64,000 bases of DNA from the NCBI RefSeq assembly GCF_029504655.1, contig NZ_JAQFIL010000001.1, positions 5,585,001 to 5,649,000 of the forward strand, written 5' to 3'. Source of the stretch: Catalinimonas alkaloidigena (GTDB taxonomy: Bacteria > Bacteroidota > Bacteroidia > Cytophagales > Cyclobacteriaceae). Shown in pieces: positions 1 through 64,000 of this stretch. The number at the start of each line of letters is the position of its first letter. The first letter of the stretch is position 1. The notes beneath the pieces were generated by a model. The model had not been told where the DNA came from and did not search any database. It saw nothing but the letters and a program-made list of their open reading frames with translations. The position numbers and the translations under genes were made by a program.

Positions 1-1355
1 AGCACACCAGTAAAATCCAGTCGTCTCCATTCGGTCCAGCCCTGTATACCCTGCATATAGAGTGCAAGCCACTTTTGCTCACCGATAGACTGTTTCCAGT
101 TCGCAGGATCATAAGGAGCCTGGTTGGAATAGTAGTTTTCTATGGTAGCTGCATCAAGTACATCGCCACCTTGCGCTGCCCAATACTCCATAGAGGCAGT
201 AATGGCCTGATTGTAATAAGTTGCGGCATCACCCCCTATGAACCCTCTGGCAGCGGCTTCGGCCATAGTAAACAGTACTTCGGCATAATCCATGTACACC
301 CCGGGAGCCTCAGCACTCAGTACTTCTTCACTGGGCTGAGACACCGCGCTGTTAGGAATGGCCCCTGCCTGTGCCTGGCTAAGGCCATAGGTAAGGCCCA
401 CGTACTCACCACTGGCATTAGGCGCAGCATAGTAATCAATGCGAGGGTCATTGTTTTCTTTTAAATAATCAATGAGGGGCTCACTTGCAGCAAAATCCGC
501 TCTTGTTTTACGGTCCTCATTCAGTGGATTGTTATTGGGTACGGAGGTCATGTAACGCAGCAGTGCGTTATCATCATTGCTACTGAAAACACCGGCTTGC
601 ACAGCTTCTTCAATTGCTGCTGAAGCCATATCAGGAGCTACATCGGCCATCCTGATCGCTACCCTCATTTTTAAGGAATTGGCAAACTTTTTCCATTTTT
701 CCATATCCCCATCGTAGATCAGGTCACCGGTTACGAAGCCCGGCTCGCTTACGTTGATCATACTGTTCGCCTCTGTCAGTTCTGCCAGCAGGTCGGTATA
801 AATTTCTTCCTGAGGCGTATAAGCAGGGCTTACCTGATCTGCCCCCTGAAGGGCTTCTTCGTAAGGTACATCCCCCCATATATCCGTGATAATCTGAAAC
901 ATCCAGGCTTTCATGATTTTGGCTACTGCAATCTGGTTTTCAGTACCACCGTAAGCTGAAAAGTCGGTAGGGCGCTCCTGATTAAGGCGGATAATTTCCT
1001 GTAGATCGCGGATACCGCCGCCATTAGGATCTCCCGCCAGGGCAGCATCTCTGCCGGCATAGTAGTATAACCAATAGTTATTATTGACCCCCTGACGAAG
1101 CTGATAGCGGCTCTCATCCGTGTATTCATTGGCAGCCCAGTACTGAGCGTACAACATACCGAAACGTCCATTATGCCACTCATCCCAAATGTGGTCCATC
1201 AACTGCTTTTGCGCAGAAGTCAGCAGCGAAGTAGTGGGTACTACCGGTGGCTGGTTGGGATCAGTATTCATTTCCTCAAAATCCTCGCAGGCGCTCACAC
1301 TAAACATGAGCGTAGCCAGGACCAATATTTTGATAGGATTTACTATATATTTCAT
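1..1355 (-). CDS. SusD/RagB-family nutrient-binding lipoprotein (partial)
   Basis: This gene runs off the left edge, so only the first 451 codons are visible. The ATG at 1355 gives a lipoprotein signal peptide ending VSAC, with Cys23 as the lipidated residue. It is followed by a helical SusD_2-type protein containing NTDPNQP near the mature N-terminus, typical of this subgroup. SusD-like proteins sit on the outer membrane surface and bind oligosaccharides or other nutrients for the partner SusC channel. The start lies 14 bases after the stop of the SusC gene at 1370, so the two form one transcription unit. The family is clear; the substrate cannot be told from sequence. Confidence 0.9.
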   Translation of the reverse strand, partial: MKYIVNPIKILVLATLMFSVSACEDFEEMNTDPNQPPVVPTTSLLTSAQKQLMDHIWDEWHNGRFGMLYAQYWAANEYTDESRYQLRQGVNNNYWLYYYAGRDAALAGDPNGGGIRDLQEIIRLNQERPTDFSAYGGTENQIAVAKIMKAWMFQIITDIWGDVPYEEALQGADQVSPAYTPQEEIYTDLLAELTEANSMINVSEPGFVTGDLIYDGDMEKWKKFANSLKMRVAIRMADVAPDMASAAIEEAVQAGVFSSNDDNALLRYMTSVPNNNPLNEDRKTRADFAASEPLIDYLKENNDPRIDYYAAPNASGEYVGLTYGLSQAQAGAIPNSAVSQPSEEVLSAEAPGVYMDYAEVLFTMAEAAARGFIGGDAATYYNQAITASMEYWAAQGGDVLDAATIENYYSNQAPYDPANWKQSIGEQKWLALYMQGIQGWTEWRRLDFTGV

Positions 1356-1369
1356 CGTTGTGAGCATTA

Positions 1370-4300
1370 TTAAAGGTCAAAGCTTAAGTTGAATCCCCAG
1401 GATCTGATGGAAGGTAGCTGAGCGCCTTCTATGCCCTGAATATTGTTTGAACTAAGGGTAGACTCAGGGTCCAGATGGGGTAAGTTTTTGTACAGAATTG
1501 CCAGGTTACGCCCTACCAAAGAAAGTGTTATGTTTTTGAAAGGACTGTTTTCCAATACACTATTGGGTAAGGTATAGCCTAAAGTAACTTCGCGAAGCTT
1601 AATAAAGCTTCCGTCATATACATGCGCCGCATCTCTTCCATATAGTCCCTGGAAATAGTTAATGGCTGGCAGGCGGGTTGTATTGGTTTCGTACTCGGGG
1701 TTTTCCGCAGTACCTACATTGACTACGCCTTCTGCAACCACTCCCAATTCTCTGACATTTCCATCTACTGTTTCCTGCAGCATGCCGCTGTATTTTCCAA
1801 ACATATTGGTAATAGAGAATATATCGGAGCCTTTTCTTCCGTCTACCAGTACACTGGCACTGATGCCTTTGAAACTAAAACTATTGGTAATACCGCCTGT
1901 CCAGTCGGGCATGGCATTACCTAAAGGCACCTGCTCACTGGTTACAGCATAAGTTCCACTGGGATTTATAATCTTGTTTCCTTCATCATCATACATAAAG
2001 TCAAAACCCATAATAGCTCCGTAAGGCTCGCCCTCACGTGCTACTACACTTACAGAAAAAGGAGCATTGGCCAGCGTATAGGTATCTATTCCTTCAGCCA
2101 GTTCCACAATTTTGTTTCTGTTCCTGGCCCAGTTTACAATGATATCCCACTGAAAGTTTTCAGTCTCCACCGGCGTAGCTCTCAGTTGTAATTCAACGCC
2201 TTTATTAGTAACCTCACCAGCGTTAATAATCTGTGAGCCGTAACCGGTAGCTCCAGAAACATCCACAGTAAAGATCTGGTCGGTACTGACTGAACTGTAG
2301 TAGGTTACGTCAAGCCCTATCCGGTTACTGAAGAAACGCAGATCGGTTCCTACCTCCCAGGAGCGGGTGATTTCAGGTTTCAGTAGCGGATTATTAAGCG
2401 CATTAGGCACGGTAAACCTGGGGTCCGTCCCGAAACTTTCTTTAGGCGCGTAAGTCAAGGCCAGGCGATAAGGGTCAGTATCATTACCCACCTGTGCCCA
2501 ACCAGCTCTCAATTTACCGTAAGAAAGGATGCTGCTATTTACCAGAGGTTCAAGCTCAGAGAATACAAAGCTACCTGATACCGACGGGTAGAGGTAAGAA
2601 TTGTTATCTACCGGTAAAGTAGATGACCAGTCATTACGCAGTGTAAAATCCGCGTATAGCATATCTCTGAAACCTATTGAGGCGTTCCCAAACACACTGT
2701 TGATCTGTCTTTCTTCGTAGTAGTCATCTATCAGTACTGAACCTACGGAGTTGATCAGGCTATAAAAGTCAGGCACGTTGAGCCCCCCCTGGGTGGTTCC
2801 TACATTACGGTTATAAGAATTATACCGGATATTTCCTCCTACAAAGGCATTCAGGGTAAACTCTTCGTTGATTCTTTTGTCAAATGTCAGAATCAGGTCC
2901 GCATTGGTTTCTTTCACCTCACGTATACCTTCTGAATATTCGGGTATCGCCTGTGACCCTACCGCTATTCGCTCTTCTCTTCTGTCAGTGTAGTAGTCTG
3001 TCATCAGCCTACCTGTAAGATTAAGCCAGTCTGTGAAGTCGTAGCTCATTGAAAAGTTTCCAAAAAGACGCTCGCGGTTGTCATTCTGGTAGTTTTCGTA
3101 ACGCGTCCAGTATGGATTATCAGAATATTTGGGGGTAAGGTCAGTGGGGCTGGTAATGTTCCAGGTCCTTTGAATACCTTCAGATGTTTTGTAGGTACGC
3201 AACTTATCCATGCTCATCTGGCGGTGACTCCACTGGTTGAACTGTTGCATTACGTTGTTTCCGTCATAACCAGTCCCTGGTCTACCCATCGCGCTATTTA
3301 CTACATAATTGGCAGATACAGATGTGGTTAGTTTATCGGTAAGCTTGGCAGAACCGGAAAAGCTTAGGGTATTCCTTTTCAACTCACTGTTGGGCAATAC
3401 AAAATTCTGGTTCACATTTGTGTAAGATAGCCTGAAGGTAGCTACATCATTACCACCGGAGAAAGCGATGTTGTTATTAAGTGTAACCCCGGTATCAAAA
3501 AAGTTTTCAATATTATCAGGATGTGCTACCCAGGGTGTCCTTAAACCATAGTCAGGATCACCTTCGTAAAAGCTATACCACTGCCTCACGGGACGTCCAT
3601 CCAGACGAGGCCCCCAGCTTTCGTCAAAGGCAAAATAGGCTACATCTTCTCCTTCATACTGGGTAAAAGGGCCATTACCTCCACCATATTCATTCTGGTA
3701 GTTGGGCAACACAAAAACTTCGTCTAAGGTGACGCTTGAGTTTACACTTACACCTATACCTTGCTGGTTTTCACCTTTTTTGGTAGTAATCAGAATTACA
3801 CCATTGGCAGCACGGGTACCATATAGCGCTGCTGCACTGGGGCCTTTCAGCACTGAGATAGACTTAATATCGTCAGGATTTATGTCCTGTGCCATGTTAC
3901 CGTAATCATATCCACCACTACCTCTGGCCTGGTCGGTAGAGGTAAAGTTTGAGTTATCTATCGGAACACCATCTACTACAAATAAGGGTTGGTTATTTCC
4001 CGCTACTGAATTGATTCCACGGATCAGGATACGAGATGAACCACCCATGTTACCGGAAGCACCATTGACCTGTACTCCGGCGACACGACCTGAAAGAGAA
4101 TTCACAACGTTAAGCTCTCGGGCTTTGGTAATACTTTCTCCTTCAATTTCCTGTACTGAGTAACCCAGCGCCCGCTCATCACGCTCAATGCCTAATGCAG
4201 TAACCACTACTTCGGAAAGCTGCTGCGTATCCGGTGCAAGCTGTACATCAATATTGGAGCGATTGCCAATAGCGACTGTCTGGGTACGATATCCAATAAA

Positions 4301-4552
4301 AGAAAAAGATAGTGAATCAGCGGCTGTCGAAGCGTTGACCCGGTAGTTTCCATCCAGATCCGTCACTGTTCCCTGAGTAGTTCCTTTTACGATCACATTA
4401 ACCCCTGGTAAGGGCTCACCTTCTTCCGAACTCACTTGTCCGGTAATCACCTGCTGTGCCTGCGCTGACGAGCACAAAAATAAAAATGCCACTACTAGCA
4501 CGAAAATTTTCTGGACGTGTGTAGTGACAAAACTGGTACAATTAATTCCCAT
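1370..4552 (-). CDS. SusC/RagA-family TonB-linked outer membrane transporter
   Basis: This is a 1060-residue TonB-dependent transporter. The preferred ATG at 4552 is followed by a hydrophobic segment ending CSSAQAQ, a good signal peptide. A longer reading from 4609 puts 19 unlikely residues in front. Domains in order are a CarboxypepD_reg-like beta-sandwich (about residues 35-115, with the GEPLPGVNV motif), a TonB-box-like segment with LSEVVVTALG, a plug domain (about 130-250, with the LKGPSAAALYGTRAANGVI signature), and a long 22-stranded-type barrel to the C-terminus. SusC proteins import SusD-captured ligands with TonB/ExbB energy. The susD gene follows directly. No STN domain is present, so FecR/sigma signalling is not expected for this pair. 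Confidence 0.95.
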   Translation of the reverse strand: MGINCTSFVTTHVQKIFVLVVAFLFLCSSAQAQQVITGQVSSEEGEPLPGVNVIVKGTTQGTVTDLDGNYRVNASTAADSLSFSFIGYRTQTVAIGNRSNIDVQLAPDTQQLSEVVVTALGIERDERALGYSVQEIEGESITKARELNVVNSLSGRVAGVQVNGASGNMGGSSRILIRGINSVAGNNQPLFVVDGVPIDNSNFTSTDQARGSGGYDYGNMAQDINPDDIKSISVLKGPSAAALYGTRAANGVILITTKKGENQQGIGVSVNSSVTLDEVFVLPNYQNEYGGGNGPFTQYEGEDVAYFAFDESWGPRLDGRPVRQWYSFYEGDPDYGLRTPWVAHPDNIENFFDTGVTLNNNIAFSGGNDVATFRLSYTNVNQNFVLPNSELKRNTLSFSGSAKLTDKLTTSVSANYVVNSAMGRPGTGYDGNNVMQQFNQWSHRQMSMDKLRTYKTSEGIQRTWNITSPTDLTPKYSDNPYWTRYENYQNDNRERLFGNFSMSYDFTDWLNLTGRLMTDYYTDRREERIAVGSQAIPEYSEGIREVKETNADLILTFDKRINEEFTLNAFVGGNIRYNSYNRNVGTTQGGLNVPDFYSLINSVGSVLIDDYYEERQINSVFGNASIGFRDMLYADFTLRNDWSSTLPVDNNSYLYPSVSGSFVFSELEPLVNSSILSYGKLRAGWAQVGNDTDPYRLALTYAPKESFGTDPRFTVPNALNNPLLKPEITRSWEVGTDLRFFSNRIGLDVTYYSSVSTDQIFTVDVSGATGYGSQIINAGEVTNKGVELQLRATPVETENFQWDIIVNWARNRNKIVELAEGIDTYTLANAPFSVSVVAREGEPYGAIMGFDFMYDDEGNKIINPSGTYAVTSEQVPLGNAMPDWTGGITNSFSFKGISASVLVDGRKGSDIFSITNMFGKYSGMLQETVDGNVRELGVVAEGVVNVGTAENPEYETNTTRLPAINYFQGLYGRDAAHVYDGSFIKLREVTLGYTLPNSVLENSPFKNITLSLVGRNLAILYKNLPHLDPESTLSSNNIQGIEGAQLPSIRSWGFNLSFDL

Positions 4553-4609
4553 AGCAACACAATTTATCTGTAAAAAAATAGAAATGAATGCAAGCTTGAA
4601 GGGCAGCAA

Positions 4610-5050
4610 AAAAATTATTGAACTACAAAAAAATTGTCATGGCAGATCAAAAATTAGCAAAAACTACTGCGCCATTATCATCAATAAAAATTAAAGGATT
4701 ACTTTATAATCAATATTTATTAATTTTTCAAGTTTTTGAAAAGAAAAATGGAGTTCCATACTTTATGATTTGATGACCGATTGCAAAACATATATTCTTT
4801 GTATCTATTGATCTGATCAAATTGTTATGAATTAGCTTGATTTTTTTTTGACACTTAAAAAAACACAAGTCATTTCTTTTCATATGGTACAAACTGTATG
4901 TGAAGCGACTTTTGAGAAAAGACCATATTTCACCTTAAATACTTACTTTTTCAGATGAAAATTAGTAAGATATTTTCGCTGCCATTGGAACTATAGAAAT
5001 CCAAATATTTTAAAGTTGCTGCTTAATTTTCTTGAGGTCTTATATTTAGC
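4610..5050. other. AT-rich intergenic region upstream of susC
   Basis: This gene-free stretch lies between the SusC gene and the small regulatory-domain protein gene, both on the minus strand. It is strongly A+T rich and must hold the susC promoter. I looked for the Bacteroidota -7 element (TAnnTTTG, read on the minus strand as CAAAnnTA) and found several near misses but no exact match. No tRNA, small ORF or convincing RNA structure was seen. Confidence 0.5.
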
Positions 5051-5063
5051 ATTGCGGAGCAGG

Positions 5064-5098
5064 CAAAAAAAGTGAAGTAGAATATGCTCCACTTCACT
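5064..5098 (-). terminator. Rho-independent terminator of the 5131-5436 gene
   Basis: The arms AGTGAAGT (5071-5078) and ACTTCACT (5091-5098) form a hairpin. On the minus strand it is followed by a run of seven U residues (the A run at 5064-5071). It lies 33 bases beyond the stop codon of the minus-strand gene, so that gene is probably transcribed separately from susC. Confidence 0.75.
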
Positions 5099-5130
5099 GC
5101 TATTTATCGTATTGAATTTACAATACACTA

Positions 5131-5436
5131 TTATTCTTCCTGTAACTGAACATTGATTGTACTTCGCCCTCCAATCGCAACTTTTTGGGTCTTATATCCT
5201 AAACTGGAGAAAACAAGGGTATCAGCTTCACCTCCTACTTCCAGGCTATAATTACCCTGCATATTGGTAACAGTCCCCTGGTTAGAGCTTTGCACGCTCA
5301 CATCTACCCCTGGCAAAGGATCTCCACCTGAAGTTACTTTACCGCTAATCGTAGCCTCCGGTACCATCGTAAAAGCAAAAATGGCCATTAGCATTGCGAT
5401 AAATGTTACTGAAAAAAAACCTACTGACTTCTTCAT
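5131..5436 (-). CDS. Small secreted protein made of one CarboxypepD_reg-like domain
   Basis: This 101-residue protein consists of a signal peptide and a single carboxypeptidase-regulatory-like beta-sandwich. It carries the motifs SGGDPLPGVDVSVQSSNQG and VFSSLGYKTQKV. This is the domain that starts SusC/RagA transporters, and it closely resembles residues 35-115 of the SusC encoded just downstream (1370-4552). There is no plug or barrel. The start at the MKKSVGFF methionine (5436) is preferred over the upstream in-frame codon at 5460 because it gives a standard signal peptide. The protein should be periplasmic or surface-associated. Its function is unknown; it could be a remnant of a SusC gene duplication or a free-standing adaptor domain. 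Its own terminator follows. Confidence 0.8.
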   Translation of the reverse strand: MKKSVGFFSVTFIAMLMAIFAFTMVPEATISGKVTSGGDPLPGVDVSVQSSNQGTVTNMQGNYSLEVGGEADTLVFSSLGYKTQKVAIGGRSTINVQLQEE

Positions 5437-5545
5437 ACTATCTCCCTGGGTTAAGTTCAAAAAGTAAATTGTACTGGTAACATAAGGGCATGAATCGCTT
5501 AAATGTTCAATTGATTACAGAAAAAGCAATTTTAGGTAGATAAGG

Positions 5546-6574
5546 CTATCGGGAGTAATAATGTTTTATCACTTCCTCAGTTGACTTCTCCTGGGGGGTG
5601 AAATCTGTCTCCCAACGATTCCAGCGGCTCTCACGGTTCACGAATGGGTACCATTTCCAAAGAAAGCCTCCGGCAAACCAGGGCTGATGCCAAAAAGCCT
5701 GATAAAGTGCTTCGTAAGCAGTTTCCTGCGCTTTCATATTTTTTACCAGCCCTTTCTCTTCATTGTGCCAGTGTCCGCGCGAGGCAAAATCAGCGCTACG
5801 ATATCCGTATTCGGTAAGTAAGATAGGCTTATTATATTCTTCTCTTACTTCATCAATGAGTTCCATGGGCGCTTCCCAGTGGTCCAGAAGTTCTTTTACG
5901 GAAGGATTTTTCTTATCAGAAAGCGGAAAATAAGCGTCTATGCCTATATAATCCAGTTCATCCCAAAAAGCCACGTGCTCAAAATTATCCCAATTGGCTG
6001 CATATGTCAGCTGACCGGAGTAGCGTTCCCTGATTCGCCTGCTTAAGTTTCGCCAGAAGTCAGGGCGCTCACGAGCAGGTATACGATACTCTGTGCCTAT
6101 ACATATCATCTCTACATTTTCACTCACAGCTATATCGGTCATGATATCCAGATATTCGGTATAGGATTGCTCCCACTGCTGCCACTCTTCTTCGGTCTTT
6201 AGGTCAAAATCACCGGGCCAGCCCTGACGTCTGATCCATACGTGTGGTTTGAGCATCACCTTCAAGCCCAGATTTTTGGCATATCGTACAGTGTGCTCTA
6301 CGCCCGCTTTGGTTTCACCCCACCATTGCCGTGAGGTATCGTAGTTTATTTTAGGATCATTCTCATAAGAAAAGGCATAAGGCACAATGGCAATCCAATC
6401 CGCATTGATGTTGTTCACGCTTACCATTGCCTCCTGAGGAATAGAATCACGGGGTGCAACAAAGCACACACCATTAATTTTCTCCCCCTGGTACTGTTGG
6501 GATACACTCTCACAGGCCATTGCCCAAAAGGAAATAAGCAAAATAAGCAAAAATGTATGAGCAGGTTTAGTCAT
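5546..6574 (-). CDS. GH113-like glycoside hydrolase lipoprotein (putative beta-mannanase)
   Basis: This 342-residue lipoprotein has a signal peptide ending WAMAC (Cys21). The rest is one TIM barrel matching glycoside hydrolase family 113. Key features are VMLKPHVW (about 106-113), the acid/base glutamate in CIGTEYR (Glu162) and the nucleophile glutamate in LLTEYGYRS (Glu255). Also present are the YAANWD and IGIDAYFPLS strands of this retaining (clan GH-A) fold. Characterised GH113 enzymes cleave beta-1,4-mannan or related oligosaccharides; the exact substrate here is inferred only from the family. Its ATG overlaps the last base of the hemE stop codon (TAATG), implying translational coupling, although no metabolic link to heme is obvious. 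Confidence 0.88.
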   Translation of the reverse strand: MTKPAHTFLLILLISFWAMACESVSQQYQGEKINGVCFVAPRDSIPQEAMVSVNNINADWIAIVPYAFSYENDPKINYDTSRQWWGETKAGVEHTVRYAKNLGLKVMLKPHVWIRRQGWPGDFDLKTEEEWQQWEQSYTEYLDIMTDIAVSENVEMICIGTEYRIPARERPDFWRNLSRRIRERYSGQLTYAANWDNFEHVAFWDELDYIGIDAYFPLSDKKNPSVKELLDHWEAPMELIDEVREEYNKPILLTEYGYRSADFASRGHWHNEEKGLVKNMKAQETAYEALYQAFWHQPWFAGGFLWKWYPFVNRESRWNRWETDFTPQEKSTEEVIKHYYSR

Positions 6575-7620
6575 TATGCCAGGGTTCGCATTTCTGCGCT
6601 GTACTCTTTTACTACCTCTATAAAGCGTTTCACCTTTTCAGGATTGATATCAGGATATACCCCATGTCCCAGGTTTGCGATATGACGATAAGGACCAAAA
6701 GCTTCCAGCATCCTCTTTGTTTCTTGCTCAATTACTGAGTAATCCGCATAGAGCGTAGCCGGATCGAGATTACCCTGTAACACTTTTGTTTCGCCAAAAA
6801 GAGAACGCATTTGTGGTATATCCACATTCCAGTCCAGCCCTATGGTCTCACAAGATAGCCTGGGCATCGCAGGCATACTGGTAAATGCTCCTTTGGCAAA
6901 TACCGTTACCGGCACTTCTGTAATCGCGTCACAAATCCTGGAGATATAATATAGTGAAAAGTCAGCATATTGCTTTGTAGAAAGTATACCTGCCCAGGAA
7001 TCAAACACCTGTACCAGATCAGCACCTGCTTCAATCTGGGCTTTAAGGTAGGCAATGGTACTATCGGTAATCATTTGTAAAAGGCGATGCGCCAGTTCCG
7101 GCTCTTTGTACAGCATGGCACGAGGTTTTGAAAAAGTCTTACTGCCTGCGCCTTCCACCATATAGGCAAAGATGGTCCAGGGTGCTCCGGCAAAGCCAAT
7201 GATGGGTACCCTGCCATTTAGCTCACGCTTGGTAACTTTGATGGCTTCCGGGGTGTAGGCAAGGTCGCCGGAAATATCAGCTACTTTTAATTGGTTAATA
7301 TCCGAAGCTGAATTTACAGTTTTGGGAAAATAGGGACCTTTTTTCTCCACCATTTCATAAGGAAGGCCCATAGCCTCAGGAATGACCAATATGTCAGAGA
7401 AAATAATGGCAGCGTCTACCCCCAAAAGATCTACCGGTTGAATAGTCACCTCCGCGGCCCGCTCAGGATCTTTGACCAGCTCTACAAATCCCTTCATCTT
7501 TTCTCTAACCGCTCTGTATTCCGGCAGTATTCTGCCTGCCTGCCGCATCAGCCACACTGGCGTTCGCTCCGTTTTCTCTCCCCGAATTGTTCTGAGTAAT
7601 AAGTCGTTCTTTAATTGCAT
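6574..7620 (-). CDS. hemE: Uroporphyrinogen decarboxylase HemE
   Basis: HemE removes four carboxylates from uroporphyrinogen III to give coproporphyrinogen III in cytoplasmic heme synthesis. The 348-residue protein shows the family signature [10 protein letters not shown] (residues 21-30), whose arginines bind substrate. It also has the catalytic aspartate in [14 protein letters not shown], then YMVEGAGSK and the C-terminal NLGHGVYPD signature. The ATG at 7620 is chosen over the TTG two codons upstream because it gives the usual [11 protein letters not shown]-terminus. Length is normal for the family. The downstream GH113 gene overlaps its stop by one base. Confidence 0.97.
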
Positions 7621-7698
7621 GCTCAAAAATAGAAGTTTAAGCCCATTGGAAAATAGTTTGAGAGTAAAAGTTTAAAGTTCGTCGTGCTAAAATTTTAG

Positions 7699-7792
7699 GG
7701 TTCTTGGTGTTGTAGTATTAGGGTGTTATGGTTTTTTATAATAAGCCTTTATACTAACACCCTAACACTATCGTACTATAACATCAAGAACC
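7699..7792. repeat. Imperfect long inverted repeat upstream of the aldehyde dehydrogenase gene
   Basis: The left arm (about 7699-7731, beginning GGTTCTTGGTGTTGTAGTA) and the right arm (about 7754-7792, ending TCAAGAACC) are imperfect reverse complements. They could fold into a stem of more than 30 pairs with a central AT-rich loop. The repeat lies between the divergent hemE and aldehyde dehydrogenase genes. It is followed by a C8 homopolymer (7801-7808) and by a run of imperfect TTGT-containing short repeats (7811-7849). It could be an interspersed palindromic repeat or a small non-autonomous element. I see no target-site duplication that would prove mobility. Confidence 0.65.
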
Positions 7793-7882
7793 ATAACAAT
7801 CCCCCCCCTGTTCATTGTTCTTTGTACATTGTATATTGCTCGTTGTATAGCGTCTCATTTTTAAACAACAAAATTATTTTTT

Positions 7883-9250
7883 ATGTCAATACAAAGTATC
7901 AATCCTCTTACTAATAAAGTGCTCAAGGAATTTGAAGCACATACCGACGCACAGATAGAAGAAATACTACAGACTGCTGACAGTACCTATCGTAAATGGC
8001 GAAAGTTTAGCTTTGAAGAAAGAAGTAAACTAATGCACAAAGCGGCCAATGTGCTGCGCTCTAATAAAAACAAGTATGCCCAGATCATGACGGATGAAAT
8101 GGGAAAAACAAAAAAAGAAGCCGTCGCCGAAGTTGACAAGTGCGCGCTGTGCTGCGATTACTATGCTAACAATGCGGCCCGGTTTCTGGCGGATGAACCT
8201 TTGGAAATTGATCAGGGGGAAGCTTATATCGCTTACGACCCTATCGGTACCGTGCTGGCCATTATGCCCTGGAATTTTCCTTACTGGCAGGTCATCCGCT
8301 TTGCCGTTCCTACCCTGATGGCAGGCAATGTAGGCATACTAAAACATGCTTCTAACGTTCCACAATGCGCATTAGCGCTGGAAGAAGTCTTCCGTGAAGC
8401 AGGCTTCCCCCAGGGCTGTTTTCAGTCACTGCTGATCCCTAGCAAAAAAGTGGACAATTTACTGGCTGACAAGCGCATCAAAGCGGCTACGCTGACGGGT
8501 AGCGAAGGTGCCGGTAGCAAGGTTGCTGCCAAAGCAGGTAAGGAACTCAAGAAAACTGTACTGGAACTGGGAGGTAGTGATCCGTTTATCGTGCTGGCTG
8601 ATGCAGATATTGATAAAGCTGCTAGCACTGCTGCCAAAGCCCGTATGCTCAACTGCGGACAAAGCTGTATCGCTGCCAAACGCTTTATTGTGGTGCAGGA
8701 AGTCTATGAGCAGTTCATCAAAAAGTTCAAGCAGCAGATGTCATCTCTGAAGCAGGGTGACCCTAATGCAGATGGTGTGGATTATGGTCCAATGGCCAGA
8801 GAAGATCTGGCTGAAGAATTGTTAGAGCAGACCCAAAAATCAATTGACAAAGGAGCGGAAGTACTATTGGGAGGTGACAGACCGGATAAGGAGGGCGCTT
8901 TTTTTAATGCTACAATTTTGGCCAATGTAAAACCAGGCATGCCTGCTTATGAAGAAGAGCTGTTTGGCCCGGTAGCTTCGGTATTTAAAGTAAAAGATGA
9001 GGAGGAAGCCATACTCATTGCCAATGATTCTCCTTATGGGCTGGGCGGCTGTGTATGGACGCAGGACATTGAGAAAGGGAAAAATTTTGTAAGGCAGGTA
9101 GAATCCGGAGCGGTATACATCAACAAAATGACTGCTTCTCACCCTGCACTGCCTTTTGGCGGAGTCAAGATGTCGGGCTACGGCAGAGAGCTATCCCATT
9201 TGGGCATACGTGAGTTTGTGAACCAGAAGACCGTATGGATGGAGAAATGA
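7883..9250 (+). CDS. NAD(P)-dependent succinate-semialdehyde dehydrogenase-type enzyme
   Basis: This 455-residue aldehyde dehydrogenase begins [12 protein letters not shown], as in the Sad/YneI-type succinate-semialdehyde dehydrogenases. The catalytic thiol is Cys262 in [11 protein letters not shown] and the general base is Glu228 in LELGGSDPF. The cofactor-site PWNFPYWQ and the C-terminal [13 protein letters not shown] motif are intact. Such enzymes oxidise succinate semialdehyde (from 4-aminobutyrate or related routes) to succinate in the cytoplasm. No aminotransferase or other GABA gene is nearby, so the physiological aldehyde is inferred. The ATG at 7883 follows a long repeat-containing leader. 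Confidence 0.9.
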
Positions 9251-9663
9251 TTTAATGTTTAATGATGAATGAGTGATATGATATTGACGGCTCATTCATC
9301 ATTATTCACTACTCATCAACAAGCTATACCTGCATAGTTTCCTTACGCTTTTTTTTTGCTGCCGGGCATCACTATTCCAAAACCCTCCGGCACCTACAGG
9401 TCATCACCAAAAGCAATACGTGCCCGTCTGCGAAACTCTCATACCACGCCCCTTCTGGCGCACGTTTGAGTACAATGGAAACGCATGCTTCAGACACGAA
9501 TCCGCCCACTGGCTTCAGTATGCTACTGCCGCCATGGAATTGAAGCTTTTGAATCCATTCAGATTTTAAACCTGACAGTATCTGTAAGCTTAAGTTGAAA
9601 AAAACTTAAGTTTGTGACGAGCTTATTAAATCTATTTGGGGCACTTCTCCCTGTACAGGGGGC
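9251..9663. other. Gene-poor region with hairpins and a possible decayed coding fragment
   Basis: This stretch lies between two convergent genes and holds no convincing ORF. It starts with a perfect 13-bp inverted repeat (AATGATGAATGAG, 9261-9273, against 9291-9303). That repeat could end the upstream transcript but lacks a strong T run. A palindrome around 9589-9610 (CTTAAGTT/AACTTAAG) and a 12-bp palindrome CCCTGTACAGGG (9649-9660) follow. Between about 9370 and 9590 the minus strand has an open frame of about 75 codons without an ATG, in sequence more GC-rich than its surroundings. It may be a remnant of a lost gene, but I recognise no family. Confidence 0.4.
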
Positions 9664-10377
9664 TCAGCTGTCTTTATCACGAGCCATGAGTTGTTTGAAG
9701 GAAATGGCATGCAGATAATACGCCATTGGAACGAGTATGCCCGGCAGGAAGACAATAGGAAACCAGCTTACCGCCACATTAGCTGGCTCATTCATAAACT
9801 GCCTGAAAGGGGTAGGCAGGGACAAAATCGCGATTGTGACAATGTTGATCAGTAAAAGCAAACCGAGCAGATTAAAGCTAAAAGCAAGGGGTCTGCTGAG
9901 TTTAGGTTTTTTGTAGATAGCATAAGCTACTATAGGTGCCAACAGCCCGGTAACAATATCCCAGTTCCGACCTTCAAAGGTCATTTGTACCGGAGTGATA
10001 TTAGCAGTAAACAGCAGCCATAAAAAGTACTCTACCGGAACACGAAACACCTGTAAGAAAATGATTTTATGTGCCGGAATCTCCTTGATATAATTGTTAA
10101 AACTTTTACTCCTAAGTAACAAGATCAGCACAAGCAGGGGTACAATGAGCACAATAAACATGCGCGGAGGCAAAGCTGAATAATCACTCAGGAATCCACT
10201 CAATGACATGACAGAAAGAGCAACAAGCCAAACGCCTATGCCTAGCCGGTACCTGAGTCTGTATTTCTTTTTTTGCTCATGATGAAGAGGGGAGCCAAAG
10301 AAGATCCTGTCTATACCTATCAGGCATAGCAGCGTAAGTATTATAAAGCCAATTTTTACCCCTACTAATGTGCTCAT
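9664..10377 (-). CDS. Conserved integral membrane protein, function unknown
   Basis: This 237-residue protein has about seven hydrophobic segments, with short charged loops such as HHEQKKKYRLRYR after the first helix. No catalytic or transport motif is recognisable. The ATG at 10377 is used; the ORF also extends to a TTG three codons upstream. It follows the DinB gene by 27 bases on the same strand, so the two are probably cotranscribed. It is probably an inner-membrane protein. Confidence 0.75.
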   Translation of the reverse strand: MSTLVGVKIGFIILTLLCLIGIDRIFFGSPLHHEQKKKYRLRYRLGIGVWLVALSVMSLSGFLSDYSALPPRMFIVLIVPLLVLILLLRSKSFNNYIKEIPAHKIIFLQVFRVPVEYFLWLLFTANITPVQMTFEGRNWDIVTGLLAPIVAYAIYKKPKLSRPLAFSFNLLGLLLLINIVTIAILSLPTPFRQFMNEPANVAVSWFPIVFLPGILVPMAYYLHAISFKQLMARDKDS

Positions 10378-10404
10378 TGTACGCAATGGCAGTAAGCCAT
10401 AAAA

Positions 10405-10884
10405 CTAATGTATTGGTTTCATTTCTTTCATGATTACCCTTCTTAAAGCCATTGCATAGCCCAGGTGCAGAGCTTCGTGCATGGCGTTGAAGTGAATGCC
10501 CTCATGAATATCTGTCAAAGTAACGCCAAAACTGGTAGTGTACTCATGATACTCCTGAAAGCGCTGCTCGTCAAAATCTTTTTGAAGCTGATCTATGGTA
10601 GTGACCGCGAACTCCCTTAGTCTTTTTATTTCATCCCCCGTCACCATACCTTCAGGTTTGGTGCCTTTTCTGTAAGCTTCTATCACCGCCTTATCTACGT
10701 GCATATCTAACCCGGAAAGTTTATAACATAGAATTTGTTGCGTAGCGATCATATGTCCAAAATTCCAGATGATATTATTGTTAAAGCCCTGAGGGATATG
10801 GTTAAGGCCTTTTTCATCTACTGCGTCCAGTATCATCATAAAGTTCTTTCTGGCCTTGAGAGTATTTGCTATTTCTTTCATCAT
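10405..10884 (-). CDS. DinB-family four-helix protein
   Basis: This 159-residue protein matches the DinB/DUF664-like metal-binding four-helix bundle. It has the characteristic histidines in IIWNFGHMIATQQ, ITDIHEGIHFNAMHEALHLGYA and neighbouring positions. DinB-fold proteins coordinate a divalent metal through three His residues. Many act as thiol-dependent transferases with bacillithiol or similar thiols; others are uncharacterised. The start is one of two adjacent ATGs (MMKEI). It lies between kdsB and the membrane protein, all on the minus strand. A specific reaction cannot be assigned. Confidence 0.85.
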   Translation of the reverse strand: MMKEIANTLKARKNFMMILDAVDEKGLNHIPQGFNNNIIWNFGHMIATQQILCYKLSGLDMHVDKAVIEAYRKGTKPEGMVTGDEIKRLREFAVTTIDQLQKDFDEQRFQEYHEYTTSFGVTLTDIHEGIHFNAMHEALHLGYAMALRRVIMKEMKPIH

Positions 10885-10997
10885 CGTAGGTTAAATAAAA
10901 TTTGATAAGTGTATGCTTACTTTTTAAATGGTAATAAAATCAGCTAAGGGGTATTTGTATGAGGTAAAATGAGTTAGAGAAACAGGCATCCCCTTTT

Positions 10998-11741
10998 TTA
11001 TGTTAAGCCCATCACATCCAATGCTCTTTCCAGGTCCTGTGGCGTATCTATACTGATACTTTCGTGTTCGGTAATCCCTATCTTGATGGGATAGCCATTT
11101 TCTAACCATCGCAATTGCTCCAGCGATTCGGCTTTCTCCAGGCTGGAGAGAGGAAGCTGGGTAACTTCGCGCAAAATATCTGCTCGATAAGCGTAAATGC
11201 AGACATGTTTGTAATAGGTATGATGCTTCAGCCATTCGCTTTTATCAAAACCTCTTAGGTAGGGGATACACTCCCGGCTAAAATAAATGGCATCATTGTT
11301 TTTGTTGAAGATCACCTTCATGATACTGGGGTTAAAGAGCAGCGGAGCTTCTTTAACCTCATTAACCAGCGTAGCCAGTTGTGTTTCACCATCCAGCAGG
11401 CTTGCTAACTCATCAATGGTATCAGGGTGGATAAAGGGCTCATCACCCTGTATATTGATTACATAATCAAATTCACTTGCCTGTTTGTCCAAAGCTTCGC
11501 GACAGCGGTCAGTACCTGAAGGGTGCTCTTCAGAAGTCATTACAGCTTCACCACCAAACTCTTTTACATGTTGATAAATATCTTCATGATCGGTAGCGAC
11601 AATTACTTTCTCCAGTTTTTTAGCTGCTGAAGCCTGCTCAAAGGTCCGCTGCACCATGCTTTTCCCTTTGATATCTACTAATGCTTTAGTAGGAAAACGA
11701 GTAGAGGCCAATCGGGCCGGAATAATGCCTAGTATCTTCAA
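10998..11741 (-). CDS. kdsB: 3-deoxy-manno-octulosonate cytidylyltransferase KdsB
   Basis: KdsB activates KDO with CTP to CMP-KDO for lipopolysaccharide inner-core synthesis in the cytoplasm. The 247-residue protein has the nucleotide-binding start KILGIIPARLASTRFPTK, the QGDEPFI metal/nucleotide motif, and SGTDRCREA and SIDTPQDLERA near the C-terminus, all typical. The start codon is TTG at 11741: it gives the usual first residues, and no ATG occurs before the upstream in-frame stop. A separate surface polysaccharide cluster begins about 700 bases away on the same strand, with a plus-strand lipoprotein gene in between. Confidence 0.96.
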   Translation of the reverse strand: MKILGIIPARLASTRFPTKALVDIKGKSMVQRTFEQASAAKKLEKVIVATDHEDIYQHVKEFGGEAVMTSEEHPSGTDRCREALDKQASEFDYVINIQGDEPFIHPDTIDELASLLDGETQLATLVNEVKEAPLLFNPSIMKVIFNKNNDAIYFSRECIPYLRGFDKSEWLKHHTYYKHVCIYAYRADILREVTQLPLSSLEKAESLEQLRWLENGYPIKIGITEHESISIDTPQDLERALDVMGLT

Positions 11742-11857
11742 ATCCTTATTATTTAGCTTTTTTACTGTTTATTTGTAACCCTAACCGCTATGGTTAGTAC
11801 TTGATATATATCACATGGTTTTTTGTACGAAAACTACGGTCAATTAGCTTCAGCAAT

Positions 11858-12460
11858 ATGCATAAATTAAAGTTCAAGCTCGGAATACTTCTTTTATTGA
11901 TCACAGTGGGATGCCAGTCTGAAGAGAGCAATATAGAAAATATGCTTGAGGACACTCCTTATTTTGACTTAAAGGGAGTTATCAATCAGCAAATTACACA
12001 GCTGTATCACCGGAACCCTCAGGTTGAAGTGACTGCTAGAATCGGTGATAGTACAGAAACCGAAACCATGCAAAAAGACAGCACTGCCTGGGCCGAAGCC
12101 CTAAAGTTATATGCTGATGCAGACCTTAATAAGCCTGTCTTACTTGACCAATATACAGTTAAAGACAGTACCTTGGAAGATCAGAATTTGCTGGCGAAGA
12201 TTTATCGGGCAAAAAATGATAATGAGGCTGAAATACCTTATATGAAAGTTGTTTTTAAAGATTCTACTTCCAATCCTCGCTATGTAGAAGCTCTTTTTCA
12301 GGAAGTGAATCCTCTTTATAGTACTTACAGAAGCATGTCATTACACTTTGACCAACTGGAAGGAGACTTAAGGCTTACAGCATATGAAACTACGGGAAGG
12401 CAAAAGATGATTTTTAAAGATAGTGTGATTTACTCTACCAAAGGCATTCTAAAGTACTAA
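11858..12460 (+). CDS. Hypothetical lipoprotein
   Basis: The 200-residue product starts at the ATG at 11858, which gives a lipoprotein signal peptide with lipobox ITVGC; the ORF itself opens 57 bases earlier. The mature part is hydrophilic and mixed alpha/beta, with no family that I recognise. It is divergent from kdsB. Its last four bases overlap the end of the convergent wzc-like gene, so the two 3' ends share sequence. Membrane anchoring is a safe inference; function is not. Confidence 0.75.
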   Translation: MHKLKFKLGILLLLITVGCQSEESNIENMLEDTPYFDLKGVINQQITQLYHRNPQVEVTARIGDSTETETMQKDSTAWAEALKLYADADLNKPVLLDQYTVKDSTLEDQNLLAKIYRAKNDNEAEIPYMKVVFKDSTSNPRYVEALFQEVNPLYSTYRSMSLHFDQLEGDLRLTAYETTGRQKMIFKDSVIYSTKGILKY

Positions 12461-14847
12461 GCTTTCTGCCTGGTAAAAAAACTTTGTACCTTCTTCAGAA
12501 ATCCTTTTTCCTCCTCTTCTTCACTGAAATATCCATAACCATATCTGGAGTACGTATAGCTTCTATCTCCGGTAGAGGAAAGGCCGTTCAGGATAATGGC
12601 CAGCTTGGAGAACTTCTTAGTGTTATGAAGTTTTTTAAAAGTTCTCACAAAGTTTCTTCTTGAATAATCGGCCCGAAACACATAGAGAGGAATATCCGCC
12701 TTTTCCATAACCAGGACACCATCTGTCACTAACCCTACAGGCGGGCTATCCAGAATAATTACATCGTATCTTTCTTTAAGTTGCTGCAGCATCTGCTCAA
12801 AAGCCTGACTTACAATTAATTCCGACGGATTGGGGGGAATTGCTCCTGCAGAAATAATATCTAAACGTCCTTCCTCAATTTTGGTTATGCACTCATCCAG
12901 CGCATATTTACCAATCAAATGGGTGCTTACCCCTTTTTCTCCATTTTTAACAGAGAATACTCTATGGACTTTAGGCTTACGAAGATCTAAGTCCACAATG
13001 AGCACTTTCTGGCCCGACAAAGCGATCACATTGCCCAGATTACAGGCCACAAATGTTTTCCCTTCGGCTCCCACTGTTGAGGTTACAGAAATGACTTTCT
13101 TTTCATTTCTTAGCCCCATAAACTGCATATTGGTACGCACCGAACGGAAAGCTTCACTGATAGCGGACTTAGGCATTTTGCTCACTACCAGCCCCTCCGA
13201 AGCGACATTTTTCTTACCACTGTTTAAGGGGATGGTACCAAGGATTGAAGCCTGGGTGAGTTTTTCCAATTCACTTTGGCTGCTAATCTTATCATTCAGC
13301 ACATAACCCAGCGCTAAGAACATCAGGCTAAGGATAATACCGCTTACCGCTCCTATCCCAAGGATAGTAAGTTTCTGGGGCGCTACCGGGCTAGCTGGCA
13401 TCGTGGCAGGTAGCAATACCACAAAATCAGTAACAGTACCTGCCTTGGCGATTTCCAGCTCATTCTTCTTCTGAATCAGTGAAAGAAAAATACTTTCGTA
13501 TAAATTGTAATAACGCTCATTCTTACCATACTGCGTTCCTTTAGATGGCAGTTGCACAAACTCGTTTTCAATTTCTTTTTTCTTTTCTTCAATTTCCTCC
13601 AACTGCAAATGGAGCTGCGTATCATAGGTTTGTATAAGGCCAAGAATGTCCTTTTTGATAAGGTCAATTTTCTGGTCTTTCAGCTTCACGGCAATAGAAG
13701 ACTCTTTATAGGAAGCTAAAGTCAATTCTTTATCATTGAGCAGCGCGTTGAGTTGTTGTACATATGTTAAAATATCCTCCGGATAGCTAACAAAGCTGGT
13801 AGGCTCAGTGAGTACCAATTCTTCATTCTCTACTTTTTGACGTAACTTTTCAATAGATTCTAATGTGTTCTGGATCTGAAACTTTCTTGCGTCCAGCTCT
13901 TCCATTTTCACTATAGCCTTTCCTATCTCAGACTGAAGATTATTCGTTTTATTGTCAATTGTAAAGTTTTCAAAGTAGCTCTCATATTTAGAAAGACGCT
14001 CTTCTATTGCTTCCAACTGCTCATCCAGGAAGTGTAGCTTCTGTTCGGTAGCCTGGTTCTTCTTCTCTTTGGTATACTCCAGATAGACAGAGTCTATTAC
14101 TGTGACCAGATCCCTTATTTTCTGCTTATCATATCCCTGAAAGCCTACCTTGATGGTGTTTGCCTTGAAATTGACAGGCTCTACGATCATATTGCTGGAT
14201 AAATAATTGACCATGGCCTGATCACTATTGATGGTGAAATAGTAAGCGGTACCCTTAAGCTCCTGACGAAAGTGCTCAGTAAGCGTTACCACAAAGCGAT
14301 AAGAGGGGTGCTCTATTTCTTCGCCAAACTCATAGGCGCGAGAAAACCTTTCTCCCCCCATGGGATAAGAAAGAATAAACTGCTCATCGTTTAGGATTTC
14401 AATGTCAATGGGTTTGTCATAAAATGAGCGGTCTTTGAGTTTATACTCAACTCTAAAAGGTGAATTATCATATCGCTCCTGAAACAGCACTCTGCCATAA
14501 GCATAGTAACTGATGTCCATATCTACCGCCTCTACTACTTTGCTAAAAAACAGGTTAGACTTAAGTAGCTCGATTTCTCCAGCAAGATTATCCAGATTTT
14601 GATTCAGGTTGCCAAATCCCAGAATATTCGCATCGCTTTTGATATCGAGCCTAAGGATAGAGGTAGACTCATAAACCGGACGAGTATATCTTATATAGAG
14701 GTAAGCGAGTATATTGGTAGAAAGTATGATCAACAGTACCCAAACAATATTTTTCTTTATTGTAAAGAATATTTTGCTCAGGTCAAGTCCTTCAAAAGCA
14801 CTGTTTCCAGCATCCGTCTCCTCTATTTCATACTGATCATTTCTCAT
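12457..14847 (-). CDS. Wzc-like polysaccharide co-polymerase and BY-type tyrosine autokinase
   Basis: This 796-residue inner-membrane protein has a first transmembrane helix (about 33-52), a large periplasmic Wzz-like domain with coiled coils, and a Pro-rich turn PASPVAPQK before the second helix (about 500-520). A cytoplasmic BY-kinase domain follows. It carries Walker A (STVGAEGKT), Walker A' (VLIVDLDLRKP) and Walker B (VIILDSPPVG), and ends with a tyrosine cluster (SYTYSRYGYGYF) that is the usual autophosphorylation site. Such proteins control chain length and export of capsule or exopolysaccharide together with an outer-membrane Wza-type protein, encoded just upstream. ATG at 14847 is preferred over a TTG two codons earlier, leaving two bases after the upstream stop. 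Confidence 0.94.
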   Translation of the reverse strand: MRNDQYEIEETDAGNSAFEGLDLSKIFFTIKKNIVWVLLIILSTNILAYLYIRYTRPVYESTSILRLDIKSDANILGFGNLNQNLDNLAGEIELLKSNLFFSKVVEAVDMDISYYAYGRVLFQERYDNSPFRVEYKLKDRSFYDKPIDIEILNDEQFILSYPMGGERFSRAYEFGEEIEHPSYRFVVTLTEHFRQELKGTAYYFTINSDQAMVNYLSSNMIVEPVNFKANTIKVGFQGYDKQKIRDLVTVIDSVYLEYTKEKKNQATEQKLHFLDEQLEAIEERLSKYESYFENFTIDNKTNNLQSEIGKAIVKMEELDARKFQIQNTLESIEKLRQKVENEELVLTEPTSFVSYPEDILTYVQQLNALLNDKELTLASYKESSIAVKLKDQKIDLIKKDILGLIQTYDTQLHLQLEEIEEKKKEIENEFVQLPSKGTQYGKNERYYNLYESIFLSLIQKKNELEIAKAGTVTDFVVLLPATMPASPVAPQKLTILGIGAVSGIILSLMFLALGYVLNDKISSQSELEKLTQASILGTIPLNSGKKNVASEGLVVSKMPKSAISEAFRSVRTNMQFMGLRNEKKVISVTSTVGAEGKTFVACNLGNVIALSGQKVLIVDLDLRKPKVHRVFSVKNGEKGVSTHLIGKYALDECITKIEEGRLDIISAGAIPPNPSELIVSQAFEQMLQQLKERYDVIILDSPPVGLVTDGVLVMEKADIPLYVFRADYSRRNFVRTFKKLHNTKKFSKLAIILNGLSSTGDRSYTYSRYGYGYFSEEEEEKGFLKKVQSFFTRQKA

Positions 14848-14849
14848 AC

Positions 14850-15665
14850 TCAATTATTACTAAAGTTATTTATCAGCACTATCAGTGTCAAAGTACTGGT
14901 AATCAAACTCAAAATCGGAGAAATATCTCTCACTGCTTCACTGGTCACCCGCTGTACCGGTTGTACATAAATGATATCGTTAGGTAACACTTTCAGAGAA
15001 GCATCTGTCATTCCTTCTATGGTTGATAAGTTAATGATTCTTACTTCAGGATCGTTCAGATCACCTCTGATCAAACGAATTTTGTCTACTCTGGATTGTG
15101 TTCCGACTCCCCCTGCAAGTGCTAATATTTCAATCAAATTAGTGTTTTCGTTCTGCAACGGAATTACTTTGCCCCCGGTAGAGCCCAATACCACTACTCT
15201 TTTATTGACATAGCGAGTAATCACAAAAGCCTCCTCATAATAGGCAGAGTATTCTGTTTCTAATAAGCTGTCGGCTTCATAGAGCGTCAAACCTGCCAGG
15301 TCAACATCCCCGATTAAAGGTAATTTCACCATTCCGCCTTCTCTTAGGAGAAACTGTGGCCTTTCTTGTTGTTGCCTGAATTGTTGGTTTCCTGCTCCCG
15401 AATTCAGTTCGCGCCTGATTTCATTATTAGGATCAATAATCAGTTCACCCTCATTCGTATAAACCTCCACTTCAATGTAGTCGTTTTCCTGTAGCGTATA
15501 ATTCTTCTTTGCATCTTCGACAGCCAGAAGGACATTTTCAGGCACCAGTTCGGTCTCTGTGCGAAAAAGAATTCTATTTTTATAAATCCCACAACTGCTG
15601 AGCACCCCTGCCACGCACAGGAAAAACAAAAGGTATTTACTGAGTCCTATTAGAGTTTGAATCAA
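14850..15665 (-). CDS. Wza-like polysaccharide export outer membrane lipoprotein
   Basis: The 271-residue lipoprotein has a signal peptide ending VLSSC. It is followed by the polysaccharide export domain (about 50-150, containing NDYIEVEVYTNEGE) and SLBB-like repeats with LPLIGDVDLAGLTL and VLGSTGGKVIPL, plus a hydrophobic C-terminal helix. It forms the outer-membrane conduit partnering the Wzc-like kinase. No ATG is available before the signal sequence, so translation must begin at TTG 15665, 15 bases after rfbC. The gene order rfbC-wza-wzc is tightly packed, which supports one operon. Confidence 0.9.
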   Translation of the reverse strand: MIQTLIGLSKYLLFFLCVAGVLSSCGIYKNRILFRTETELVPENVLLAVEDAKKNYTLQENDYIEVEVYTNEGELIIDPNNEIRRELNSGAGNQQFRQQQERPQFLLREGGMVKLPLIGDVDLAGLTLYEADSLLETEYSAYYEEAFVITRYVNKRVVVLGSTGGKVIPLQNENTNLIEILALAGGVGTQSRVDKIRLIRGDLNDPEVRIINLSTIEGMTDASLKVLPNDIIYVQPVQRVTSEAVRDISPILSLITSTLTLIVLINNFSNN

Positions 15666-15680
15666 GAGTATAAGTTAGTT

Positions 15681-16232
15681 TTACTTACGGGCAATTTCTT
15701 TAAATGATGGTAAAGCTAAATCCTTTTCTGATACAATAGGTTCGCTAATACCATATTTTTCAAACTCCCAGTCAATCTGAAGGTCAGGGTCATTCCAGAT
15801 GATACCCGATTCAGAAGCTTTGTGGTATACATTAGTGCACTGATAAGTAAATACCGCGTCTTCCAAGGTTACAAAACCATGCGCAAACCCTTCAGGCACA
15901 TATACCATATTACTACGCTTACCATCAAGCACAAAGGTCTTATGCTGTCCGTAGGTAGGGGAGTCAGGACGTAAATCCACCGCAACGTCCAAAACCTTGC
16001 CGCTAACCACTCTTACCAGCTTACCTTGCTGATAAGGAGCGTTTTGGAAATGAAGCCCCCTAAGCACTCCTTTCACAGAAAAAGACTGATTTGCCTGTAA
16101 GAATTTATAATCCAGTCCTAATGATTTAAATTTTTCAATATGGTAAGTTTCCAGGAAATAGCCTCGCTCGTCACCAAAAACATCTGGAATAATCTCAACC
16201 AGCCCTTCAATATTTGTTGTCTCTAAATGCAT
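15681..16232 (-). CDS. rfbC: dTDP-4-dehydrorhamnose 3,5-epimerase RfbC
   Basis: RfbC epimerises dTDP-4-keto-6-deoxyglucose at C3 and C5 on the way to dTDP-L-rhamnose. The 183-residue cupin shows the expected FGDERGYFLETYH, QANQSFSVKGVLRGLHFQ (catalytic His), GKVLDVAVDLR and YVPEGFAHGF motifs and is full length. It leads the export genes in the cluster, but rfbA, rfbB and rfbD are not in this window. The start is the ATG at 16232. Confidence 0.95.
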   Translation of the reverse strand: MHLETTNIEGLVEIIPDVFGDERGYFLETYHIEKFKSLGLDYKFLQANQSFSVKGVLRGLHFQNAPYQQGKLVRVVSGKVLDVAVDLRPDSPTYGQHKTFVLDGKRSNMVYVPEGFAHGFVTLEDAVFTYQCTNVYHKASESGIIWNDPDLQIDWEFEKYGISEPIVSEKDLALPSFKEIARK

Positions 16233-16290
16233 ACTTTAATCATCTAATTGGAATCTCTTTTTCGATAGAAAACACAGCTAAATTTATAAC

Positions 16291-16318
16291 AAAAAAACCA
16301 ATGCAAAAAAGACATTGG
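16291..16318 (-). terminator. Terminator after the GT4 gene
   Basis: CCAATG (16298-16303) pairs with CATTGG (16313-16318). On the minus strand the hairpin is followed by seven U residues (A run 16291-16297). It lies between the glycosyltransferase stop and the rfbC start, so it may end the first transcript or attenuate read-through into rfbC-wza-wzc. Confidence 0.55.
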
Positions 16319-16356
16319 CCTGATGTATAATGTTCCTCTAAAATGTAGGCTAAGGT

Positions 16357-17496
16357 TTAAGCAATCAGCTTTTTACCTTGAGTTACCGCAAGATGATTGA
16401 TAACCTCCTGATATTTACTGATCACTATAGTTTCATCAAACTGAGTTTTTACTTTCACTCTTCCTTTCTCCCCCATTTTTTTTCTTTCAATTTGACTTAA
16501 GCCCAGCATTTTCAGCATTTTTTCTGCCAGGTCATCGGATGAGCGAACCTCACACAAAAAACCATTTTCATTATCATCTACTACATGCTTACAGCCTGCG
16601 GTATTTGTGGTAATAATAGGCTTGCCCAGACTTGCGGCTTCCAACAAAGTTCTGGGAAGTCCTTCTCTATAGGAAGGAAGCACAACACAATCTGCCATTT
16701 CAATCTTAGCTTTAACATCATCTGTAGTGCCAAGATAGTCAAACAGCCCTTCTTTTATCCAACGGTCTACAATATTCAATGGAATTCCCCTTTTGTGGAC
16801 CGGATCTTTGGCACCTAAAATCTGAAATTCGGCATCAACACCTTTTGCCTTTAACTTTTTGATTGCCTCAACATATTCAATTATTCCTTTATCGTAAATC
16901 AGCCTTGAAATTACAAGAAACGTAAACTTCTTTTCATGAACATCTTCCGGCGAGACCGTAGGTTCAAATTTCTTTAAATCTATGCCGGAACCAGGAACTG
17001 TATCCGCAATATTACTTTTGATCAAATGCTCTCTTACGAAGAGCTGAAAATCATCGTGGTTTTGAAAAAAAACTTTATGAGGAAAACGAAAAGCCACTTT
17101 GTATAAAGTTTTGGCAACAATGGACACCCAGCTTTTTTTCAGAAATACGGTCCCTAAACCACATACGTTATTAATCATGGGTATGCCTGCTGCACGGGCT
17201 GCCAAACTTCCATAAACGTTTGGCTTTACAGTATAGTGTAAAATTACATCAGGAGAGATTTGCTTATACAATTTGTATAACTCTACCACTAAACCAGCAT
17301 CTTTGATTGGATTTACTCCCCGACTATCCATTCTGACAGGATAGAACTGATATCCCAGGTTTTCAAGACGATCACTGTACTTATCGTGAGGTGCGAGAAT
17401 GACTACTTCGTGCCCGTCTTCCCGCAATGCATTGATAAGCCCTAATCGGAAGTTATATACATTCCAGGAAGTATTGAGTACAACGGCTATCTTCAT
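16357..17496 (-). CDS. Family 4 glycosyltransferase
   Basis: The 379-residue GT-B enzyme has an N-terminal acceptor domain beginning KIAVVLNTSWNVYNFRLGL, of the PglA/CapM type. The C-terminal nucleotide-sugar domain contains FLVISRLIYDKGI and the EGLPRTLLEAASLGKPII motif (EX7E). It transfers a sugar from an NDP-sugar to a lipid-linked or polysaccharide acceptor at the inner membrane. It lies upstream of rfbC and the export genes, which suggests a role in the same surface polysaccharide. Sugar specificity cannot be read from sequence. ATG start at 17496. Confidence 0.92.
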   Translation of the reverse strand: MKIAVVLNTSWNVYNFRLGLINALREDGHEVVILAPHDKYSDRLENLGYQFYPVRMDSRGVNPIKDAGLVVELYKLYKQISPDVILHYTVKPNVYGSLAARAAGIPMINNVCGLGTVFLKKSWVSIVAKTLYKVAFRFPHKVFFQNHDDFQLFVREHLIKSNIADTVPGSGIDLKKFEPTVSPEDVHEKKFTFLVISRLIYDKGIIEYVEAIKKLKAKGVDAEFQILGAKDPVHKRGIPLNIVDRWIKEGLFDYLGTTDDVKAKIEMADCVVLPSYREGLPRTLLEAASLGKPIITTNTAGCKHVVDDNENGFLCEVRSSDDLAEKMLKMLGLSQIERKKMGEKGRVKVKTQFDETIVISKYQEVINHLAVTQGKKLIA

Positions 17497-17776
17497 AAAC
17501 CACAGAAAAAAAAATTCAACTTAATTACTAAAAGAGAGAGCATTCGCAATAATGGTGCAATTTATCATTTATCATACAAAAAGTATGTTCCTTCAAAAAG
17601 CATTTAAATTGATCAAAGTAACTTTATGGAGTAAAATGAAAAATTATCAATAATCGCAGGCTAATACAACCAAATAAACACAAAAAAAACTTTAATCAAT
17701 CCTGCAAAAATCAACAAATAGCATAACAATAAGGATTAACTCAAGCATTGCTGCATGTAAGATTGACTGATATACC

Positions 17777-20203
17777 TTATTTGTACAGATCTTTATAACG
17801 CTCCGGGTCAAATTCAAACATTAAAGCATAGGCAGTATCAAATATATCTTCCTGATTGGGCTTAGAAAAATAATCGCCATCAGATCCGTAGGCAGGACGA
17901 TTAGGTGCACTGCTGATAGTCTTAGGAGCTGAGTCAAGGAAGTGATATGCTCCCTGCTCTTCTAATACCTGTTGCATCATATATGCTGAAGCTCCTCCAG
18001 GCACATCTTCATCGGCAAAAATCACCCTGTTAGTCTTTTTTACAGACTCTAGTATAGTATGATTAATATCGAAAGGTAGCAATGTCTGAACATCTATTAC
18101 TTCGCAACTAATGCCAAATTGTTCTAACTGCTCAGACGCCTGCATCACTACTCTACACATAGACCCATAGGTGACAATGGTAATATCATTACCTTCACGA
18201 ATAATTTCCGGCTGCCCGAGAGGCACAGTAAACTCATCCAGATTAGTGGGTACACGTTCTTTTAGACGATAACCATTAAGGCATTCAATGATTATGCATG
18301 GGTCATCTGAGAGTAACATAGTATTGTAAAAGCCTGCTGCCTGCACCATATTTCTGGGTACCAAGAGATAGATACCTCTCAGGCTATGCAAAATTGAACC
18401 TATGGGTGAACCCGAATGCCATATACCTTCCAGGCGATGACCACGGGTGCGGATGATTAAAGGAGCACTCTGCCCTCCACGGGTTCTATATCGTAGTGAG
18501 GCTAAGTCGTCTGTAAGGGTGGCAAGCGCATAAAAAATGTAATCCAGATATTGAATCTCAGTGATAGGACGTAAACCCCGAATCGCACTACCTATCCCCT
18601 GACCAATGATTGTAGTCTCCCGAATACCGGTATCGGTTACTCTAATCTCTCCATGCTTTTCCTGTAAACCAGCAAACCCCTGATTAACATCTCCTATTTT
18701 ACCTACATCCTCACCTATGGCAAATACACGTGGGTCACGCTTTAGTATATGATCAAAGCAGGCCTGTAAAACCTCACGCCCGTCTACAGGGCTATTGTTT
18801 TCATCAAAGACAGGTTTTACTTCTTCTACCTTAAGAGCGGATGAAGCCGTTTCGCTGTAAAGATGCGCGTTGAACCTGTCGTAGTTGTCCGACTCACTTT
18901 TTTTCAACCATTTAAGCAATGCCTGGCGTTCATCACTTGACTCACCGGCCGTAAGACGCAATGTTTTTTTGGCGGCTTTCACTCCATCCAGCCGAATAGG
19001 CCCTAGCGTCTTTTTGAGCTCATGATGAATTTCCTTTACTTTTTCTTTTTGCGGGCTCTTTTCAGCTACATTCAATACCAGGCCGGAAAGCTGCTTCAGT
19101 TCGGTATCTAGCTCAGAACGATAGGCTTTCCAGGCTTCATTTTTTGCTTTTTTTGCTGTTTCTGACGCTTGTCGCTCGATAGCATCCAATTCCTCGTCCG
19201 TGGAGAAGCCATTTTGTAGTATCCACTCCCGCATTTTTAAATTACAGTCGTACTCTTTTTCCCAGGCCAGCCTTTCTTTGGTTTTGTACCTTTCGTGCGA
19301 CCCAGAGGTAGAATGCCCTTGGGGTTGCGTAAGGTCTTCTACATGCATTAATACGGGTACATGTTCGCTACGAGCAATATTAGCCGCTATGCGATAAGCT
19401 TCACACAGCTTTTCGTAATCCCAGCCTTTGACTCTGAAAATTTCCAGCCCCGGCTCATTTTCAGTCCTTTGGAAACCGGAAAGCGCCTCAGATATACTGA
19501 GCTTGGTAGTATGGTACTCTTTAGGAACAGAAATACCAAAATCGTCATCCCATACCGATAATATTAAAGGAATTTGTAATACACCGGCAGCATTGATAGT
19601 TTCCAGAAACATCCCCTCAGAAGTGGCAGCATCACCGATAGTAGCAAATGTCACTTCATCTCCATGATGAGAAAAGGCCTCATAGGCTTCTCCCTGAAGA
19701 GCGGGATTTTCACGATAGAGCTTGGAAGCGTAAGCAAAACCTACCGCACGCGGAATTTGTCCGGCAGTGGGTGAGATATCAGAGCTCGAGTTGTAGGTAT
19801 CAGTCTGACTATGAAATTTACCACTTTGCATATCTACCATACGGGAGCCAAAGTGAGCATTCATCATTCGCCCTCCGGACGAAGGGTCTGCTTCCAGAGT
19901 TGCATGGGCATAAAGTTGGGCAAAGAACTGCTGTATCGTTATTTCTCCCAGCGCAAACATAAATGTCTGATCGCGGTAATATCCGGAACGAAAGTCTCCT
20001 TTGCGGAATGCTTTGGCCATAGCAATTTGCGCTACTTCTTTACCATCCCCGAATACGCCAAACTTAGCTTTTCCCATAAACACCTCTTTACGACCGATTA
20101 TGCTGGCATGCCGACTTTCCCAGGCTATACGATAATCGGTTAGAATCTCTTCTACAGAAAGCTTATGGGTTATATCTTCTTGGTATGTTTTAGTAGATTC
20201 CAC
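17777..20203 (-). CDS. Fused E1 alpha/beta 2-oxoacid dehydrogenase (thiamine diphosphate)
   Basis: The 808-residue protein joins an E1-alpha domain (about 25-350) to an E1-beta transketolase-like domain (about 480-808). They are linked by a charged helical segment. The alpha part carries the thiamine diphosphate motif starting TIGDAATSEG and continuing to VWDDDFGIS. The beta part has AIGEDVGKIGDV, DTGIRETTIIGQGIG and the FADEDVPGGASAYM region. It should decarboxylate a 2-oxoacid (branched-chain or pyruvate-like) and acylate a lipoyl E2. No E2 or E3 is nearby. The start is GTG at 20203: no in-frame ATG lies between it and the upstream stop, and the first internal Met (about residue 43) would cut into the conserved domain. 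Fused E1 proteins are known in Bacteroidota. Confidence 0.9.
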   Translation of the reverse strand: MESTKTYQEDITHKLSVEEILTDYRIAWESRHASIIGRKEVFMGKAKFGVFGDGKEVAQIAMAKAFRKGDFRSGYYRDQTFMFALGEITIQQFFAQLYAHATLEADPSSGGRMMNAHFGSRMVDMQSGKFHSQTDTYNSSSDISPTAGQIPRAVGFAYASKLYRENPALQGEAYEAFSHHGDEVTFATIGDAATSEGMFLETINAAGVLQIPLILSVWDDDFGISVPKEYHTTKLSISEALSGFQRTENEPGLEIFRVKGWDYEKLCEAYRIAANIARSEHVPVLMHVEDLTQPQGHSTSGSHERYKTKERLAWEKEYDCNLKMREWILQNGFSTDEELDAIERQASETAKKAKNEAWKAYRSELDTELKQLSGLVLNVAEKSPQKEKVKEIHHELKKTLGPIRLDGVKAAKKTLRLTAGESSDERQALLKWLKKSESDNYDRFNAHLYSETASSALKVEEVKPVFDENNSPVDGREVLQACFDHILKRDPRVFAIGEDVGKIGDVNQGFAGLQEKHGEIRVTDTGIRETTIIGQGIGSAIRGLRPITEIQYLDYIFYALATLTDDLASLRYRTRGGQSAPLIIRTRGHRLEGIWHSGSPIGSILHSLRGIYLLVPRNMVQAAGFYNTMLLSDDPCIIIECLNGYRLKERVPTNLDEFTVPLGQPEIIREGNDITIVTYGSMCRVVMQASEQLEQFGISCEVIDVQTLLPFDINHTILESVKKTNRVIFADEDVPGGASAYMMQQVLEEQGAYHFLDSAPKTISSAPNRPAYGSDGDYFSKPNQEDIFDTAYALMFEFDPERYKDLYK

Positions 20204-20410
20204 TATAAAGGGTTTAGTTGTTCTCTTCTATCCTACGCTTTTACCACTTCCAAAAATAGTCAAAAAGCAGATTTTATACAAAGCAACGCTCAGCCACAAT
20301 CACTATTTTATCAGAGTAAAACGCAATTGATTAATAAAAATAGGATTATACACACTGTCCATTTAGATATTTTCAATAAATTTTTTATTAATGGATATTC
20401 ATTTGATGTT

Positions 20411-20441
20411 TTTGTGTTTAACACAAGAATACATAATTTTG
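20411..20441 (+). promoter_or_regulatory. Bacteroidota-type promoter for the small membrane protein gene
   Basis: TTTG at 20411-20414 and TAATTTTG (TAnnTTTG) at 20434-20441 are separated by 19 bases, the preferred spacing of the primary Bacteroidota sigma factor. The start codon follows at 20456, leaving a very short leader. This supports starting that gene at 20456 rather than at the upstream in-frame ATG. Confidence 0.65.
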
Positions 20442-20455
20442 CACTCACAAATTTT

Positions 20456-20827
20456 ATGAGTAAGCTACGTACGATATTGTCTGGCAGAGGGAAACGTTTA
20501 TTTATATTAACGGCAATCATGATGCTGTTGGTTACAACTTACCGACCATTCATGGTGCAAAACTTGAGCTTTAGTGCCGATTCCAGCCACTATCAGGATG
20601 TACCTGCTGAGAAAGAATCTTCAACTGACCATATCTCTTTTATCTCAGCAGCCTATGAAGCTGTAGTTCCTATCTATAAGATACAAATTGCTGTAATTTA
20701 TTCCGCAATATTAGAGCTGAAGTTGATAGAGGAAATTATTGAAAGTGTCGATATTGACTTGCCTCTTCCTCATAGTAGTTACTTTAAAATTCTCTTTCGA
20801 ACGTTTATTTCCCCCAATGCGCCTTAG
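20456..20827 (+). CDS. Small hypothetical exported or membrane protein upstream of secDF
   Basis: This 123-residue product has an N-terminal hydrophobic segment (LFILTAIMMLLVTTY), preceded by basic residues (KLRTILSGRGKR). A second amphipathic-to-hydrophobic region follows at about 70-90 (VVPIYKIQIAVIYSAILELKL in two parts). I recognise no family. The in-frame frame extends to 20165, but that part overlaps the dehydrogenase start and looks non-coding, and a promoter-like pair sits just upstream of 20456. It precedes secDF by 109 bases on the same strand. A membrane location is likely; function is unknown. Confidence 0.65.
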   Translation: MSKLRTILSGRGKRLFILTAIMMLLVTTYRPFMVQNLSFSADSSHYQDVPAEKESSTDHISFISAAYEAVVPIYKIQIAVIYSAILELKLIEEIIESVDIDLPLPHSSYFKILFRTFISPNAP

Positions 20828-20936
20828 CAGGCATTTATCCTAAAAAACTACTGCCCATCTGATCCGATCAGGCATCAGCCGGGCCAACTCTATTATTTAT
20901 ATAAACAAGCTATTTACTATTTAACTTATTTTAATC

Positions 20937-23900
20937 ATGCGTAACAAGACCGGAATAGTTGTTCTGACGGTGATTATCTCACTGTTATGTATTTACTACC
21001 TGTCGTTTACCCTGGTATCCAATAGTGTACAGGAAAACGCCACTGAGTATGCAACTACAGCAGAGGGAAACATTGATTTTGCTAAAAAACAGGAATACCT
21101 GGACTCTATCTGGAAAGAGCCTGTGTATAATTTGGTAGGTGCTAAATTTACTTATCAGGAAGTAAAAGAAACTGAACTCAATCTGGGGCTGGACTTACGG
21201 GGAGGAATGCACGTAGTCTTAGAAGTATCTCCTATAGAGATCATCAAAAACCTCTCGGGGAACAGTAAAGATGAAGACTTCCTCCAGGCACTGGAACTGG
21301 CAAGACAACGCCGCTCCAGCAGTCAGGAAAGCTTTACAACCCTTTTCTACGAAGCATTTAATGAAGTGGCTCCTGACAAGCAGCTGAGTAACATTTTTGT
21401 AAATTCAGCTACACGTAACCGCATCAGCTTCAGCTCTACTGATGAAGAGGTGCTGGAAGTAATCAACGAAGAAGTGAGCAATGCAATTGACCGTTCTTTT
21501 AATATTCTTCGTACACGGATTGACCGCTTTGGAACTTCGCAGCCTAACATTCAGCGCCTGCAGAATCAGGGACGTATTCAGATTGAGCTACCAGGTGTAG
21601 ATAATCCTGAAAGGGTAAGAAACCTGTTGCAGGGGGTAGCCAAGCTTGAGTTTGTTGAGGTATTAGAACCCGGAGAATTCGTGAATTCTTTGCAAGAGAT
21701 CAACAATATGCTGGTCGCTGAAGGTATGGTGGCCGGTACTGATGACCTGGAAGCTTTGGAGCAGGATGGAGGCACTACGCCTGATGAAGAAGAACTGTCT
21801 GCACTTGTGGAAGGCGAAAGCCAGGCTGATACGACGGAAGGCACTCAGGATAGCCTTGATCTGGAAGAGCAATTGGGTGAAGAAGGATCGGCAGAAGATT
21901 CACTGCTCAATTCTCAGGTATCACCGTTATTTAGTTTGTTACAGGCTCCTTTAAGCTATGGACTGGTCTATAACTTAGAAGACACATCCACAATCAACGA
22001 CATTATTGAGCGTGATGATGTGCAGTCTCTTCTTCCCTCTGACCTCCATTTTGTGTGGGAAGTAAAGCCCAGACAGCAGGATGGTACTGATATAGAGCTA
22101 TTAGAGCTGTACTCAATACGTCGTGGTCGTGGAGGCGAGGCTCCTCTTACCGGTGAAGTAATTATAGATGCCCGTCAGGATTATGACGAGGCCTCGCGTC
22201 CTGCCGTAAGCATGCGCATGAACTCGGAAGGGGCTCGCAAATGGAAACGTCTCACTGCTAACAATATCGGGCGACGAGTTGCCATTATCCTTGATAACCG
22301 TGTATACTCGGCTCCGGTAGTACAAGGTGAGATCCCTAACGGAAACTCTTCCATCTCCGGGAACTTCAGTATTCTTGAAGCACAGGATTTAGCTAATATT
22401 CTGGAAGCGGGAGCCTTACCGGCACCGACTCGCATTGTGGAAGAAGCTATCGTTGGCCCTTCATTGGGTAAAGAGGCTCAGCAGCAGGGTATCACTTCTA
22501 TCCTTGCCGGTTTGGCAGTAGTCGTACTTTTCATGCTGGCTTATTACGCGAAAGGTGGACTGATTGCTAACATAGCTTTGGTGTTCAATATCTTCTTCAT
22601 TCTGGGAATTCTGGCACAGCTCAATGCCGCACTTACCCTTCCGGGTATAGCGGGTATTGTATTAACCATCGGTATGTCCATTGATGCCAACGTGCTGATT
22701 TTTGAACGTATCCGTGAAGAACTCAGGGCTGGTTCTAAGCTCAGGGTCGCTATCAGCGCTGGTTATAGCAAAGCATACAGTTCCATTATCGATGCCAATG
22801 CCACCACTTTCATTACGGCGGTTATATTGTACGTAATGGGGCAGGGACCAGTGAGAGGTTTTGCGGTTACTTTAATGATAGGTATTATCTGTTCATTCTT
22901 CTCCGCGGTATTTATCACCCGTGTTGTTATGGAGTGGATGACTCGCAAAGGTGATGAGAGCAAAGTATCCTTCTCACTGCCTTATTCGGCCAATATGCTT
23001 ACCAACCTCAACTTTGATTTTATGTCAAAGAGAAGAATAGCCTATATTTTCTCAGGTAGCTTCATTGTGTTAGGAATGGTAGTGCTTCTAAGCCAGGGAG
23101 GACTCAATTTAGGGGTGGACTTTAAAGGAGGACGCTCTTACGTAATTACTTTTGATCAGTCTGTGGTACCTTCTGAACTGCAAACTTCATTTGATGATGA
23201 GTTCGAGAACGCCAGTGTGGAAGTAAAGACGTATGGCGCTAACAATGTACTTAAGATTACCACCAGTTATCTGGTAGACGATGAATCTACTGAAGCTGAT
23301 AACACGGTAAGAACCCAGCTTATCAGCGGAATAGAGGAATTTACCGGCGGCAGCTTTCAAGAAAACGCAACTGACTTAGGTGAAAACGCATTTACCATTT
23401 CCAGTTCATCTAAAGTAGGAGCAACGATAGCGGATGATATCAAGCAGGCTGCACAAGAGTCAATCGTAGTGGCATTGATTGCTATCTTCTTGTACATTCT
23501 GGTGCGTTTCCGCAAGTGGCAGTATGGTTTGGGTGCGGTAATTGCCCTATTCCACGATGTACTGTTTGTACTATCTGCCTACGCATTTGCCGGCTTACTG
23601 GGCATCAGTTATGAAGTGGATCAGGTATTTATCGCCGCTATGCTGACGATTGTAGGTTACTCTATTAACGATACTGTGATTGTGTTTGACCGTATCCGCG
23701 AAACATTGGGCCTCAAGCCTAAAGCAGATACGAAAGAGGCGATCAACCAGTCAGTAAATGATGTGATGTCCAGAACGCTGATTACCTCAGTTACTACGCT
23801 GGTGGTGGTATTGATCCTTCTTCTTTTTGGTGGTGAAGTACTGAGAGGTTTCTCATTCGCCTTATTGGTCGGTATTCTGGTAGGTACTTACTCATCCATC

Positions 23901-23984
23901 TTTATCGCTTCTCCTGTGGTGGTTGACCTTTCTTCTCGTAGAAGAAAAGCAGTTGCTACAACAGACAAGAAGCAAAAGGTCTAA
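20937..23984 (+). CDS. secDF: SecDF protein translocase fusion
   Basis: The 1015-residue protein fuses SecD and SecF, which use the proton gradient to pull preproteins through SecYEG at the periplasmic face. The SecD half has LGLDLRGGMHVVLEV after the first helix, a large periplasmic P1 domain with an acidic low-complexity insert (about 265-320), and a five-helix bundle with IGMSIDANVLIFERIREE. The SecF half begins about residue 700 with NLGVDFKGGRSYVITF and ends with GYSINDTVIVFDRIRE and the final helices. Fused SecDF is usual in Bacteroidota. A strong terminator follows, so it ends its operon. Confidence 0.96.
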   Translation: MRNKTGIVVLTVIISLLCIYYLSFTLVSNSVQENATEYATTAEGNIDFAKKQEYLDSIWKEPVYNLVGAKFTYQEVKETELNLGLDLRGGMHVVLEVSPIEIIKNLSGNSKDEDFLQALELARQRRSSSQESFTTLFYEAFNEVAPDKQLSNIFVNSATRNRISFSSTDEEVLEVINEEVSNAIDRSFNILRTRIDRFGTSQPNIQRLQNQGRIQIELPGVDNPERVRNLLQGVAKLEFVEVLEPGEFVNSLQEINNMLVAEGMVAGTDDLEALEQDGGTTPDEEELSALVEGESQADTTEGTQDSLDLEEQLGEEGSAEDSLLNSQVSPLFSLLQAPLSYGLVYNLEDTSTINDIIERDDVQSLLPSDLHFVWEVKPRQQDGTDIELLELYSIRRGRGGEAPLTGEVIIDARQDYDEASRPAVSMRMNSEGARKWKRLTANNIGRRVAIILDNRVYSAPVVQGEIPNGNSSISGNFSILEAQDLANILEAGALPAPTRIVEEAIVGPSLGKEAQQQGITSILAGLAVVVLFMLAYYAKGGLIANIALVFNIFFILGILAQLNAALTLPGIAGIVLTIGMSIDANVLIFERIREELRAGSKLRVAISAGYSKAYSSIIDANATTFITAVILYVMGQGPVRGFAVTLMIGIICSFFSAVFITRVVMEWMTRKGDESKVSFSLPYSANMLTNLNFDFMSKRRIAYIFSGSFIVLGMVVLLSQGGLNLGVDFKGGRSYVITFDQSVVPSELQTSFDDEFENASVEVKTYGANNVLKITTSYLVDDESTEADNTVRTQLISGIEEFTGGSFQENATDLGENAFTISSSSKVGATIADDIKQAAQESIVVALIAIFLYILVRFRKWQYGLGAVIALFHDVLFVLSAYAFAGLLGISYEVDQVFIAAMLTIVGYSINDTVIVFDRIRETLGLKPKADTKEAINQSVNDVMSRTLITSVTTLVVVLILLLFGGEVLRGFSFALLVGILVGTYSSIFIASPVVVDLSSRRRKAVATTDKKQKV

Positions 23985-24009
23985 CAGTAACAGTAGCTAG
24001 ACAAAACTT

Positions 24010-24044
24010 AAAAAGGGACTCAGAAAATTCTGAGTCCCTTTTTT
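24010..24044. terminator. Bidirectional terminator after secDF
   Basis: GGGACTCAGAA (24015-24025) and TTCTGAGTCCC (24028-24038) form a near-perfect stem flanked by an A run before and a T run after. It can therefore terminate secDF on the plus strand and the convergent YcxB-like gene on the minus strand. Confidence 0.9.
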
Positions 24045-24126
24045 GATATCTAAATATCTGGAATTTATAGTTAAAGCAGATTAAGCTGAATCTGTAATTT
24101 GTAATCTTACATTTTCAATGCGTAAT

Positions 24127-24603
24127 CTACTGCTTCACATAGCCTTTTCTTTTCAGAATAGTCTCTACAAATTTTTTCTCGTTTTCAGTATTAAAAATAC
24201 GGAAGGGTAAGTGCACCAACTGTGCTTTAGAGACAATCAAAAGGAAATAGTCTTTACCAATCTGAGCTTTTTTAATCATCTCCCACTTCAGGGGCATGCC
24301 CTGTTTGGGGTTTACTTTGATCATCAACTGCTGGCTGTTAATTTCATAGCTCAGCCTTTCAAACAGAATTTTATTTTGCTCCAACTGGGTTACTCCGGCA
24401 AACTGGATCAGCCAGAACAAGAAGTATAACACTAAGGCAATGCCCGCTCCGATAATCCACCACCACGACCAGATAAAAAAGGCTCCGCAGGCAATGGCGA
24501 CGGCGATCAGAAATACCCACCACTGTTCTTTGACAATGTTGAGCATTGCCAGCTTGATATAAGTTCCTGTTTCCAGCTTATATTTTTTGGTCTTTACAAT
24601 CAT
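24127..24603 (-). CDS. YcxB-like membrane protein
   Basis: This 158-residue protein has two closely spaced transmembrane helices (about 28-46 and 49-70), rich in Trp. A cytoplasmic C-terminal beta-rich domain follows, with the YcxB-like pattern FERLSYEINSQQ then LKWEMIKKAQIGKDYFLL and LPFRIF. The function of YcxB-like proteins is unknown. It converges on secDF and is followed, upstream on the same strand, by nadC, with a palindrome between them. Confidence 0.75.
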   Translation of the reverse strand: MIVKTKKYKLETGTYIKLAMLNIVKEQWWVFLIAVAIACGAFFIWSWWWIIGAGIALVLYFLFWLIQFAGVTQLEQNKILFERLSYEINSQQLMIKVNPKQGMPLKWEMIKKAQIGKDYFLLIVSKAQLVHLPFRIFNTENEKKFVETILKRKGYVKQ

Positions 24604-24690
24604 TTTTACAAGAACAATTTGAATTTTTTAGAATCAGGTTGCAAGTATAAACTTTTCTAATGAAAAAATTTACTTCCGAGAGAACAGAGA

Positions 24691-24716
24691 AGCTATTCTA
24701 TTAATTTAGAATAGCT
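24691..24716. terminator. Palindrome after nadC, possible terminator
   Basis: AGCTATTCTA (24691-24700) is the exact reverse complement of TAGAATAGCT (24707-24716), with a six-base loop. It sits 25 bases beyond the nadC stop. There is no clear U run on the minus strand, so it may be a weak terminator or transcript-stabilising hairpin. Confidence 0.45.
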
Positions 24717-24740
24717 AAATAATAACTTTTCCGGACGTTA

Positions 24741-25598
24741 CTAATAAGCTTTCAGGCTGATGTCCATACTTTTGACAGAATGGGTGAGGGCGCCCACTGA
24801 GATGGCATCAACTCCACTCTCCGCTACGGCGCTGATGGTTTGCTCATTGATATTGCCGGAAGCCTCGGTCTTGTACTTCCCTCCGATAAGACTTACTGCT
24901 TCTCGCATTAGTTCCGGGCTCATATTGTCCAGCATAATAATGTCCACCCCGCCGATGGCCAGCACTTGCTTGACTTCTTCCAGGTTACGGGTTTCTATCT
25001 CAATTTTCAAAGGTTTGCCCAGCTTCTCCAGATAAGCCTGAGTACTTCTGATGGCTTGCGCTATGCCTCCGGCAAAATCCACGTGATTGTCTTTGAGCAT
25101 GATCATGTCGTAAAGCGCAAAGCGGTGATTTGTGCCACCCCCGATAGCCACTGCCCACTTTTCAGGCAACCTGAAATTAGGGGTGGTTTTGCGGGTGTCC
25201 AGCAGTTTGGCATCAGTATGCTTGATCAACTCTTTCAGGGAATGGGTATAGGTAGCGATACCGCTCATGCGCTGCATACAATTGAGCAGCAGCCTTTCTG
25301 CTGATAGTATGGAGCGTGCGCTTCCGCTCACGGCAAAACCTACCTCCCCGTACTTGACCGCCTGTCCATCTTTACAATAGGTTTCTATTTCCAGAGAAGC
25401 ATCTACTGTATTCAGGATTTGCTGCGCCAGCGCTACACCTGCCAGTATACCTTCTCCTTTGATGAGCAGCCTTGCACGACTTTGGGCTGCTTCAGGAATG
25501 GCCGCCAGCGAGGAATGGTCACCTTCGCCTATGTCTTCATTGAGCGCACTTTGGATGAATTTTTGGATATTTTCTTTAGTCAGGTAAGTGAGTTCCAC
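24741..25598 (-). CDS. nadC: Nicotinate-nucleotide pyrophosphorylase NadC
   Basis: NadC (quinolinate phosphoribosyltransferase) converts quinolinate and PRPP to nicotinate mononucleotide in de novo NAD synthesis. The 285-residue protein has the N-terminal EDIGEGDHSS segment, LLNCMQRMSGIAT, the substrate-binding LDTRKTTPNFRLPEKWAV, and GGGTNHRFALYDMIMLKDNH. A barrel end with SVGALTHSV follows. All key basic residues look intact. The start is GTG at 25598, because no ATG occurs between the upstream stop and the conserved N-terminus. nadA and nadB are not nearby. Confidence 0.96.
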   Translation of the reverse strand: MELTYLTKENIQKFIQSALNEDIGEGDHSSLAAIPEAAQSRARLLIKGEGILAGVALAQQILNTVDASLEIETYCKDGQAVKYGEVGFAVSGSARSILSAERLLLNCMQRMSGIATYTHSLKELIKHTDAKLLDTRKTTPNFRLPEKWAVAIGGGTNHRFALYDMIMLKDNHVDFAGGIAQAIRSTQAYLEKLGKPLKIEIETRNLEEVKQVLAIGGVDIIMLDNMSPELMREAVSLIGGKYKTEASGNINEQTISAVAESGVDAISVGALTHSVKSMDISLKAY

Positions 25599-25648
25599 AG
25601 ATTTAATTCATTCTATTGTATACTGTAAAAAATTAAGCGGGCAGATTG

Positions 25649-26158
25649 TTATGGTACTCTGCCCAACAAGCGCAAAGATACGTTATTTTCTCGCTTCAGC
25701 TTACCTTTAACTACCAGATAACGAATTTGAATGGGACTTTCTTTCAGCGGTTTTTCAGTGACCACAAAAGTGGCTTCGGCTCCCTCTTTCAGTTTTGGGA
25801 TAGGTGATTGGGTCCTGATTCGGGCTGTAGCCAGCATAGTCCCCTGATTAAGTTCAGTATAAAACAGAGAATCTTCTTCTGCTACGGTAGCAGGCAAAGT
25901 ATCCAGCAGGGCAGCAGGATATACCTCTAAGCCGTAAGCTTCCACCACTTCAAAGGCACTCATATCCAAACGAATACGGGTAGCATCGGCCAATAAGGTA
26001 ATTATTCCATCATCAAAAGCCAGGGCAGCATTTTCAATAACTTCTCCACTACCAATATGTACGCGGGAATTCATTAGCAGTACAGGTTTATCACTCTTCT
26101 GACTACAGGCCGGTTGGCTAAATATCAGAATACACAAAATGAGGCGAAATAAAATCAT
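25649..26158 (-). CDS. Amidohydrolase-like protein lacking the catalytic barrel
   Basis: The 169-residue product has a signal peptide or lipoprotein-like N-terminus (FSQPACSQ). A beta-sandwich segment follows, resembling the start of imidazolonepropionase-like amidohydrolases (VLLMNSRVHIGSGEVIEN, AALAFDDGIITLLADAT, then AFEVVEAYGLEVYPA). After a short linker it ends in a piece like the C-terminal half of that sandwich (LKEGAEATFVVTEKPL, YLVVKGKL). The metal-binding TIM barrel that normally lies between these two halves is absent, and no HxH motif is seen. The ORF could also start at 26248, adding 30 residues. It may be a decayed enzyme or a repurposed domain. It sits 50 bases upstream of nadC on the same strand. 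Confidence 0.6.
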   Translation of the reverse strand: MILFRLILCILIFSQPACSQKSDKPVLLMNSRVHIGSGEVIENAALAFDDGIITLLADATRIRLDMSAFEVVEAYGLEVYPAALLDTLPATVAEEDSLFYTELNQGTMLATARIRTQSPIPKLKEGAEATFVVTEKPLKESPIQIRYLVVKGKLKRENNVSLRLLGRVP

Positions 26159-26271
26159 AGAGAAAATAATCTTTTTCGTAAACCACTGGACAATCGCTTG
26201 TACCCGTTCATTACCTATTGAACGAGAATAAATCATAATCCTTCTCATATTGCCTTACTTTTTTATGCCTA

Positions 26272-26305
26272 TTTGTCAATGAACAAAATATTCAGGCTAA
26301 ATTTG
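26272..26305 (+). promoter_or_regulatory. Putative promoter of the GH32 gene
   Basis: TTTG (26272-26275) and TAAATTTG (26298-26305, matching TAnnTTTG) are 22 bases apart, close to the usual Bacteroidota spacing. The start codon is 47 bases downstream at 26352. Confidence 0.5.
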
Positions 26306-26351
26306 CTGATTCAATCGCATCCGTAGCACACACATTGACCCATCTTAGCAC

Positions 26352-27962
26352 ATGAGAAATTTTTATATCAGCTTCGTTTTAGTATCACTCCTCTTATCAA
26401 GTTGCAGTCAGCCCCCTGAAACTGCTGTAGAACAAGAGGTACAAACTACCGAAACAGGCAATGCTTACTATCAGGAGCGCTATCGTCCTGCTTATCATTT
26501 CTCTCCCCAGGAAAACTGGATGAACGATCCCAATGGGCTGGTCTACTTTGACGGAGAATACCATCTGTTTTATCAGTACAATCCCCAGGGTAACCAATGG
26601 GGCAATATGAGTTGGGGACATGCCGTATCTACCGACCTACTTCATTGGGAGCATCTGCCCATCGCCCTGGAAATGGAAAACGGCAACATGATATTTTCCG
26701 GCAGCGCAGTCGTGGATAAAAATAATTCCAGCGGCCTATGTGACTCTCCTGAGGGCTGCATGATGGCCATATACACCGCGCATACTGATAAATTACAAAC
26801 CCAGGCTATCGCTTACAGCAATGACAGGGGGCGTAGCTGGACCAAATATGAAGGGAACCCTGTGCTGGATGAGAATATGAAGGACTTCCGTGACCCTAAA
26901 GTTTTCTGGTATGCGGAAGGACAAAAGTGGGTAATGTCCGTAGCGATTCCAAAGGAGCAAAAAATACGTTTCTATGAGTCGCAAAACCTTATAGACTGGA
27001 ATATGATGAGCGAATTTGGTCCTCAGGGCTTTGTAGATGGTATCTGGGAGTGCCCTGATCTTTTTCCTCTGCAGGTAGCTGAAACCGGAGAGGAAAAGTG
27101 GGTATTGCTTGTCTCCTACAATACCGACAGCATAGGGTCTTCCATGCAGTACTTTGTCGGGGATTTTAACGGAAGGGAATTTACCAATGATAATACCGAT
27201 GACCTGATACTTACGCTGGATTATGGTCGTGATTTCTATGCAGGTGTCACCTGGAACAATGTGCCCGACGAAGGTCTGCTACTGATAGGCTGGATTAACA
27301 ACTGGCAATATGCCGGGGAGATTCCTACCACACCCTGGCGCTCTGCCCAGTCGCTGGTGAGAAAGCTGTACCTACATGAGTTTCCCGAAGGCATACGCCT
27401 GACCCAGACGCCGGTAGAAGCAACGCAAAAACTCCGGCAACAACATGTGCATGATGAAAATGTGCAGCTACAGGAGGGGGACAATTATCTGTCATTAGAG
27501 AATATTCAGGGAAAGCAATTAGAGATCATTGCCGAATTTGCCTACGAGGCCATAGATACCCAGAGCGAAGCGGAAGCGCTGGCGGGAGAATTTGGCGTAA
27601 AAGTTTTTAAAGGGGAAGAACAGGAAACCATCATTGGCTATGATGTAGCTACCCAATCGCTCTTTATGGACAGGACGCAGTCAGGCGACACAAGCTTCCA
27701 TGATACTTTTAGCGAGCGCACAGTCGCCCTTATGCCTACTGACGATGGCACTGTAAGTATGCACATTTATGTAGATCATTCGGTAGTGGAGGTGTTTGGC
27801 AACAATGGTTATGTAGCCATGACCAACCGTGTATTTCCTGACCCTTCGCAGGATGGGGTAGAAATTTATGCCATAGGTGGCATTGTAACCTTAAAGTCAC
27901 TAGACATTTGGGAAGTAGATTCTATTTGGAATCAGACAGTAGTGAAAGACCATTCACAGTAG
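26352..27962 (+). CDS. GH32 beta-fructosidase lipoprotein (levanase/inulinase type)
   Basis: The 536-residue lipoprotein has the lipobox LLSSC (Cys18). A five-bladed propeller catalytic domain follows, with all three acidic motifs of glycoside hydrolase family 32: the nucleophile Asp59 in WMNDPNG, Asp181 in FRDP (transition-state stabiliser) and Glu233 in WECPDLF (acid/base). The C-terminal beta-sandwich (about 370-530) contains VDHSVVEVFGNNG. It should release fructose from levan, inulin or sucrose-type substrates in the periplasm or on the cell surface. No SusCD, fructokinase or fructose transporter is adjacent, so it stands alone. A strong terminator follows. Confidence 0.95.
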   Translation: MRNFYISFVLVSLLLSSCSQPPETAVEQEVQTTETGNAYYQERYRPAYHFSPQENWMNDPNGLVYFDGEYHLFYQYNPQGNQWGNMSWGHAVSTDLLHWEHLPIALEMENGNMIFSGSAVVDKNNSSGLCDSPEGCMMAIYTAHTDKLQTQAIAYSNDRGRSWTKYEGNPVLDENMKDFRDPKVFWYAEGQKWVMSVAIPKEQKIRFYESQNLIDWNMMSEFGPQGFVDGIWECPDLFPLQVAETGEEKWVLLVSYNTDSIGSSMQYFVGDFNGREFTNDNTDDLILTLDYGRDFYAGVTWNNVPDEGLLLIGWINNWQYAGEIPTTPWRSAQSLVRKLYLHEFPEGIRLTQTPVEATQKLRQQHVHDENVQLQEGDNYLSLENIQGKQLEIIAEFAYEAIDTQSEAEALAGEFGVKVFKGEEQETIIGYDVATQSLFMDRTQSGDTSFHDTFSERTVALMPTDDGTVSMHIYVDHSVVEVFGNNGYVAMTNRVFPDPSQDGVEIYAIGGIVTLKSLDIWEVDSIWNQTVVKDHSQ

Positions 27963-27971
27963 GGAAAGCTG

Positions 27972-28012
27972 CGTAAACCGGGCAGCATAACGGCTGCCCG
28001 ATTTACGGTTTT
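27972..28012 (+). terminator. Rho-independent terminator after the GH32 gene
   Basis: CGTAAACCGGGCAGC (27972-27986) pairs with GCTGCCCGATTTACGG (27993-28008) with one G-T mismatch-type pair, followed by TTTT. The long GC-rich stem directly after the stop codon makes this a confident terminator. Confidence 0.88.
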
Positions 28013-28040
28013 ACCATAAAATGATTTTTTCTACGTCTTA

Positions 28041-28892
28041 TTAACCCCCTATTACTTCTCCTCCATTGATATGTATGATCTGTCCCGTCATATACGTAGC
28101 GTCTTCTGACGCCAGGAATACGTAAGCCGGAGCAACCTCAGAAGGCTGTCCAGGTCGGCCCAGCGGAGTATTTTGTCCGAACTTACTCACATCATCAAAG
28201 GTAGCAGGAATAAGCGGTGTCCAGATAGGTCCGGGAGCTACACCATTCGCCAGTATCTTTTTCTCAGCGAGGTTCTTGGCCAGCGAACGGGTAAAAGATA
28301 CAATCGCTCCTTTGGTAGAGGCATAGTCCATCAGGTGGGCACTCCCCCGATAGGCTGTCACAGAAGTTGTATTGATGATTCGCGCATCTTCTTTCAGATG
28401 AGGGATGAGCGCTCTCGTCATCCGAATCATCGCCAGGATATTTGTATCAAAAGTTTTTTCCAGTTGCTCATCACTTATCTCTTCCAGCATATCTTTGGGA
28501 AATTGAACTGCTGCATTGTTGACCAGAATATCAATCTTTTTATATTCCTTCAAGCTTTGACTCACTGCCTTTTCACTAAAACTGTGGTCTTTCAAGTCAC
28601 CCCGGATCACCAGACATTTCCTATTTGCCTCCTCTACCATGCGCTTGGTTTTCTCTGCATCCTGGTCTTCAGACTTATAGATAATAGCAATGTCTGCACC
28701 TTCGTGGGCGAAATGTACAGCGACTGCTCGTCCAATACCACTGTCGCCTCCCGTAATCAGCGCTACTTTGCCCTTGAGCCGATCTCCACCTTTATAACCT
28801 TTTCTGATGATCTCCGGCTCAGGGTGCATTTGATGTTCTTTTCCGGGTTGTTTCTTTTGTCCCTGCTCAGGGACTTTATCGGGTTTAGCCAT
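28041..28892 (-). CDS. SDR-family oxidoreductase (YhdF/glucose dehydrogenase-like)
   Basis: The 283-residue short-chain dehydrogenase has a hydrophilic N-terminal tail (MAKPDKVPEQGQKKQPG), typical of the general-stress subgroup (YhdF, YdaD). The Rossmann motif TGGDSGIGRAVA, the NNAAVQ motif, the catalytic Ser and the YASTK motif are present, and it ends GQIIHINGGEVIGG. It probably reduces or oxidises a sugar or other carbonyl compound with NAD(P). ATG 28892 is chosen because the tail it creates is conserved in this subgroup; the ORF extends 22 codons further without homologous-looking sequence. It converges on the GH32 gene. Confidence 0.9.
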   Translation of the reverse strand: MAKPDKVPEQGQKKQPGKEHQMHPEPEIIRKGYKGGDRLKGKVALITGGDSGIGRAVAVHFAHEGADIAIIYKSEDQDAEKTKRMVEEANRKCLVIRGDLKDHSFSEKAVSQSLKEYKKIDILVNNAAVQFPKDMLEEISDEQLEKTFDTNILAMIRMTRALIPHLKEDARIINTTSVTAYRGSAHLMDYASTKGAIVSFTRSLAKNLAEKKILANGVAPGPIWTPLIPATFDDVSKFGQNTPLGRPGQPSEVAPAYVFLASEDATYMTGQIIHINGGEVIGG

Positions 28893-29042
28893 GGTCGTAT
28901 ATTTATAGTTTAAAAAATTATAATGACTTAAAAAATGATACTTATATGTAACACCCATACAATGTTTTAACCTATCCCAAGGTTTGGAAAAAGGACAAAA
29001 AATAAACGAGTAAAAAAGACTAATTTTAACAGGAATACTTCA

Positions 29043-29822
29043 CTACCTATACCAATCCTCCGGGATTGGCGTATCGTCCAGAAAAAGATTGGGTGCTCTT
29101 TTCAGGAAGGCAAGCGTAAGCTCAGCCATAGGGCGGGCATCACACAGATAAGATGCCGCATCACCTATCTTTCCTTCACGGATAATGCCATGGTATAAAC
29201 TGGGCTTCAGCAGCTTATCATAATTTCTGGATACATCACCATACTTCTTGGAATGGTTGCGTTGTGAATAATCCACTACCGCACCATCAGGTTTGATAAT
29301 CCTATAATGATGGTAATCTTCTGTCAGTCGTTCAGGCACGTCGCACCACTCTTCTACACTGTGGATATAGGTGTTGGATTTTGTACTGCATCCCAGAAAC
29401 AGGATCTGCGCGTCCCGGTCGTAGAGCTTGCCCCAGCAGCCTTCTCTGGGACAGGGCGTGCTACTTTTTTCCTCACCCTCAGTATAGGCTTCAGCATCTT
29501 TACCCAGAGCCGCTATCGAATGAGAAGGATGCAGAGAACGTACCACTCCCGGACGCTGCATAAACAGATTGCTCAATATGCCTACGCAGGAGGGTTCAGT
29601 CAGCGGATTATAAATCCCATCTTTATTATTGTCTTTATGCCAGGTATGGGTAGGAAAAATCAGCAGTCCATCTTTCATATACGCTATAAATGCGTCTAAA
29701 ACGGTTTCCGCACCACCTTCCACCTCGCCTATGGCCTTCATGGAGGAATGAATCAGCAGTGTACCCTGCGCATCAACGCCTAAACTCTCTATATCCTGTA
29801 TCAGGTCTTCTCGGCTATACAT
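29043..29822 (-). CDS. Aminoglycoside N3-acetyltransferase (AAC(3))-family protein
   Basis: The 259-residue protein matches the antibiotic N-acetyltransferase (AAC(3)/YokD) fold. It shows LLIHSSMKAIGEVEGGAETVL at the N-terminus in two parts, FPTHTWH, the catalytic histidine in SLHPSHSIAALG, and the GCWGKLYDRDAQILFLG segment. The family uses acetyl-CoA to acetylate amines. Chromosomal members often have unknown natural substrates, so aminoglycoside resistance should not be assumed. The start is 20 bases after the SGNH esterase gene ends, indicating cotranscription. Confidence 0.87.
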   Translation of the reverse strand: MYSREDLIQDIESLGVDAQGTLLIHSSMKAIGEVEGGAETVLDAFIAYMKDGLLIFPTHTWHKDNNKDGIYNPLTEPSCVGILSNLFMQRPGVVRSLHPSHSIAALGKDAEAYTEGEEKSSTPCPREGCWGKLYDRDAQILFLGCSTKSNTYIHSVEEWCDVPERLTEDYHHYRIIKPDGAVVDYSQRNHSKKYGDVSRNYDKLLKPSLYHGIIREGKIGDAASYLCDARPMAELTLAFLKRAPNLFLDDTPIPEDWYR

Positions 29823-29842
29823 ACATAAATGCTTTTATAGGT

Positions 29843-30715
29843 TCAGGGCTTGCTGTATACGCCTGTAGGCTGCTCTGCTATTTCCAGGTATTTTTCAGCG
29901 AACCTCTTGCCTAGTATTCTCTGCGATTCAGAATTAAAATGTACATCATCTCCCTTATGTTGCAAGTCGCTGGTACTTGCTACCCTGATCAGTTGATCTG
30001 AATCCGCAAACTGATGAATTGCCTCATTGATACGGTGCCATCGCTGCTGTTTTTCATCAGGGGTGGCATAGGGTCCCAGCTCTCCTATCAGCACCGGCAG
30101 ATTAGCATCGCCAATATATGTTCTGAAAGTGCTTATCAGCTTACCAAGCTGTGCCGGATATAATGGTATCAGTTCGTCAGTAGCGTCGCTCTCTCCCTGA
30201 TGCCAGAGTATACCTTTGATATGACCAGACTGCCGGGCAAGGTCTACTTTCTCTTCAAAATTATGCATGAGCTGTACGTTTCTAAAGGTAGAATCTCCCA
30301 GCCACTGCTGAATGGCACTGCCGCCCACCGCACAGGGAATCAGCGCGATACTGATAGAGTCGGGCACATGCCTGAGCAGTTCCCTGCCAAAAGCCAAGCC
30401 ACAGTCCAGTCCGGTGAGCTTAGGTTCGTAGAAGTGCAGCGGTTCTTTGGCCACTATCCACTCCTTTTCCTGATTGATGGTGAGTATTCGGGGATGCGCA
30501 ATAGTGTCTTCCGGTTCTACCCTTCCCCTACCCGCCATATTGGATTGGCCGGCCATGATAAAAATCCACAGGTTCTCCTTCTCCGGCATTTGCTTCACCA
30601 GTTCCTGCTGCTGAGGAAAGTAGCGGGTTCTTTGGGCTATTTTAGGACTACAGGAAGCTGCCAGCAAGAGCAGACAGGCCAAAGCAGGAAAATGAGAGAA
30701 GCATAGGTTTTTCAC
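29843..30715 (-). CDS. SGNH-type sialate O-acetylesterase-like lipoprotein
   Basis: The 290-residue lipoprotein (signal ending LLAASC) carries the SASA/SGNH esterase signature FIMAGQSNMAGRG with the catalytic Ser. ALIPCAVGGSAIQQW, ILWHQGESDA and the C-terminal D-x-x-H pair in KGDDVHFNSES are also present. Such enzymes remove acetyl groups from sialic acids, xylan or other sugars in the periplasm or on the cell surface. It probably leads a two-gene unit with the AAC(3)-like gene. The start is GTG at 30715, since no ATG precedes the signal peptide and an in-frame stop lies just upstream. Confidence 0.87.
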   Translation of the reverse strand: MKNLCFSHFPALACLLLLAASCSPKIAQRTRYFPQQQELVKQMPEKENLWIFIMAGQSNMAGRGRVEPEDTIAHPRILTINQEKEWIVAKEPLHFYEPKLTGLDCGLAFGRELLRHVPDSISIALIPCAVGGSAIQQWLGDSTFRNVQLMHNFEEKVDLARQSGHIKGILWHQGESDATDELIPLYPAQLGKLISTFRTYIGDANLPVLIGELGPYATPDEKQQRWHRINEAIHQFADSDQLIRVASTSDLQHKGDDVHFNSESQRILGKRFAEKYLEIAEQPTGVYSKP

Positions 30716-30753
30716 TGAGTACTGAGCTTGTTATGGATTCTTTTTTTTAAGCC

Positions 30754-31329
30754 TCAATATAAAACCTTTTTCACACGATACTGCAGTTGCGGAATAAGGA
30801 TTTCCTCAAACCAAGGGTTTTTCTTCAGCCAGAAGCGATTGCGGGGCGAAGGGTGCGGCAAAGGAATACAATCGGGCTGGTAATCTTCAAAGCTACGGAC
30901 CGTTTCCGTCAGGTTTTTCTTGGCATGACCTTTCAGGTAGTACTTCTGGGCGTACTGACCGATCAGTAGGGTCAGTTGTAGCTCGGACATACGTTCCAAG
31001 AGCGCTGCATGCCAGAGGGGAGCACATTCTTTACGGGGAGGCAGGTCTCCTGATTTACCTTTTCCCGGATAACAGAACCCCATAGGCACTATGGCAAATT
31101 TCTCAGGCGTATAAAACTCCTCATCACTTACGCCCAGCCATTTTCGCAAGGTCCTGCCACTCTGGTCATTCCAGGGGATGCCGCTGGCATGTACCTTAGT
31201 TCCGGGAGCCTGTCCTACCACCAGTATTTTGCTTTTCGGATGGGCAGATAATACCGGCCTCGCTCCCAGTGGGAGGTGGGGTTCGCACACAGTACAGTGC
31301 CTGACTTCAGATAATAAGTCTTCCAACAT
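30754..31329 (-). CDS. Uracil-DNA glycosylase superfamily protein with four cysteines
   Basis: The 191-residue protein has the UDG superfamily motifs VVGQAPG (38-43) and PHPSPRN near the C-terminus. Four cysteines are arranged as C12-x2-C15 and C86-x15-C102, which resembles the 4Fe-4S ligand pattern of family 4/5-type glycosylases. It probably excises uracil or a related damaged base, although members of this exact subgroup with a VLSAHPKSK stretch are little characterised. ATG start at 31329. It lies 38 bases upstream of the esterase gene on the same strand. Confidence 0.85.
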   Translation of the reverse strand: MLEDLLSEVRHCTVCEPHLPLGARPVLSAHPKSKILVVGQAPGTKVHASGIPWNDQSGRTLRKWLGVSDEEFYTPEKFAIVPMGFCYPGKGKSGDLPPRKECAPLWHAALLERMSELQLTLLIGQYAQKYYLKGHAKKNLTETVRSFEDYQPDCIPLPHPSPRNRFWLKKNPWFEEILIPQLQYRVKKVLY

Positions 31330-31395
31330 AAGTTTTATCCCGTTCCGGGCGAAGATAACAAAAGATAGGTAGGAAAAAAGAGTCCGATGGCTGTC

Positions 31396-31812
31396 CTACT
31401 TTCTACCCTTCACGGGAATTACCAGCTTCAATCCTGACCAGATGATATCTACCGCACATACTTTTACGTCTACCAGGCCGATGGCTAAGGCAGCGTCTCG
31501 GATGGTGCCTTCGGTAATATCAGTAGGCACTCGGGAAGCTTTCTTGGGCCAGCTTATCCAGAGCATACCATTGGCTTTGATCTCCTGTTTTAGCCTGGGG
31601 AGTTTATCTTCCAGTTCCGCAGCCTCTTGGGTAAAGAAATGGATGAAGTCTTTGGGTGATTTTGTATCGGATTTTATCTCAATATCGGGAGGAATGGTCT
31701 GAAACAGTTCAAAATAATGGTTGGGAGGGTTGATGAGCCGGATCACAAAACCTGACTTCAGGCCGAGCTTTTTCTCCAGAGGCGATCCTGAGTATCCTGC
31801 GGCTTGAGGCAT
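31396..31812 (-). CDS. DUF3052-family protein
   Basis: The 138-residue protein contains the DUF3052-like pattern AAGYSGSPLEKKLGLKSG, then FVIRLINPP, FIHFFTQ and GMLWISWPKKASR, ending with VDVKVCAVDIIWSGLKLV. Function is unknown. ATG 31812 is preferred to a TTG nine codons upstream because MPQAAGYSG is the usual beginning. The gene follows the FAD monooxygenase by 30 bases, so the two probably share a transcript. Confidence 0.85.
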   Translation of the reverse strand: MPQAAGYSGSPLEKKLGLKSGFVIRLINPPNHYFELFQTIPPDIEIKSDTKSPKDFIHFFTQEAAELEDKLPRLKQEIKANGMLWISWPKKASRVPTDITEGTIRDAALAIGLVDVKVCAVDIIWSGLKLVIPVKGRK

Positions 31813-31842
31813 AGTTGAAATTGAATTAGGACCGGACAAGTG

Positions 31843-32985
31843 TTAAACTTCTACTTTGCATACGTCATAGGAAAAGTATTTGTCAATCATTTTCATGGCC
31901 AGCGAAGATGGCATTATCCTAAATAGGTAATTTCTGAAGAAGATCGCAAGAGAGTTCTCAAGCTGTCCCATTTTGCCCATGCGCAGGCTTTCCTCTGTGA
32001 CGGATTTTGTACGGGGAAAATGCAAGGCTTCGTAGCGCTGAAATGCTTTCGCTCCTAAACCATACTTCTCAATAGCCTTGGCCAGCAGATAAGCACCTTC
32101 AATTGCCATACAGCCTCCCTGCCCCAGATTGGGTGTAGTCGGATGAGCGGCATCTCCCAGCAATGTAACATTCCCTTTACTCCAACCAGCTTTAGGAAGC
32201 CTGTCAGCCAGGCTATTCTTCAGAATGTGCTCCGTCTTAGCCATGAGTTCGGGTATAGGATGATGCCAGTGGCCAAATAGTCTTTGCAGCTTTGCCGCTG
32301 TGCCTTCGGGGGCGTCATCCTGCATAAAATCTTCATTGTAGCTTGCCCACCAACCGTATTTGCCGTCTTTAATCGGTACAATGCCTACCCTTTTTCCAAT
32401 TCCATACGTCTCGCTGCCGTATCCTATGGCAAAGTCAGCGTCTACTATTCCTCTCCAGATGTTATAACCCCTGAATACCGGCTTACCATCCCCAATCACG
32501 TACTGCCGGACTGCGGAATGTATGCCATCAGCTCCAATCACTGCATCAAAGGTCTTAGTCATTTCATTTTGAAAAACCACTTCCACTTTTCCGTCAGGCA
32601 GGTTGTCCAGAGTGCTGAGTTCATGCGCGGGAAAAAGCTCAGCCGAAGTATGCTTCAGAAGAATGGAATGTAAATCCGCTCTATGCATGCACACGGTAGG
32701 CAGATCGTATTGAGGTTCGGATTTGGCAAGAATTTTACCCTGAGCGGTTTTCATAAAAACCTGGGTCATCTCGCCACTACTCGCCAGTATATCTTCCATC
32801 ATGCCCAACGCACGAAATACCCGCAAAGCATTGGGAAATATACTGATGGCGGCCCCTACCTCCCGGAGTTCCGCCTGTTTCTCAAAGATCTGGCAATGAT
32901 AACCTTTACCTTTCAGGCAGATCGCCAGCGTCAGACCGGCGATTCCTCCGCCAATAATGGCTATCTTTTCAGGCTGTGCATGCAT
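31843..32985 (-). CDS. FAD-dependent monooxygenase (UbiH/TetX-like)
   Basis: The 380-residue flavoprotein shows the FAD-binding GxGxxG motif (IIGGGIAGLTLA), the conserved VIGADGIHSAVR (DG motif) and LLGDAAHPTTPNLGQGG (GD motif) of class A flavin monooxygenases. These proteins hydroxylate or epoxidise aromatic or isoprenoid compounds, and some inactivate tetracyclines; the substrate here is unknown. ATG 32985 (MHAQPEKIAIIGGG) is chosen over an upstream TTG at 33030. A TATTTTTG element (minus strand, 33028-33035) lies just upstream but has no clear partner box. Confidence 0.9.
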   Translation of the reverse strand: MHAQPEKIAIIGGGIAGLTLAICLKGKGYHCQIFEKQAELREVGAAISIFPNALRVFRALGMMEDILASSGEMTQVFMKTAQGKILAKSEPQYDLPTVCMHRADLHSILLKHTSAELFPAHELSTLDNLPDGKVEVVFQNEMTKTFDAVIGADGIHSAVRQYVIGDGKPVFRGYNIWRGIVDADFAIGYGSETYGIGKRVGIVPIKDGKYGWWASYNEDFMQDDAPEGTAAKLQRLFGHWHHPIPELMAKTEHILKNSLADRLPKAGWSKGNVTLLGDAAHPTTPNLGQGGCMAIEGAYLLAKAIEKYGLGAKAFQRYEALHFPRTKSVTEESLRMGKMGQLENSLAIFFRNYLFRIMPSSLAMKMIDKYFSYDVCKVEV

Positions 32986-33040
32986 GCTGTAAGGTTTGGA
33001 TGAATAGTTTTCTATGATTGAGTACAGCAAAAATATTGGT

Positions 33041-33453
33041 TTTGGGATGAATAGAAGTTTTTCTGATTTATTTTATTGAATGTAATGGAGTAAAAGAAAT
33101 GTTGACGTTCATTACGAAACGCAGCTTATGCGGCGCTGTGGAGCCAGCGGGGCCCGGAAATCTTTACCAATACTCACCAGCTTGGTTTGAACTTTTAAGC
33201 CAGCAAAGACTCCACGCTGAACAAAACTTTTATCAATGAAAAAGGAAAAGCCCGTCCGGCTTGCCCCTGATTATCATAAATTTATGGATTTTGGAGCATA
33301 TAAGATTGAAGCAAAATCGAGTTATCCTGATAATCAGTCTCTCCTGTTACCGCCAACTACGCTTGCACCGACCTACTACATTATTTGATGCAGGATTTGG
33401 CTTACTTTAGCTTCCCTCTGTATATTATGGGCTGCTACTAAATCCAATGACCT
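33041..33453. other. Intergenic region between divergent genes, no gene recognised
   Basis: This stretch separates the monooxygenase gene from the Nif3-like gene. It includes a GC-rich patch around 33120-33165. A spaced inverted repeat, CTGATTATC (33267-33275) against GATAATCAG (33329-33337), follows. No ORF with a recognisable product, tRNA or exact TAnnTTTG promoter was found. Confidence 0.4.
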
Positions 33454-34347
33454 ATGCAAAGCTTACGCCTATTCCTGCTTGCTCTCTTATGTCTCTGCTC
33501 TGGCCTCCTCCAGGCACAACCCTATGCTTCCCCTACTACTGAAAATGCTAAGCCTAAAGCCATGACTGTAGGTGAAGTGATTGAACGTATCAAAGAAAAC
33601 CTGACTGTAGAATGGCAGCCAGGAGGGGTAGATACCATCAAGGCGGGAGACTGGGAGCAGGAAGTGTCAGGCATCGCTACTACTTTTATGGCTACGCTGG
33701 ATGTGCTCAAACGGGCATACGCGCAAGGGGCTAACCTCATCATCACCCACGAACCTACTTTCTACAACCATCTGGACGATAAGACTTACTTTGAGGATGA
33801 TCCAGTGTTCCGTGCTAAAATGAAATTTATCCGGGATCATAATATGGTGGTATGGCGCTTCCACGACTACTGGCATATGACCGAGCCCGATGGCATCTTT
33901 GTGGGTGTGGTGCGGGCGTTTGACTGGGCCAAGTACCGGGATGGGGATCAGCAGCTTTTTGATATCCCTGCCACCAATCTGGGAGCATTGGCCAGTGAGC
34001 TTCGCAAAAAATTCAATACCAGCACTGTAAGGGTCGTGGGCTCTGCTGATATGGAAATCAGCCGGGTAGGGATACTGCCGGGCGCTTACGGCATGCGTCC
34101 GCAGGTGAAGATGATACGCGAATCGGACATTGACGTACTGATTGTAGGAGAAAGTGCCGAGTGGGAAACGATAGAATATGTGCGGGATGGGCTGGAAGCA
34201 GGTATCCAAAAAGCATTGATCGTGATGGGACATGCCGACTCAGAGGAGCCCGGTATGCAGTACTGTGCCGAATGGATGGATACGTTTATTGACGAAGTAC
34301 CAGTAATCTTTGTGCCGGCAGGCAACCCTCTCTGGACAGCGGAGTAA
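33454..34347 (+). CDS. Exported Nif3-like dinuclear metal protein
   Basis: The 297-residue protein has a signal peptide (residues 1-22, ending LLQAQ) followed by a Nif3/DUF34 domain. Motifs include TLDVLKRAYAQGANLIITHEPTFYNH, in which the histidines would bind a metal pair, and a C-terminal MGHADSEEPGM segment. Typical Nif3 proteins are cytoplasmic, hexameric and about 250-370 residues; their role is unsettled, with GTP cyclohydrolase-like or metal-chaperone roles suggested. Export is the unusual point here. A hairpin terminator follows. Confidence 0.85.
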   Translation: MQSLRLFLLALLCLCSGLLQAQPYASPTTENAKPKAMTVGEVIERIKENLTVEWQPGGVDTIKAGDWEQEVSGIATTFMATLDVLKRAYAQGANLIITHEPTFYNHLDDKTYFEDDPVFRAKMKFIRDHNMVVWRFHDYWHMTEPDGIFVGVVRAFDWAKYRDGDQQLFDIPATNLGALASELRKKFNTSTVRVVGSADMEISRVGILPGAYGMRPQVKMIRESDIDVLIVGESAEWETIEYVRDGLEAGIQKALIVMGHADSEEPGMQYCAEWMDTFIDEVPVIFVPAGNPLWTAE

Positions 34348-34379
34348 AATAAGTTTTCTAGTGTTTATACATAATTGTA

Positions 34380-34410
34380 CTCCCTGCTAATTTACTTGGC
34401 AGGGAGCTTT
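34380..34410 (+). terminator. Terminator between convergent genes
   Basis: CTCCCTGC (34380-34387) and GCAGGGAG (34399-34406) form a stem followed by CTTTGTGTTT. It lies 33 bases after the Nif3-like stop codon and just before the end of the convergent DUF2807 gene. Confidence 0.65.
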
Positions 34411-34414
34411 GTGT

Positions 34415-35116
34415 TTACCGGCTATTCACCTGCTTGACCGATACCCAGCCGGACTTGTCTATCACTTTATCTGCGGGATTTCCTTTATATTTTACTTGCG
34501 CTCCAAAGCCATTAGCTTCTACATGCAGACGTTCGGTCGCATATACAAACAGGGAACCCGTACCGTTAACTTCAGCATCAATAGAAGCAGCTTTCATGTC
34601 AAATGCATCCAGTTCACCTGTACCTTCCAGTATCAGACTTCCCCGGTTTACTATACCTCTGAGCTTCACATCAGCCGTACCGGCGATTTGCACGGTGATT
34701 CGGTCTACCGCTACCTCCAGATTGCTTTTACCCATGCCCTCAGCGATGAAACTGAAGGATGAATTTCTGATGGGTGATTCCGTTCTCACATCTATAATAC
34801 CCGCTGCGCTGATTTCATGCAGACTACGATACGAGAGATAGACGATAATTTTAGGGTGCATGTCCCAGACTTCATCATCTCTGTCATATTTGATATACAG
34901 TGTATTGCCCTGTACATAAGTCCTGACACGGCTGAGGTCTACACCATCACCGGCTTCCAGTTCCAAAGCAGCTGTATTGCCCTCAGTCAGGATCAGGTCT
35001 CCTCTGCCTTCAAATTTAACGCTCTTAAAGTCGCTGATTTTACGCTGCTCAAGGTTCTGAGCACATAGAGAGAAGCTCAATAGAGTAGTCAAGCATAAAA
35101 GGGTTAATGTTCTCAT
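34415..35116 (-). CDS. DUF2807 head-GIN-domain secreted protein
   Basis: The 233-residue protein has a signal peptide (ending SLCAQ) and a repetitive right-handed beta structure of the head-GIN/DUF2807 type. Examples are FKSVKFEGRGDLILTEGN, then LHEISAAGIIDVRTE, MGKSNLEVAVDRI and IDAEVNGTGSLFVYA. Such proteins are common in Bacteroidota and are thought to be surface or periplasmic beta-helices, sometimes labelled adhesin-like without proof. It converges with the Nif3-like gene. Confidence 0.85.
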   Translation of the reverse strand: MRTLTLLCLTTLLSFSLCAQNLEQRKISDFKSVKFEGRGDLILTEGNTAALELEAGDGVDLSRVRTYVQGNTLYIKYDRDDEVWDMHPKIIVYLSYRSLHEISAAGIIDVRTESPIRNSSFSFIAEGMGKSNLEVAVDRITVQIAGTADVKLRGIVNRGSLILEGTGELDAFDMKAASIDAEVNGTGSLFVYATERLHVEANGFGAQVKYKGNPADKVIDKSGWVSVKQVNSR

Positions 35117-35200
35117 AGTTTTCAGGGTTTAATGTTATTGAACAATACGAAAGTTGAGGATATAAAGATTATCTATACTCTTTATTGTAAGTATATTGAT

Positions 35201-35238
35201 AAAAAAAAGCCGTATCATCCGAAGACAATACGGCTTTT
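35201..35238 (-). terminator. Terminator of the two-domain fasciclin gene
   Basis: AAAAGCCGTAT (35205-35215) pairs with ATACGGCTTTT (35228-35238). On the minus strand the stem is followed by a run of U from the A8 at 35201-35208. It lies 20 bases past the stop of the fasciclin gene. Confidence 0.88.
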
Positions 35239-35258
35239 ACTATGGATATGCAGTGTTA

Positions 35259-36215
35259 TTATTCTGAGGCTGAAGGCAGCATCACTTCATCAATATAGTG
35301 AACTACACCATTGTTTCCTAAGCGGTCACCTGCTACCACAACTGCGTTCTCGGTAGTTTCGTTATCATCTACCAGCAGAATAGCATTATCAAATGTAATG
35401 GTAAAATTTTCTCCTAATAGCGTACTCTGACTACCTGCTTCCAGTTCGGGACTAAATGTTCTCTCTTCAATGACATGATACTGAAGAATATCGGTCAACT
35501 GATCGCTGGAAAGCTCCGCCAGAGAGGATACGCCCAATTCGTCAAACAGTTTTTCAAAGGCTGCGTCAGTAGGCGCAAAAATGGTATACGGACCTTCCTG
35601 AGTCAGTACATCGCTGATGCCTGCCTGGGCTATAGCTTCCTGCAATATTGCCAGATCTTCATCATCACCGATGATTTCAGCAACATTATTTTGAGGTTCT
35701 TCAAGTACATTGTCTACTACATGAATTACCCCATTGGTAGCGTCAACATTTACCGGCCTTACAAATTGTGCGTTGGCATTCAGGTAAATACTCTGCTCTG
35801 TAGGAATTACATAAAGTGTTCCGTCCAGTGTCTCCTCTTCTTTTGATTCTACAAAATCTTCTATCAGCAGTTCTTCATTGATGACATGGTATTCAAGAAT
35901 ATCCGCCAGTTCATCTGCACTGTAGTTATCCAGATTCGTAATACCTGCACTGATAAAAGCATTATCAGACGGGGCCAGTAGGGTAAAGCTTCCTTCGCTA
36001 TCCAATTGATCTGCCAGATTTGCCTTGTCAATGGCCGCTGCCAGCAATGTAAAATCGGGACTGTCTGCAATCTCTTCATAAATGGTAAGTTCGCTCTCAC
36101 CATCGTCTATTACATCTTCATCCTCTTCGCAACTTATCAATACTACTCCCATACTGAGGGCGAGTAGAATAGATAAAGCACGAAAAATCCTGCTTTTTTC
36201 TATATTTAATGTCAT
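35259..36215 (-). CDS. Lipoprotein with two fasciclin (FAS1) domains
   Basis: The 318-residue lipoprotein (lipobox VLISC) has two FAS1 domains, about residues 45-175 and 180-315. Each carries the FAS1 H1 block (SFTLLAPSDNAF; YTIFAPTDAAFEKL) and the YHV-containing H2 block (LEYHVINEEL; LQYHVIEER). FAS1 domains mediate cell adhesion or matrix interactions. An acidic linker (SCEEDEDVIDDGESE) follows the lipid anchor, as is common for surface-exposed Bacteroidota lipoproteins. A single-domain FAS1 gene lies nearby at 37333. Confidence 0.93.
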   Translation of the reverse strand: MTLNIEKSRIFRALSILLALSMGVVLISCEEDEDVIDDGESELTIYEEIADSPDFTLLAAAIDKANLADQLDSEGSFTLLAPSDNAFISAGITNLDNYSADELADILEYHVINEELLIEDFVESKEEETLDGTLYVIPTEQSIYLNANAQFVRPVNVDATNGVIHVVDNVLEEPQNNVAEIIGDDEDLAILQEAIAQAGISDVLTQEGPYTIFAPTDAAFEKLFDELGVSSLAELSSDQLTDILQYHVIEERTFSPELEAGSQSTLLGENFTITFDNAILLVDDNETTENAVVVAGDRLGNNGVVHYIDEVMLPSASE

Positions 36216-36341
36216 ATAAGAAAAATTATAAGTTCAAAAAAATATTCCGTTTTGTAGTTATTTTACAAGCTAAGGAGGGTAATCGTTCGGACTAAAGCCG
36301 AAAAATCATGATTTAGTCATATGCTGATTCAAATCACCTTT

Positions 36342-37244
36342 TTACTGCAACTGTTTCTTCTTTCTAGGAGAAATCTTGTTCCTGATTACCAGATAAATTC
36401 CACTAAAAGTCAGGCTAATGCCCACTGCATGAAAGGTGTAGAAAGTTTCTCCCAGGAAAAGAATAGCCATCAAACTGCCAAAAAGAGGAATCAGGTGGGT
36501 AAATAAACCTGCGGTGTTGGCTCCCACCTTACGCACTGCTTCGTTAAAAAAGAGATAGGAGATAAAGGAAGGAAAAATTCCCAGGTAAGCGATTGTCATC
36601 CATACGGCTGAATTCCAGACTATAGGCTCAGCATAGGTGTGTTCCCAAAGATAGAAAGGCAGCAACATCAGGGTGCCCAGAAAAAAGGTAACCATCAGAA
36701 AGCTCAACGGATGCATAGCGGGACGAAATTTTAACAAGACCGTATAGGTAGCGTAACAAGCCACAGCGGCAATGATCCACAGATCTCCCTGGTTAAAATC
36801 TGTTCCTGAAAGTGAGCTTATGTCTCCTTTGGCTACCAGTACTAATGTACCTAATAAAGAAATGACAATGCCCAGCACCTGCCATTTTCCCAGGCGATCC
36901 TTCAGGAAAAAATAGGATAAAACCGCAACCACTACGGGCTGAAAGGACTGCAAAAGAAGGCTATTGAGTGCTGTAGTAGTCTGAAGGGCAAGGTAGATCA
37001 TGGTATTGAAGGCGGTAATGCCCAATAGTGAAAGCGGCAAGAGTATAGGTAAGTTACTACGAATACTATCCCAGTCCTGTATTACTTTTTTCCATCCGAA
37101 GCCAGCAATCACTACAAACGCTGTGCTCCAACGCCAGAAAGCCAGGCTTATCGGTGGTATTTCTGTAGATATGGCTTTGCTCAAAACGACATTTCCTGCC
37201 CAAAACAATGTGGCACCAACTAACAGCAGATAAGGATACTTCAT
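36342..37244 (-). CDS. EamA/DMT-family transporter
   Basis: The 300-residue protein has ten predicted transmembrane helices in two EamA repeats. The LLLVGATLFWAGNVVLSKA start, the SLLLQSFQPVVVAVLSYFFLKDRL segment at the end of repeat 1 and the equivalent LIPLFGSLMAILFLGE in repeat 2 mark the family. It is an inner-membrane drug/metabolite-type permease; its substrate is unknown. It lies between two fasciclin genes on the same strand, 88 bases after the single-domain one, but a terminator separates them. Confidence 0.92.
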   Translation of the reverse strand: MKYPYLLLVGATLFWAGNVVLSKAISTEIPPISLAFWRWSTAFVVIAGFGWKKVIQDWDSIRSNLPILLPLSLLGITAFNTMIYLALQTTTALNSLLLQSFQPVVVAVLSYFFLKDRLGKWQVLGIVISLLGTLVLVAKGDISSLSGTDFNQGDLWIIAAVACYATYTVLLKFRPAMHPLSFLMVTFFLGTLMLLPFYLWEHTYAEPIVWNSAVWMTIAYLGIFPSFISYLFFNEAVRKVGANTAGLFTHLIPLFGSLMAILFLGETFYTFHAVGISLTFSGIYLVIRNKISPRKKKQLQ

Positions 37245-37272
37245 GCCGCAATTTGACAGAAAGTGTTAAAAC

Positions 37273-37308
37273 AAAAAAGAGCAGTACAACAAAATCGTAC
37301 TGCTCTTT
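37273..37308 (-). terminator. Terminator of the single-domain fasciclin gene
   Basis: AAGAGCAGTAC (about 37277-37287) pairs with GTACTGCTCTT (37297-37307). On the minus strand the stem is followed by U-rich sequence. It lies just beyond the fasciclin stop at 37333 and separates that gene from the EamA gene. Confidence 0.87.
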
Positions 37309-37332
37309 GCACTTTGTGTGTGAACCTGCTAA

Positions 37333-37896
37333 TTACATGTTTGGTGGTAAAATCACCTTGTCAATTACGTGGACTACTCCATTAGAAGCACCTACATTAG
37401 CGTTTACAACAGAGGCATTGTTAATCATTACACTTTCCCCTTCTATTTCTACTGCGATATCGCTGCCTTCTACAGTAGACACTTCCATACCATCAGACAG
37501 AGCACTAGATTCTACTGATCCTGATACCACATGATAAGTAAGGATCGCAACCAGCTTATCTTTGTTTTCCGGCTTAAGCAGCATCTCCAAAGTTCCTTCG
37601 GGTAGGGCTGCAAATGCTTCATCAGTAGGAGCAAAAACAGTAAATGGACCGTCACCTTTCAGTGTTTCTACCAGTCCGGCCGCTTTTACAGCAGCAACCA
37701 AGGTAGAAAGGTTGTCTTGTGAGCCTGCCAGATCAACAATATCCATAGACTGTAATGGCTCTTCAGAAGTTCTTTCTGTAGTAGTATTGTCATTATTAGC
37801 AGCATTGGTGGTGGCTTCATTACTACCTCCATTTGCATAGGAAGCAAAGGCTACAAACATAGCTGCTGTCATCATAGAAAAAATTCGCTTCTTCAT
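37333..37896 (-). CDS. Secreted single-domain fasciclin (FAS1) protein
   Basis: The 187-residue protein has a signal peptide (ending VAFASYA), a low-complexity Asn/Thr-rich linker (about 22-45) and one FAS1 domain. The domain contains [27 protein letters not shown] and [14 protein letters not shown]. It should be periplasmic or extracellular and adhesive in function. Unlike the protein at 35259 it has no lipobox. It has its own terminator. Confidence 0.93.
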
Positions 37897-38106
37897 TATT
37901 TCAAAAGTTAAGTTGAAAATATAGAAGCAGAACTTGAAGCGCTGGTGAATGTTATCAGATTATCTATTTTTGTTTAAATTATTTTTTAAATAGTTTAACA
38001 AATACAAATCATTTAAAGAATAATGTCAAATTTCGTTTAATTTATTTTACAAATTACTTTCTAAAATCTAAAATGCAGTGTATAAATAAACTCCCCTCAG
38101 CCAGTT

Positions 38107-38138
38107 AAAAAAAATCCCAAGCCTATGGCCTGGGATTT
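38107..38138 (-). terminator. Terminator of the MG2/TonB-plug gene
   Basis: AAATCCCA (38112-38119) pairs with TGGGATTT (38131-38138), with GCC/GGC pairing further in. On the minus strand it is followed by a U run from the A run at 38107-38114. It is 31 bases past the stop at 38169. Confidence 0.85.
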
Positions 38139-38168
38139 CATTCTTAAGGAGTTATTTCAACCTTGCTT

Positions 38169-40616
38169 TTAGGGAGAGACTGCTTCCGGTGTATTGACTT
38201 CAAATGTATATTCTGCACTTCCGGGAAGGCCGGCAGCAGTAAGTCCGTTCATCACTATGCGGTAGCTGGTATTTCTGTCGGCAGTATAGAATGATACCGT
38301 AGCTTTACCCTCTTCATTGGTCTGTACATTAGGGTTCCAGTACAAAGTAGTGCGGTAATCAGGCAAATCTGTCTTACCCTCAGCAGTGTACTTAGGAGAG
38401 TAAAATTCTCTTACCTTATGGAAGCCATGGGCCTTATGCAGAATGATGTTCTCAGAGGGTTCCACTTCTTCGTACTGTGGCCCACCCCGCTTGGTAAAAA
38501 GTGCGATGACTCCCCCGCCTCCACGACCACCGTAAATGGCAGCAGAAGGACCTTTGAGTACTTCAACCCTGTCTATATCGTACTGGCTTACCATAGACAT
38601 GGCTGAGGCATCTACCGGCACACCATCAATCAAATAAAGTGGAGAGCCATATCCGCGGATCACCGCACGATAATCAAACATACCGGAGCGGTATATTTGC
38701 ACGCCCGCGATTCTACCCTGTAAAGCTTCCAGAATGTTGCCTGAAGGAGCTATGGGCAGTGTTTCGGCATCTATTACCACATCTGCTCTACTATGCAGCT
38801 TGAAAGGCTCAACAAGATTTTCACGTCTTTCTTCTACCACAATTTCTTTCAGCAGCATTTCTTTCAGTCCCAGTCTAGATTCTTCTACCGAAGCCTGGTT
38901 GGCACTTCTGCTTACATATTGTTCGGTAGTAGCTAACAGTTGGTCAGGTGCAATGAACTCAGTCGCTTCATTCCATTCAGGTACGAAGCCTTGTTCATCC
39001 ATCACTACTTTCACATCGCGGCTACCCTTGGCGGTTGTACCCTGCATGACCAGCTCTACACTATCCGTAAAATCAAAGCCTTCAAAAGAGAAGTTACCTT
39101 CTTCATCGGTTTCTTCTACCAGAAATATCTGGTGCTGATCTTTGACATAGAGGATTACTTCTCCATGTTCAACAGGATCACCATTATCCTTTACCAGCTT
39201 ACCATCAATAGATAATGCTGCCTTCTGGGTATGAGCTACCTGTGGCAGTTCTTCGTTCCATGCAAAGCGACGCCATCCGTGTGTCATCATTACATTACGC
39301 AAAGCAAGTTGCTTCTCTTCAGTAATATCATTAAAGTAATAATCAGGCTGTTCCACAAAACCTTTGAGGTCAGAGGTTAGCAATAGATGAGAAAAGATAT
39401 TTCTCTTCTCCAAATCTTCCGGTACCAACTCTTCATCCGTTATCGCCAATGATATATTAGCAGGTACAGGATTGCCATCGGCATCAGTGGTCTCTACGGT
39501 AAGGCTTACCTCTTCTCTTTTCAGGTACTGAGGCTCATCCATTTTGACATTCAGCTGGAGCTGACGTTCGGGATGCAAGAATACTAACCTCTCCGCCAGC
39601 GGCTCACCTTCAGCAGTAACCAGAGTAATACGGTTAATACCCGCAGGTAATTCACTCTTTGCAATACTGACCTGATGCTCACCTTCTGCTGCTGACAAAG
39701 CTTCTGAGTACAGCATTTTATCGTTTCCTACTAAAGTCAGCAATAAGTCTTCACGCTCATTAACCTTACTTTTTACATCAACCAGCAACTGATTCTGTTC
39801 AGCATATTCATCTACAGATAATACGTACCCGTTTTCCTGCACCTGGGGAAGCTGATATCGCTCAGTACTTCCATCAGCTTTGGTAAGTACGGCTGTATAC
39901 TGGGTTTCCGCTTCAGGCAGCAGGCTAAAAACACCCATGCCGGCATGCAGGCTCTCAAAGCTTGTGACGATATTACCTTCACTATCCTGTATTTCACCTT
40001 TTACTGCTACGCCTAGTCCTTCACGATCAGTTGCTTTGAAGGCAATAGTTGATTCAATACCTGCTACCCAGTCTCCTCCCTCAGGAAAAAACTGCAAATC
40101 AGCCAGCTGACTTAGCTGATCGGTACTGCTTTGTTGTAATGCCTCCTGCTCGGCAGTTACTTCCCATATACGAATGGATTTGCGGAAGAATGACTCATCA
40201 TCAAAATTACGCATCCAATCAGTATAGGCTACCATCTGATACTCGCCACCCGGAAGTGAACTCGGCAGGCTTAAGCTTCCTGCAATTTTCCCATCTGTTG
40301 ACTTAAGTTTGATACGCTCTACTGCCTCACCCTGCTTGTCCAGTATGTTTATATGTACTACTTCTTCCTGCGAAACGGGTTCGTTAGTAGCGGCATCTAC
40401 CAGATAGGCTTTGAACCACACTGTTTCTCCAGCTACGTACTGAGGTTTGTCCAGTTGCACATAAATTTTTTCAGGATGATAATTTACCCTATAGGTCTGT
40501 AACTTCTGCTCTATGGTATTCATCAGGCTTTTGATCGGATCATTCTTCCAGATGAAGGCTGAAAGACCGAAAAAAAGGAGCAATCCACTGATGAGTGTTA
40601 TTCTAAATATTTTCAT
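38169..40616 (-). CDS. MG2 plus TonB-plug domain protein without a beta-barrel
   Basis: The 815-residue protein has an N-terminal hydrophobic segment (ISGLLLFFGLSAFIW) and an alpha-2-macroglobulin-type MG2 domain (about 50-150, with KIYVQLDKPQYVAGETVWFKAY in part). More beta-sandwich domains follow, including one with PVPANISLAITDEELV. A carboxypeptidase-regulatory-like segment comes next, then a TonB plug domain (about 630-720) with YLIDGVPVD and VEVLKGPSAAIYGGRGGGG. After the plug there are only about 80 residues, shaped like another A2M-type strand set (TTLYWNPNVQTNEEG). The 22-strand barrel of a transporter is missing, so it cannot import nutrients by itself. Similar MG2-plug proteins occur in Bacteroidota but are not functionally defined. 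Start ATG 40616. Confidence 0.82.
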   Translation of the reverse strand: MKIFRITLISGLLLFFGLSAFIWKNDPIKSLMNTIEQKLQTYRVNYHPEKIYVQLDKPQYVAGETVWFKAYLVDAATNEPVSQEEVVHINILDKQGEAVERIKLKSTDGKIAGSLSLPSSLPGGEYQMVAYTDWMRNFDDESFFRKSIRIWEVTAEQEALQQSSTDQLSQLADLQFFPEGGDWVAGIESTIAFKATDREGLGVAVKGEIQDSEGNIVTSFESLHAGMGVFSLLPEAETQYTAVLTKADGSTERYQLPQVQENGYVLSVDEYAEQNQLLVDVKSKVNEREDLLLTLVGNDKMLYSEALSAAEGEHQVSIAKSELPAGINRITLVTAEGEPLAERLVFLHPERQLQLNVKMDEPQYLKREEVSLTVETTDADGNPVPANISLAITDEELVPEDLEKRNIFSHLLLTSDLKGFVEQPDYYFNDITEEKQLALRNVMMTHGWRRFAWNEELPQVAHTQKAALSIDGKLVKDNGDPVEHGEVILYVKDQHQIFLVEETDEEGNFSFEGFDFTDSVELVMQGTTAKGSRDVKVVMDEQGFVPEWNEATEFIAPDQLLATTEQYVSRSANQASVEESRLGLKEMLLKEIVVEERRENLVEPFKLHSRADVVIDAETLPIAPSGNILEALQGRIAGVQIYRSGMFDYRAVIRGYGSPLYLIDGVPVDASAMSMVSQYDIDRVEVLKGPSAAIYGGRGGGGVIALFTKRGGPQYEEVEPSENIILHKAHGFHKVREFYSPKYTAEGKTDLPDYRTTLYWNPNVQTNEEGKATVSFYTADRNTSYRIVMNGLTAAGLPGSAEYTFEVNTPEAVSP

Positions 40617-41076
40617 GACTGTTCCTCATTAGTTTGTACAATGATAAAGGCTTAGTGACAGGAATCGTTCCGCCTCTGAAGGATATAACGTACTAGTAGC
40701 CAGTATGGTATGAAAACTACCAACATAAAAAAGCTACCTTAGGGCTGCTTTCCTGCTTATTGAGCTATATTATACCAGCTTGATTAAGACAAGTTGGCAG
40801 TGCTCAAAATTGTTCTGAAAATTAACGGGTACATGTTGAAAAAGGAGAACAGTAAAATTTTTGGACCTGTAAGTGTCACCCAAGGAAAGATAATTTCCTC
40901 TCAAACAATCGCCAATAAACTGTTAGCGGAAATGTCAGCGATGTTGAGTCAGGAAAATTTTAATTAAAATTTCGCAATTTGTTTACAGACTAGCTTGAGG
41001 GACTAATTCGTATGCTAAAAGAGATTTCCCCCCTGAAAGGAAGCTTTTAGTAAGGGCAATGTAACTAGACGAAATG
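40617..41076. other. AT-rich intergenic region, nothing recognised
   Basis: This region lies between two minus-strand genes. It contains the upstream control region of the MG2-plug gene but no exact Bacteroidota promoter match, tRNA, ORF with a recognisable product, or strong hairpin. A short C6 tract occurs near 41029. Confidence 0.4.
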
Positions 41077-41595
41077 CTAGCGAGTGAGGTCTATTATCAA
41101 TTCCATCTTTACGTACCTGCTTCCGTTCGTATTTTTCTCTTCTTTGATTGCCACTGTGGCAGTATCTTTTTCTATTGACTTGATTTCCAGGTACATTTCT
41201 TCTTCCTGCGCATTTAATAGAATGGTATGGTCATTTTTAATACGCCAGAAACCTTGCTGAACCTGATTGTCAGGCATGACAATTTTATAAGAAAAGTTAT
41301 CATTAAATTCAAATACTGTACCTTCAGGAATACCGCGAAAACCTTTCCTGAACTTGTCTGCTAATAGCGCGGGGTCTACAGCATGGCCGGATTTAGCTGA
41401 TACCTGCGCTGCCATTTCCTCAAAATGCTGATGGATTTCTTTCCCATTAATGAGCATTTCCTGACTGCTCAAATGCCACTTACCAATTATCTGATGATTG
41501 ACAGCAAGGACAGAAGTATCCACTGACGGCTTATTGATAAAAGGGTGTATAATTAATCCAAGAGAACAAATCCAGATAAAGCTCAAATATCTCAT
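41077..41595 (-). CDS. Lipocalin-like secreted hypothetical protein
   Basis: The 172-residue protein has an N-terminal signal-like segment (SFIWICSLGLIIHPF). A small beta-barrel-like domain starts IIGKWHLSSQEM, resembling the GKW motif of lipocalin-like proteins in Bacteroidota. It has alternating strands such as VFEFNDNFSYKIVM and GFWRIKNDHTILL. No ligand or reaction can be assigned. ATG 41595. It lies between recQ and the MG2-plug gene with sizeable gaps on each side, so it is probably monocistronic. Confidence 0.6.
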   Translation of the reverse strand: MRYLSFIWICSLGLIIHPFINKPSVDTSVLAVNHQIIGKWHLSSQEMLINGKEIHQHFEEMAAQVSAKSGHAVDPALLADKFRKGFRGIPEGTVFEFNDNFSYKIVMPDNQVQQGFWRIKNDHTILLNAQEEEMYLEIKSIEKDTATVAIKEEKNTNGSRYVKMELIIDLTR

Positions 41596-41829
41596 AACGC
41601 AAGATTAGTATATTTAAGCATTAAAATACAAATAATTATTGTAATAATTATATTTTATATGTTCCAACAATTTTAACTGCTTAAAATAATTGATACAGAC
41701 ATGCAATTATACATAAATAAAGTAGTATAAAAATACTAGTATGTAGATAGGACTAAATCTACGGTAAGTCTATATGAACACACTTGGCTTTCAAATATTC
41801 TGGTACTATGCAAAGATAAAAATTGAATA

Positions 41830-43938
41830 TTAACCTCGTTTGATGAAAGAAAGTGCAAGTCGGAGTTTATAGTAGGGATACTTTTCTTCCAGCTGAATGT
41901 AGATATCTTTCAGCACCTCAGGTTTACCAAGTTTGTACCACGCCTGCATTATTTCGTTGATCTCTTCATCCCTGATGTAAGCAGATATATCCACCGCTTC
42001 ACCTTTTTCATACAGGTAGGCAATATGACTATATACCGTAAGGACGTTCAATCCTCTCTGCGCTCCTATTTCTTCCGGAGAATGCCCTTGCTTAAGCATG
42101 GAATAGGTTTCCAGATAAGTTTTGCCTTTGATGTTTTTAGGCGTACTTTCTTTCAGCACAAAAGATTGAATGGCACTCAAAAAAATCTCTCCGTACTTCT
42201 CCAGTTTGTGCTTACCCACTCCGGATATAGAAGCCATATCACTCAGATACATAGGCCTCTCTGCTACCATCTCCTGTAGGGTAGAATCATTAAAAATAAC
42301 ATAGGCAGGTACATCCTCATGCTTGGCCAAATTTTTTCGCACGTCACGCAGATGGTCAAAGAGCGCATCTTCAAAAGTAGCAGTCTTACTTTTACCCACT
42401 TTTTTCTCCGGAGCATGGCTGGGTTTGGATAGCTTGATTTTTTGCCCTTCAAAGAGTACCTGCTCTCCTATATGCGTAACCTTCAGCTTATTGTAATCAG
42501 TAAAATCGATTTCCAATACACCCTGATTGATCATTTGTCCGACATAGCTCAGCCAATCCTCACGGCTGATATCTTTACCGGCTCCAAAAGTCCTGATCTG
42601 ATTGTAGCCCTGGCTAATAATTTCTTTTCTTTCCGACCCTCTCAATATATCCACCAGCATATTTACAGCTACACCTTCATTTAGTCGCTTAGCTGCGGAT
42701 AGAGCTTTCTGACAAAGTACGGTCCCATCAAAATGCTCAGGAGGGTTCAGGCAGTTATCACAATGGCCGCAGGCCTCGGAGCGATGCTCACCAAAATAGC
42801 TCAAAACCATATTGGTACGACAGCTGCTAGCTTGTCCGAACTCTAACATACGGTTTAGTTTTGAGCGCTGCACAATCTTAAAAGATTCATCGGCAGCACT
42901 ATCATCTATAAACTGACGCAGTATCTGCGCGTCCTGAAAACTAAAGTACAGTATGGTATCTGCCGCCAATCCATCTCTGCCTGCCCGCCCAATTTCCTGA
43001 TAGTAGCTTTCTATATTTTTGGGTAGATTGAAGTGCAGCACATAGCGGATATTGGGCTTATCTATGCCCATCCCAAAAGCGATGGTCGCACAAATTACTT
43101 TGATTTCATCTTGCTGAAAAGCCTGCTGTATACGGTTTCGTTCCGCTCCGCTCAATTCCGCATGGTAATAAGCTGCTTTGATGCCTACTTCGCAGAGCGC
43201 ACTGGATATTTTCTCGGTAGATTTACGGCTCAGGCAGTAGATGATACCACATTCATCCTTCCTTTCCACTACATAATCCTTGATGGAATGTAACCTTTGG
43301 ACTGCTGGAGCTACCTGGAGATGAAGGTTTTTCCGCTCAAAGCTGGATAAAAATTTCTGAGGATTTCTCAGCGCTAACTTCTCAGCAATATCCGTTTGCG
43401 TTGCTCTATCCGCAGTAGCGGTAAGGGCCATAAAAGGCACATGCGGAAAATGCCGCATCATTTCCGGAAGGCGGGTATATTCCTGCCGAAAGTCGTTGCC
43501 CCAGATGGATACACAATGTGCTTCATCTATGGCGATAAAACTAACTTTCCTGTTTTTGATGAAGTTAATGAAGGCAGGGGTCAGGGCACGCTCAGGAGAA
43601 ATATACAGCAATTTCAGCGTCCCCTCATCCATCTGAGACTTAATCTCCCTCTTTTCTTCAGCGGTATTGCTACTGTTCAGCGCTGCCGCAGCGATACCAT
43701 TGGCTTTCAGGGCATCTACCTGATCCTGCATCAGCGCGATTAAAGGAGAAATGACCAGGGTCAGTCCATCCAAAGCCAAAGCGGGGAGCTGATAACAAAG
43801 TGATTTCCCCCCACCGGTAGGCATGATGATCAGGCTGTCCTGTTTATTCAGGGTATGCGTGATGATTTCCTCCTGTTGAGGTCGGAAGTTTTCGTAGCCA
43901 AAATAAGTTTTGAGAAGTTGAGATATATCCGCTGCCAT
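41830..43938 (-). CDS. recQ: ATP-dependent DNA helicase RecQ
   Basis: RecQ unwinds DNA 3' to 5' during recombination and repair. The 702-residue protein has motif I (MPTGGGKSLCYQLPAL), the DEAH box (FIAIDEAHCVS), TATAD, motif V/VI (ATIAFGMGIDKP; QEIGRAGRDG) and the four-cysteine zinc site (SSCRTN, CGHCDNC). A winged-helix RQC domain and an HRDC domain (about 515-590) follow. A C-terminal helix-turn-helix extension (about 600-700, with HSPEEIGAQRGLNVLTV) is common in Bacteroidota RecQ. ATG 43938. No operon partner is evident. Confidence 0.96.
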   Translation of the reverse strand: MAADISQLLKTYFGYENFRPQQEEIITHTLNKQDSLIIMPTGGGKSLCYQLPALALDGLTLVISPLIALMQDQVDALKANGIAAAALNSSNTAEEKREIKSQMDEGTLKLLYISPERALTPAFINFIKNRKVSFIAIDEAHCVSIWGNDFRQEYTRLPEMMRHFPHVPFMALTATADRATQTDIAEKLALRNPQKFLSSFERKNLHLQVAPAVQRLHSIKDYVVERKDECGIIYCLSRKSTEKISSALCEVGIKAAYYHAELSGAERNRIQQAFQQDEIKVICATIAFGMGIDKPNIRYVLHFNLPKNIESYYQEIGRAGRDGLAADTILYFSFQDAQILRQFIDDSAADESFKIVQRSKLNRMLEFGQASSCRTNMVLSYFGEHRSEACGHCDNCLNPPEHFDGTVLCQKALSAAKRLNEGVAVNMLVDILRGSERKEIISQGYNQIRTFGAGKDISREDWLSYVGQMINQGVLEIDFTDYNKLKVTHIGEQVLFEGQKIKLSKPSHAPEKKVGKSKTATFEDALFDHLRDVRKNLAKHEDVPAYVIFNDSTLQEMVAERPMYLSDMASISGVGKHKLEKYGEIFLSAIQSFVLKESTPKNIKGKTYLETYSMLKQGHSPEEIGAQRGLNVLTVYSHIAYLYEKGEAVDISAYIRDEEINEIMQAWYKLGKPEVLKDIYIQLEEKYPYYKLRLALSFIKRG

Positions 43939-44002
43939 GCCTTGGTATCTGATCCGTGAAAAAGGGGTGCAAGTTAATAAATTTGGCGGCTGATACAGGA
44001 GA

Positions 44003-44230
44003 TTACTTCGGTTTCCTTTTTAAAGGTGCCAGCAGATAATCCAGCCCATTGCTTTTGATGACCAGCATGGTGGAAAGCAACATGCCCAGTTTGCCCTGAG
44101 GAAAGCCTTTGTTGGCAAACCACTCCAGGTAACTCACCGGCAAATCACAAATCAGGCGATCTTTGTACTTACCGAATGGCATTCTTACCCTTACCAGATC
44201 TTCCAGTATTTGTGGTTGTAATCCTTCCAT
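44003..44230 (-). CDS. DUF3820-family small protein
   Basis: The 75-residue protein matches DUF3820, with the MPFGKYKDRLICDLPVSYLEWF core. In other proteins this QuoRM-like module resembles the short domain attached to DNA polymerase III epsilon-like exonucleases. No enzyme activity is known for the free form. It is full length for the family. A well-spaced promoter lies directly upstream at 44265-44294. Confidence 0.88.
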   Translation of the reverse strand: MEGLQPQILEDLVRVRMPFGKYKDRLICDLPVSYLEWFANKGFPQGKLGMLLSTMLVIKSNGLDYLLAPLKRKPK

Positions 44231-44264
44231 AGCTTTAATTTTTCCGCTCGCACAAGGCTGCTTA

Positions 44265-44294
44265 CAAAGCTATGATTTTGCTCCTACTTATCAA
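44265..44294 (-). promoter_or_regulatory. Bacteroidota-type promoter of the DUF3820 gene
   Basis: On the minus strand TTG (44292-44294) is followed after 19 bases by TAGCTTTG (44265-44272, matching TAnnTTTG). The DUF3820 start codon is 35 bases downstream. Spacing and both boxes agree with the primary Bacteroidota sigma factor. Confidence 0.65.
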
Positions 44295-44383
44295 TCATAG
44301 GCTTGGTTTGAAGTTGATTTATCCTGATCTTGATAAACAAAATTATAGTCTTCATAAGCTATTGACATCCAACATGCTGATCA

Positions 44384-46183
44384 ATGTTCTTTATTCTTAC
44401 GCCTCTATCTGAAAAGTCAAAAAAATCACTTTTCAACCTTTTATTCATTACCTTTATCTGTGCACAGGCCCATGCCCAGCTACCTCCGGTGTTTTCGGAT
44501 ACCTATCAGCGGGTGGCAGAAAAAGACGAGCGTATCAAAGTGTATCTCTCTCCTCAGAAAATTTTGTGGCAGTCAACAGATGAGGAGCAGCACATTCAAA
44601 ACCCTGAAGTATTATTGCAAGCCGGAAACGGGCAGTCTGACCTGAGTAATGTCAAAGGCACATGCCTGCTGCGCAGCAGCGAAGATCATACCGCTTCTAT
44701 CCTGCTTGACTATGGTAAAGAGCTGCATGGTGGGCTACAACTGGTGACCTATTTCACTACTGAAGACCAAAAGCCTATCAAAGTGCGCCTTCGCTTTGGA
44801 GAGTCAGCCATGGAAGCTATGGCAGAGCCTTATACCGATCAGAATGCGACCAATGATCATGCCCTGCGTGACTTTACCATAGACGTACCCTGGCTGGGCA
44901 AAGTAGAAGTGGGCAATACCGGCTTTCGCTTCGTTCGCATAGATGTGCTTACACCTAATGCTGACCTGAGGCTGAGAGAAGCCCGTGCTGCTTTCATCTT
45001 CCGCGATATTCCCTACCTCGGATCTTTTAAGTCCAGCGACCAAAGACTCAACAAAATCTGGGAAACCGGGGCGTATACTGTTCACCTAAACATGCAAAAT
45101 TACCTCTGGGATGGCATCAAACGCGACCGACTGGTATGGGTAGGCGACCTGCATCCGGAAGTGATGACAGTCAATACGGTGTTTGGCTACAATGAGGTAG
45201 TACCCAAAAGCCTGGACCTGATACGGGATGTAACGCCCGCTACCGAATGGATGAATGGCATCAGCTCTTATTCTATGTGGTGGATCATGATTCATCGCGA
45301 CTGGTACCAGTTTCATGGCGACCTGGCTTATCTGAAAGAGCAAGAAGAATATTTGAATGAGCTTTTGCAGAAACTGATGACTTATATTGATGAAAACAAT
45401 CGGGAGAAGCTGGATGGTAACCGCTTTCTGGACTGGCCTTCCAGTGAAAATCCTCAGGCGGTACATGCGGGTTTGCAGGCGTTGCTCATCATGACGCTGG
45501 AAGCCGGGCAGGAACTCTCTGAAATTCTGAAAAACCCTGAAATGCAGGCAGCATGTCAAGCCGCCGTTCAGCGCCTGAGGCGATATGTTCCCGATCATGT
45601 TGGGGCTAAACAGGCTGCAGCTCTTATGACTTTGGCTGAACTCCTACCTGCTCAACAAGCCAATCAGGAAGTGATTGCTAAAAATGGTGCGCAGAACTTC
45701 TCTACTTTTTATGGTTATTATATGCTGGAAGCTATGGCGCAGGCCGGTGACTATGCGGGTGCCATGGAAATGATACGCACCTACTGGGGAGGCATGCTGG
45801 ACAAAGGAGCAACCACCTTCTGGGAAGATTTTGACCTGGAAATGGCAAAAAATTCCAGTGCTATTGACGAGCTTAATTTTGAAGAGGCCAGAGACATACA
45901 CGGGGATTTTGGCGAATACTGCTATATCGGCTATCGCAGAAGCCTTTGTCATGGCTGGGCAGCAGGCCCCACGCCCTGGCTGAGCGAGTATGTGCTGGGG
46001 ATACAGGTAGTAGAGCCCGCTTGTAAAGCCATTCAAATTACTCCTCATCTGGGAGACCTGGAGTGGGCAGAAGGCACATTTCCTACGCCTTATGGTATAG
46101 TAAAAGTGAGACATGAAAAAGACGAGCGGGGAGAAGTGCAATCCAGCATTGAAGCTCCTGATGAGGTAAGGATTATTCGTTGA
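44384..46183 (+). CDS. GH78-type alpha-L-rhamnosidase-like protein
   Basis: The 599-residue exported protein (signal ending AQAHAQ) has a short N-terminal beta-sandwich (about 25-200) and an (alpha/alpha)6 barrel related to GH78. The barrel contains the catalytic-site pattern DGIKRDRLVWVGDLHPE and RFLDWPSSENPQ. A C-terminal beta-sandwich with ITPHLGDLEWAEGTFPTPYG, the usual rhamnosidase end, follows. The protein is shorter than many GH78 enzymes because accessory beta domains are missing, so activity on L-rhamnosides is inferred. It is followed by a Gfo/Idh/MocA oxidoreductase gene 146 bases downstream on the same strand. Confidence 0.85.
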   Translation: MFFILTPLSEKSKKSLFNLLFITFICAQAHAQLPPVFSDTYQRVAEKDERIKVYLSPQKILWQSTDEEQHIQNPEVLLQAGNGQSDLSNVKGTCLLRSSEDHTASILLDYGKELHGGLQLVTYFTTEDQKPIKVRLRFGESAMEAMAEPYTDQNATNDHALRDFTIDVPWLGKVEVGNTGFRFVRIDVLTPNADLRLREARAAFIFRDIPYLGSFKSSDQRLNKIWETGAYTVHLNMQNYLWDGIKRDRLVWVGDLHPEVMTVNTVFGYNEVVPKSLDLIRDVTPATEWMNGISSYSMWWIMIHRDWYQFHGDLAYLKEQEEYLNELLQKLMTYIDENNREKLDGNRFLDWPSSENPQAVHAGLQALLIMTLEAGQELSEILKNPEMQAACQAAVQRLRRYVPDHVGAKQAAALMTLAELLPAQQANQEVIAKNGAQNFSTFYGYYMLEAMAQAGDYAGAMEMIRTYWGGMLDKGATTFWEDFDLEMAKNSSAIDELNFEEARDIHGDFGEYCYIGYRRSLCHGWAAGPTPWLSEYVLGIQVVEPACKAIQITPHLGDLEWAEGTFPTPYGIVKVRHEKDERGEVQSSIEAPDEVRIIR

Positions 46184-46329
46184 TTTGTGTTGGGGCCGGA
46201 AGTCCGCTCAATTATCAAGCCTTGCTTTATGATTATTAATCTGAAAAATATATTTTACAAGTTATTACAAAGTTTAATCTGCTTACCGACAGAATATTAG
46301 CAATACCAATAACCTAAAACCTATTTTGA

Positions 46330-47697
46330 ATGAAGGATTTTAACATCAATCGCCGTCACTTTCTCAAAAGTGCATCGGCTTCCCTGGCACTCTCAACCCT
46401 CGGCCCCGGAGGATTGGATATAATTTTTCAGGATAAACCACTACGTGTGGGGCTGATCGGCACGGGCTGGTACGGAAAAAGTGACTTATTTCGACTGCTA
46501 CAGGTAGCGCCGGTAGAAGTAAAGGCCCTTTGTGATCCTGATAATAATATGCTTTCGGAAGCAGCAAACCTGCTAAGCCAACGTCAGAAGTCCGAAAAGA
46601 AACCCAGACTTTATAATGATTACCGTAGACTGTTGGCTGATGAAGAGCTGGATATCGTTATCATAGGCTCACCTGACCACTGGCATGCTTTGCAGATGAT
46701 TGATGCGGTAAAAGCCGGTAATCATGTCTATGTACAAAAACCAATCAGCGTGGATGTGATGGAAGGAGAGGCGATGGTAGCGGCTGCACGCAAATACAAT
46801 AAAGTAGTGCAGGTAGGTACCCAGCGCAAAAGTACGCCTCATCTGATTGATGCCAAAAAGAAGGTGGTAGATGCTGGCCTGTTAGGCAAAGTATCGCACG
46901 TAGAGATGTGCTGCTATTTCCATATGCGTGCCAATGGCAACCCTCCCGTGCAGGAAGTACCCGATTTCTTTGATTATGAGATGTGGACCGGCCCAGCTCC
47001 TATGCGACCTTATGACGGACTTCCTCATCGCAGATGGTGGCGAACCTTTATGGAATATGGCAACGGCATTATGGGCGATATGTGCGTACATATGCTGGAC
47101 ACCGTCCGCTGGATGCTGGACTTAGGCTGGCCCAAACGTATCTCTTCCCAGGGTGGGATTTATGTGCAGAAAGACGGAAAGTCTAATATTGCCGACACCC
47201 AGTCAGCGGTGTTTGAATATGATGAACTGAACTGTGTATGGCAGCACCGTAGCTGGGGAACTCCTGCCGACCCTGAATATCCCTGGTCGTTTAAACTGTA
47301 CGGTGAAAAAGGCACACTGGAGGGAAGTACCATGCAGGCTGACTTTATCCCTTATGGAGATGGTGAGAAAATACATTTTGACGTACTCTATGAAAAAGAA
47401 AAATATCCTGAAGATCTGACTGAAAAGGATATTGAGCTAAATGCAGCTCCAGCTACCCGTTTGCACATGCTGGATTTTCTTGATGCTATTAAAAATGGAA
47501 GTAAGCCAATTGCCGATATTGAAGAGGGGCATATTTCTACCGCAAGCTGTATACTGGCGAATCTATCTATGGAAACCGGTCGCCCACTGGTATATGATCC
47601 TCAAAAACGGCAGATTATTGGCGATCGTGAGGCAAACGGACTATTGCAACGTACTTATCGGCAACCCTGGATTCACCCTGACCCTAAGAGTGTGTAA
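46330..47697 (+). CDS. Tat-exported Gfo/Idh/MocA-family oxidoreductase
   Basis: The 455-residue protein starts with a twin-arginine signal (NRRHFLKSASASLALSTLG). The NAD-binding domain (VGLIGTGWYGKSDLF; VIIGSPDHWHALQMIDAVKAGNHVYVQKP in parts) and the C-terminal alpha/beta substrate domain with GIMGDMCVHMLDTVRWM follow. Family members act on sugars, inositol or glycosidic linkages, and Tat export implies that the bound dinucleotide is folded before export. It probably follows the GH78-type gene functionally, processing a sugar product in the periplasm. Substrate unknown. Confidence 0.92.
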   Translation: MKDFNINRRHFLKSASASLALSTLGPGGLDIIFQDKPLRVGLIGTGWYGKSDLFRLLQVAPVEVKALCDPDNNMLSEAANLLSQRQKSEKKPRLYNDYRRLLADEELDIVIIGSPDHWHALQMIDAVKAGNHVYVQKPISVDVMEGEAMVAAARKYNKVVQVGTQRKSTPHLIDAKKKVVDAGLLGKVSHVEMCCYFHMRANGNPPVQEVPDFFDYEMWTGPAPMRPYDGLPHRRWWRTFMEYGNGIMGDMCVHMLDTVRWMLDLGWPKRISSQGGIYVQKDGKSNIADTQSAVFEYDELNCVWQHRSWGTPADPEYPWSFKLYGEKGTLEGSTMQADFIPYGDGEKIHFDVLYEKEKYPEDLTEKDIELNAAPATRLHMLDFLDAIKNGSKPIADIEEGHISTASCILANLSMETGRPLVYDPQKRQIIGDREANGLLQRTYRQPWIHPDPKSV

Positions 47698-48105
47698 CAG
47701 GACAGTTTTTTAAAACTCTGCGTAGTGTCGGGATGGCACTACGCCATTTCTGCCTTTGATGAGACCTCTTTTGAATAGTATAGGAAAAAGGTCTATATAA
47801 GTAACTTAATATTATATTTAAAACACTTTTCTTAAGAGTATTACAAAAAACAAGTTTAAATTAGCATTTTTTAAAATTGACAGGCATTCAATATAAACTT
47901 GCTTATTATATCCAAGTCCATTCCTTTGCCATCAAACCCCATTGAGTACTATTTTTAAAAATTGATTTTCACCTAACTAAGAAATAAAGTATTTTTGTTC
48001 TTAATTTTTTATAAGTATAATTATTACTAGCTAAAGAAAGGTATAAACATGCTTGTATAATCTTTTTCAGGCTACTTAATTGCGTTTTTTTAGCGATGCT
48101 TTTTT
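47698..48105. other. Intergenic region with a hairpin and a possible promoter
   Basis: A stem of GCGTAGTG (47720-47727) with CACTACGC (47737-47744) lies shortly after the oxidoreductase stop and may act as a terminator, although its T run is weak. The rest is AT-rich. TATTTTTG (47990-47997) matches the -7 box TAnnTTTG and lies about 100 bases before the heme oxygenase start, but its upstream partner is poorly placed. No gene or tRNA was seen. Confidence 0.5.
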
Positions 48106-48681
48106 ATGGTATTACAAGATTTAAGAGAAAAAACATCTGCTCAACACAGGCAGCTGGAATCTCACCCTTTACTTCATCAGCTCACCTCAGGCCAATTATC
48201 AACTGGAGTCTATAACACCATTTTGCAAAAGTTTTATGGTTTTTTCTCCCCTTTGGAAGAATTAATAAGTCAGTACTCACCTGAAGACTACTTGGAAGAT
48301 TATCAAGAACGCAGGAAAGCACAATTGCTGCTGCAGGATTTAAACAAGATTGACAATGACCATTTCAGCCAGCAGCTACCTGATATATGCGACGACCTCC
48401 CCAATATTACCAATACTGACGGTGCTATGGGGGCGCTTTATGTCATGGAAGGCTCAACATTAGGAGGGCAAATGATTTCAAGGCATGTAGAGAAAACCCT
48501 GGGCTTCACCCCTTCAAATGGTACTGCTTTTTTTTATGGCTATGGTAAAGATACCGGCAAACGCTGGAAGAAGTTTCAGCAAGCTATGCAGCAGTACACC
48601 AGCCGGCAACTTACGCATACACAACTCATCACTGGTGCCCAACACACGTTTTCCAAGCTTAATACCTGGCTTAGCTTATGA
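48106..48681 (+). CDS. bphO: Heme oxygenase (biliverdin-forming, phytochrome-linked)
   Basis: Heme oxygenase opens heme to biliverdin IX-alpha, CO and iron. The 191-residue all-helical protein has the proximal histidine His14 in SAQHRQLES and the distal-helix glycine segment YVMEGSTLGGQMISRHV. It is full length. Its stop overlaps the next start by four bases (ATGA), coupling it to the bacteriophytochrome gene. It therefore probably supplies the phytochrome chromophore rather than scavenging iron. Confidence 0.93.
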   Translation: MVLQDLREKTSAQHRQLESHPLLHQLTSGQLSTGVYNTILQKFYGFFSPLEELISQYSPEDYLEDYQERRKAQLLLQDLNKIDNDHFSQQLPDICDDLPNITNTDGAMGALYVMEGSTLGGQMISRHVEKTLGFTPSNGTAFFYGYGKDTGKRWKKFQQAMQQYTSRQLTHTQLITGAQHTFSKLNTWLSL

Positions 48682-50255
48682 GTAGAATAAACGATACACA
48701 CGATCAGGGTCCGAACAAAAAAAATCTCAGTGGGCAGATGGGCAGTAATGCGGAATTCTGCGGGAGCATCCCTCTCAACTTTCTTAACCTGATTCAGCCA
48801 CATGGAATGCTTGTACTACTGGATAAGTCGTACCGGATTGTACAGATTAGCGAAAATGTTGGTGAAATCCTGGGCAAAGAACCAAAAGAAGTTTTAGATC
48901 AACCTTTTGCCGCTTTATTCCCCAGCGATAAATTTGATGCATTTCAAAAGAAGACCGAGCAAGAGAAGCTGTATAATAACATCCCTCTTATCCTTCATCT
49001 TGAAACTACCGGGGGTGTCCAGCGCTTTGCAGGGATCATTCACTTTCACAAAAAATACCTGCTGCTGGAGTTGGAGCCTATAGAGGATGAAACCAGCGAC
49101 ATTACATTTATCAGTGCTTATCAGGACATTAAGTATATCATGGCCAGACTACAGCAGGTGGAAAAGCTTGCTGAATTCGGAGCCATCGCCGCCAATGAAA
49201 TCAGAAGCTTTTCGGGTTTTGATAGAGTCATGCTTTATCAGTTTGACGCACAGTGGAACGGCACCGTCATTGCTGAGGCACAGAAGGGTGAGCTTGAGCC
49301 TTATCTCGGCTTAAAATTCCCTGCCTCGGATGTCCCTAAGCAGGCGAGAGAGCTGTATTTTAAGAATCCTTATCGCCTTATTCCTGATGTAAACTTCAAG
49401 CCGGTAAGGTTATTCCCCATTGTGAATCCGTTGATCAACGGCTTTACAGATATTTCGGACTGTATGCTCAGAAGTGTACCTCAGGTCCATGTAGAATACT
49501 TAAAAAACATGAATGTACAGGCATCTATGTCTACGCCCATTATCGTGGACGGAAGGTTATGGGGACTGATTTCCTGTCATCATACTACTCCCAAGCATGT
49601 GCCCTTTGAGCAGCGTTATTCTTTTGAGGTATTTTCACAATTGATCTCCTCTCAGTTGGCCTCACGAGAAAGAGAAGAAAAGCTGAGCGTCCTCAATAGC
49701 AGACGCAGGCTGGAGTTGAAACTGATTGAGCTGGTTTATAAAAAGAAAGAGTTTGAGCCCGAAATATTAATAGCGTCCGATTTGCTCTTAGAACTTTTCC
49801 ATGCCGATTCGGCTGCTCTGGTTTGGGGCAGTCAGTATGAAGGGCAGGGTAAGATCCCTTCCAGGAGTCATGCGCAGGAAATAGTGAAATGGTTGAGGCT
49901 TTTTAATAAGGAAAAAGTATTCTCTACCTCATCACTTGTTAAGCATGTGAGAACCGCAGCTGCTTACAAAGATATTGGCAGTGGGTTACTGGCTATTCAG
50001 TTTTCCCATTCGCCGGTAGGCTATCTTTTGCTTTTCCGTCCGGAGATTATACAGACTGTAAACTGGGGAGGAAATCCCAATGAAACAATAAAATTTGAGG
50101 ATGATGGTAAGCGTTATCATCCAAGGAACTCCTTCAAAAAATGGCAGGAGAAAGTAGAGTTCACCTCCAAGCCCTGGGAAAGAGAATTGGTAGAGATTGC
50201 AAAAAATCTCCGAACAGTATTGCTGGAAAAGGTGTTAATGGATTTGCAGGAATAG
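48678..50255 (+). CDS. bphP: Bacteriophytochrome photosensory protein without a kinase domain
   Basis: The 525-residue protein has PAS (about 30-140), GAF (about 155-330) and PHY (about 345-525) domains. Cys28 lies 11 residues before IQPHG (39-43), exactly where bacteriophytochromes bind biliverdin. PASDVP (215-220) provides the chromophore-site aspartate, and His271 and His301 match the two conserved GAF histidines. The PHY tongue has WGG (463-465) and PRNSF (482-486). After PHY the protein stops, with no histidine kinase, GGDEF or other output domain. It should switch between red- and far-red-absorbing states and act through a partner, probably the hybrid kinase encoded next. Confidence 0.93.
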   Translation: MSRINDTHDQGPNKKNLSGQMGSNAEFCGSIPLNFLNLIQPHGMLVLLDKSYRIVQISENVGEILGKEPKEVLDQPFAALFPSDKFDAFQKKTEQEKLYNNIPLILHLETTGGVQRFAGIIHFHKKYLLLELEPIEDETSDITFISAYQDIKYIMARLQQVEKLAEFGAIAANEIRSFSGFDRVMLYQFDAQWNGTVIAEAQKGELEPYLGLKFPASDVPKQARELYFKNPYRLIPDVNFKPVRLFPIVNPLINGFTDISDCMLRSVPQVHVEYLKNMNVQASMSTPIIVDGRLWGLISCHHTTPKHVPFEQRYSFEVFSQLISSQLASREREEKLSVLNSRRRLELKLIELVYKKKEFEPEILIASDLLLELFHADSAALVWGSQYEGQGKIPSRSHAQEIVKWLRLFNKEKVFSTSSLVKHVRTAAAYKDIGSGLLAIQFSHSPVGYLLLFRPEIIQTVNWGGNPNETIKFEDDGKRYHPRNSFKKWQEKVEFTSKPWERELVEIAKNLRTVLLEKVLMDLQE

Positions 50256-50341
50256 CCCCCCTGTGCCAACATACAGGTTGTTTTGGTAGTTTTTCCCTAA
50301 CCCATAAATGCTACAGGCTTTATTTTCTTTAAGTTAAATTC

Positions 50342-53300
50342 ATGCGAAATAAAAAAGCTTCTGATCAGGTCATTAACAAAGAAGCTGAAGCAATACAGGA
50401 AAATCACTTCATTGTAGGTGTAGGCGCTTCAGCAGGAGGTTTAGAGGCCATTAACGAACTCTTTGACAATATACCGGAAGGCTACGGATTCTCTTATGTG
50501 GTGATCCAGCACCTTTCTCCTAACTATAAAAGTTTGATGGACGAGCTTCTGGCTAAACATACCAAGCTCAAAATCATCAAGGCAGAAGAAGGGAAGGTAA
50601 TAGAACCTAATTGTATCTATCTGATTCCTAATAAAAACAATATGGTGATCAGAAATGGAAGGCTGCACCTTATAGACAAACCTTCGTCTTCCATTCCTAA
50701 CAATGCGATTGACGTCTTCTTTGAATCGCTGGCAGAAGACAAGGGCAACCGTGTAATCGGAATCGTACTTTCAGGTACAGGTTCAGATGGCACCAAAGGT
50801 ATCGCTGCCATCAAAGAGCGTAGAGGTATGGTCATCGTACAGGATCCGGTTACTGCCAAGTTTGATGGCATGCCTAACAACGCGATAGCATCAGGTAATT
50901 ATGACTTCATCCTTCCTCCCGAGCTCATGTCAGAAGAAATTTTACGCTACCCTCAGCTAGTACGTCAACAGCATAGCCATGATAACCTGAATGAACTTGA
51001 CGGCATGGACCCCTTCCAGAAAATTCTGAGGCTCATCAAGGACAGTACTTCCTATGACTTTACGTGCTACAAAAAGAAAACCCTGGAGCGAAGAATCTCC
51101 AAAAGGATGGCAGAAACAGGTATCAATGAGCTTAGAGAATATACACTCTACCTCTTGAATAATCCTGAAGAAGTAGATACGCTCGCCAATGAATTTCTTA
51201 TAGGCGTTACCCGCTTTTTCCGTGATCCTTTCGCCTTTGATATTATCCGCGATGAGGTAATTCCTGACCTGATCAACAAAAAAAATCATGATGACCAGCT
51301 CAAGGTTTGGGTTACCGCCTGTAGCACCGGTGAGGAAGCGTATACCCTGGCGATACTTATACATGAGCACCTGGAGCGTCTAGGAAAAAAGCTCAATGTA
51401 AAAATATTTGCCACTGACATGGATTCGCGCGCCATAGAAATCGCCGCCAAAGGGGTATACCCAATCAGTATAGAAAGTGATCTCTCCCGGGATAAGCTGA
51501 ACGCTCACTTTTCAAAGGAAGGGAAAAGTTATATCATCAGCCGTGAAATCCGTAAGATGGTGATTTTCGCGCAGCACAATATCATTAAAGACCCTCCATT
51601 CGGACAAATGGATATGGTGAGTTGCCGTAATATGCTCATCTACATGCGCAGTGAGCTGCAGAAAAAGGTGATGGAAACTTTTCATTTTTCTCTCAGTGTA
51701 GGAGGTTACCTCTTTCTTGGCTCCAGTGAAAGTGCCGGTGCCATCAAAGATTCGCTGAAAGTGATCAATAAAAAATGGAATATTTTCCAGACGACTAATA
51801 AAAGTAAATCTTTCATTTTTGAAAGCCGGGAAATCAGCAATGAACCCAGAGATGTTCAGAAGACTCCAAACGTCCAGCCTAAAAAGCTTTCGGTAGAATC
51901 CAAGATGAAAGAGGCTTTTCATGAAGCCATCGTTGAAGAGTTAGGATATGCCGCAGTGTTTATCAATGAAAGCTACGACCTCTTGCAGGCATTCGGCGAC
52001 TATAAAAAGTTTCTGCACCTGCACGAAAATCAGCTACGCATGAGCCTGCTTAAAATGGTACCCAAGGAAGTATCAGTAGCTTTGACACTTGCTTTGAGGA
52101 AGGCACTTTCTAAAAACGAAAAAGTAGTTTCTAAACGCATACGTCTTGGAAAAGGAAAAGAGCGCCGGACCATCAGCCTGATCGTAAAACCCTATTTATC
52201 ACCTCACCTTTACGAGCAAAAGTTTTTGCTGGTACTTTTCCGTGATGAGAAAACAGAACAAATTATTCAGGATGAAACTGATTCCGACAGCTATGACAAC
52301 CAGGTGAATATTGACCGCCTATCTGAGTTAGAAGAGGAGCTGAAAGAAACCAAAGAAGACCTGCAAACTACGGTAGAGGAGTTGGAAACATCCAATGAAG
52401 AGCTGCAGTCCAGCAATGAAGAGCTATTGTCTTCCAATGAAGAGCTGCAAAGCACCAATGAAGAACTGCAGTCACTTAATGAGGAGCTGCACACTGTTAA
52501 TGCGGAGCACCAGATCAAGATCAAAGAACTGGTAGAGTTGAACGATGACCTCAACAACTATTTCAGTAGCTCGAACATAGGACAGATCTTTGTAGACAGA
52601 GAGCTGATCATTAGAAAATATACCCCTGAAGTTACCAAGCAGGTCAATCTTATTGACTCTGATGTAGGCCGCCCCATCAATCACTTATCCTACAACCTCA
52701 AATACGATCACTTTGTAGAAGATATTCGCTCAGTGATAAATACGCAAGAAGTGATAGAAAAAGAGCTTGAAGTATCTGATAATCAACATTATCTGATGCG
52801 AATCATACCTTACATTCGTCAGGATAAATCGGTAGACGGAGCGGTGATCACTTTTGTGGATATCACCCGTGTGAAGCAACTTAATAACCTGCTTAGTGGC
52901 ATACTGCAAAGCTCACCCAATGGTATCATGGCTTTTGATAGCGTGTATGAGGATAAAAATATAATAGACTTTAAATGGGTTATGGCTAATGATGCTATCA
53001 AGCATATTATTGGTAAAGCCCCTGACCAACTGATAGGAAAAAGCCTGCTTAAAGAGATGCCGGGCATGCAGAAAGCAGGCATTTTTAAAAAAATGAAGAA
53101 GATTGCCTCTAAAGGAGGGGTATTGCGTCAGGAGGTACATTATCAGTATGAAGAACTGGATATCTGGATAGAAGTGCTGGCTGCCCCTATGAAAAAAGGT
53201 GTAGCCATGACCATCTCTGATATACATGAAAAGAAAGAAGCCGAAGAAGAGCTCTTTATAGCCTATGAGGAGGTAAAGAAAGGAGAAGAAAAGCTACGGA

Positions 53301-54445
53301 AGCTTAATACCGAGCTTGAAAAGAGAGTAGAAGACCGTACCCGTGCGCTTACTGAAAGTGAACAACGCTTCCGGCTGGTAGCCCAAGCTACGAATGATGC
53401 TATCTGGGACTGGAATATGATGACCAATACATTTTGGTGGAACGATACTTTTGAAGAAATCTTTGGTTACGACCGAGATAAGCTAGAGCCGGGCATAGAC
53501 GCTTTGTTCAGTTACCTGCATAATGACGAATTAGAAGCTGTAAAAAATGATATAGACAGGGTAATTAACCATGGCGATAAGCAATGGTCATTTGAGCATC
53601 GCTTCAAAAAGTCTGATGGCTCATACGCTTACGTTTATAACCGTGCGTATATAATCCATAATGAATACGGGGTACCCTACCGGATACTAGGCTCAATGAT
53701 TGATGTCAGTAAGCTGAAAGAAGTGCAGGAAGAGCTAAAGCACAGCAACAAAAACCTGAAACGTATCAATGTTGACCTGGACAATTTTGTATACACTGCT
53801 TCCCATGACCTGAAAGCTCCTATTACTAACCTGGAAAGCCTGATTTCAATCTTAAAAAATGAAATCAACGGAGATGGCAAGAGAAGCGATATGGTCCTGG
53901 AAAAAATGGATACTTCTATTCAAAAGTTTAAAGACACACTAAAAGCACTGGCTGAAATTACTAAAGTACAACGTAATCCGGACAGCACCAGTGAGTTTCT
54001 CTCCATAAAGAAAACGCTGGACAATGTGCAGGAGGACATCAAACAGGCGATAGAAGAAGAAAAGCCGGAGATACATGAGGACCTGAAGGTAGATCAGTTG
54101 TATTACTCCCGAATTAACCTGAGAAGTATCATCTATAATTTGCTGAGCAATGCCATCAAGTACAAATCTCCTGACCGTAAACCGATTATTAACATACGCT
54201 CTTACGAAGAAGAAAATTACGTAGTACTGGAAGTGGAAGATAATGGTTTAGGCATGAATGAAAGGCAGCAGAAGAAGCTTTTTTCAATGTTCAAACGCTT
54301 TCACAAGCATGTACAGGGTACTGGTATTGGGCTTTATATGGTAAAGCGTATGGTTGAAAACAGAGATGGGTTTATCGAAGTGGAAAGCGAAGAAGGAGAA
54401 GGTACTTCCTTCAGAGTTTTTATCAAAAAAGAAAAAGCGCAATAA
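50342..54445 (+). CDS. CheB-CheR-PAS-histidine kinase hybrid
   Basis: The 1367-residue protein starts with a CheB methylesterase domain without receiver (about 20-205; catalytic Ser30, His57, Asp149). A CheR methyltransferase follows (about 222-490; SAM motif TACSTGEEAYTLA at 326-338). Next come a coiled coil of heptads (about 660-728) and three PAS-like regions (about 735-850, 870-985 and 1015-1140). A HisKA domain with SHDLKAPITN (His about 1155) and an HATPase domain (N box NAIKYKS, about 1268; G boxes DNGLGM and GTGIGLYMV) complete it. Such fusions are known sensory kinases. No receiver domain or response regulator gene follows. It lies 86 bases after bphP on the same strand. Confidence 0.92.
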   Translation: MRNKKASDQVINKEAEAIQENHFIVGVGASAGGLEAINELFDNIPEGYGFSYVVIQHLSPNYKSLMDELLAKHTKLKIIKAEEGKVIEPNCIYLIPNKNNMVIRNGRLHLIDKPSSSIPNNAIDVFFESLAEDKGNRVIGIVLSGTGSDGTKGIAAIKERRGMVIVQDPVTAKFDGMPNNAIASGNYDFILPPELMSEEILRYPQLVRQQHSHDNLNELDGMDPFQKILRLIKDSTSYDFTCYKKKTLERRISKRMAETGINELREYTLYLLNNPEEVDTLANEFLIGVTRFFRDPFAFDIIRDEVIPDLINKKNHDDQLKVWVTACSTGEEAYTLAILIHEHLERLGKKLNVKIFATDMDSRAIEIAAKGVYPISIESDLSRDKLNAHFSKEGKSYIISREIRKMVIFAQHNIIKDPPFGQMDMVSCRNMLIYMRSELQKKVMETFHFSLSVGGYLFLGSSESAGAIKDSLKVINKKWNIFQTTNKSKSFIFESREISNEPRDVQKTPNVQPKKLSVESKMKEAFHEAIVEELGYAAVFINESYDLLQAFGDYKKFLHLHENQLRMSLLKMVPKEVSVALTLALRKALSKNEKVVSKRIRLGKGKERRTISLIVKPYLSPHLYEQKFLLVLFRDEKTEQIIQDETDSDSYDNQVNIDRLSELEEELKETKEDLQTTVEELETSNEELQSSNEELLSSNEELQSTNEELQSLNEELHTVNAEHQIKIKELVELNDDLNNYFSSSNIGQIFVDRELIIRKYTPEVTKQVNLIDSDVGRPINHLSYNLKYDHFVEDIRSVINTQEVIEKELEVSDNQHYLMRIIPYIRQDKSVDGAVITFVDITRVKQLNNLLSGILQSSPNGIMAFDSVYEDKNIIDFKWVMANDAIKHIIGKAPDQLIGKSLLKEMPGMQKAGIFKKMKKIASKGGVLRQEVHYQYEELDIWIEVLAAPMKKGVAMTISDIHEKKEAEEELFIAYEEVKKGEEKLRKLNTELEKRVEDRTRALTESEQRFRLVAQATNDAIWDWNMMTNTFWWNDTFEEIFGYDRDKLEPGIDALFSYLHNDELEAVKNDIDRVINHGDKQWSFEHRFKKSDGSYAYVYNRAYIIHNEYGVPYRILGSMIDVSKLKEVQEELKHSNKNLKRINVDLDNFVYTASHDLKAPITNLESLISILKNEINGDGKRSDMVLEKMDTSIQKFKDTLKALAEITKVQRNPDSTSEFLSIKKTLDNVQEDIKQAIEEEKPEIHEDLKVDQLYYSRINLRSIIYNLLSNAIKYKSPDRKPIINIRSYEEENYVVLEVEDNGLGMNERQQKKLFSMFKRFHKHVQGTGIGLYMVKRMVENRDGFIEVESEEGEGTSFRVFIKKEKAQ
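52394..52498 (+). repeat. Five 21-bp heptad-coding repeats in the kinase coiled coil
   Basis: Five tandem 21-base units starting at 52394, 52415, 52436, 52457 and 52478 each begin AATGAAGAG or a near copy. They encode N-E-E-L-Q/L/H-x-x heptads (from about Asn685). The pattern is a known coiled-coil linker of CheB/CheR hybrids. It also explains a spurious Ser-rich ORF on the opposite strand. Confidence 0.9.
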
Positions 54446-54496
54446 AATAGTAAGGCATCAACACTGAAGGGGAGGGAGCGTAAACCATCATCATCA

Positions 54497-55972
54497 TCAA
54501 TCCGGTTCCCGCTCGTCTCTTAAGTGTATAAATTTTTTGTATGCTTCAAACAGCAGTTGATGAGCCTTTTTATCCGGCTGAAATACATTTTTCTTTTGAG
54601 GTATAATCTCTTCTATTGAGGTAATACCCAATGCAAAAGCTCCCAGCAGTACTGCTCCCCGGGCCACGCCATGCGTACTTGAAGAGCGATACACCGGCAA
54701 ATCAAACACATTGGCTATCAGCTGAGCCATAAAATCTGACTGGGTAAGGCCTCCGTCGGTCCACAGCCCTTCAATCTGGCTGGATGAAGCGGTCTGAAGC
54801 GTTTGAGCAATTCCGTACAGGTTGAATACAATACCTTCCAATGCGGCCCGGGCAAAATGGTCCCTTCCGTGCTGGCTTTGCACGCCATAAAATTTTCCGG
54901 AGACCTCTTCTCGCCACAAGGGGGCTCTCTCACCAAAAAAGTAAGGCAGGCAAATTACGCCTTCTGCTCCTACACCTGCTGTCTCTGCCTTTTGTAGAAT
55001 AACAGAAGGATCAGAAATATCAGGGTAAAACTTCTGCCTCAGCCAGTCCAGCACAATTCCTCCATTATTGGTAGGCCCGCCAATCACATGATATTGGTCT
55101 GTAAGGTAGTAATCAAATATGCTCATTGCCGGATCTGGCAATGTATTCCTGGCAGTAATACGGATGGCCCCGCTGGTTCCTAAAGTCAGGGTGGCTTCCT
55201 TTTGGTTGAAACCACTGGCGTTTAGGTTGGCCAGACAGCCATCACTGGCGCCAAGGATAAACTTTGTATCTTCAGTGATGTTCGGATGATCAAAACTTCT
55301 GAAGGCTGGCCTCCCCAACTGATATGTCGGAGGGACTACCAGAGATAGCTGATGCTCCGCTATTCCAGCCCATTCCAGGGCTTGCTGATTCCATTGCAGC
55401 GTTTCTTTGTTCCACAGGCCGGAAGCACCGGCAATCGCATAATCCACCATATAACGGCCAAACCACTGCGCAATGCAATACTCTTTGATACTTATAAATT
55501 TGTGGGTTTTCCTGAAAATTTCGGCTTGATTATCCCTGAGCCAGGCTATTTTGCACAATGGCAGCATGGCGTGTACCGGAGCACCTGAGTCTTCATATAG
55601 CTGCCTGCCCAATGCAGTTTTTCTCAACCCTGAGGCATATCGGCTACTCCGCACGTCCGCCCAGATGATCGCCGGCGTCAGGGCTTTACCCTGATCATCT
55701 ATCGCTATAAGGCTGTGCATGGCTGCACCAAAAGATATAGCAGCTACCGGCCTGCTAAGCTGGTCTAAGACCTGTTTTAAATTTTTTTCAGTTACCTTCA
55801 GAATTTCTTCCGGATCCTGTTCTCTGTAACCTGCTTCGGGCTGAGATAAAGAGTAGGTTGCCTCCGCAACAGCTACTGTCTCTCCCAGAGGATTAGCAGC
55901 CAGCACTTTAACACCTGTGGTCCCTACATCAATCCCTATGATAAGCTGCTCACGATCTGTAATATCCTTCAT
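54497..55972 (-). CDS. gntK: FGGY-family carbohydrate kinase (gluconokinase type)
   Basis: The 491-residue kinase has the FGGY N-terminal phosphate motif IIGIDVGTTGVKV, the gluconokinase-like AAMHSLIAID and SGAPVHAMLP segments, LGASDGCLANL and the ATP-site GLWTDGGLTQSDFM region. It should phosphorylate gluconate or a similar sugar acid or polyol in the cytoplasm. It lies 101 bases downstream of the SusD gene on the same strand and may belong to the same catabolic unit, taking up a product of the imported glycan. Other FGGY substrates cannot be excluded. Confidence 0.87.
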   Translation of the reverse strand: MKDITDREQLIIGIDVGTTGVKVLAANPLGETVAVAEATYSLSQPEAGYREQDPEEILKVTEKNLKQVLDQLSRPVAAISFGAAMHSLIAIDDQGKALTPAIIWADVRSSRYASGLRKTALGRQLYEDSGAPVHAMLPLCKIAWLRDNQAEIFRKTHKFISIKEYCIAQWFGRYMVDYAIAGASGLWNKETLQWNQQALEWAGIAEHQLSLVVPPTYQLGRPAFRSFDHPNITEDTKFILGASDGCLANLNASGFNQKEATLTLGTSGAIRITARNTLPDPAMSIFDYYLTDQYHVIGGPTNNGGIVLDWLRQKFYPDISDPSVILQKAETAGVGAEGVICLPYFFGERAPLWREEVSGKFYGVQSQHGRDHFARAALEGIVFNLYGIAQTLQTASSSQIEGLWTDGGLTQSDFMAQLIANVFDLPVYRSSSTHGVARGAVLLGAFALGITSIEEIIPQKKNVFQPDKKAHQLLFEAYKKFIHLRDEREPD

Positions 55973-56073
55973 TTTGGCAAGATAAGGGGTTATAGTCAGA
56001 AGTTGAAACGCTTTTCCTTGTGCTCTTTTTTAACCTCAGGCTTCTCATTCCGGTCTTTTGGACCCAAGGACAT

Positions 56074-57567
56074 TTACCAACCTGGATTCTGTTCAAAGTT
56101 ATTTAGCCTGACTTCTCGCTGAGGTATAGGATAAAGGAGTTTGTATTCCTGTATATGATAGGATACATCACTCAGGCGACTTTTTTTGGTTTTCTGAACT
56201 TCTCCGTGCGCATGCATTACTGCCATCGCTTTTCCCGTCCGCAACAGGTTAAACCAACGATGGTTTTCAAATGCCAACTCTACTCTTTGCTCGTGATAAA
56301 TGGCATCTCTGAGTTCCTCTGTATTCATTCCTTCGCTCAGTGGGCTCAGGCCCGCTCTGCTACGTACCGGGTTAAGATAAGCAAGAGCCGTACTGACATT
56401 TCCAACTTCAAGATAAGCTTCTGCCAGCATGAGTAATACATGGGCATAACGATATACAGGCCAGTTTTCATTCGTGCGCCCCCGCTCTTCAAAGGGATGC
56501 ACAAATTTTTTGATGTAAGGAATTGAATCTCCTAGGGCTACATCGTGCTGACGATTATCGGCGGAAACATAAAATGCGATTGATGCTTCTTTTCGTTTAT
56601 CACCGGCTTCGTATGCCATCAGTATATCTTCGGTAGGGATATTATACCCGGCACGTGACCTGCCCAAATCCGTAAAGCCGATAATATCAGTACCAGAATT
56701 GAAAGGGACAAAACGGTAAGCATATTCGCTGGCCTCCCCTTCAAGGGTAGCGTTGAATTGTATTTCAAAGATGGATTCTTTGTGATTCTTATTCGCGGGA
56801 TCGAATATGTCGCCATAGTCCGCCAGTAAACTGTACTGAAGCTGTGTGACCTGCTCCAAGCTTTCAATCGCCAGCTCATAATCACCTAAGCTCAGATAAA
56901 CTTCTCCCAGCATCGTCAGCGCTGCTCCACGGGTAGCGCGCCCCAGGTTTTGTTCATCGTACGTATCAGGGAGGCTGTGGATCGCATTCTCCAGATCGTT
57001 AATGATCTGAGCATAAATTTCCTCTACAGAACTTCTAACTTTTGTGAATGCCTCATCCGGCACATTTACTTCCCTCGTTACGAGGGGAACTCTTCCGTAC
57101 AATCGGACCAGATGAAAGTAATATAAAGCGCGCATAAATCTGGCTTCGGCACCGTACTGTGCTTTGAGGGTTACATTTTCAAAGCTTACACCATCTATGC
57201 GGTTGAGGATAATATTGGATTGCTGAATGCCCAGGTAGCTTACATCCCAGATGCGTTGTACATCATAATTATCCGTAGTAATCAGAAACTCATCCAACTC
57301 TTCAGTTTGCTGCTCTCCACGGTCTGACTCATTAAACTGATAAGTAGTATTGTCGGAGCGCATTTCGGTCATTGCCCAGAAATTGATTTTGTCGTGCGTG
57401 TTATAAAAGCTTTGCAAATGCCCATAAGCCCCGTTCACCGCACTCAGTATCTGTTGCTCTGTCTGGTAATACGTATTTCCGCTGACTGATGAGACCGGCG
57501 CTACCTCCAGCATATCCGCACAGGCGGTAGTTATAAGGCCAAATAAAACGTATCTCCAGTTTTTCAT
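56074..57567 (-). CDS. SusD/RagB-family nutrient-binding lipoprotein
   Basis: The 497-residue lipoprotein has lipobox ITTAC. The SusD fold is marked by NTYYQTEQQILSAVNGAYG near the N-terminus, TPR-like helices with AEARFMRALYYFHLVRLYG, and a C-terminal RxxxL-type end with YKLLYPIPQREV. It is the surface ligand-binding partner of the SusC encoded 20 bases upstream. ATG 57567 is used; a TTG six codons upstream is less likely since it would lengthen the signal peptide without benefit. Confidence 0.95.
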   Translation of the reverse strand: MKNWRYVLFGLITTACADMLEVAPVSSVSGNTYYQTEQQILSAVNGAYGHLQSFYNTHDKINFWAMTEMRSDNTTYQFNESDRGEQQTEELDEFLITTDNYDVQRIWDVSYLGIQQSNIILNRIDGVSFENVTLKAQYGAEARFMRALYYFHLVRLYGRVPLVTREVNVPDEAFTKVRSSVEEIYAQIINDLENAIHSLPDTYDEQNLGRATRGAALTMLGEVYLSLGDYELAIESLEQVTQLQYSLLADYGDIFDPANKNHKESIFEIQFNATLEGEASEYAYRFVPFNSGTDIIGFTDLGRSRAGYNIPTEDILMAYEAGDKRKEASIAFYVSADNRQHDVALGDSIPYIKKFVHPFEERGRTNENWPVYRYAHVLLMLAEAYLEVGNVSTALAYLNPVRSRAGLSPLSEGMNTEELRDAIYHEQRVELAFENHRWFNLLRTGKAMAVMHAHGEVQKTKKSRLSDVSYHIQEYKLLYPIPQREVRLNNFEQNPGW

Positions 57568-57587
57568 GCTACTATCAGCTAGCAAAG

Positions 57588-60500
57588 CTAAAAACTAAGT
57601 TTAGCTCCCAATATAAATGTTCTGGGTACTGGATATGGTGAGTAGTCAAGCCCCGGAACCAATGTTCCGCTCCCCCCCTTCTCACCATAGTTAGTGACCT
57701 CAGGGTTACCTTTGTATTTTGTAATTAGCAGTGCATTCTGCACACTTAGGTATATCCTGGCATGCTGGAGTATACCCTCCGCCACATCCTCGGGTAGCGT
57801 ATAGCCCAAGCTAATATTTTTTACATTAAGATTGGAGTTATCTTCTACCCAGAGTGAGCTGACATCTCTGAACATCACCCTTGCTCTTCCTGAACCATTG
57901 GTCGTAGGGATAAAACCGCTACCGGGAGCTTCAGGGGAACGCCAGCGATCTGCCACTTCTCTTTTTACATTAAAAACACCATCAATATTGTTAAAATACT
58001 CATTATACGCCCTGATTCTGGAACCACCTACAGCGCCTGTCATGATGATTTTTAAGTCAAAATTCCGATAAGAAAGATGGTTGGTAAACCCAAAAATATA
58101 GTCCGGGTACGGATTACCAATGATGTCAAAATCTTTGATGGGCGTGATCATGCCATCACCATCCATATCTTTAAAGCGCAGATTACCAGGTATTGCCCCG
58201 GCAAAAGAAGGCCCTGCCTTTACTTCTTCTTCACTCTGGTAAATACCATCAAACACATAGCCATAAAACATGGCCAGAGGCTTACCTACCATGGTAATGT
58301 GGGTCGGACTTTTTTCACCCGTCTCCCCCGAAAGTATAGGAGCGCCAGCCCGTCCTAGCGCCAACACTTTATTTTTATTAAAAGCAATATTAAAATTTGA
58401 GCTCCAGCTCAGCGTCGCATGCTTTAGATTACGTGAAGCTAAGCTCAGTTCCAGTCCTTCATTCTGTATTTCACCCCGGTTTTCTGTTACCTGCGCATAG
58501 CCGGAAGAGGAAGGAATTTCTACATTGAGCAAGAGGTCTTTGGTGTTTCTTTTATAATAGTCAGCACTTAGAAAAACCCTGTTATTTAACAAGCCCACGT
58601 CCATTCCAATATCTATTTCCCTGGTTTTCTCCCAGCCCAGCTCCGGATTACCCAATGTGCTCATGATCCTACCACCCGCTAAGCTTTCATTGAACACATA
58701 GTCGTTGGAGATCAGTTGGCCGAAATAGGTGTAGTTGCCAATATCAAAGTTACCACTCAACCCATAAGATACCCTCATCTTTAGTTCGCTCAACCATGCT
58801 GCATTGCTAAGAAAGGGTTCGTCGGATAACCTCCATCCCAGGGCTACTGAGGGGAAAGTCCCCCAGCGATTGTTATTTCCAAATCTTGAAGAGCCGTCTC
58901 GCCTGACAGTGGTCGTGAGCAGGTACTTATTTCTAAAACTATAATTTAGCCGGGCCAGAAAAGAAAGCAGCGCCCACTCTTCTTCAAATGTATTCCCGCT
59001 AATTCTGCCGGCGGCATTCAGTGTTTTGACTTCATCATCAGGAAAATCATCTCCAACAAATTCACTACTTTTCAATGTCTGTTTTTGTACTGTATACCCC
59101 AATAAGGTACTAAGAGAGTGGCCATCACCGAAATCACCTTGATAGCTCAGCGTATTTTCATTTAGCCAATTAAAAAAAGTATTGCTTACGTAGCGGGCGG
59201 AAGGGATAGTGGGTGGAGGCTGAAAAGTATAACCTACGGTAGAAGGGTGAAAGTATGTTTCATCCTCATGCTGCCAGTCTACATTGAAGGTAGATTTGAA
59301 GGTAAGATGTTCTGCAATTTCATAGTCCGCAAAAGTATTGATCAGCGTGCGAACACGGTTCCTGTCGTCATCTACTTCGTTCAATACCATCACAGGATTT
59401 GGGTACTCAAATGTCCCCGGAGAGGAGATCATTACATTATAGGAGCCATCTGAATTGTATACCGGTGGAATCGGGCTGGCTACCAATGCCTCGCCAAAAC
59501 CCTCTTCCCCTCTTCCCAGGCCTCCGCTAACTGACCGCTTTCTTAATGAATAGGATGGAGCCAGGTTGATCCCTAACTGTAAACGATCTGAAAGCTCTGC
59601 CGTAATATTGGCTCTGAAATTAAGCCGCTGGTACCCGGTAGCCAACACTACACCTTCCTGGCGGAAATAGCCGGCAGAAAAATAAGAGGCAAGTTTATCA
59701 CTTCCTCTGCTGACACTCAGGCTAATATGCTGGATAGGCGCTATTCTGGTAATTTCATCAAACCAGTTCGTCCCTACTCCTAACTGTCCGGGATTCCTAT
59801 AGATTTCAGGGAGGTCAGTCTCAGTAGGTTCACGGCCTTCTTCAAAACGGATACGATCGGAGATAGCTTCCTTTCTGTATTGAGCAAACTCACGTGCATT
59901 CATCAGGTCAGGACGGTACCGCTCACTTACAGCCTGCAAGCCCCCATAAACCCCCAATTGAATACGGGACTCCCCCTTTTTACCTTGTCTGGTGGTGATC
60001 ATAATTACGCCATTGGCTCCTCTGGAACCGTAAATTGCGGTAGCCGATGCATCCTTTAATATAGATACTGAAGCGATATCCTCAGGGGGAATGTCATTCA
60101 TAGGATTGAACCGCTCAGTAGAGGTGGAAGAAAGAGGAAATCCATCAATCACATACAAGGGCTGGCTCCCTGCTCCTACCGCGCCTACTCCTCTGATCTG
60201 GACTTGTGGCCCTCCTCCCGGTATACCGTTAGAGGTACTGATCTGTACGCCTGCCACCTGACCCGCCAACTGCTGATCGAGACCGGATAGCGGTAGGTCT
60301 TCTATAGTCTGCATATCTACCGTAACAACTGCACCCGTTACTTCTTCTGTACGTTGTGTACCGTAGCCTACTACTACCACTTCAGAAAGAGAATGCAGAC
60401 CAGTAGCCATTGCTACATCAATAGTAGTTTGCTTACCAATTTCTACTTCCCGGGTGGTATAACCCACAGAGGAAAAGACCAGGATGCCTGCTTCTTTTCC

Positions 60501-61145
60501 TACTTCCAATTGATACTTACCCGCAGCATCAGTTACGGTTCCTCTGCTTGTTCCCTTGACCAGCACATTGATGCCCGGCAGAGGCATAGCTGTATTCTCC
60601 TCCCTTACCTTTCCGCTTATAACTTTTAGCCTGCTACTATCTTCAAGGTGCTTATTGCTCACCACACGCATACTTTCCGCCTCTTCAGATTGCTGAGATT
60701 CCTCTTTTAGCGACTGTGTCTGTTGTTGAAGCGGACCTACCGGCCTGCTGCCTGTATTCTGCTTCTTTGGCATAATCACCAGATAGTCCCCTAGCCGGCT
60801 TATTTCCAGGTTTAGGGGGAGCAGGTACTGCCTCAGCTTTTTGAGGAAAGCCCCCTTAGCATGTATTATTTTCCTAAAATCCGAAGCTGAAAGGAAGCGG
60901 TTTTCTACCAAAGCTTCATCATAGGCAAACTTCACCTGATACTGTGCCTCCAGGCGGCTCAGGGCTTCCTTCAGAGAGATTTCATTCCGAGAGATTTCAT
61001 CCCGAGAGATTTCATCCTGAAAATGAAAGTATATTTCTGTATCAGTATCTGCGTAAACAGGACAGGGGGAAAAAGCAGCTAAGCTGCAACAGCAGAAAAT
61101 AAAAAAGAGAAGCTTTCTCTTCCTGGAATAAAAACACGGACTCAT
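57588..61145 (-). CDS. SusC/RagA transporter with N-terminal STN signalling domain
   Basis: The 1185-residue outer-membrane protein has a signal peptide (to about residue 32). A short repeat of DEISR/NEIS units and an STN (secretin/TonB N-terminal) domain (about 55-130, with LKEALSRLEAQYQVKFAYD) follow, then a low-complexity Gln/Ser linker. A CarboxypepD_reg-like domain (about 175-255), a plug (about 265-385, with LKDASATAIYGSRGANGVI) and the barrel complete it. STN-containing transducers talk to FecR-type anti-sigma proteins, and a fecR-like gene precedes it by 52 bases. The imported ligand is unknown, though the cluster suggests a glycan. Confidence 0.95.
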   Translation of the reverse strand: MSPCFYSRKRKLLFFIFCCCSLAAFSPCPVYADTDTEIYFHFQDEISRDEISRNEISLKEALSRLEAQYQVKFAYDEALVENRFLSASDFRKIIHAKGAFLKKLRQYLLPLNLEISRLGDYLVIMPKKQNTGSRPVGPLQQQTQSLKEESQQSEEAESMRVVSNKHLEDSSRLKVISGKVREENTAMPLPGINVLVKGTSRGTVTDAAGKYQLEVGKEAGILVFSSVGYTTREVEIGKQTTIDVAMATGLHSLSEVVVVGYGTQRTEEVTGAVVTVDMQTIEDLPLSGLDQQLAGQVAGVQISTSNGIPGGGPQVQIRGVGAVGAGSQPLYVIDGFPLSSTSTERFNPMNDIPPEDIASVSILKDASATAIYGSRGANGVIMITTRQGKKGESRIQLGVYGGLQAVSERYRPDLMNAREFAQYRKEAISDRIRFEEGREPTETDLPEIYRNPGQLGVGTNWFDEITRIAPIQHISLSVSRGSDKLASYFSAGYFRQEGVVLATGYQRLNFRANITAELSDRLQLGINLAPSYSLRKRSVSGGLGRGEEGFGEALVASPIPPVYNSDGSYNVMISSPGTFEYPNPVMVLNEVDDDRNRVRTLINTFADYEIAEHLTFKSTFNVDWQHEDETYFHPSTVGYTFQPPPTIPSARYVSNTFFNWLNENTLSYQGDFGDGHSLSTLLGYTVQKQTLKSSEFVGDDFPDDEVKTLNAAGRISGNTFEEEWALLSFLARLNYSFRNKYLLTTTVRRDGSSRFGNNNRWGTFPSVALGWRLSDEPFLSNAAWLSELKMRVSYGLSGNFDIGNYTYFGQLISNDYVFNESLAGGRIMSTLGNPELGWEKTREIDIGMDVGLLNNRVFLSADYYKRNTKDLLLNVEIPSSSGYAQVTENRGEIQNEGLELSLASRNLKHATLSWSSNFNIAFNKNKVLALGRAGAPILSGETGEKSPTHITMVGKPLAMFYGYVFDGIYQSEEEVKAGPSFAGAIPGNLRFKDMDGDGMITPIKDFDIIGNPYPDYIFGFTNHLSYRNFDLKIIMTGAVGGSRIRAYNEYFNNIDGVFNVKREVADRWRSPEAPGSGFIPTTNGSGRARVMFRDVSSLWVEDNSNLNVKNISLGYTLPEDVAEGILQHARIYLSVQNALLITKYKGNPEVTNYGEKGGSGTLVPGLDYSPYPVPRTFILGAKLSF
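60976..61020. repeat. Three 15-bp tandem repeats in the STN-SusC gene
   Basis: Three near-identical 15-base units (GAGATTTCATTCCGA and variants) lie head to tail. They code for the in-frame repeats DEISR, DEISR and NEIS between signal peptide and STN domain. Copy-number changes would add or remove five residues without a frameshift. Confidence 0.85.
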
Positions 61146-61197
61146 TGAGTAGATTTTGGTTGCGGTAAGTATGAGACCTCTCTCCTTTTTGCCTGTA

Positions 61198-62232
61198 TCA
61201 GTGCTTTTTACTGATCGTAATTACTCCATCTTTGTTTGTAATGTCAACCTGCATGGATTTGGCGATAAGATTCAGAAGCACATCAAGCTCACCAAAAGGC
61301 ACACTTGCGCTGAACCTCCGTTCACCTAATTCTTCTGATTCAAATTTCACCGTCAGGCCATAATCGTCTTCTATTTTCTTTCCAATAACCTTCAGAGGAG
61401 TAGCTTCATAAGTATGTTTACCATTCTTCCAGCTAAGATCAACCCGAATATTCGCTTTCTTTCTTTTGAAAGATTGATTCTGCTTAGAATAGCTTACCAG
61501 TTCACCGGCTTGCATTCTGAGCCTTTCTTCTTCCACCTCTTTCTTTTTGAGCTCAACCACACCTTCCTCCAAGACTACTAAGGTAAGGTTTCTTCTGTCC
61601 AGCACGTTGAAACTTGTGCCTAAAACTTCAATGTCTATTTCCTGAGCATGCACAATGAATTTACAAAGCTCAGCCTTTGGGCTTGTGTCCATTTTTTTCT
61701 CCACTTCAAAATAAGCTTCTCCATCCAGCCATACTTCTCTGTTTTCATCCCAGTCGGCGGCAATTTTCAATGTGGTATTTGCGTTAAGTAACACCTGAGA
61801 ACCATCAGGAAGCACTACTTTTCGTTGTTTTCCATATCCGGTACTATATTCTGCCGTAGGCAACCACTGCTGAAGCAGAAAGATACTCAAAATAATAAGG
61901 CCACTTACTACCGCGGCTGACTTAAGCCACCTGAAGCGTGAAGAAAGATTAAGCGTAATATTCTTTTTTGACGACTGCTGTGAGTAGCCTTCAAAAAGCT
62001 CAGCTTTAATACTGCTTTTCACTTCCTGAAAATCATCTTCACTGTATTGTGCTTCTTCAATTTCCACCGATTTTACAATCACTCTGGCCTCTTGAATGAT
62101 ATTCCGCTTAGCTGGATGATCCCTGAGCCACTGCTCCCAAAAGGTATTTGTAAGCTCATCGGGTGATCTGACCCACCGCTGAAAGAAATGATCAGTCACA
62201 AAATCGTTAACATGAAAATATTCGTAATTCAT
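61198..62232 (-). CDS. FecR-family anti-sigma regulator
   Basis: The 344-residue protein has a cytoplasmic N-terminal FecR-type domain (about 10-90, with FFQRWVRSPDE), one transmembrane helix (about 108-128) and a periplasmic FecR domain. The latter has YSTGYGKQRKVVLPDGSQVLLNANTTLKI in parts and the C-terminal STN-interacting segment with SASVPFGELDVLLNLIAKS. It holds an ECF sigma factor inactive until the STN-SusC signals ligand binding. No sigma-70-like ECF gene lies upstream where it is usually found; instead a divergent sulfatase gene occupies that side. ATG 62232. Confidence 0.93.
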   Translation of the reverse strand: MNYEYFHVNDFVTDHFFQRWVRSPDELTNTFWEQWLRDHPAKRNIIQEARVIVKSVEIEEAQYSEDDFQEVKSSIKAELFEGYSQQSSKKNITLNLSSRFRWLKSAAVVSGLIILSIFLLQQWLPTAEYSTGYGKQRKVVLPDGSQVLLNANTTLKIAADWDENREVWLDGEAYFEVEKKMDTSPKAELCKFIVHAQEIDIEVLGTSFNVLDRRNLTLVVLEEGVVELKKKEVEEERLRMQAGELVSYSKQNQSFKRKKANIRVDLSWKNGKHTYEATPLKVIGKKIEDDYGLTVKFESEELGERRFSASVPFGELDVLLNLIAKSMQVDITNKDGVITISKKH

Positions 62233-62535
62233 TAGTTTTTAAAGCTCTTTGAAAGAAAGTGCCACATATAAGGGGAAATACCTTCAAAAAGGGAGTAGTA
62301 TTTTTCTATTTTTTTAATAATCACACCGGCCTGCTTCTAAATATAATACAAACACAAAGAAAGCACATGAAATTTGGAGAAAATTCAGCTTTGGCTTACT
62401 CAGCGCTTCCTGCGATGATACGAGAAGGTTATAGGATGGCACATGACAGTCTGTGTGATAATTTGTGCTAGATTGAGAAGAGTCTCAATGGAATTAAATC
62501 ATTTGCTATCTGAGGTCGATATAAACACATCCCCC
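62233..62535. other. Divergent control region between fecR and the sulfatase gene
   Basis: This stretch of about 300 bases carries the control regions of both genes. It has an AT-rich centre and no exact TAnnTTTG match. An in-frame extension of the sulfatase ORF (62443-62535) begins at an ATG with no signal-peptide character, so it is not taken as coding. No ECF sigma factor gene or tRNA is present. Confidence 0.45.
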
Positions 62536-63951
62536 ATGCACACTAGAAACTGCCTTTACTTTTCATTATTTTTTCTTTTGGGAATAACATGCTTTTCCTG
62601 CCAGAAGGAATTAAAACCCAATGTAATCATTCTGCATACCGACCAGTGGAGGGCGAAGGCTTTTGGCTATGCCGGAGACCCTAACGTAAAGACTCCAAAC
62701 ATTGACCGCCTGGCAGCTAATAGTGCGAATGTAAGCCTTGCGGTATCTGGCATGCCGGTCTGCACACCCCATCGGGCTTCTGTGATGACCGGACAAAGAC
62801 CGCTTACCCACGGACTGTTTATGAACGATGTACAGTTGGATACAAATGCCGTTTCACTGGCCAGCGTTTATGCGAATGCAGGTTATCAGACTGGCTACAT
62901 CGGCAAATGGCACCTGGATGGAAACGGTCGCAGCAGCTTCATTCCTCCGGGAGGCCGCCGGCAAGGTTTTCAGTACTGGAAGGCGTTGGAGTGTACCCAT
63001 AATTACAACAATTCGGCTTATTATGCCGGTGATTCTCCCGAGAAAAAGTTCTGGGAAGGCTATGATGCCATAGCGCAGGCAAAGGATGCTCAGCAATATA
63101 TACGTGAGCATGCAAAAGGAGAAAATCCATTTCTGCTATTCTTGAGTTGGGGGACGCCTCATGCACCTTATCAAACGGCTCCGCAAAAGTACCAGGATAT
63201 GTACGACCCTGAGCAGCTAAAACTCCACCCCAATGTGCCTCCGGATATGGAAGAGAAAGTGCGCCAAGACCTGGCAGGTTATTATGCCCACTGCACAGCC
63301 CTGGATGATATGGTAGACGAGATCTTGCAGACGATAGAGGAAGCGGATATTGCTGATAATACAATCATTCTCTTTACTTCTGACCACGGCGACCTGCTGG
63401 GCTCACACCGGGCCTATAAAAAGCAGCAGGCCTATGAAGAGTCTATTCGTATTCCTATGCTCATTCGTGCACCACAGCTTTCTTCCGGTGAATATAAAGC
63501 ACTCATCAATTCTTATGATATTATGCCTACCCTGCTGGGGCTAAGTGGTATTAAAATACCTGAAACCGTAGAAGGTGATGACTACAGTCACTACTTAAAG
63601 GGAAAAGCTTCATTACCAGATACGGCTACAGTGCTAAGTTGTGTGCAGCCTTTCGGTCAGTGGAACCGCTTTGATCACGGAGGAAGGGAGTACCGGGGGC
63701 TGAGGACATTACGTTACACCTATACCCGTGACCTCAATGGCCCCTGGCAGCTATTTGACAATGAGCAGGACCCTTACCAGATGAACAATCTCATTGATGA
63801 GCCTGCATACGATACACTACAGGCGGCTCTGGATGCACTGCTGATGCAAAAGCTTAGAGCACAGGGTGACGAGTTCCGCCCCGGTATGGAATATATCGCA
63901 GAATGGGGCTATGAAGTAGACGAAAGGCAAACTGTTCCGTATACGCCCTGA
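62536..63951 (+). CDS. S1-family sulfatase, exported
   Basis: The 471-residue protein has a signal peptide from the ATG at 62536 (LFFLLGITCFSC; a lipobox is possible but weak). A type I sulfatase domain starts with PNVIILHTDQWRAKAFG. The formylglycine-forming motif is CTPHR (Cys76-Arg80), a standard C-x-P-x-R. IGKWHLDG, GTPHAPY, LFTSDHGDLLGSHR and a C-terminal RTLRYTYTRDL region complete the alkaline-phosphatase-like fold. It would hydrolyse sulfate esters on a glycan in the periplasm or outside. It is divergent from fecR and the SusCD genes, fitting a sulfated-polysaccharide locus. Maturation needs an anaerobic or aerobic FGly-forming enzyme not seen here. Confidence 0.92.
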   Translation: MHTRNCLYFSLFFLLGITCFSCQKELKPNVIILHTDQWRAKAFGYAGDPNVKTPNIDRLAANSANVSLAVSGMPVCTPHRASVMTGQRPLTHGLFMNDVQLDTNAVSLASVYANAGYQTGYIGKWHLDGNGRSSFIPPGGRRQGFQYWKALECTHNYNNSAYYAGDSPEKKFWEGYDAIAQAKDAQQYIREHAKGENPFLLFLSWGTPHAPYQTAPQKYQDMYDPEQLKLHPNVPPDMEEKVRQDLAGYYAHCTALDDMVDEILQTIEEADIADNTIILFTSDHGDLLGSHRAYKKQQAYEESIRIPMLIRAPQLSSGEYKALINSYDIMPTLLGLSGIKIPETVEGDDYSHYLKGKASLPDTATVLSCVQPFGQWNRFDHGGREYRGLRTLRYTYTRDLNGPWQLFDNEQDPYQMNNLIDEPAYDTLQAALDALLMQKLRAQGDEFRPGMEYIAEWGYEVDERQTVPYTP

Positions 63952-64000
63952 AGCAGAGAGTTTCTATTGACAGAAGTACGTTAGGTCAGGAAAGGGTAGT

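Follow-up and report, generated by a model that had tools for sequence, protein, structure and literature searches.

The window analysed here, a stretch of 64,000 nucleotides from Catalinimonas alkaloidigena, carries a co-directional unit of three genes, all on the forward strand, that encode a heme oxygenase (HO), a phytochrome terminating after its PHY domain and a CheB-CheR-coiled coil-PAS-histidine kinase. A first-pass annotation had placed a four-base overlap between the first two genes (HO ends at 48681, the phytochrome begins at 48678) and the kinase 86 bases after the phytochrome on the same strand, both of which the ORF coordinates bear out. The upstream neighbour of HO is a same-strand gene ending at 47697, 408 bases 5′ of HO, and the downstream neighbour, an FGGY kinase gene by Pfam (54497-55972), is convergent to the module. 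The module therefore stands alone. Its features are as follows.

48106..48681, +, heme oxygenase, predicted biliverdin source, 191 aa (PF01126, 5.1e-21)
48678..50255, +, kinase-less bacteriophytochrome, PAS-GAF-PHY, 525 aa (Pfam, fold search)
48759..48761, +, codon of Cys28, the expected biliverdin attachment residue (invariant in 64/64)
48774..49079, +, PAS_2 domain, residues 33-134 (Pfam)
49185..49661, +, GAF domain, residues 170-328, with PASD218, His271 and His301 (Pfam, alignment)
49704..50237, +, PHY domain, residues 343-520, with the PRNSF tongue at 482-486 (Pfam)
50342..54445, +, CheB-CheR-coiled coil-PAS-histidine kinase, 1367 aa (Pfam)
50414..50941, +, CheB methylesterase, residues 25-200, with Ser30, His57 and Asp149
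51014..51778, +, CheR_N and CheR methyltransferase, residues 225-479
51893..52261, +, possible cryptic PAS-like region, residues 518-640 (predicted helix/strand order only)
52307..52570, +, single 88-residue helix, residues 656-743, with six Glu-Glu pairs spaced 7 residues apart in the window kinase (model)
52550..52867, +, PAS_10 domain, residues 737-842 (Pfam)
52967..53236, +, PAS_4 domain, residues 876-965 (Pfam)
53435..53695, +, PAS_3 domain, residues 1032-1118 (Pfam)
53780..53965, +, HisKA region, residues 1147-1208, with His1155 (weak in Pfam; His in 59/59)
54113..54433, +, HATPase_c, residues 1258-1364, with Asn1270 and Asp1300 (Pfam)

Domains of the phytochrome and the kinase

Pfam detects PAS_2, GAF and PHY (2.9e-45) in the phytochrome and nothing after PHY, in agreement with the earlier reading that it has no output domain. 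The chain ends 25 residues beyond Trp500, and an alignment of the 64 kinase-less phytochromes collected below gives a tail of 22-27 residues past this column in every one, indicating a fixed truncation point. The chromophore residues had been called intact. Cys28, His271 and His301 do sit at these positions, PASDVP and PRNSF are present in the translation, and the 64 proteins show no variation at Cys28, Asp218, either histidine or the PRxSF positions tested. With its PAS-GAF-PHY order, N-terminal Cys, PASD motif, two histidines and PRxSF tongue, the protein has the hallmarks of a bacteriophytochrome photosensory module and would be expected to bind biliverdin and photoconvert. Its AlphaFold model (pLDDT 83.6) has Cph1, FiDCB, the myxobacterial phytochrome P2 and Agp1 as its nearest PDB folds, and 6pl0, of the XccBphP type, is also met among the matches. 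We considered and rejected the identity of a bacteriophytochrome histidine kinase (the BphP equivalog NF041576): the score of 291.7 bits lies under the cut-off of 1040, with a match spanning 11-507 of 622, and the chain stops after PHY, without HisKA or HATPase.

In the kinase, Pfam finds CheB (4.6e-54), CheR_N, CheR (2.9e-53), PAS_10, PAS_4, PAS_3 and HATPase_c (2.5e-22). Residue counts were made over the 59 partner kinases longer than 1300 aa. The CheB residues Ser30, His57 and Asp149 are invariant in all 59, and the CheR and kinase residues are likewise kept, except for E331Q (7 proteins) and D1156E (13); the window kinase has Glu rather than Gln at 331. Pfam and these conserved catalytic residues together confirm the annotated CheB and CheR domains. 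The kinase part had been described as a full HisKA/HATPase, which holds for the motifs, with the phospho-acceptor His1155, Asn1270 of the N-box, Asp1300 and the tested glycines all kept in 59/59, and for the HATPase_c match, but not for the Pfam HisKA score, at 17.4 bits against a cut-off of 26.9. We accordingly describe the protein as a CheB-CheR fusion sensor kinase whose HisKA is sub-threshold in Pfam. The VIA-align rows for this protein comprise CheB, CheR and other methyltransferase folds only, and are uninformative on the PAS and coiled-coil parts. Residues 515-655 have no Pfam match at E<=1, so the possible PAS-like region in this stretch remains a structural guess.

Residues 656-743 are modelled as one 88-residue helix (mean pLDDT 75.7), whose Glu-Glu heptad spacing resembles that of chemoreceptor methylation helices. 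Consecutive [Glu/Gln]-Glu heptads number 5-6 in 61/61 kinases linked to a phytochrome, 3-9 in 24/24 unlinked ones and at most 3 in shuffled sequences. Runs of at least three thus occur in 85/85 CheB-CheR fusions and are not specific to the linked kinases. As a hypothesis only, the helix is a candidate methyl-accepting substrate; it may be a simple coiled coil.

Conservation and ancestry of the pair

Searches with PF00360 matched 33 of 146 relatives, 40 of 395 genomes of the phylum and at least 165 of 390 genomes of the order. When 395 genomes of the class were searched with a profile built from kinase-less phytochromes, a score gap separated 4 kinase-less matches (>=604.9 bits) from all others (<=415.3 bits). 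From such profile searches and the best 80 named loci, out of 588 relatives, we assembled 64 distinct kinase-less phytochromes of 497-557 aa. This set excludes L131 (a truncated phytochrome at the end of a 4.4-kb contig), the duplicates L132 and L133, and a kinase-less match in G1141.

A CheB-CheR fusion is the same-strand neighbour of 62 of these 64 phytochromes, downstream in 59 and upstream in 3. The downstream partners follow at a median gap of 35 bp (<=100 bp in 51 of 59). At L158-L160 the order is reversed to kinase-phytochrome-HO, with an 11-bp overlap, so that the pair is retained despite the change. Within Bacteroidota alone, 62 of 63 adjoin a fusion. The pair occurs in Hymenobacteraceae, Sphingobacteriaceae, Chitinophagaceae and the family of the window, with Pontibacter, Mucilaginibacter, Pedobacter, Flavipsychrobacter and Flavisolibacter among the named hosts. 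One of the two exceptions, L040, has HO and phytochrome with the kinase absent, in a genome that is 82% complete and holds only a 282-aa CheR frame. The other, L130, is from Bdellovibrionaceae and has no CheB-CheR neighbour. On the L130 contig, the kinase-less phytochrome (506 aa) and a phytochrome kinase of 1044 aa are encoded on opposite strands. The partner at L056 is cut by the contig end. At L157 the kinase lies in two ORFs and at L038 the CheB part is separate, which may be real splits or frame errors.

By contrast, none of 29 kinase-bearing Bacteroidota phytochromes, 16 of them from genomes that also hold a kinase-less pair, has a same-strand CheB-CheR fusion within 700 bp. Nor does any of 60 loci from other phyla, with one phytochrome each, by the same measure; most but not all of these phytochromes are kinase-bearing, and a few lie on contigs of 4-5 kb with short flanks. 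Among the Bacteroidota controls only L047 was flagged, for a lone 200-aa CheB 218 bp from the phytochrome on the same strand. At L043, the strand opposite to a kinase-bearing phytochrome encodes a CheB-CheR kinase, 1362 bp away.

Because the 7.9-Mb window genome has only 5 CheR genes, 4 of them CheB-CheR fusions, the pairing in 62 of 64 cases is well beyond chance. Loss of the neighbourhood in relatives had been named as the observation that would overturn the proposed link between the two proteins; the neighbourhood is instead strongly conserved, against 0/29 in the controls. The same annotation had called this exact split unfamiliar. The arrangement is real, but that wording was too narrow, as many Bacteroidota genera have the pair. 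By frame length (longest 1297 aa), no single-chain fusion of phytochrome and CheB-CheR kinase was seen among the matches listed, and in the open-licence literature we found no description of a pair of kinase-less phytochrome and CheB-CheR kinase.

In a FastTree phylogeny of 148 phytochromes, all 63 kinase-less Bacteroidota members form one branch (support 100) that contains no kinase-bearing member; L130 falls outside it. L019, labelled otherwise in the tree, and L036 of G026 are one gene, whose product stops 3 residues past PHY. A second tree, from a quick search and with several long branches, holds 61 of the 62 partner kinases (the two-ORF kinase of L157 being left out) and 24 unlinked fusions. 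The linked kinases cluster on it: their label needs 4 changes, against a mean of 21.1 when shuffled, which would allow a single origin. In both trees, L041, L033/L034 and L161, from the window's family or order, group with Pedobacter, Mucilaginibacter and Chitinophagaceae in a single branch of 21 rows. This shared branch across families suggests that phytochrome and kinase moved together. Over 59 pairs, phytochrome distances correlate with those of kinase residues 1-860 at r=0.92 and with those of the C-terminal part at 0.82, and the two parts of the kinase correlate with each other at 0.80, below the phytochrome-N-part value; a common species history accounts for part of each correlation.

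We also asked how each kinase domain of 58 linked and 22 unlinked proteins compares with the window's, leaving out the window's two congeners and setting L183 and L179 apart from the unlinked group. PAS_3 separates the groups best (mean identity 0.47 versus 0.19, the latter at 53% coverage), followed by PAS_10 (0.54 versus 0.36), and CheB does so less (0.58 versus 0.42). An exception is L183:4776-8870, the closest unlinked kinase to the partner group, which adjoins no phytochrome although its genome also holds a linked pair. Because its PAS_3 identity to the window is 0.40, this domain marks a wider kinase branch rather than strictly the phytochrome pairing. Some lineages have extra PAS domains before the kinase part.

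Chromophore supply and response regulators

The window HO is the sole PF01126 match in its genome; NCBIfam has no family for it, though Pfam matches. Of the 64 loci, 17 carry HO within the module, and His14, Glu18, Glu115, Gly116, Gly120 and Gly121 are invariant in these 17 proteins. Among 13 tested genomes without HO in the module, PF01126 is matched elsewhere in 8 and absent in 5. It is present in 12/12 Mucilaginibacter/Pedobacter genomes; the 5 genomes that lack it are Pontibacter-like, by which we mean the groups g317 and g333, whose link to Pontibacter comes from duplicate loci. PF01126 matches none of 22 Pontibacter-like genomes. Because PF01126 can miss divergent enzymes (G590 is negative, though the window's HO as query finds one there), we repeated the search with a 7-row HO profile, which likewise matched 0/22 Pontibacter-like genomes, against 6/6 positive controls.

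All 22 Pontibacter-like genomes encode a protein of the ABM family, roughly 98 aa long (PF03992, 4.3e-11), which is absent from the other genomes searched (0/3 and 0/24). In 12 of the 22 its gene lies beside a phytochrome, kinase-less or kinase-bearing, or at the module end, and it was located at the following loci.

L051:13752-14060, ABM gene
L053:13700-13996, ABM gene
L141:12611-12907, ABM gene
L144:12793-13089, ABM gene
L150:10010-10306, ABM gene
L149:9978-10268, ABM gene
L204, L206, L208-L210, L212 and L213, further ABM gene loci

In G647 a stop interrupts the frame three residues short of the match end. Among the solved structures closest to the ABM protein are MhuD and, at weaker similarity, heme-degrading enzymes of the IsdG type. 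The ABM protein may replace canonical HO as the bilin-making enzyme of these genomes. Heme degradation by it is only putative, because the residue aligned with Asn7 of MhuD is Ser and because the protein scores 36.9 with NCBIfam HmuQ, for which the cut-off is 130.

No response regulator adjoins the module in the window, as first annotated, yet a CheY-like regulator with a single domain is encoded within 9 kb at 10 of the 64 loci (L031, L032, L052, L055, L152, L155 and L157-L160), all of one type as judged by eye. Some receiver-like protein lies within 9 kb in 19 of 64. The window genome yields 26 receiver matches to one of these CheY-like proteins, the best at 43% identity.

A proposed split photoreceptor and its relation to known systems

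Together, these data give good support to the phytochrome and the kinase being a real, conserved and dedicated pair, and to that extent uphold the split sensor proposed from the sequence at the outset. We think it probable that HO, phytochrome and CheB-CheR kinase constitute a photoreceptor kinase for red and far-red light that is split between two proteins. A physical complex of phytochrome and kinase, light control of the kinase, the identity of the regulator and the methylation target are proposals. HO would make biliverdin, which would bind Cys28 of the phytochrome and allow Pr <-> Pfr switching. Since the phytochrome stops just past PHY, its light state would be handed by protein contact to the adjoining kinase, most plausibly through the PAS/coiled-coil region, where PAS_3 is the domain most distinctive of the linked kinases. 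Phosphate would then pass from the kinase to a single-domain regulator of the CheY type, whose gene lies close by in some relatives and would lie at another site in this genome. Methylation and demethylation of glutamates by the fused CheR and CheB would probably tune or adapt the response, the targets perhaps lying in the Glu-Glu heptad helix of the kinase itself.

The idea that this coiled coil holds a methylation memory is speculative. The fuller scheme built on it is less likely than not: a two-protein photoreceptor, widespread in Bacteroidota, whose kinase would adapt to light through self-methylation, without chemoreceptors, CheA or CheW, and which in Pontibacter-like genomes would draw its chromophore, possibly a different bilin, from an MhuD/IsdG-type enzyme.

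The two proteins could instead share a pathway without forming a complex, co-transcribed for light or redox responses, with the phytochrome acting on another partner and the kinase PAS domains sensing another input. The kinase does itself carry three or more PAS domains, L040 has a phytochrome without the kinase, and L183 is a kinase relative without an adjoining phytochrome. A loose association would, however, be expected to break more often than the 62/63 pairing of an output-less phytochrome in Bacteroidota, and the neighbours belong to one kinase cluster rather than being assorted kinases; we regard this explanation as unlikely. Somewhat less likely still is control by the phytochrome of its partner's CheB/CheR and not primarily of the kinase, the output being methylation of another protein. 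The closer tracking of phytochrome distances by residues 1-860 (CheB-CheR-coiled-coil-PAS_10; r=0.92) than by the kinase part (0.82) speaks for it, as do the additional PAS domains that some lineages have ahead of the kinase part. The lower C-terminal value may nevertheless stem from a gappier alignment, and the fact that 59/59 retain the HisKA His together with every HATPase residue tested argues that the kinase is under selection. That the neighbourhood is fortuitous or a recent local arrangement is refuted by its conservation across several families (62/64 versus 0/29 and 0/60), and we give this next to no credence, having found nothing in its favour. The split photoreceptor kinase remains our preferred reading.

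Such a system suggests how a sensor without an output domain can go on signalling, through a dedicated partner in trans. It would also give CheB-CheR fusion kinases an input that can be switched with a lamp, making CheB and CheR targets directly testable, and a two-part kinase under red-light control would serve optogenetics.

Cph1, DrBphP and Agp1 are single-protein phytochrome histidine kinases, often with a neighbouring single-domain regulator. The module shares their PAS-GAF-PHY sensor, with its Cys, PASD, two histidines and PRxSF, and, as proposed, a kinase output; here, however, the sensor belongs to a distinct clade without HisKA/HATPase, and the kinase is a separate, multi-domain protein with CheB and CheR. 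Phytochromes of the XccBphP type have a PAS9 output and no enzyme output. They resemble ours in lacking a kinase of their own and in the signalling by protein contact proposed here, whereas ours also lacks the C-terminal PAS and has a fixed kinase partner next door. RpBphP1 and PpsR2 bind each other in a light-dependent manner; the likeness is one of working, not of membership, in that the phytochrome state would be read by a second protein, which here is a kinase and not a repressor. As for CheB-CheR proteins, a CheB-CheR hybrid is described in R. centenum (PMC2890560), and CheB and methyltransferase domains are counted among those of Azospirillum kinases (PMC4618731). The window kinase has the CheB-CheR-coiled-coil layout of such fusion proteins and kinases, unlinked examples of which occur in the same genomes, but belongs to a phytochrome-tied group with, in most comparisons, a PAS_3 domain of its own.
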